Shown: positions 1 through 21,690 of the stretch, one piece after another | Layout: each line of letters begins with the position of its first letter | Position numbering within the stretch: position 1 is the stretch's first letter | IMG/VR virus record: IMGVR_UViG_3300050821_004390 | Coordinates: 1-21,690 of that record | Origin: a virus | Length of the DNA stretch: 21,690 bases | Direction: 5' to 3' (one strand) | The notes under the pieces: generated by a model | Told to the model about the DNA's origin: nothing | What the model saw: only the letters and a program-made list of their open reading frames with translations | The model's database searches: none | Position numbers and translations under genes: made by a program

Positions 1-3000
1 ACCTTCAGTGTCCCGGCCGTCCCGTTGGCCTGGTTCATGACAAAGACGACATGACACAAGGCGGCCGTCGCTGGCACCGTCGTCGTCCCGGTCGAGATCT
101 GAGCCCAGGCCGCCGTTCCCGATGCTGTCCCAAAGGTCAGTTCACTGTTGAAGTTGCCCGGCGACATTGGAGTGGTGGCGTCGATCGGGCAGCCAGTGTT
201 ATCGAGGAACTCGATGTAGGCCGTGGCCCCGGTAACCGTGGCCAGCTTCCACCAGGCGGTCAGGGAGATGGACGTCAGTCCGCTGACCGTGAAGTACTGC
301 TCAATGCCGATCGGCCCATTGATGGTGGCTCCTGCCGTCAAGATGCAGCACTTGGACCCAGCCTGGGCGTCAGCATTGGTGACCGCTGCGGTCCCGCCGG
401 TCGGCAAGGAGTAGACGAGGTTCCACCATTGCCCGGGATTGGTTGCTGTCGCCCCGAGGACTGACCCATACGACACGGACAGGGGGATGGCCGTCCCGTT
501 CGCGAAGTTTTCAAAGCCGCCGTCAGTGAGGGTCCAGACCTTTTCCATCTGGAAGTTGGATACTCGGAACTCAGCGTTACCAGAAGCAGCAGCGAGTGAC
601 ACGCTGAGCCCGCCATTGACACCTGATCCGGTATAGGTACCGGTAAACCGCTGCCACGTTGGCGTAAGATTGGGTGATGTGATGGTGGCTAGGACGTTGC
701 CGTTGTGCGAGATGCCGAAAGTGACGCCCAATGATGCGACGGCGGGGACATTGGTCTTGCTCGCCGAGTCGGGACCGACGGTAATGGTCGTCTTGCCGTC
801 GAAGGCCACCAGCCAGTTGGTCGAGTCAACAACCGCCAGGGCCGCGTATTCAAACGCTTCGATATAGCCCTCACCGTTGTCCAAGACAGCAACGTCAATA
901 ACGGATTGCCCCGCTGGGTTGGAGATACCGGGGTCACCCGTGACGAGAGACGAAGGAACAGCAGAGCCCCCAGCATTGTTGTTGTAGCCCAACCATCCAG
1001 CCGTAACGGGCTCGGGAGCACTCTGCTGCGCCGCACCATTGACACCTGAGGCGAATCCCGGGTCACTGGCTAGGTTGATGCAGTTAGCATTGATGTCGGG
1101 CTGGCTGATGTTCCAAAGTGGAGTGCTTGCGGCACTCCCGGGTCCGAGGAAGATGACACCTTCAGCCACTGAGGCTGCACCCTGTGGCACCTTGGTTTGA
1201 ATGTGCAGAGCTTCAGGTCGACCTTGCAGGTTGGGCGCTGTTGTGGTGGTTGTCGCTGAGTGATAAAGCGTCTGGAGAATACCGCCAGCCGCATTGTAGA
1301 AAACAAGGTAGGGGTAGCACCCGATACTTTCCCCGCCCGCAGCGACCGTGGTGACGCGCACCGTTCCCGACATGATGGTGCCAGGGTTACAAGGAGTGGC
1401 GCCGGACAAGATGCCCAGCTTGGTGGTCGACGTTCCATACGGCTTGATGTTGATGGCGTTGACGCCTTGGAGTGCTGTCCCCGTGTTAGCCACCGCTCCG
1501 ATGACTGGAGCTGTTCCGGTTCCTGTCGAGTTGTTGGCGTCGACCGTCCACCCGCCCGCTGTTGGAGCGCCTGAAAGTGGATTGGTAAAGTCGGCGTCGG
1601 GCTGGCTCATGAAGTTGAACCGACCGCGTACAGCAATGTCTTCAAAGGCTCCGTCAGCCGCCACAAAGGATTCAGCCAAGTTGCCGGGGACCGATGGTGT
1701 GTTGAATCCCGCCATGAGATTGGGCTCAGGCTGGGTGATGAAGTCGAGTCCGCAGTCCGGTAGTCCCGTTCCGGCATTGGTCCATGTTGGGTACAGGCCT
1801 AGAGCACCCTGTGCTTGTACGAAGACGAAGACGCGGTACTGGACACCGGGCAGGAGGTAGCCCTGATAGCACAGACCAGCCGACGATTTGGACTCGGCGT
1901 GTGGAGTAACGACACCGCGCGTCAAGGCCGCCAAGTTGAAGGACGATGCCGTCCCGACGATGTCACCGGTGTCGTAAACGGGAAGAAGAGAAGACCCGTA
2001 ATCAGGGTAGGACCCAGACCCTGGCACCGGTGAGCTGCTAGTGGTCGTGCCCCAGAAGTAGTCGGTGAAGGCTGTCCCGGCTCCCGGCGTCGGGTTGTTG
2101 ATGTCGAAGTCAACCAGTGCCGTGTCAGCTGTCGTGAAGATCACCACGCGGTAGCTGTATTGCGGAAGGTTGTCCGGCTGGCTGTAGGACCAATCAATGG
2201 TCGGGGTCAACGTGTCGATAGCGCCGGTCGAGCTGTTGAGCAACGGCATCGTGATGGTGACGTTGGGCGGGGCCGAGATGGTGTTGAGGATGATCTGGGC
2301 CGAGTACACGCGGTAGCCACCAGGAGCGAACCCACCGGCGTTACCCGCATTGATGGACGCCTGAATCGACTGGATATTCACTGCTGTTGCCGAGAAGGGC
2401 TCGGTCAGAGTGTTGGTTGAGGCGTAATAGATACCTGCACCCCAAGGAGGCACGGTGGTGGAAGCAAGGTTCGACGGGTAGACCGTATTGATAACCGTCG
2501 GAAACAAGTTTGAAGAACTCGACAGAGTCAACTCCATATTGTTCTGAGATGAAGGTGGGGTCGAGCTGCCTTCCCATCCAGCCTGAACAGCCAAAGTTAC
2601 TGAGGTAACGGTGGTCTCAGTCGGATCGTAAAAGGAGACGACAATGTCACCTGATGTCACCGCGGTCACTGCAGCAGGCTGACCCTGACTGTTTTGCGTA
2701 TTGACGATGCCGGACACCGAGCACCCAGTGAAGTGAGTAGTGGTCGTTCCGGTATAAGCAATGACCCATGTTGTCTGTTGCTGGATCCCGTTAGCAGACG
2801 TCACCGTGGTATTGGTGATGGGTGTGCCGTTTTGTTCCCAAAGGATGACTCCGGTAAACCCAGACGAGGTGATGCCCGAGTACTGTAAAACCACTTCACT
2901 GACTGCCGTCGAGCAGGCTACGCGCAGGAATCCTGACGACGAAAAGCCAGCGGTAATCGGATTGGTTGTCGTGTTGAGGTTTTGTGGTGATCCGTTTGCG

Positions 3001-3674
3001 ACAAAAGATGTTGCTGACGAGGCCGTGACGGTGTTGACGTGATAAACGAGAAGATTGCCCTCAGTTGGGAAACCAGCGAGCTGCGGGTTGTTGACGGCGA
3101 TGGACGAAGACGCTGAAGCCGTCGCTGTACAGGTGGCTCCATTACCTGAAATGGCAGCACCAACAGCCACGGTCCATGCAGTGCTGCCGGACAACAGCGT
3201 GAGACCAGTGAAGGTGGTTCCCGTGGTGCCGGTATAGGCGAACACTGCAGTGCCGCCAGAAGTTACGATGCTGAAGAAACCGTCAGCCGAGATGAAGGTG
3301 CCCGAGGCCGCCACCACTGTGATCGAGTTGTTCGACACAATGGTAGCGAGACTCAGGTTGTTTGTTCCGTTATAGGTAGTCGAAACGAGAAGATTCTGGA
3401 CCACAAAGTTGCCGAAACTAACTCCAACATCAAAGAGATCATTGATGGCAAGCCCACCGAATGAAGCGAGACTGCAGCCAGACAAGGGAACAGCTGGTTG
3501 AGAGAATGCATTCTCTAGGTTCCATACACCGTTAATCTGATCGGAGAGAGAAAGCGTCTGGCCATTCAGGGGACCATTACAGGCATAAGTGGGTGCCATG
3601 TTGAGGCTGTTGTCTGCACCGTTATCAATCTCACTGCCAATAGTGATGGTGGGGTTGAGCGTGATCTGTCCCAT
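1..3674 (-). CDS. Minor tail protein / tail tip adhesin, C-terminus outside the window
   Basis: A single minus-strand frame starts at ATG 3674, shares one base with the tape-measure stop (TAATG), and reads through to the left edge: 1224 codons with no stop noticed and the 3' end outside. It follows the tape measure, where distal tail and tip proteins are encoded. Residues 1-330 are Thr/Ser/Gly-rich beta-type sequence with three copies of a YTG..FTG motif (Tyr147, Tyr265, Tyr307). Residues about 465-620 look fibronectin-III-like (motif TPTIDWSYSQPDN). Residues about 695-842, 870-1045 and 1047-1224 look like three jelly-roll carbohydrate-binding modules of the CBM4/9 type, with G-F/W openings and endings such as FRVSNFQMEKV. 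The likely role is binding host surface glycans. The ribosome site is weak, so translation is probably coupled to the tape measure. Domain names come from pattern recognition, not a search. Confidence 0.85.
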   Translation of the reverse strand, partial: MGQITLNPTITIGSEIDNGADNSLNMAPTYACNGPLNGQTLSLSDQINGVWNLENAFSQPAVPLSGCSLASFGGLAINDLFDVGVSFGNFVVQNLLVSTTYNGTNNLSLATIVSNNSITVVAASGTFISADGFFSIVTSGGTAVFAYTGTTGTTFTGLTLLSGSTAWTVAVGAAISGNGATCTATASASSSIAVNNPQLAGFPTEGNLLVYHVNTVTASSATSFVANGSPQNLNTTTNPITAGFSSSGFLRVACSTAVSEVVLQYSGITSSGFTGVILWEQNGTPITNTTVTSANGIQQQTTWVIAYTGTTTTHFTGCSVSGIVNTQNSQGQPAAVTAVTSGDIVVSFYDPTETTVTSVTLAVQAGWEGSSTPPSSQNNMELTLSSSSNLFPTVINTVYPSNLASTTVPPWGAGIYYASTNTLTEPFSATAVNIQSIQASINAGNAGGFAPGGYRVYSAQIILNTISAPPNVTITMPLLNSSTGAIDTLTPTIDWSYSQPDNLPQYSYRVVIFTTADTALVDFDINNPTPGAGTAFTDYFWGTTTSSSPVPGSGSYPDYGSSLLPVYDTGDIVGTASSFNLAALTRGVVTPHAESKSSAGLCYQGYLLPGVQYRVFVFVQAQGALGLYPTWTNAGTGLPDCGLDFITQPEPNLMAGFNTPSVPGNLAESFVAADGAFEDIAVRGRFNFMSQPDADFTNPLSGAPTAGGWTVDANNSTGTGTAPVIGAVANTGTALQGVNAINIKPYGTSTTKLGILSGATPCNPGTIMSGTVRVTTVAAGGESIGCYPYLVFYNAAGGILQTLYHSATTTTTAPNLQGRPEALHIQTKVPQGAASVAEGVIFLGPGSAASTPLWNISQPDINANCINLASDPGFASGVNGAAQQSAPEPVTAGWLGYNNNAGGSAVPSSLVTGDPGISNPAGQSVIDVAVLDNGEGYIEAFEYAALAVVDSTNWLVAFDGKTTITVGPDSASKTNVPAVASLGVTFGISHNGNVLATITSPNLTPTWQRFTGTYTGSGVNGGLSVSLAAASGNAEFRVSNFQMEKVWTLTDGGFENFANGTAIPLSVSYGSVLGATATNPGQWWNLVYSLPTGGTAAVTNADAQAGSKCCILTAGATINGPIGIEQYFTVSGLTSISLTAWWKLATVTGATAYIEFLDNTGCPIDATTPMSPGNFNSELTFGTASGTAAWAQISTGTTTVPATAALCHVVFVMNQANGTAGTLK

Positions 3675-6600
3675 TACATTCCGTTCCAGTGCGAGACGAC
3701 TTCTTCCAATGCCTGCTCGACGGTCTGAGCGATTTCTTGGTCAAGTGATGGGATCAGGGACGCGATGTCGGCTGAGATGGTGACCGAGACTTGAATGGCA
3801 CCGTTGCCAATCGTCAGGTGCGAGCCGCCGCCCGCAGACGACAAGGGAGACGAGCCGTTGGCCAACGACTCCAGCATCGACTTGGACAGCACAAACTCTC
3901 CACCGAGCAACGTGGCGTCACTCGGCCCCGCTCCCGGTACAAACCCGCCGTTGTGGTAGAGCGACGGCGGGAACGATGCAATGGCGTTAGCCACCTTGGA
4001 GTGCGGCAGGGGCGGTCCGCTGTAACCGTATCCAGCACCGAGGTCTGGCCCCCAGGCACCGAAGTTGTTCCCGCGCGAGGCGTTGATGAAGACCTGCACC
4101 TGTTGCTGCCAGGTCGCTCCCTGAGCGCCGGACATCCCGTTGGGCATCGTGCCGTGAAAGGCCCCGCCACCGTTGTCGAGCCACGTCCCGGGCTCAAACT
4201 GGAAGAGTCCGGCCGCCGGGCCAATCCCACCAGCCAGAACCGTGGGGTCACCACTCGACTCGATACCGTCAACCAGTGCAGCGCCAACCTTGCCCTGGAG
4301 GGGCGTCCCGCCGTAGACCTGCACCTGCTGGGCAACCTGTGCGGGCAGGATGATCTCACCGGAGTGGACACCCGCTGTACCGGATCCAGTGATGGTGCCG
4401 CCACCATCGAACTGCGCCATCTGCGAGGCCTGGTCACCCGCTGAGACCGCACCGAGGATGGTGTTGACCAGACCAGCCGACAGAGGCTTGCCGGTGGCGA
4501 GGACTGAGTTCTCGCTCATGGTGAGTAGCGACTGCAGGGTCGCAATCCCAGCCGTGTTCTGGGCCATGGTGGCGATGGACAGGGCCTGGAAGATCTGCAT
4601 CTGCTGCGTGATGCCTTGGATGGTCTCGCTGAAGCCATTGGTTACTACCGTCCCGATATTCTGAATGAACTGGCTGTAGTTGCCGAGGTACGTCTGCAGC
4701 TGACTGGCGATCGAGCCGTAATCGGTTTGCAGTTGGATGGCATAGGAGAAGATGGCGTTTTGGTAGTTGTTCGTCGCTGACTGCAGCTGCCACTGTGCCG
4801 TCTGCACACCTTGCTGGCTGACCTTCAACGAGTTGGCGGCCGTGACGACTTGGTTCTGAGCCACGGTCAATGCGTTGTTCTGCTGGATCTGGTTCTGGTC
4901 AGCCGACGCTAGTTGGCTGAGGCTGCTCGTGACGGCCTGGTTGCGTTGGCTCTGGATCTGCAAGGCGTTGTTCACGGCATCGTATTGCGGGGTGATGGCA
5001 GCCAGGGCCTGGTTCGCGGCGAGGAGTTGCGTGTTCAGCCCACCCATAGCCTGGGCTGCTTGGAGCTGTGCACCGTAAGACTGCTCGGGCCCGAGCTGCG
5101 CTTGCTGGATATTGAACTGTTGCTGGCCTAGGCCCTGCGTGTTTTGAGCGGTGGCGAGTTGCGACTCGGTCTGCACCTCGGCCAACTGTGCTTGCAGGGC
5201 CTGGATGCGCGGGTCCTGCGTCGGGATCTTCTGCAGCTCCAGAGTGGCGATCTGTTGTTGGATGGCCGCTTCTTGCACCTGATACTGCTCTTGCTGAGCA
5301 GAGTAGGCCTTGCTTCCGGCGAGCGGCTCATTCAACAAGTTCTGGTATTGCTGTGTCTGGGCCTGGAGGACTTGCACCGCACCCTGCAAGGTCTGGTATG
5401 TCGTGTAGAGGGACTGACCCGAAGCATTGGTCCCGTACATGGCTTGCTCAAGAGTGTTGTAAGCAGTCACCTCACTGTTGATGGCCGCGATCTGCTGGCT
5501 ACTGAGGCTGACGGCTTGCTGGATCTGTGCCTGCACGTTGGCATTGGCCGGGGCGTAACCACTGTTCAAGGCCGTCGTGAGAGAGTCGGCCGCACCTTGT
5601 TGAGTCAGGGTCGCGACCGTGCTCGACTCCATGGCGCGGCCCAACGAGAACTCGGCCTGTCCCATCTGGAAGGCGGCCTGAGTTGCTTGGAACTGCGCCT
5701 GCTCCAGGCCCCACGTTGCTTGAGTCAGCCCCTGCTCGGCCTGGGTCAGCTGGAAGGCCGTGTTCATGTTCTGCTGCTGGTATTGAAGCTGGGCGATGTT
5801 GGCGGCTGTATACGCCGGGGATGGTGCATTCTGTAGTTGCTGCGCCGTGACGGGTTGGCCGGTCGCATAGTTCTCGGGGAGGATCAGGCCGTTGGCGTCT
5901 GTGGTCTGATGCATGCCACCGACAGAAGGTGGCTGGTTCTTGCCTGGGGTAAGGATGTCCTGCAATGAGGATCCGTTGTTGGCCAGTTGCTTCTGAATCG
6001 AGTTGAATGGGACCATGGCTTCGCCGTACTGACCACCAACTTGAGCAGCGATGGATTGAGCCATGTTCGCGACAGCTTCTTCACTGGTAGCTGATGCGCT
6101 CCCGAGGTTTTGAAGAGATTGCACCAAGTTGTCGAGCGGGACCTTGGAAGCCGAGAGGGTTTGCGTCATGTCGACACCCGAAGACTGCAGGTCAGCCACG
6201 GCGGTCTGACGGTTAGTGCCGGGTTGCATGGCCTGCACAAACTTGATCATGTTTTCCATGTTCTTCATCTGGTTGTCGACCTGATCAAGATTCTTGGAAT
6301 GCGCTTCGTTGTGACGCGTTTCGGCTTGGATTTGAGGCATGTTCGCTTCCGCACCCTGAAACCCACCCATGACAAGTTGGTTCTTGATGTGATCTACCGG
6401 AACGTAAGATCCGGCGTGCGCTGACTGGTAAGCGGAGAAAATCTCTTCACCCTCATGGGGACCCGGGGTGACGGGATTGGCTGCCTTGAAGGCGTCGGTC
6501 AGTTTGCCGACAGCGGCCGTATTCTCCTGCTGTGCTTGTCGACCAGATTCAAAGACACCGAGCAGTGCGCCACCAATAGCCCCGGCTCCGGCTCCGATAG

Positions 6601-8218
6601 CTGTACCCTCGGGCCCAATCATTGATCCGACCATGGCACCCGCTCCGGCTCCTTGCAGAACACTGCCAAGCATTTGACCTTGTTGCGGGCCGCCGACTGC
6701 ATTGCCGATTTGCGGGCCAAACGCTGCAAGACCGCCCCCGGCAATCAAGCCGAAGGCGCGCGAGGACAAGAAGTCACCGATACCACCTACGACAGCACTG
6801 CCAGCCACTCCCATCTTCTGGCCAAAAGTGGGCGAGATCCCTTCCAGGGCTGGGTTGCCACCGGCTACGGGAGGAATGTAACTGCGATAGGGATCCTGTG
6901 CTGCTACACCTGGCACCACATCGGCACTCGGTACAACCATTCCACTCTGCACCATGGCTGAGCGTTGTAGGGCAATCATGTCAGCCAGCTGAGCGTTGTA
7001 CTCAGTCATCGCACTGGCCCCAGACCGCATAGCAGATGTGTCAGCGTTTTGTGCGGAAGCTTTCTCACTGAGCCCCAACACGGCAGCCTTGAGGCCGCTA
7101 CTCATGTCGAGAATGTCCTTGGTGATCTCGATACCCTTCCAAGCAATCAAGGCCGCCACCACCGTCCCGATGGCTGCATCAAACTCATGGAAGTGGGTAG
7201 CGGCTCCGGCAACAGCACCCGCTACATCGAGCATGTCTTTCGCGAACGGTGCCAGCTTGTCGACGGCTTGGGTGATGGCCGACACCAGCTGGGTAACGTC
7301 TTGAACGCCCTGCTTGAACTGACCGGTCCCCATGAAGGAGTTGACGTCTTTCAGTCCACTCTGCAGCCCACTCATGATGGGGGACATGGAGGATGTCGAG
7401 CTGTCCTTGAACTGGTTCTCAAAGGTCTGCAGCTGACCAGACAGTGTGCCTGCTTGTGCTTGTCCGGCCCCGGCGTAGTTTTGCTGGATCCCGGCCAAGA
7501 TGGTGTTGAGCTGTTGCTGCGGGGTATCTCCCTGGTTCCCTTCCAATCGCAGCTTGTTGTACGTCGCCTGGTCGATGATCTGCGACGTCAGAAGGCTGGT
7601 CGCGTAGCGTGACGACGACCCACCGGCCCCGCCCAACCTCTGCACCAACTGATAGAAGTTGCCGACGGCCCCGGCCACCGAGTCCAGGGTCTGTCCAGTC
7701 CCAGCGGCCGCATTCTGGAAGTCCTTCATGTCCTGGGACAGGTTCTGGTTGGTCCCCTTGGTCGAGATGCCGAACTGGACGTAGGCACTACCGGCCGACG
7801 AGATGCTCACACCGAACTGGTCGGCGAACTTGCTCATCGAGGACAGCTGGCTGGCCCCTTCACTGGCCCCGCCGAAGGTGCTGGTGAACTGCACCTGCAG
7901 CGTCTGCATCTGCATGGTCGTGTCCTTGACCATGTTGAGGAAGGCCGCTATCCCGAAACCTCCGACGGCTCCGGCCACCATGCCTTGAATGGCGCGGCCG
8001 ACTGAGCCAACGTGGTCCTCAAGATCCGAGATGACGACACCCGACGCCGTGACCTTTTCAGAGAAGGACTGAACAGCGTCTTTACCCTTGGAGAAGTTCT
8101 CACCGATGTTCGATGCATTGTCCTGCAGCGTCCCCATGGCCTCGTTGGCTTCATCAACACCTGAGCCATCAAACTCGGTGCGGATGCGAGCAACAACGTC
8201 ACCAACCGCTGTACTCAT
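3674..8218 (-). CDS. Tape measure protein with transglycosylase-like domain
   Basis: At 1514 residues this is the longest complete gene, placed directly after the chaperone frameshift pair, which defines the tape measure position. Its ATG overlaps the chaperone-extension stop (ATGA), with GGGAAG upstream. The N-terminus is helical (about 1-340); a hydrophobic segment lies near 345-365; a Gly/Ala-rich, probably membrane-active stretch lies at about 485-555; a very Gln-rich coiled-coil region spans about 790-1190. Residues about 1317-1397 resemble a lytic transglycosylase fold: GIESSGD with candidate catalytic Glu1320, then GLFQFEPGTW. The C-terminus has HNGGFVPGAGPSD and GGEFVLSK, common at tape-measure ends. 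It sets tail length (about 225 nm, if the usual 0.15 nm per residue holds), is probably ejected with DNA, and may open peptidoglycan locally. Confidence 0.93.
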   Translation of the reverse strand: MSTAVGDVVARIRTEFDGSGVDEANEAMGTLQDNASNIGENFSKGKDAVQSFSEKVTASGVVISDLEDHVGSVGRAIQGMVAGAVGGFGIAAFLNMVKDTTMQMQTLQVQFTSTFGGASEGASQLSSMSKFADQFGVSISSAGSAYVQFGISTKGTNQNLSQDMKDFQNAAAGTGQTLDSVAGAVGNFYQLVQRLGGAGGSSSRYATSLLTSQIIDQATYNKLRLEGNQGDTPQQQLNTILAGIQQNYAGAGQAQAGTLSGQLQTFENQFKDSSTSSMSPIMSGLQSGLKDVNSFMGTGQFKQGVQDVTQLVSAITQAVDKLAPFAKDMLDVAGAVAGAATHFHEFDAAIGTVVAALIAWKGIEITKDILDMSSGLKAAVLGLSEKASAQNADTSAMRSGASAMTEYNAQLADMIALQRSAMVQSGMVVPSADVVPGVAAQDPYRSYIPPVAGGNPALEGISPTFGQKMGVAGSAVVGGIGDFLSSRAFGLIAGGGLAAFGPQIGNAVGGPQQGQMLGSVLQGAGAGAMVGSMIGPEGTAIGAGAGAIGGALLGVFESGRQAQQENTAAVGKLTDAFKAANPVTPGPHEGEEIFSAYQSAHAGSYVPVDHIKNQLVMGGFQGAEANMPQIQAETRHNEAHSKNLDQVDNQMKNMENMIKFVQAMQPGTNRQTAVADLQSSGVDMTQTLSASKVPLDNLVQSLQNLGSASATSEEAVANMAQSIAAQVGGQYGEAMVPFNSIQKQLANNGSSLQDILTPGKNQPPSVGGMHQTTDANGLILPENYATGQPVTAQQLQNAPSPAYTAANIAQLQYQQQNMNTAFQLTQAEQGLTQATWGLEQAQFQATQAAFQMGQAEFSLGRAMESSTVATLTQQGAADSLTTALNSGYAPANANVQAQIQQAVSLSSQQIAAINSEVTAYNTLEQAMYGTNASGQSLYTTYQTLQGAVQVLQAQTQQYQNLLNEPLAGSKAYSAQQEQYQVQEAAIQQQIATLELQKIPTQDPRIQALQAQLAEVQTESQLATAQNTQGLGQQQFNIQQAQLGPEQSYGAQLQAAQAMGGLNTQLLAANQALAAITPQYDAVNNALQIQSQRNQAVTSSLSQLASADQNQIQQNNALTVAQNQVVTAANSLKVSQQGVQTAQWQLQSATNNYQNAIFSYAIQLQTDYGSIASQLQTYLGNYSQFIQNIGTVVTNGFSETIQGITQQMQIFQALSIATMAQNTAGIATLQSLLTMSENSVLATGKPLSAGLVNTILGAVSAGDQASQMAQFDGGGTITGSGTAGVHSGEIILPAQVAQQVQVYGGTPLQGKVGAALVDGIESSGDPTVLAGGIGPAAGLFQFEPGTWLDNGGGAFHGTMPNGMSGAQGATWQQQVQVFINASRGNNFGAWGPDLGAGYGYSGPPLPHSKVANAIASFPPSLYHNGGFVPGAGPSDATLLGGEFVLSKSMLESLANGSSPLSSAGGGSHLTIGNGAIQVSVTISADIASLIPSLDQEIAQTVEQALEEVVSHWNGM

Positions 8219-8481
8219 GCCCGGCTACTTCCCATAGTGCGCGGCGTCGGGTTGTCGGAGTCTCCGTGCTGACCGTGGTCCCTCTTCTGCTTCTCCTCGG
8301 CTGCTTCGATTTTGAAGAACACGCGCCACTCCTGTAACTCTTCTGAAGACATAGGAGTCCCGCGGCCATGCTGGATCTCCCCAACCGTCATCTTCAGTTC
8401 ACGGGCAAGTCCGAAGAGGAACCGTCGGTCGAACTCGACTCCATGACCTTCAATGCCGTCTTCGCCGAGGTTGAGCATCCT
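8215..8481 (-). CDS. Tail assembly chaperone, frameshifted extension (T part of G-T)
   Basis: This reading frame is expressed as the C-terminal part of a G-T fusion after a -1 slip at 8481-8487. The join would be Lys122 of G, then Arg, then MLNLGEDG and onward, giving a product of about 210 residues. The segment has 87 residues from its own ATG at 8478, which lies just after the slip site and has no good ribosome site of its own. It contains ELKMTVGEIQ and SSEELQEWRVFFKIEAAEEKQKR, a pattern common to T-domain chaperones of siphoviruses. Its stop overlaps the tape-measure ATG by four bases. In lambda the equivalent T domain recruits tail tube subunits to the tape measure; the same role is inferred here from position and architecture. 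Confidence 0.88.
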   Translation of the reverse strand, partial: RMLNLGEDGIEGHGVEFDRRFLFGLARELKMTVGEIQHGRGTPMSSEELQEWRVFFKIEAAEEKQKRDHGQHGDSDNPTPRTMGSSRA

Positions 8482-8846
8482 TTTCCCAGGCGCTCCTCGG
8501 CCTTGCCGTCGAGGCCGGACAACCGCAACGCAATCGAGGCGAGAGTCCCGACGATGGCAGCGGGTTGATTCACGAGCATGTCGACGTCATCCTCGGTGAA
8601 GGCATGGTTGCCGTCATCAGGGTCGAACACGCAGTTGATGACGACATGAGCATCGACCGCCTGCATGTCCTCGTCCTTGGTGAAGTTGCCCTCGCGCTGG
8701 ATCTCGGCGATGTGAGCGAAATAGGAGGCACGGTCACCGACCGTCATGCCTCGCACCTCTACAGTGGTATCCCAGTCCCCCACCGGAACCAGTTCCTTCT
8801 GGGTGACGTCCTTGGCTGCGCGGACCTTCTCTGAAATGCGTGACAT
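8394..8846 (-). CDS. Tail assembly chaperone (G protein)
   Basis: A 150-residue protein between the tail tube genes and the tape measure, the usual position of the lambda gpG-type chaperone that coats the tape measure during assembly. The ATG at 8846 has a strong AGGAG ribosome site seven bases upstream. The sequence is acidic in the middle (DGNHAFTEDDVDML) and ends in a Ser-rich tail after the slippery codons GGA AAA (residues 121-122). Most ribosomes would make this 150-residue form; a minority would slip to make G-T. It overlaps the extension frame by about 85 bases. Identification rests on position, length and the visible frameshift signal rather than on a distinctive motif. Confidence 0.88.
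   Translation of the reverse strand: MSRISEKVRAAKDVTQKELVPVGDWDTTVEVRGMTVGDRASYFAHIAEIQREGNFTKDEDMQAVDAHVVINCVFDPDDGNHAFTEDDVDMLVNQPAAIVGTLASIALRLSGLDGKAEERLGKGCSTSAKTALKVMESSSTDGSSSDLPVN
8481..8487 (-). promoter_or_regulatory. -1 programmed frameshift slippery heptamer GGGAAAA
   Basis: On the minus strand the zero-frame codons are CTG GGA AAA GGA, so the heptamer reads G GGA AAA, the X XXY YYZ form. It lies at the start of the overlap between the G frame and the extension frame. A one-base backward slip gives GGG AAA then AGG ATG CTC, which enters the downstream frame and runs to the stop that overlaps the tape-measure start. This is nearly the lambda signal (GGGAAAG). Confidence 0.9.
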
Positions 8847-8926
8847 TTTCTTCTCCTATGGACACGGTGAGGCGGGATTGGCTACCCAGTCACCTCGGGT
8901 CACTGCTTACAGAGGTGAGAATGGCC

Positions 8927-8965
8927 GAGGGCCCGGCACCGATGTTGGACTGGTGCCGGGCCCTC
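8927..8965. terminator. Strong 14-bp hairpin after the tail tube gene
   Basis: GAGGGCCCGGCACC (8927-8940) and its exact reverse complement (8952-8965) flank an 11-base loop, giving a perfect GC-rich 14-bp stem between the tail tube gene (ends 8998) and the chaperone gene (starts 8846). On the minus strand it is not followed by a U tract; on the plus strand it is followed by TTGATT. It probably acts as a partial terminator or 3' stabiliser that lowers chaperone and tape-measure expression relative to the abundant tube protein. The hairpin is seen; its function is inferred. Confidence 0.8.
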
Positions 8966-8997
8966 TTGATTCCGCCTGCACGGCGAAGGGGAAGAGG

Positions 8998-9600
8998 TCA
9001 GGCTGAGCCGGTCACCAGGGTGGCGAACGAACCGACACCAGCACCCGCCGCGATCCAGGCCGTGTTGAAGACCACCGAGTTGGCGGCCGTGATGACCTGG
9101 AGACCGTAGGCCCCGGTCGTGGTGCCGCCGTTGAGGGTGGCCGTCGCCGTGGTGGCGCCAGACAGCTCAAAGTTGGCGGTGAAGCTAACCACGTTGTTCA
9201 CCGGGTCCGAGATGTTGTAGTCGGTGATGACACAGTCACCCAGTTTGGTGACGCCAGAGCCGGTCGAGCCACCGGGACAGAGGACGAACTGGCCGTAGTT
9301 CGACTGGGTGGTCACCTGAGCGACGACGGTCATGCCCTTGTTCGGCTGCGTGCCGAGGAGGCCGGACAGCACAACGTCAGGGCCTACGGTGGCCGTCGCA
9401 TCGAAGAAGCCCTTTACCGTCATGGTGCCTTCCAGCAATCCACCGATGTAAGTCTTGGCGCCCTTGCCGAAGACGGTGGTCTCGGCGGTGCCAGCCTTCG
9501 CAGGCAGTGTCACCTCCGTGACGTAGGACGTCATGTCCCGCCAGTTGTTGCTCGCGTCGCGCAACGCGAACTGAGAGTTCTTACCGTGGACGAATGCCAT
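8998..9600 (-). CDS. Major tail (tube) protein, short paralogue
   Basis: A 200-residue protein immediately upstream of the chaperone pair. The ATG at 9600 has an AGAAGGAAG ribosome site. It starts MAFVHGKNSQF and shares with the next gene a block built on KAGTAE.T.FGKGAKTYI.GL.EGT, typical of actinophage tail tube proteins with a beta-sandwich tube fold. The C-terminal half is Thr/Gly/Ala-rich (SFTANFELSGATT). It would polymerise around the tape measure to form the tube. The hairpin just downstream suggests that its mRNA is insulated and abundant. Which of the two paralogues is the main tube subunit cannot be settled from sequence alone; the shorter one next to the chaperones fits the usual size. 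Confidence 0.88.
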   Translation of the reverse strand: MAFVHGKNSQFALRDASNNWRDMTSYVTEVTLPAKAGTAETTVFGKGAKTYIGGLLEGTMTVKGFFDATATVGPDVVLSGLLGTQPNKGMTVVAQVTTQSNYGQFVLCPGGSTGSGVTKLGDCVITDYNISDPVNNVVSFTANFELSGATTATATLNGGTTTGAYGLQVITAANSVVFNTAWIAAGAGVGSFATLVTGSA

Positions 9601-9671
9601 GGCTTACACTTCCTTCTGCAAATCGGGTCGCATTGACCTCATGGGGTTCTTGTGTTGCGCGGACACTGAGG

Positions 9672-10688
9672 TCACTGCCTTGCTGCTGCTACGACGCCCG
9701 TGAAGTTGATTGTGGTGCCCGTCGTGACGAGCTGGGCGGCGATGTAGCGGAAGATCGGGATGTTGGCCGGGATGGTGAAGTAGTAGCCACCGATGCCGGT
9801 TGCGTTAGTCCAGACGGCTGACTGTGTGCCGACCTGGGCCCAGGACGAGCCGTCATCGGACGAGAGCAGGGTGAGGGTGTCGGACTCGTTGGTGCCGACG
9901 GTGAGGACATTGGCCACCACGACAGCACCTTGATTGGTGAAGTAAGGGGACTTGATGGAGGCGAGCGTACCGACGGTCCACGAGCCGGTCCCGGCCACCA
10001 GGGCCAGCCCGGTGAACTGGGTGGAAGTAGTGCCGGTGTAAGAGAGGATGGCTACGCCAAGGTTACAGACGACTGAGATGTAGCCCGTCGTGGTGAATCC
10101 CTGAGTGATCGGGTTGGTGGCAGCGATGACCCCAGCCGTGATGATGGTTGTCAGCGAGGTGCCACCAGTGCCGGTGTACGTCGTGGTGGGCGAGTCCGTC
10201 TGCCCCATGTCGTTGATGCCACCGGTCGGAAGAGTGGAGGTGGTGGCCGTTGTAATGGCCGCAGCCGTCGGGTCGTTCAGGATCACACCCGTCGACAGAC
10301 CCGAGTCAGCCAGTGCGGAGAAGGAGGTGGAGACGGCACCTGAGACCGGGTTCATGACCGAGTAGTCGGTCTCGGCAGCCTCTGAGATAATGGCGCGCGT
10401 GCCGGGCGTGGTCGCACCGGTGGGCGACATGACAATCACTGTGTTGGCTGCTGCACCGAGAGCGGCCGACAGGGTCGAGTCTTCGATATCAGTGGTTGAG
10501 GAGCCGAACCAACCCTTGCCGGTCAGCGTGCCCTCGGTCAGTCCCGAGATGAAGGACTTGGCACCCTGTCCGAACGCCGTGACATCAGCGGTCCCGGCCT
10601 TGCCCGCCATGCCGAACTCGGTGAAGTACTTCGACAGCTCAAAGCCATTGACCCAGAGCCGCCCCTTCTTACCGTGGACAAAGGCCAT
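9672..10688 (-). CDS. Tail tube paralogue with extra C-terminal beta domain
   Basis: 338 residues. Residues 1-60 (MAFVHGKKGRLWVNGFELS, then KAGTADVTAFGQGAKSFISGL.EGT) align clearly with the shorter tube gene downstream, so the two are paralogues. From about residue 150 it carries additional Thr/Gly-rich beta sequence containing a YTGTT..FTGL..WTV motif (Tyr217) also found in the minor tail protein, then a C-terminal section with LSSDDGSSWAQVGTQ that resembles a surface-exposed beta-sandwich domain. The ATG at 10688 lies one base after the stop of the preceding gene. Possible roles are a second tube subunit bearing an exposed decoration, or a tube-end protein. The 71-base gap to the next gene carries that gene's ribosome site. 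Confidence 0.85.
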   Translation of the reverse strand: MAFVHGKKGRLWVNGFELSKYFTEFGMAGKAGTADVTAFGQGAKSFISGLTEGTLTGKGWFGSSTTDIEDSTLSAALGAAANTVIVMSPTGATTPGTRAIISEAAETDYSVMNPVSGAVSTSFSALADSGLSTGVILNDPTAAAITTATTSTLPTGGINDMGQTDSPTTTYTGTGGTSLTTIITAGVIAATNPITQGFTTTGYISVVCNLGVAILSYTGTTSTQFTGLALVAGTGSWTVGTLASIKSPYFTNQGAVVVANVLTVGTNESDTLTLLSSDDGSSWAQVGTQSAVWTNATGIGGYYFTIPANIPIFRYIAAQLVTTGTTINFTGVVAAARQ

Positions 10689-10689
10689 G

Positions 10690-11109
10690 TCAGTTCACCG
10701 CCGGGGTCGTGGGAGTGGTAGTCGATGGAGTGAGCGGAGATGCAGTGGTTGTGGCCACCGGAGCGGGTTCAACCATGGGCTCTTCCTCAGGGACTGGCTC
10801 AGGCTCCGGTGCGATGCGCGCCTCGGCCGCCGCCACGATCTCTGCATTAGTCGGTGGCCGCTCACGACGATCTGCCTCCCCCACAACCTTGACGGTGCCC
10901 GAGATCAGGAGGCTGGGGACACTCGACTCGGCCAGGTCACTGACCTCGGTGCCGGGGTCAGCCAGCTTGATCTCTCCAGCCGCCGTCTTGTAGGCGAGAG
11001 GGGCAACCACCTCGTAGGTACCGGTGGGCTCAGGTGCGGCGACGGGCACAGGCATCTCGACCACTGGGGTCGGTGTCGGGGCTGGAGTCGTCTGTGCGGT
11101 GTCTGTCAT
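10690..11109 (-). CDS. Pro/Glu-rich structural-region protein, unknown function
   Basis: The preferred start is ATG 11109 (MTDTAQTTPAP), preceded by AAGGAC at a good distance; this gives 139 residues, and a longer frame from 11178 has less typical sequence. The N-terminus is a Pro/Thr-rich linker, the middle (GTYEVVAPLAYKTAAGEIKL, then LADPGTEVSDL) is a compact folded segment, and the C-terminus is Pro/Glu/Thr-rich and probably disordered. The folded part resembles short modules seen in phage neck or tail genes, but I do not recognise a named family. It sits directly upstream of the long tube paralogue (one base between stop and start), so the two are probably translated together. Confidence 0.75.
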   Translation of the reverse strand: MTDTAQTTPAPTPTPVVEMPVPVAAPEPTGTYEVVAPLAYKTAAGEIKLADPGTEVSDLAESSVPSLLISGTVKVVGEADRRERPPTNAEIVAAAEARIAPEPEPVPEEEPMVEPAPVATTTASPLTPSTTTPTTPAVN

Positions 11110-11408
11110 GCTCGTCCTTGGTCGCGCGTGACCAGAGGACGGAGCGGATTCCGGGCACGAGGCCACCGCACGCGTCATAGGCCACTGAGGGCGCTGAAGT
11201 TCTGGGCTGAGAGTGACAGAGAAGGGGGTGACGATGGTGGACTAGGGGCCGCGAGAAAAGTGGTACGAAATCCTCGCGAAACTTCTCTCTGACCAGGACC
11301 ACGCGAAAATGGCGACCTGGGATTACGCGTGTTTGGGCCAGAGGGGTTGTGAAGTCACATGGTAAGATGGTGTCCTGAGCTGGATGGACTGGCTTAGGAA
11401 AGGACCAG
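11110..11408. other. Gene-free stretch with possible regulatory repeats
   Basis: No convincing gene on either strand. It separates the minus-strand gene ending the run from the right (11874) from the tail tube genes, and precedes the plus-strand island. It contains an inverted repeat CGCGAG (11250-11255) / CTCGCG (11273-11278) and two direct CGCGAAA copies (11275-11281 and 11302-11308). These could be operator sites, but may be chance in GC-rich DNA. I saw no clear minus-strand promoter. Confidence 0.4.
11360..11368 (+). promoter_or_regulatory. Extended -10 promoter-like site for the plus-strand island
   Basis: TGGTAAGAT contains the extended TGn element and a TAnnnT -10 box. Transcription would begin near 11375, leaving about 34 bases before the ATG at 11409, which has its own ribosome site. 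No good -35 box at 16-18 bases is present, consistent with an extended -10 promoter or an activator-dependent one. Inferred from sequence only. Confidence 0.4.
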
Positions 11409-11657
11409 ATGGGAATACAGAAGAACACGGAATGGCCGCCGACCTGTGAGTGGCCTGTCCGCAAGATCCGTTCAGCCGTGACGGCAGCCGAAGATCTCAG
11501 ACACTGTGGTCGCTCGGCGCGCGGTCTATGGTCACACAAGTCGTCTCGACAGCTAGAGGCCGATGGTGAAGTTGGGTGGTCGCGCTGGACGTGCGGTACT
11601 CATGAGAGGAACGCAGCCAGCCGGATGTGGACCAAGATCCTGGAGGTGGTGAAGTGA
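11409..11657 (+). CDS. Small plus-strand protein, unknown, first gene of island
   Basis: 82 residues on the strand opposite to every structural gene. The ATG at 11409 is preceded by AGGAAAGGA, a good ribosome site, and its stop overlaps the next start as GTGA, the coupling pattern of real two-gene operons. The sequence is basic and Trp/Cys-containing (EWPPTCEWPVRKIRSAV, then LRHCGRSARGLWSHKSS). Cys13, Cys32, Cys61 and nearby His residues could bind a metal, but no recognised spacing is present. Some codons are unlike the neighbours (AGA, CTA, ATA). Basic charge and small size would suit a nucleic-acid-binding regulator; this is speculation. It could also be a chance frame acting as a leader for the next gene. 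Confidence 0.5.
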   Translation: MGIQKNTEWPPTCEWPVRKIRSAVTAAEDLRHCGRSARGLWSHKSSRQLEADGEVGWSRWTCGTHERNAASRMWTKILEVVK

Positions 11658-11950
11658 AAGACCGCATCAAGGTTGACATGGAGCACCCCCTCACCAAGCT
11701 GACTTCTTGGGCTGGGCTGGAAAATGGTGACGTCGTCAAGATCGAGGGCAAGAAGGGGGACTTCGTCTTCCTGGCTGCCGTTCAGAAACCCGGCCAACTA
11801 AACGTCGACCACATCGAACTGCTGGAGGTGACGCGCGGCCGGGCCCAGTACCGCGCCTTCTCCCCCGATCGGATCAACGCTCCCGGGCCGAAGGCTCTGG
11901 CTCGGCAACGGGCAGCTCGGGCTCTTCAAGCTGCTCAGGCTGAGGGTTGA
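11654..11950 (+). CDS. Small plus-strand phage protein, unknown, second gene of island
   Basis: 98 residues from GTG 11654, chosen because GGAGG lies seven bases upstream and the start overlaps the preceding stop (GTGA). The sequence looks genuinely coding: alternating beta-type segments GLENGDVVKIEGKKGDFVFL and DHIELLEV, then YRAFSPDRI and a helical Ala/Arg/Gln-rich tail. This resembles short beta-barrel proteins that recur in actinophage genomes without assigned function. It is convergent with the Com-like gene and overlaps its 3' end by 77 bases on the opposite strand, so read-through transcripts would be antisense to late mRNA. Function unknown. Confidence 0.7.
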   Translation: MKDRIKVDMEHPLTKLTSWAGLENGDVVKIEGKKGDFVFLAAVQKPGQLNVDHIELLEVTRGRAQYRAFSPDRINAPGPKALARQRAARALQAAQAEG

Positions 11951-12146
11951 CGTTGGAATGTCGGCAGCGCGGGCACACGATCTCCCATGGTCGTGATGCC
12001 CGCGTGGCCAGCAACTTGTTGCAGGTCTTGGTCGAGCCATTGGCCAAGGTGACCTGACCCTGACACCGGATCTCGTTGTCGGTGATGACGACAGGTCGTT
12101 TGGTGACATGGAACCGCGTGGAGGCAATGTGGGGCTCGGCTGTCAT
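11874..12146 (-). CDS. Com-like zinc-ribbon protein
   Basis: 90 residues from ATG 12146, chosen for the GAGGA ribosome site seven bases upstream; an upstream ATG at 12164 lacks one. The core EIRC, then KTCNKLLATRASRPWEIVCPRCRHSN matches the Com family pattern (IRC..C.KLLA..IEIKCPRC..N), with candidate zinc ligands Cys28, Cys42, Cys58 and Cys61. The first knuckle is expanded to C-x13-C by an insert, instead of C-x2-C. In phage Mu, Com is a translational activator of mom; members encoded among virion genes of other phages have no known role. The C-terminus is Pro/Glu-rich. Its 3' end lies antisense to the plus-strand gene ending at 11950. Confidence 0.75.
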   Translation of the reverse strand: MTAEPHIASTRFHVTKRPVVITDNEIRCQGQVTLANGSTKTCNKLLATRASRPWEIVCPRCRHSNVNPQPEQLEEPELPVAEPEPSARER

Positions 12147-12207
12147 GGCCGGGTCCTCTGTCATTCCGGCGCCATAGCGGTCAGACCTCGCCGCCAGCGC
12201 ACCCACC

Positions 12208-12507
12208 TCAAGTAGCCCCATTGGGGTCACCCCACTCGCCAGTGTCCTTGTCCTTCTGCAGCCCACAGGACCGGCACATTTCCACTCCCACTTCCCGCAA
12301 CTCGGGCAACGTCTCAGGGTGGTCACAATCAGCCGGGTTGTCTGAGGCCTTCAACTCGCGCGTCAACTCAGGATCGTCGTCGGGGTCGAGGTCGATGTCG
12401 AGGGCCTGAGACAACGAATACAGCTGTGCCTGACACGCTGCCAGCTGACTCTGCAACGCAGCAATGATCGGGATGGCCGTCGCTTGCAGGTCATTACGCG
12501 TAGTCAT
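12208..12507 (-). CDS. Small zinc-ribbon protein
   Basis: 99 residues. The ATG at 12507 overlaps the tail-terminator stop as ATGA, so translation is coupled. The N-terminal half is a helix (QATAIPIIAALQSQLAACQAQ) followed by an acidic Asp-rich linker. The C-terminal half holds C61-D-H63 and C78-R-S-C81-G, a C-x-H-x14-C-x-x-C pattern that can bind one zinc ion and is common in short actinophage proteins. A GCAGGTG ribosome-site-like sequence precedes the start. Function is not known. Position between tail terminator and tail tube genes suggests a late-expressed accessory or assembly role; this is inference. Confidence 0.75.
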   Translation of the reverse strand: MTTRNDLQATAIPIIAALQSQLAACQAQLYSLSQALDIDLDPDDDPELTRELKASDNPADCDHPETLPELREVGVEMCRSCGLQKDKDTGEWGDPNGAT

Positions 12508-12929
12508 GATGGCACCTGCTGGACGTCGAAGTTGCACACGAAGAACACGCGCCGCGTGGCATCGCGATGCAAGAACCCTGGAGCTGCCAAGCGCGCCACT
12601 CTCATGTACAGGGTCCCATTGATGGTCGTGTTACAAACCCCCTCCAAGGACCGGGTGATGGCCTCGATACCCTGACGCGGCCCCATGTAGTCGTCCTGGG
12701 TCCCGCGCGTAATAACCTGGAGACTGGGCTGACTGAACGCTGGTAAGGTCCCCGGTCCCATCGTGTACTGGTCGGGGCCGCCGGGTGGTTCAAAGAGAGA
12801 AGCCGCCACATCAGGCAGGTCCGGCAACAGTCCCTCGATCAGGTTGACCGTCGGGACATAGGTGACGTTCACTGTCGGATCGGCTCCGAGCCAGTCAGCC
12901 ATGTCGTCCAGCAAATAGGTCGTCGCCAT
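12504..12929 (-). CDS. Tail terminator protein
   Basis: 141 residues from ATG 12929; a TTG six bases further upstream is less likely because AGAAGAG is correctly placed for the ATG. The sequence follows the pattern of phage tail terminators of the minor-capsid-protein type: an N-terminal helix (LLDDMADWLG), LLPDLPDVAASLFEPPGG, then PSLQVITRGTQDDY, an amphipathic helix (QGIEAITRSLEGV), NGTLYMRV and RVFFVCNFDVQQ. These proteins cap the finished tail tube and join it to the head connector. The gene sits after the neck protein (two bases between) and before the tube genes, as expected. Confidence 0.85.
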   Translation of the reverse strand: MATTYLLDDMADWLGADPTVNVTYVPTVNLIEGLLPDLPDVAASLFEPPGGPDQYTMGPGTLPAFSQPSLQVITRGTQDDYMGPRQGIEAITRSLEGVCNTTINGTLYMRVARLAAPGFLHRDATRRVFFVCNFDVQQVPS

Positions 12930-12931
12930 GA

Positions 12932-13570
12932 TCAACTCTTCTTTCTCGGTGCCAGGCCCTTGGCGCGATATGTGCGGATCCGCGAGCTGCCCCCGGCGCG
13001 TCGGATGGCCTTCCCGGTGTCGATCGCACTGATGGCCTTGCGAATGTCGGCGTCGGTCATGGGTTGGGCGTGTGCTGCGATGTACTTCATGGCCTTGGAC
13101 TTGGCACTGCCCGGGGTCCCAGCGTGCTGGACCACGCTCTCAGCCATCCCCTGGCGTTGGGCAACGGAAGCCTCCCCCGGCATTTGGCCAACAATGGCCC
13201 CCTCGACATCAGCCGCTACCGTCTGCTCAGCCGTTCCGATCAACTGGTTGAAAGGGTCCTGCAGGTACTTGGCCTTGGTGGGCGGGGCGTGGTGCGCCGT
13301 CAGGTTTTCGTGGACCCAGAGGGCGTATCCAGCCGCCGGGCCGCCGTAGCCGATCGTCAGCTCAAGGGGTGACTCGTTGGTGATGCGGACGTTTCCCGAG
13401 CCCTTGAGGATCCCGTGACGCACCGGCACCTGGTCCTGGCTCAGATCGAAGATGGCGTAAGCCAGCTGGGCCATGGAAGCTTCCCCGGCACCCTTCAGCC
13501 GACCCTTCAGCGCCTTGAGGGTGCCGACAAGGGTGTCGACCCCCTCAAAGTTGACGATTTCGGATGGCAT
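12932..13570 (-). CDS. HK97 gp10-like neck / tail completion protein
   Basis: 212 residues. QDQVPVRHGILKGSGNV, then ELTIGYGGPAAGYALWVHENL and AHHAPPTKAKYL, is the recognisable core of the HK97 gp10-like family (loss of symmetry at the neck, tail completion). The family is usually 110-170 residues; here a C-terminal extension of about 70 residues (ADIRKAISAIDTGKAIRRAGG, then basic) may contact DNA or neighbours. The ATG at 13570 has only a weak ribosome site, and the 39-base gap to the stopper gene is larger than in the rest of this run. Placement between stopper and tail terminator supports the call. Confidence 0.8.
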   Translation of the reverse strand: MPSEIVNFEGVDTLVGTLKALKGRLKGAGEASMAQLAYAIFDLSQDQVPVRHGILKGSGNVRITNESPLELTIGYGGPAAGYALWVHENLTAHHAPPTKAKYLQDPFNQLIGTAEQTVAADVEGAIVGQMPGEASVAQRQGMAESVVQHAGTPGSAKSKAMKYIAAHAQPMTDADIRKAISAIDTGKAIRRAGGSSRIRTYRAKGLAPRKKS

Positions 13571-13609
13571 GAGAACAGGCTGCTGGCCGGTGTCGAGCTG
13601 CGGGTGGAC

Positions 13610-13978
13610 TCAGTCCAGGTACAGCACCTGGTGCGCCGCGCTGCCATTCTCGTCGTAGGGGATGTCAATCCATAGGATGAATCGCTCGATGCCGTCAGGG
13701 AGGACCATCTTGTCTTGGGCGGCCGCCGTCGGCATGATCACCGTCCCGCGTGCCGAGTTCCAGACGTATTCACCCGGTGGCATCCACACGGTGCAGTTTG
13801 ACGCCTGGCTGTCCTCGGTGTTCCCGCGCTGGATGGTCGTCTTGAACCGCACGCGGCAAGGCACCAAGAGCCCAGGATGATCCGTCTGCACTGCCCCGTA
13901 CCGGTCCATAGTGCCATCAGCGGGCAGGTACTGGGCCACTGTATTCATCAGGTCGAGGAAGTTCGGGTCGAACGTCAT
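13610..13978 (-). CDS. Head-tail stopper protein
   Basis: 122 residues starting six bases after the adaptor stop. The sequence is beta-rich: DGTMDRYGAVQTDHPGLLVPCRV, then NCTVWMPPGEYVW and a C-terminal ERFILWIDIPYDENG. Size and content fit the SPP1 gp16 / lambda FII-like stopper family, which plugs the connector and binds the tail. It lies between the adaptor and the HK97 gp10-like protein, the canonical place. Assignment depends more on position than on a unique motif. Confidence 0.75.
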   Translation of the reverse strand: MTFDPNFLDLMNTVAQYLPADGTMDRYGAVQTDHPGLLVPCRVRFKTTIQRGNTEDSQASNCTVWMPPGEYVWNSARGTVIMPTAAAQDKMVLPDGIERFILWIDIPYDENGSAAHQVLYLD

Positions 13979-13984
13979 GAGACG

Positions 13985-14497
13985 TTACCCCGGCACAACT
14001 TGAGTGAAGGCACCACCTGTATTGATCTCGGGAGCGGTGTCGGGGTTGTCGTCCATCCCCACCGTGAAGTCCGGCGCATTGAGATCGTCGTCGCCCTGGT
14101 CGATTTCCATGTCTCCCAAGGACAGGCCGCCCGAGTATGGCGTGGGGGTCGATCCGTAGCGCGTGGCCTGGCGCCGGATGGCCGGGATCAGATCGCGGTA
14201 ACTCTTGGCGATGGCCTGCCACTGGATGGATAGGTCGCCTACTGATTTGTTGGCCCGGCGCGTATACTTGGCACTGAGTCCCACACAGGCCTGAATGGCC
14301 GCTTGGAACGGGTCGAGCGCGTAGACCGGGGTGTCTTGCGCCACCGTGCCCGAGAGTAGCCCGTCCACTTCTGAGTCTTGGAGCTGCTGGTCCCCTTCGT
14401 CGGTGTCACCGATCAGAAACCGGACGCTATCGCGCTGATTCTGTTGACTCGTGCCGGGGCCGCGGGTAAACGGTGTGGCCGTGTAGGTCCACGCCAT
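13985..14497 (-). CDS. Head-tail adaptor (connector) protein
   Basis: 170 residues. The ATG at 14497 has GAGGT eight bases upstream. RDSVRFLIGDTDEGDQQLQD, then SEVDGLLSG, followed by helices (FQAAIQACVGLSAKYTRRANK, SIQWQAIAKSYRDLIPAIRR) is the classic helical adaptor pattern of HK97 gp6 / SPP1 gp15-type proteins, which sit under the portal. The C-terminal 55 residues are acidic and probably flexible (MEIDQGDDDLN). It starts the connector run adaptor, stopper, neck and terminator. Confidence 0.85.
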   Translation of the reverse strand: MAWTYTATPFTRGPGTSQQNQRDSVRFLIGDTDEGDQQLQDSEVDGLLSGTVAQDTPVYALDPFQAAIQACVGLSAKYTRRANKSVGDLSIQWQAIAKSYRDLIPAIRRQATRYGSTPTPYSGGLSLGDMEIDQGDDDLNAPDFTVGMDDNPDTAPEINTGGAFTQVVPG

Positions 14498-14503
14498 GAC
14501 CGG

Positions 14504-14950
14504 TTACCTCGTGCGCTGGATCTGGCGCGCCAGGAGGGTGTAGGCCGAGTTGGCACCGACGGTGACCACCTTGATGCGCCAGTCCGACCCAACGGGCCCA
14601 GTCAGCACCGTGTTAGCCGTGAGGGCCGCGTCCGACTTGGAGTGAACATTGTTGGCTGCCGTCGCACTCACGGCGCTACGGGACCACTGAGCGTACTTGA
14701 TAGCCGCCGCCGCCACATGGAGGTTGATGAAGTCGTCGTAGTTCGACCCACCGTCCACCGAGTGCTGGATGTAGACGTCAACCGTCGTGGTGACCGTGGT
14801 GGCATTCAGCTCGACCACCATCAACTCGATGAGACCGGGGTCGCGCCCGATGTTGTTAGGGACGGTCGTCTCACCGAAGTTAGTCGTGTACGTCCCCGCC
14901 GACTGACTCGTGACGTTGAGCAGGACGGCGGCTCCAGCGGAGACCGTCAT
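14504..14950 (-). CDS. Virion-region beta protein, unknown
   Basis: 148 residues; starts three bases after the stop of the preceding gene and ends just before the adaptor gene. Sequence is Thr/Val/Ala-rich beta strand throughout, with VDVYIQHSVDGGSNYDDFIN, a pattern seen in exposed beta-sandwich domains of phage structural proteins. No catalytic motif. The place between capsid and adaptor genes, and the absence of signal peptide or membrane segment, suggest a capsid accessory or head fibre protein. The ribosome site is weak, so coupling to the upstream gene is likely. Confidence 0.7.
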   Translation of the reverse strand: MTVSAGAAVLLNVTSQSAGTYTTNFGETTVPNNIGRDPGLIELMVVELNATTVTTTVDVYIQHSVDGGSNYDDFINLHVAAAAIKYAQWSRSAVSATAANNVHSKSDAALTANTVLTGPVGSDWRIKVVTVGANSAYTLLARQIQRTR

Positions 14951-14953
14951 GGC

Positions 14954-15421
14954 TCAGCCAGCGATCAGCTTGAAGATCAGGAAGGTCCACATCCCGGCCA
15001 CGAGGACCAGAGATCCGCCCGTCCCATTGGTGATGACCAGGGTGATGTGATTGGTCGAGGGCACGTAGGCGTTGTAGGTGAGTCCGGTGGCGATGAAGTT
15101 GGCCGGGGGAATGGCCAGGACACCGTCGGCTGCCACAGCGACCACGTCGTTGGGCGTGGTCGTCGGAGCAGCCGAGCCGCCCGGGTTCACGTTGACGCCG
15201 GTCACTGAGAAGGTCACCGTCTGGCTTACCCCGGTCGTGAAGGTCAGCGTCGTGCCAGACAGGGCCGCCGCATTGACGGTCGCCGTGTAGGCCGTGAGCC
15301 CCTTGAGAGCGATGGGCGTGCCGGTCGAGCCGACAGCGCCACCACCACCATCTGAAGGGCCTTCGCCGACCAGCAGCGAGCCGACCTTGAATCGGGACTT
15401 GCCAAGATTGTTGACAGCCAT
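14954..15421 (-). CDS. Virion-region beta protein, possible head decoration/fibre
   Basis: 155 residues with ATG 15421 sharing one base with the preceding stop (TGATG) and AAGGTGG upstream. It has a Gly-rich loop (EGPSDGGGGAVGSTG), then beta-type sequence rich in Thr and Val (LSGTTLTFTTGVSQTVTFSV, then SLVLVAGMWTFLIF). The hydrophobic end is more likely a buried strand than a membrane segment, given the beta context. I do not recognise the family. Together with the next gene it forms a pair of extra structural-type proteins between capsid and connector genes. Confidence 0.7.
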   Translation of the reverse strand: MAVNNLGKSRFKVGSLLVGEGPSDGGGGAVGSTGTPIALKGLTAYTATVNAAALSGTTLTFTTGVSQTVTFSVTGVNVNPGGSAAPTTTPNDVVAVAADGVLAIPPANFIATGLTYNAYVPSTNHITLVITNGTGGSLVLVAGMWTFLIFKLIAG

Positions 15422-15744
15422 CAGGCCACCTTCTGTTCAGTCGTCGTCACGGTAGACCGCCGACGGCCGCCCTTCTTCGGGCGGGCCGGGCAGTCATGGG
15501 CGTTCTTGATCTCCTCGGTCTGCCACTTGCGCCCACACGGACACACTGCGATCGTCTCCAGGAGGTTGTACGGCGCCACTTCCAAGTAGCGCGTCTCGAC
15601 CATGCGAGCAATGCGCCCGAACGGCCAGTCCCGGTCATCGAGGACTTCCCCTCGTGACCGGGTGACCCCGTGCGCTTCAAACGATCCGCGCAGGACGACG
15701 ACCATGTGGGCCATGTCGTCCGTCGTGAATGTCTGTACTGCCAT
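15421..15744 (-). CDS. Small protein with C-terminal zinc-knuckle pattern
   Basis: 107 residues. ATG 15744 has AAGGA seven bases upstream and starts 18 bases after the major capsid stop. N-terminal part: MVVVLRGSFEAHGVTRSRGE, then VLDDRDWPFGRIARMVETRYLE, a pattern I associate with small proteins next to actinophage capsid genes. The C-terminal part has C68-P-C70-G, H83 and C85, possible ligands for one zinc, then a basic tail (RPKKGGRRRS). The basic tail might touch DNA or RNA. Function unknown. Confidence 0.72.
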   Translation of the reverse strand: MAVQTFTTDDMAHMVVVLRGSFEAHGVTRSRGEVLDDRDWPFGRIARMVETRYLEVAPYNLLETIAVCPCGRKWQTEEIKNAHDCPARPKKGGRRRSTVTTTEQKVA

Positions 15745-15761
15745 GTCGATGTCCTTACCGC

Positions 15762-16730
15762 TCAGATCGAGCTGGCGACGGCCGAGCTGAAGAAGTAGCC
15801 CAGGTCGGTGGCGACGATCTTGTTGGTCCAGGCGATCTGAGCCTCGACCCGGTCAGCGCGCAGGTGCTGCATGCGGAACCGGGTGATGCCGATATTCGTC
15901 CCCAGGCCGTCGGACACACCCTTCCAGGTGAAGACGTACCCGGCCGACGGCTGCAGGATGCCAGGCGTCGGGTTGACGTAGCCCAGCCATGCCGAGTTGG
16001 TGTGGACGAAGCTGTAGGACGCCGTGACACCCTCAGCAGCCGTGTTCTTGATGGCCTTGGCCACGAGGACCCGGTCGACATCGAAGTACTTGGCCAGGAG
16101 TTGCTCGGTCACGACATCGCTGTTGGTCCACTTGATCCGGTCGATGATGTCGGGGTGGTTCTTCAGCTTGCGGAAGACCGCGTAGCCGAGGACGAGCGTG
16201 TTGGGCTCAAACCCGGTAGTCGACAGGATGGTGGCCTTACCCAGCTCGATGTCCTCGATAGGGTCGGACCCGGCGTAGTCACTCCACTGCGTGAAGTTGG
16301 TGCCACCGGTGACGTCGGTCGCCCAGACGCCCGTCTTAAAGTAGTCCGAAGCCCACTGGATTTCCTGCCGCAGCATCATGCGCTGCGTCACGAACTGGGT
16401 GGCGTCCCGGTCAGGGTCGAGCGGGTTGTCCGTGTTCTCGCGGACCTGGTCGCCGATGTCCTTGTGGAACGCATACACCGACGCCTGGTAGAAGTCGGTC
16501 GAGAGGCCGTAGCCAGACCCGGCCGACTCCGTGGCGTCGGCGCGCAACTCGGCCTCGTCACGGAACCAGTCCTGCTTATTGTACTTGAAGTACTTGTCGG
16601 ACTGCTTGTCCACCGGGACGACCGGGAAGACCTTCTGGCTGATGAAGTTCGACGCCTTCTGGATGTACGCGATCGAGATGTTGGTCAGGATCGCATCGAC
16701 GTGGACGTCAACCTGTGCTGGCTGCGGCAT
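15762..16730 (-). CDS. Major capsid protein (HK97 fold)
   Basis: 322 residues. ATG 16730 has AAGGAG eight bases upstream. The sequence follows a well-known actinophage capsid pattern: LTNISIAYIQKASNFISQKV, then FPVVPVDKQSDKYFKYNK, WFRDEAELRA, a run with RDATQFVTQRMMLRQEIQWA, DPIEDIELGKATILSTTGFE and PNTLVLGYAVFRKLKNHPDI, and a C-terminal AGYVFTWKG. About 320 residues is the normal size for this type without an N-terminal delta domain, which agrees with a separate scaffold gene upstream. It forms the icosahedral shell. Protease, scaffold and decoration genes lie directly upstream. Confidence 0.95.
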   Translation of the reverse strand: MPQPAQVDVHVDAILTNISIAYIQKASNFISQKVFPVVPVDKQSDKYFKYNKQDWFRDEAELRADATESAGSGYGLSTDFYQASVYAFHKDIGDQVRENTDNPLDPDRDATQFVTQRMMLRQEIQWASDYFKTGVWATDVTGGTNFTQWSDYAGSDPIEDIELGKATILSTTGFEPNTLVLGYAVFRKLKNHPDIIDRIKWTNSDVVTEQLLAKYFDVDRVLVAKAIKNTAAEGVTASYSFVHTNSAWLGYVNPTPGILQPSAGYVFTWKGVSDGLGTNIGITRFRMQHLRADRVEAQIAWTNKIVATDLGYFFSSAVASSI

Positions 16731-16742
16731 GGTTCAGGCTCC

Positions 16743-17231
16743 TTAGGCGCCGATGGGAAGGGGAGAAGTGCATTGCACGACGGCCTTGAAGATCTGACCG
16801 GAGACGGCAGCAGTGAGGGCCTGACCGACGACCGACTTGCCGGAGGCCGAGGTGACGAAACCACCCGACTGCAGGGCCGTGCCGATGTGACTAGTCGCCA
16901 CCGAGAAGGTCAGGGCGTTACCCGGCGTGGTGGCAGCCAACGTGATGGTGCCCCCGGCGACCAGCTTGGTCTGACCGATGACCACTACTTCGCCAACCGT
17001 GCCGCGCACCTGCGAGGTGGTGGCCGACATGACGAAGGGCCGATTCTGCAGGACGCCGACGGGGACGTCTGTGTTGTTGGCCACAAGATCCAGGTCGCCG
17101 TTGGCGTTGACCAGCACGAGGGTGTACTGACACGGGGCTCCGGCGGCCTGATCCTCGTTGTAGGCAGCCTGGGCCAGTGCGGCCGAGACCGGCAGCGAGA
17201 TCTTGAATGGCTGTGCAGCTTCGACGGCCAT
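16743..17231 (-). CDS. Capsid decoration protein
   Basis: 162 residues; ATG 17231 has GGAGG eight bases upstream. Beta-rich sequence with VANNTDVPVGVLQNRPFV and VIGQTKLVAGGTITL is the pattern of DUF2190-like and related capsid decoration proteins (a short barrel reading V.VGVLQ..P then V.G..KV.AGG). It is placed between scaffold and major capsid protein, as in many siphoviruses. It likely binds the outside of expanded capsids and stabilises them. The strong ribosome site fits the high copy number required. Confidence 0.8.
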   Translation of the reverse strand: MAVEAAQPFKISLPVSAALAQAAYNEDQAAGAPCQYTLVLVNANGDLDLVANNTDVPVGVLQNRPFVMSATTSQVRGTVGEVVVIGQTKLVAGGTITLAATTPGNALTFSVATSHIGTALQSGGFVTSASGKSVVGQALTAAVSGQIFKAVVQCTSPLPIGA

Positions 17232-17234
17232 GGA

Positions 17235-17942
17235 TCAAACCTCCGCGTTCTGCCGCAACGTCTCCGTGCGGTGGGTCGTGTACAGCTCGGGGTGATCGGT
17301 GGCCGCTTGCACGACGGCGTCAGCGTGAGAGAGCGTGGGGTCCTTGGCCTCCAGCTCCTTGGCGAACGCTTCGATGGACGCACCAGCGGACCCGGCATAG
17401 TCACCGTTGCCCGATGCGCCGATCTCACTGAAGGCCGCACCCTTGGCGATGGCGTCGTCGGCACCGCGGAGCACCTTGAGCAACTTCTCAAAGGTCTCGG
17501 GCCCGGTGGCCTCGCTCACGCCGCGGAGATCCTTGGCGAACTCGGTGGCCTCGACGCCCGGCAAGTGCATCAGCTCCTTAGCCATGGCCTCAAAGCGCGC
17601 CTCCTGCCGCTCGTTCAGCAACGACTTGGCGATGGCCTCGGCGTTGCGAGTACGCACCCGGTCGGCCTCCATGGCCTTGCGGATGGACTCAGGCAGACCG
17701 GAGATGGCCTTGGTGAACTCTTCGTCCGTGACCTCTCCGGTGTCGGTCTCTGTTGGCATCGTGATCCCCTTGTTGACGGGTGTGTTGTTCGCCTCGCGAG
17801 CCGTGTCGAGCAACTCGGCCATTTCGGGCGAGATGTCGAGGCTGTCTGCCTTCTGAAGAGCGAGCCAACCTTCAGTGCGGTGAGCGGGGTGGTCTACTCC
17901 ACTCACTTCATGAATCACTGGCTCGACCATTCGGCGGGACAC
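17235..17942 (-). CDS. Scaffold protein, with protease-tail sequence at its N-terminus
   Basis: The frame is 235 residues from GTG 17942, but no ribosome site precedes that codon or the ATG at 17930, and the frame stays open upstream to a TGA near 18059. A better start is ATG 17759, preceded by AAGGGG, giving 174 residues. That part is helical and charged (LPESIRKAMEADRVRTRNAE, then a run containing SLLNERQEARFEAMAKELMH), as expected for a scaffold lost after capsid assembly. Sequence before it (HEVSGVDHPAHRTEGWLAL, then QKA) matches the C-terminal end of XkdF-type capsid proteases, which here would be reached only by a +1 (or -2) frameshift from the protease gene. Product and gene order are clear; the true start is not. 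Confidence 0.8.
   Translation of the reverse strand: MSRRMVEPVIHEVSGVDHPAHRTEGWLALQKADSLDISPEMAELLDTAREANNTPVNKGITMPTETDTGEVTDEEFTKAISGLPESIRKAMEADRVRTRNAEAIAKSLLNERQEARFEAMAKELMHLPGVEATEFAKDLRGVSEATGPETFEKLLKVLRGADDAIAKGAAFSEIGASGNGDYAGSAGASIEAFAKELEAKDPTLSHADAVVQAATDHPELYTTHRTETLRQNAEV
17757..17773 (-). promoter_or_regulatory. Internal ribosome site and ATG for the scaffold
   Basis: On the minus strand AAGGGG precedes ATG 17759 by about six bases, while neither upstream start candidate (GTG 17942, ATG 17930) has such a site. This favours independent translation of a 174-residue scaffold from within a longer frame, the same logic as Nu3 within gene C of lambda. Confidence 0.6.
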
Positions 17943-17997
17943 GGAGGTGACTGTGGCAGGTTGACAAACGCTGTTGTTGGACTGGTCGCGAAGTTGG

Positions 17998-19881
17998 TTA
18001 CGCGGAGACCGGTTCGGCTTCGATGCGGCGCGCCTTGCCGCCCATTGAGAGACCGGTCAACGCACCCTTCTCGATGGCTTCAAACGCCCACGGTTCCCAA
18101 CGAATCCCCATGTAGGCGGTGCCTGCGGGCAACGTTGTGGATTCGGCTTTCTGCACGCCGTCGACCGACTTGAGCATCTGCGCTTCGACCGGGAATGGCC
18201 ACGTCACGATGTCGACCCACTTGCCAGCGGGTTGATCGGAGTGCTGCAGGTACACGGTACGGTCGGCGCCCGTGTTCGCGACGTAGTCCCACATCGACTT
18301 CTGCAGATCTTCGGGAGTGGCCCATTCCGAGTGTGCGTCCTTGGTGTTGGGCGAGTAGATCGGTGCGAGGGTGTAGCGGTCACCGCCGAGACCCGACTTG
18401 AAGAAGACCATCTCGGATCCGTCATCCATAACGGCCTTGGTCAGGGGCTGCTTCATGGGGTCGACGGCCTCGTTGGGGGACGAGCCCATGGAAGAAGCCA
18501 GGCCGTCGGCCGCCGTCCCGTTGGTGCCATCCTTCACGCCGTTGGTGCCGCCCGACGGGGTCGAGGCCGAGCCGCCCGCGTTCTGGCCGCCGCCTGGCGC
18601 ATTGCCGGTGCCGTCACCGGGAGTCGGCATGCCGGTGCCACCTGGCTCCTTGACGCCCGATGCATTGGAAGCCGTCATTAGTTGACCAGCTCCAGCACCG
18701 GCGACGGCGTGGGCACCGGGCCCGGCCGCCGGGGGACCTTGAGCGTTAGGCCCGGTCACACCCCAAGCCTCGGGAAGGGCATGCTCCATGCCCATGGCCT
18801 GGGCGCGCTCGATGATGTGGTTCATGGCCGCCTGGGGGTCAGGGGCCTGGCCGAGCAAGCCGATAGCAGCGTGAAGGAAGGCCTCATTCGGGATGGGGAA
18901 CGAGCCGTCGGGGAGGGCGATACCCTGCTCGGCCATCTTCATGCGCGTCTGGTTATCGAGCTGGGGCAGCTCCTTGGAGAACCAGATGTCGGGAGACTGT
19001 GAGATCAGGCCCTGGAAGATTGAGCCGTCGGCGCCGATGGCCTTGGAGACGTGATCCTCATTCGGGCCCTTGCAGACGCGGCAGACATTGCGGACGGCCA
19101 TGAAGTCATGGGAGTCGTCGTGGCCATCCCCGCCGGGCTGGCGACAGTTGCGGCAAATGTTGCGTACAGGCTGGAACTCGTGGGGGGTCGAGGTGCCCGG
19201 GATGACCGCCTTGAGGACCAAGTACGCTGCGCGCGCAACATCTTCAGGATCGTCGTCGGCTGCTTTTGCGAAGGATGTCGACAAGAGCAGGCTCTTGATG
19301 TAACCAAGCGTGCCGTCGTTCTCGTCGTCAGTGTCGCCGTCCACGTCACCGGCGCGGCCGTCCTGCGTGCGATTCTTCTCGCCGCCCTTGCCACGGTGCG
19401 TCTTGCCCTTCTGGTTGACGCCGTCGTCCTTGCTCGGGTGGTCGCCACGATTGGGGGAGCCAGAGTTGCCGACGCCAAGGTGTGGAAGCATGGCCTTGCC
19501 GAACGGGCCATTGGTGACCGCCGGTTTGCCGTTGGGCGTCTGGCGCTCGGTCGGATGCCGGGCCTCGGAGTTGCCGGACTCAGAGCCCTGTGAGACACCA
19601 CCGTCGTTATCGGGATCGTTCTGTTCGTCGTTGGTCTGGTCGTCGTCGTCGTCATCATCACCGTCTTTGCCGGTGGCCGTGTTCATCTTGCCCGGGGCGC
19701 GAGCAGGGGCCATGGCCTTGTAGACCAGACCGCGTGTGTCCAGTTCCTTGGCCAGGAGATCGTGAGCAGCGAGGTGCTCAGAGATGTCGAGGCCAGCCAA
19801 CCGGCGCCGGTCTACGAGACGGTGAAGACCAGCCTCGGTTTCGGACAAGGCTTGGTCACTGAGAGCAGAAAGGTCCGGCAT
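17998..19881 (-). CDS. Capsid maturation protease, XkdF-like, multidomain
   Basis: 627 residues from ATG 19881 (GGAGG about ten bases upstream); a GTG at 19914 would add 11 residues. Parts in order: helical N-terminus; acidic disordered tract (a run of seven Asp at about 75-82); basic linker; a tandem CxxC repeat (NICRNCRQ and NVCRVCKG, about 239-274); a segment with ALPDGSFPIPNEAFLHAAI and HIIERAQAMG (about 308-364), recurrent in actinophage proteins; Gly/Pro-rich linker (about 372-467); and a C-terminal XkdF-type serine protease domain with candidate His547 (YLQHSDQPAGKW) and Ser612 (TGLSMGGKARR). It would cleave scaffold during prohead maturation. It is far longer than HK97 gp4 (about 225). 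The usual closing motif E.S.VD.PA is missing from this frame and lies in the next gene's frame. Confidence 0.85.
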   Translation of the reverse strand: MPDLSALSDQALSETEAGLHRLVDRRRLAGLDISEHLAAHDLLAKELDTRGLVYKAMAPARAPGKMNTATGKDGDDDDDDDQTNDEQNDPDNDGGVSQGSESGNSEARHPTERQTPNGKPAVTNGPFGKAMLPHLGVGNSGSPNRGDHPSKDDGVNQKGKTHRGKGGEKNRTQDGRAGDVDGDTDDENDGTLGYIKSLLLSTSFAKAADDDPEDVARAAYLVLKAVIPGTSTPHEFQPVRNICRNCRQPGGDGHDDSHDFMAVRNVCRVCKGPNEDHVSKAIGADGSIFQGLISQSPDIWFSKELPQLDNQTRMKMAEQGIALPDGSFPIPNEAFLHAAIGLLGQAPDPQAAMNHIIERAQAMGMEHALPEAWGVTGPNAQGPPAAGPGAHAVAGAGAGQLMTASNASGVKEPGGTGMPTPGDGTGNAPGGGQNAGGSASTPSGGTNGVKDGTNGTAADGLASSMGSSPNEAVDPMKQPLTKAVMDDGSEMVFFKSGLGGDRYTLAPIYSPNTKDAHSEWATPEDLQKSMWDYVANTGADRTVYLQHSDQPAGKWVDIVTWPFPVEAQMLKSVDGVQKAESTTLPAGTAYMGIRWEPWAFEAIEKGALTGLSMGGKARRIEAEPVSA

Positions 19882-19932
19882 CAGACGTGTACCTCCACTG
19901 AGGGAAGATGACACGGACCTGTTGGATGGGGG

Positions 19933-19961
19933 TGGACTACAAGGGGTCGAGTTGCTACACT
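19933..19961 (+). promoter_or_regulatory. Sigma70-type promoter-like sequence for the plus-strand RNA unit
   Basis: TGGACT (19933-19938, four of six to TTGACA), a 17-base spacer and TACACT (19956-19961, TAnnnT form) with an extended TGC just before the -10. Initiation would be near 19968, upstream of the hairpin and the tRNA-like gene. Supported only by sequence. Confidence 0.45.
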
Positions 19962-20030
19962 GATCCAGCTATCCAAAGCGCCGATGCGGAGTTGTAGCCA
20001 GAAGCATGGGAATCGGCAGTGCGTGCGAGC

Positions 20031-20108
20031 GTGGACGGAGAGCCGCTACAACAGGCTGGTCAAGTTGCTCGCCATTCGGATTGGCTACCAGTCTCAGGCT
20101 CCGTCCAC
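20031..20108 (+). ncRNA. Possible structured RNA, nested hairpin
   Basis: Outer stem: 20031-20040 pairs with 20099-20108 (10 bp, GTGGACGGAG/CTCCGTCCAC), a two-base bulge, then CC/GG. Middle helix: 20053-20060 with 20087-20094 (8 bp, one G-U). Inner helix: GCCA (20071-20074) with TGGC (20082-20085) closing a seven-base loop TTCGGAT, which resembles a tRNA T loop. The nested pairing exceeds what I would expect by chance over 78 bases, but no known RNA family is recognised and the strand is inferred from the promoter-like site and tRNA-like gene nearby. Confidence 0.4.
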
Positions 20109-20150
20109 CATCCGCTTGACGAACAGGGCCGAGTGCCTTAACCTGATCTC

Positions 20151-20224
20151 CGCACGGTAGAGCAGTCCAGCAGCTCGCCTGGCTCATAACCAGGAGGTCG
20201 TGGGAGCGAAGCCCACCCGCGCCA
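20151..20224 (+). tRNA. tRNA-Met (CAT), initiator-like, with abnormal D and T loops
   Basis: A 74-base cloverleaf without encoded CCA: acceptor CGCACGG/CCGCGCC (five of seven pairs; C1-C72 and A4-C69 mismatched), T8 A9, D stem GAGC/GCTC perfect, anticodon stem CCTGG/CCAGG perfect with loop CTCATAA (anticodon CAT at 20185-20187), variable loop AGGTC, T stem GTGGG/CCCAC perfect. Segment lengths match E. coli initiator tRNA exactly. The unpaired 1-72 position and A11-T24 pair are initiator traits, though only two G-C pairs lie next to the anticodon loop rather than three. The D loop AGTCCAGCA lacks the conserved GG, and the T loop AGCGAAG lacks the conserved TT before CGA, so the normal D-T loop contact cannot form. 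It may be functional, specialised or decayed. Confidence 0.65.
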
Positions 20225-20389
20225 CGGAGAAGGGTCGATTCGGGGTGTGCGTTGCGTCCCGGCGGGGCCCCAGCATCGGGTACGAGGGATGAGCCTGGTG
20301 ACCAGCGGGAGTCCGCTACGTCATGAACCGCGTGGACTGGCTCATGAAGGGCCTCGCTGGTGGATATGGTGCCCGGCGCTTACCGGATG

Positions 20390-20584
20390 TCAGTCCCCTG
20401 CTGGCGCGGGGTGAGACATGGGATCGAGGGCCGAGGTCGTGTGCTTGTCCTCTGGGATCCGCGGGTCGTAGTCCGAGGTCACGTCAGCCCACTCGGCGAT
20501 GTCGGGATCGAAGTCATCCTGCTCGGTGGCACCGGTGGACAAGAGGTCGTCAGGCTGGACCTTGTAGTCAGGGTCGTAGGTCAC
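20390..20584 (-). CDS. Small acidic protein, unknown
   Basis: 64 residues from GTG 20584. The start overlaps the upstream stop as GTGA, and GAGGAGG lies about ten bases upstream, so this is a real coupled gene. It is strongly acidic and Tyr/Asp/Pro-rich (MTYDPDYKVQPDDLLS, then EQDDFDPDIAEWADVTSDYD) with no hydrophobic core evident, probably disordered or folding on a partner. It is the last minus-strand gene before the 508-base gap and the protease. No family recognised. Confidence 0.72.
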   Translation of the reverse strand: MTYDPDYKVQPDDLLSTGATEQDDFDPDIAEWADVTSDYDPRIPEDKHTTSALDPMSHPAPAGD

Positions 20585-21690
20585 GTCTTCGGCACCTCCT
20601 CGTGCGCCTTTTCGTACTCCTCGATTGTACCGTCCTTCTTCGGGTCATAATCCAGCGGGATGGCCGGGTAATCGTTCCCCTTCCCGCGGTGCTTCCCGTT
20701 GTCCTGCCAGTGCGTCCAGATGATGGCCTGGTACTGAGACGGTGTCATGTGGTGCTTGTCGGCACCGCGCCGGATCGCGTCTGCATATAGTGGGTACGCG
20801 CTGGCAATGTTCAGCTTCTTGTTCATGAAGCCGGACGAGAAGGCGCGATCAACCATGCGGGCCTTGGCCCCGATGCGATACCCCTGGATGGCCGAGATCA
20901 TGTGCGTGTCGACCGTGACATCGCGGCGCCCGTGGACGTCGTCGGGGTCGAGAATGTTGTTGTAGAAGGACCGCACCTTGTGACCCTTGAGAACAGTGTC
21001 GGGGGATTCGCCGCGGTAGATCTGGACGGCCTTGGCGAGGTTCTTTGCACCCATGGCGACACTGGCGCGCTTCTTCCCGCCGTCGGCCTTGGTGTCCTCG
21101 GTGGTGAGGAGTTTCGCTCGGATCTGACCCATGGTCGTCCAGGCCGCCTCGATGGGCGTCATCTCGGACAGTCGCTTGCCATTGGGGATAACCACACCCG
21201 TCTTGGCCGCCATAGGGGCGTAGTACTCCATGACGTTGCGCGGGATGTTGGTCGGAGCGTCGTCGTGGAGGTTCTTCGCCATGAACTCGGCGATGGCAAT
21301 GTTGGAGTACCAGTCCGTCTGGGGGGAGAGGGCGGCGACGATGCCAGCGCCCTGCGGGATTGAGACGTCGGCCACCTTGGCCACCTGATTGGCGGCCATG
21401 TCGTGGGCGATGTTGTACCAGTGCTGCGATGACATGGCGATGGGGTCGGGCTGAGCAGAATCCCAGAGGGTGTCGAGGTGCTCGTCCATCTTGGCCGGGG
21501 TCAGGTCGTGCATGGGAGAGTTGTCGAGGACGGTCTTCTCCATCTTGGCTTTGTAGGCCGCGTATTCAGCGGGGTCGGCTGACTGGTCCATGTGCTCAAA
21601 GGTCGTTGCCCATTGGTTGTCCTGGGATCCGCCGCGGCCGGACTTGGTGGGGACGGGGTTTTCGTTGTGGGGGGCCAGGAGGGGGGAGAG
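20581..21690 (-). CDS. C-terminal part of a head-region protein with HhH-GPD-like motifs
   Basis: The frame is open to the right edge. An ATG at 21591 would give 336 residues, but 33 further in-frame codons lie upstream with no stop, so the true start is probably outside; this could be the tail of a portal- or MuF-type protein. Numbered from 21591: GIVAALSPQTDWYSNIAIAE (about 84-103), LKGHKVRSFYNNI (Lys205), VTVDTHMISAIQG (Asp228), then a helical region (KLNIASAYPLYADAIRRGAD, HHMTPSQYQAIIWTHW). LSPQT, G.K.. and VDTH correspond in order to LS.QT.D, the G-G-K turn and VDTH of endonuclease III-type glycosylases. Such proteins occur as unassigned phage proteins. The glycosylase link is my inference. 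Confidence 0.75.
   Translation of the reverse strand, partial: LSPLLAPHNENPVPTKSGRGGSQDNQWATTFEHMDQSADPAEYAAYKAKMEKTVLDNSPMHDLTPAKMDEHLDTLWDSAQPDPIAMSSQHWYNIAHDMAANQVAKVADVSIPQGAGIVAALSPQTDWYSNIAIAEFMAKNLHDDAPTNIPRNVMEYYAPMAAKTGVVIPNGKRLSEMTPIEAAWTTMGQIRAKLLTTEDTKADGGKKRASVAMGAKNLAKAVQIYRGESPDTVLKGHKVRSFYNNILDPDDVHGRRDVTVDTHMISAIQGYRIGAKARMVDRAFSSGFMNKKLNIASAYPLYADAIRRGADKHHMTPSQYQAIIWTHWQDNGKHRGKGNDYPAIPLDYDPKKDGTIEEYEKAHEEVPKT

What the first reader, a model, noticed from the sequence alone, without database searches (positions are those of the whole stretch)
20151..20224. Initiator-type tRNA-Met gene with co-altered D and T loops, antisense inside the virion operon
The sequence matches bacterial initiator tRNA arm by arm in length. 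It keeps the CAT anticodon loop, AGGTC variable loop, perfect D, anticodon and T stems, a mismatched 1-72 pair and A11-T24. Yet both elements that build the tRNA elbow are changed: no GG in the D loop, and AG in place of TT in the T loop. Intact stems with both contact loops altered suggest selection for a cloverleaf that folds or is recognised differently, for example a decoy, a specialised initiator or a processing signal, rather than simple decay.
Basis: partly seen in the sequence, partly recalled or inferred. Interest (0 to 1): 0.72.

Follow-up and report, generated by a model that had tools for sequence, protein, structure and literature searches.

The report
Phage initiator tRNA with rewired elbow
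This phage gene encodes a start-codon tRNA whose corner is held together by a swapped pair of bases, and the same swap turns up in hundreds of other phage tRNAs but almost never in the bacterial genomes searched, which suggests that phages rebuild a part of tRNA thought to be universal.

Summary
The tRNA at 20151-20224 is real (Infernal 44.3 bits; ARAGORN agrees) and of initiator type. Its D loop has A18-G19 instead of G18-G19, and its T loop is AGCGAAG instead of TTCRANY. The outer elbow pair G19-C56 is intact. This is not decay. Three phage contigs with no detected homology to the window carry initiator tRNAs with the same loops (AGTCCAG / AGCRAAG), and five tRNAs for other amino acids share them. 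Their stems differ by compensatory changes (17 of 22 pairs). The window follows a wider rule: in phage tRNAs A18 goes with G55 (290) and G18 with U55 (910), with 10 exceptions, in all 20 isotypes and within single genomes. Among 794 bacterial genomes one G55 tRNA was found, against 10-19 canonical pattern hits per genome. The gene has its own promoter (TTGACG-N17-TAACCT), the only such match in the window, and lies in an inserted cassette beside the XkdF protease gene. Best reading: a functional phage initiator tRNA in which A18-G55 replaces G18-Psi55, so host TruB, TrmA/TrmFO and TrmH cannot modify it. Escape from host tRNA-targeting factors is inferred, not shown. I found no description of this class in the open-access library.

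The parts
20116..20144 (+). Promoter of actinobacterial/sigma-70 type, TTGACG-17 nt-TAACCT; predicted start of transcription about 20151, the first base of the tRNA
   Evidence: Only match to TTGACR-N16-18-TANNNT on either strand of the 21,690-bp window (0.26 expected in all); it ends 6 nt before the tRNA. The start site is inferred from spacing.
20151..20224 (+). Initiator-type tRNA-Met(CAT) gene with rewired elbow; no encoded CCA
   Evidence: Infernal RF00005 44.3 bits; ARAGORN; cloverleaf supported by compensatory changes in relatives with the same loops
20164..20172 (+). D loop AGTCCAGCA: A18 in place of G18, G19 kept
   Evidence: Read from the sequence; same D loop AGTCCAG[CT]A in L512, L533, L570
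20205..20211 (+). T loop AGCGAAG: A54 and G55 in place of T54 and T55, C56, R57 and A58 kept, G60 in place of Y60
   Evidence: Read from the sequence; same T loop in three other initiator tRNAs and in tRNA-Thr, Asp, Lys, Pro and Phe of other phages
17998..19881 (-). Neighbouring gene: prohead protease of XkdF type (SD GGAGGT before ATG at 19881); bounds the gap on one side
   Evidence: Pfam PF14550, E 1.1e-7; start and SD read from the sequence
20390..20584 (-). Small ORF of 64 aa next to the tRNA, SD GAGGAGG before GTG; bounds the gap on the other side
   Evidence: ORF list; no Pfam match; SD read from the sequence
20581..21591 (-). DUF7178 gene, part of the same accessory cassette; not found in the closest head-gene relative L002
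   Evidence: Pfam PF23802, E 7.2e-29; absent from L002 by tblastn

Best explanation
It is a working phage initiator tRNA gene, transcribed from its own promoter, whose D-loop/T-loop elbow is held by a substituted contact. A18 replaces G18 and G55 replaces U55 (Psi55), while the outer G19-C56 pair is kept. In the window's subtype the 54-58 pair becomes A54-A58, together with C before A18 and G60. Shown: the tRNA, the promoter match, the A18/G55 covariation, the recurrence of the window's exact loops with compensated stems, and near-absence from bacterial genomes. Inferred: the RNA is made, charged, formylated and used in initiation. Inferred: the selective gain is that host enzymes and tRNA-targeting factors that read or modify U54, U55 or G18 (TruB, TrmA/TrmFO, TrmH, and possibly defence nucleases) cannot act on it, so the phage keeps a supply of initiator tRNA when the host's is depleted or inactivated.
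For: Real tRNA. Own promoter, the only such match in the window. Same D and T loops in initiator tRNAs of L512, L533 and L570, and in tRNA-Thr (L410), tRNA-Asp (L360) and tRNA-Lys, -Pro, -Phe (L551); 17 of 22 pairs change on both sides, 97% of cells paired, 0 of 500 shuffles. Covariation 18/55: A-G 290, A-U 8, G-G 2, G-U 910, odds ratio about 16,500. With G55 fixed and 18 free: 95 of 99 have A18. With A18 fixed and the T loop free: only 3 of 77 initiator tRNAs keep TTC. In 67 contigs that hold both classes, 149 A-G, 424 G-U and 3 exceptions. Fully converted tRNA sets in L474, L415 and L551. Bacteria: 1 of 396 Actinomycetota and 0 of 398 Pseudomonadota genomes have the G55 pattern, against 10-19 canonical hits in each of four genomes. 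No window protein matches L512, L533 or L570.
Against: The acceptor stem has one extra mismatch (A4.C69), so this copy may be less than fully functional. No expression data. The geometry of an A18-G55 contact was not modelled or looked up in a structure. The benefit against host modification or defence is not tested, and no host factor that reads 18/55 was identified.
Confidence: 0.68

Rival explanations
1. Decaying tRNA gene: a captured host or phage initiator tRNA that is losing function, with the elbow changes as neutral hits.
For: A4.C69 mismatch, lower Infernal score (44.3 against 56-68 for canonical phage initiators), a single tRNA in the contig, absent in the closest relative.
Against: The same two loops recur exactly in other phages with compensated stems; A18/G55 covary almost perfectly; a promoter match stands at the right place.
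Confidence: 0.08
2. Decoy: a tRNA-like RNA with an intact anticodon arm that soaks up an initiator-tRNA nuclease such as VapC, or another host factor, without serving translation.
For: Canonical anticodon loop CTCATAA; VapC enzymes that cut initiator tRNA are known (PMC4105405, PMC10264068); the altered elbow could keep it out of the normal modification pathway. Cited calls: 38, 57, 58.
Against: The same elbow occurs in tRNAs of all 20 isotypes and in complete tRNA arrays of single phages, which looks like a translation set rather than decoys; CCA is encoded in several relatives.
Confidence: 0.12
3. Specialised tRNA for a use outside translation, analogous to the staphylococcal tRNA-Gly species that serve peptidoglycan synthesis.
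For: Those tRNAs are also changed in parts that EF-Tu reads (PMC9976931; changes at 18/19 and in the T loop from memory).
Against: Those are single isoacceptors in cellular genomes; here all isotypes are affected and initiator identity elements are kept.
Confidence: 0.05
4. Attachment site or remnant of integration into a host tRNA-fMet gene.
For: tRNA genes are common integration targets; a clostridial contig carries a partial fMet sequence (L321).
Against: The part usually shared with the host (anticodon to 3' end) is the altered part here; the A18 initiator pattern is absent from 396 Actinomycetota genomes; no integrase was recognised in the window.
Confidence: 0.02

Closest known systems
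Bacterial initiator tRNA (tRNA-fMet) and its phage-encoded copies (for example Elanor, GodonK, Myrna, CcrSC)
   Same: CAT anticodon, 1-72 mismatch in most, A11-U24, arm lengths, variable loop AGGTC, anticodon loop CTCATAA
   Different: Those have G18-G19 and TTC T loops; the window has A18 and AGCGAAG. The window's 29-41 pair is U-A rather than G-C, which is common in phage copies.
Phage tRNAs with A18-G55 (class recognised here; one named isolate is Phage CBW1004C-Prop1, MZ188970)
   Same: A18 with G55, G19 and C56 kept, perfect stems
   Different: Most have T54 (TGC); the window belongs to the rarer subtype with A54, G60 and C before A18 (9 of 9 against 87 of 271).
Eukaryotic initiator tRNA
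   Same: A54 facing A58 as a purine-purine Hoogsteen pair (PMC7912444)
   Different: From general knowledge, eukaryotic initiator tRNA keeps the G18-U55 contact; the window does not.
Phage tRNAs proposed to escape anticodon nucleases by anticodon-loop mutations (PMC10264068)
   Same: Phage-encoded tRNA changed at positions that host enzymes may read
   Different: There the anticodon loop is changed; here it is canonical and the elbow is changed.

Membership tests
tRNA (Rfam RF00005) | Score above the gathering cut-off over the whole model | tested here: met
   44.3 bits against 29, positions 1-71 of 71
tRNA with conventional elbow | G18-G19 and T54-T55-C56 | tested here: not met
   A18-G19 and A54-G55-C56
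Bacterial initiator tRNA | No Watson-Crick pair at 1-72 | tested here: met
   C1.C72
Bacterial initiator tRNA | A11-U24 (R11-Y24) | tested here: met
   Read from the sequence
Bacterial initiator tRNA | Three consecutive G-C pairs at 29-41, 30-40, 31-39 | tested here: not met
   U29-A41, G30-C40, G31-C39; but only 34 of 107 canonical-elbow phage initiators meet it either. I therefore call the gene initiator-type, not a proven initiator.
Bacterial initiator tRNA | Charged by MetRS, formylated, enters the ribosomal P site | not testable with these tools
   Needs biochemistry
A18-G55 phage tRNA class | A18 together with G55, G19 and C56 kept, perfect D, anticodon and T stems | tested here: met
A18-G55 phage tRNA class | Relatives with the same loops and compensatory stem changes | tested here: met
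   17 of 22 pairs with changes on both sides
Anticodon-nuclease-escape phage tRNAs (PMC10264068) | Mutated anticodon loop | tested here: not met
   CTCATAA, as in most of the other phage initiators aligned

The most novel reading that the evidence does not exclude
Phages have repeatedly replaced the near-universal tRNA tertiary contact G18-Psi55 by A18-G55, up to whole tRNA arrays covering many amino acids. This makes a parallel tRNA pool that host U55/U54/G18 modification enzymes cannot touch and that host tRNA-targeting defences may not recognise; the window is the initiator member of the A54/G60 subtype.
Probability: 0.5. Interest if true: 0.9.

Novelty: new variant of a known kind. Interest (0 to 1): 0.8.

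Why it matters
The reviews read here treat Psi55 as universally conserved and G18 as conserved, and do not mention phage tRNAs (PMC7912444, PMC4810234). A large natural class with a substituted pair gives natural experiments on what the elbow needs, predicts phage tRNAs that bypass TruB, TrmA/TrmFO and TrmH, and offers a testable new reason why phages carry their own tRNAs. It may also matter for annotation: in phage CBW1004C-Prop1 the A18-G55 tRNA is not annotated.

Tried and rejected
Synteny search in head-gene relatives: no tRNA at the same place in the closest ones, so relatives of the neighbouring genes did not help with the loops. A first pattern for the T loop and a D-loop pattern returned only chance matches; the T-loop pattern had one base too many between variable loop and T loop and so missed the true relatives, which came. 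The genome-contig scan used the same flawed spacing, so its negative carries no weight; the bacterial control rests. A first initiator tabulation used an 8-nt anticodon loop by mistake and was redone. DNA-hairpin idea (GCGAAGC) dropped once the loops proved to be shared by tRNAs of several isotypes. Template-switch origin: no donor copy in the window. Head-gene neighbourhood of A18 initiators: suggestive only; PHROG tallies near and far were too sparse to separate. Tree of initiator tRNAs with loops masked: 44 switches against 46 for shuffled labels; too little signal in about 60 nt to count events. RNA minimum-free-energy folding is uninformative (z -0.3).

Full report
What is there. The feature is a tRNA gene at 20151-20224 on the plus strand: Infernal RF00005 44.3 bits, E 1.3e-6; ARAGORN tRNA-Met(CAT). 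It is of initiator type: C1.C72 mismatch, A11-U24, CTCATAA anticodon loop, AGGTC variable loop. Besides the two changed loops it has one further mismatch, A4.C69. The loops are D AGTCCAGCA (A18-G19) and T AGCGAAG (A54 G55 C56 G57 A58 A59 G60). So the outer elbow pair G19-C56 is intact, and the inner contact G18-U55 and the U54-A58 pair are replaced.

Where it is. The window is a virus record of 21,690 bp. It carries a head-tail gene block on the minus strand; its major head protein is nearest, in named phages, to Arthrobacter phages (57.6% identity). The tRNA lies in a 508-bp gap between an XkdF-type protease gene (PF14550) and a 64-aa ORF followed by a DUF7178 gene. It is transcribed against them. 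A TTGACG-17-TAACCT promoter at 20116-20144 ends 6 nt before the tRNA and is the only TTGACR-N16-18-TANNNT match in the window (0.26 expected). DUF7178 is absent from the L002 locus (closest relative, 76% identical head protein), and L002's 77.6-kb record holds no tRNA, so DUF7178 and tRNA look like an inserted cassette.

Is it chance or decay? In 113 other distinct phage initiator tRNAs found by a pattern that left both loops free, T loops are TTC with rare exceptions and D loops have GG with rare exceptions; none combines this T loop with perfect stems. Taken alone this would have fitted decay. A wider look changed the picture. Of 510 phage tRNAs in the loci then held, all 12 with a TGC T loop had A rather than G before G19. 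A scan that fixed G55 and left position 18 free gave 99 tRNAs with good stems from 87 contigs, of which 95 have A18. A scan that fixed A18 in initiator tRNAs and left the T loop free returned 77 distinct tRNAs (window included), of which only 3 keep TTC; 62 have TGC and 4, including the window, have AGC; the others contain GTGC off the fixed register. Over 1,387 ARAGORN tRNAs the table is A18-G55 290, A18-U55 8, G18-G55 2, G18-U55 910; ambiguous AGG loops were set aside. The class covers all 20 isotypes. In 67 contigs that hold both classes the tRNAs obey the rule one by one (149 and 424, with 3 exceptions). Three phage stretches (L474, L415, L551) have all tRNAs that could be scored converted. 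ARAGORN would penalise two deviations more than one, so the tool does not create the covariation, and the two pattern scans do not depend on it. The loci were enriched for the class by the scans; in loci not chosen by D- or T-loop sequence the counts are A-G 11, A-U 1, G-G 0, G-U 426.

The window's exact loops recur. L512, L570 and L533 carry initiator tRNAs with AGTCCAGTA and AGC[GA]AAG, and tRNA-Thr (L410), tRNA-Asp (L360) and tRNA-Lys, -Pro and -Phe (L551) have the same T loop with CAG in the D loop. Aligned with the window, 97% of cells are paired and 17 of 22 pairs change on both sides, 0 of 500 shuffles doing as well; G19-C56 is invariant. In this subtype the base before A18 is always C (9 of 9, against 87 of 271 in the T54 subtype, p 5e-5). 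A54 facing A58 is known from eukaryotic initiator tRNA (PMC7912444). A second covariation is hinted at elsewhere: 54-58 is T-A in 1,325, A-T in 27 and A-A in 15. No window protein has a match in the L512, L533 and L570 loci, so the shared loops are not simple co-inheritance of one genome. In L512 and L570 the tRNA lies beside the portal or prohead protease gene, and in L533 upstream of the head protein gene (gene names there are my reading of the sequences, not a family search).

Bacteria. The G55 pattern was found in 1 of 396 Actinomycetota and 0 of 398 Pseudomonadota genomes; the single hit has A18 too. The canonical version gives 10-19 hits in each of four genomes. The initiator A18 pattern is absent from 396 Actinomycetota. 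The class is therefore essentially of phages, within the two phyla and pattern geometry tested.

How it probably works. Shown: a tRNA gene with a promoter match, whose class is under selection for the cloverleaf and for a matched 18/55 pair. Inferred: the tRNA folds with A18 in the slot of G18 and G55 in place of Psi55, keeps the exposed G19-C56 face that tRNA-binding partners use (PMC4810234), and works as an initiator. Inferred: the benefit is independence from host enzymes that need U55 (TruB), U54 (TrmA/TrmFO) or G18 (TrmH), and perhaps from tRNA-targeting defences. Escape by anticodon-loop mutation has been proposed for phage tRNAs (PMC10264068), and that paper notes that phages generally avoid tRNA-fMet where VapC-LT2 targets it; here the anticodon loop is canonical.

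Novelty. Searches of the open-access library for A18, G55, elbow, TruB and phage-encoded tRNA found no description of the class; subscription journals and preprints were not searched. Laboratory selections of suppressor tRNAs with altered D and T loops exist (from memory, not read here) and may contain related pairs. I rate the window's gene a new variant of a known kind, the phage initiator tRNA, and the wider A18-G55 class as the real finding.

Limits. Contigs are metagenomic; sequences found by pattern are not independent samples, and the number of independent switches could not be counted. The bacterial control covers two phyla and one D-arm geometry for elongator-type tRNAs and one phylum for initiators.

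Noticed in passing
L474, L415, L551 (whole loci): Phage tRNA arrays in which every scorable tRNA (17, 17 and 15) has A18-G55; nearly complete also in L454 and L380.
   Followed up: partly
L237, L242, L258, L275, L279, L291, L380 (individual tRNAs): Second apparent covariation in the T loop: T54-A58 replaced by A54-T58 (ATCGTAA and the like), 27 cases.
   Followed up: no
L082:3995-4067, L083:1656-1728, L087:3002-3074, L574:1522-1598, L576:1503-1578: Bradleyvirinae and the phage PaMx74 carry a canonical-elbow initiator tRNA just after the large terminase gene; in Elanor, DoCa5 and PaMx74 it is not annotated.
   Followed up: partly
L087:3454-3748 and L089:918-1223: Permuted tmRNA matches above the gathering score in Stenotrophomonas phage QDWS359 and Caulobacter phage CcrSC; tmRNA matches in Gordonia phages GodonK and Phendrix (L084:1584-2112, L092:583-1111), all.
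   Followed up: no
window 20147-20152 and 20225-20230: TCTCCG and CGGAGA flank the tRNA as a 6-bp inverted repeat; in a longer transcript they would compete with the acceptor stem.
   Followed up: no
L575:2495-2570 (MZ188970, Phage CBW1004C-Prop1): Named isolate with an unannotated A18-G55 initiator-type tRNA (AGCCAGTA / TGCAAAT) and anticodon loop TTCATAC.
   Followed up: partly
window 17998-19881: PHROG and GenBank labels call this protein's relatives 'RNA ligase' or 'aldolase', but the shared C-terminal part matches Pfam's XkdF protease; the labels look wrong.
   Followed up: partly
window 8927-9023 (-): Hairpin GAGGGCCCGGCACC...GGTGCCGGGCCCTC after the major tail protein gene, a likely terminator (sub-threshold sodF_sRNA match).
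   Followed up: no
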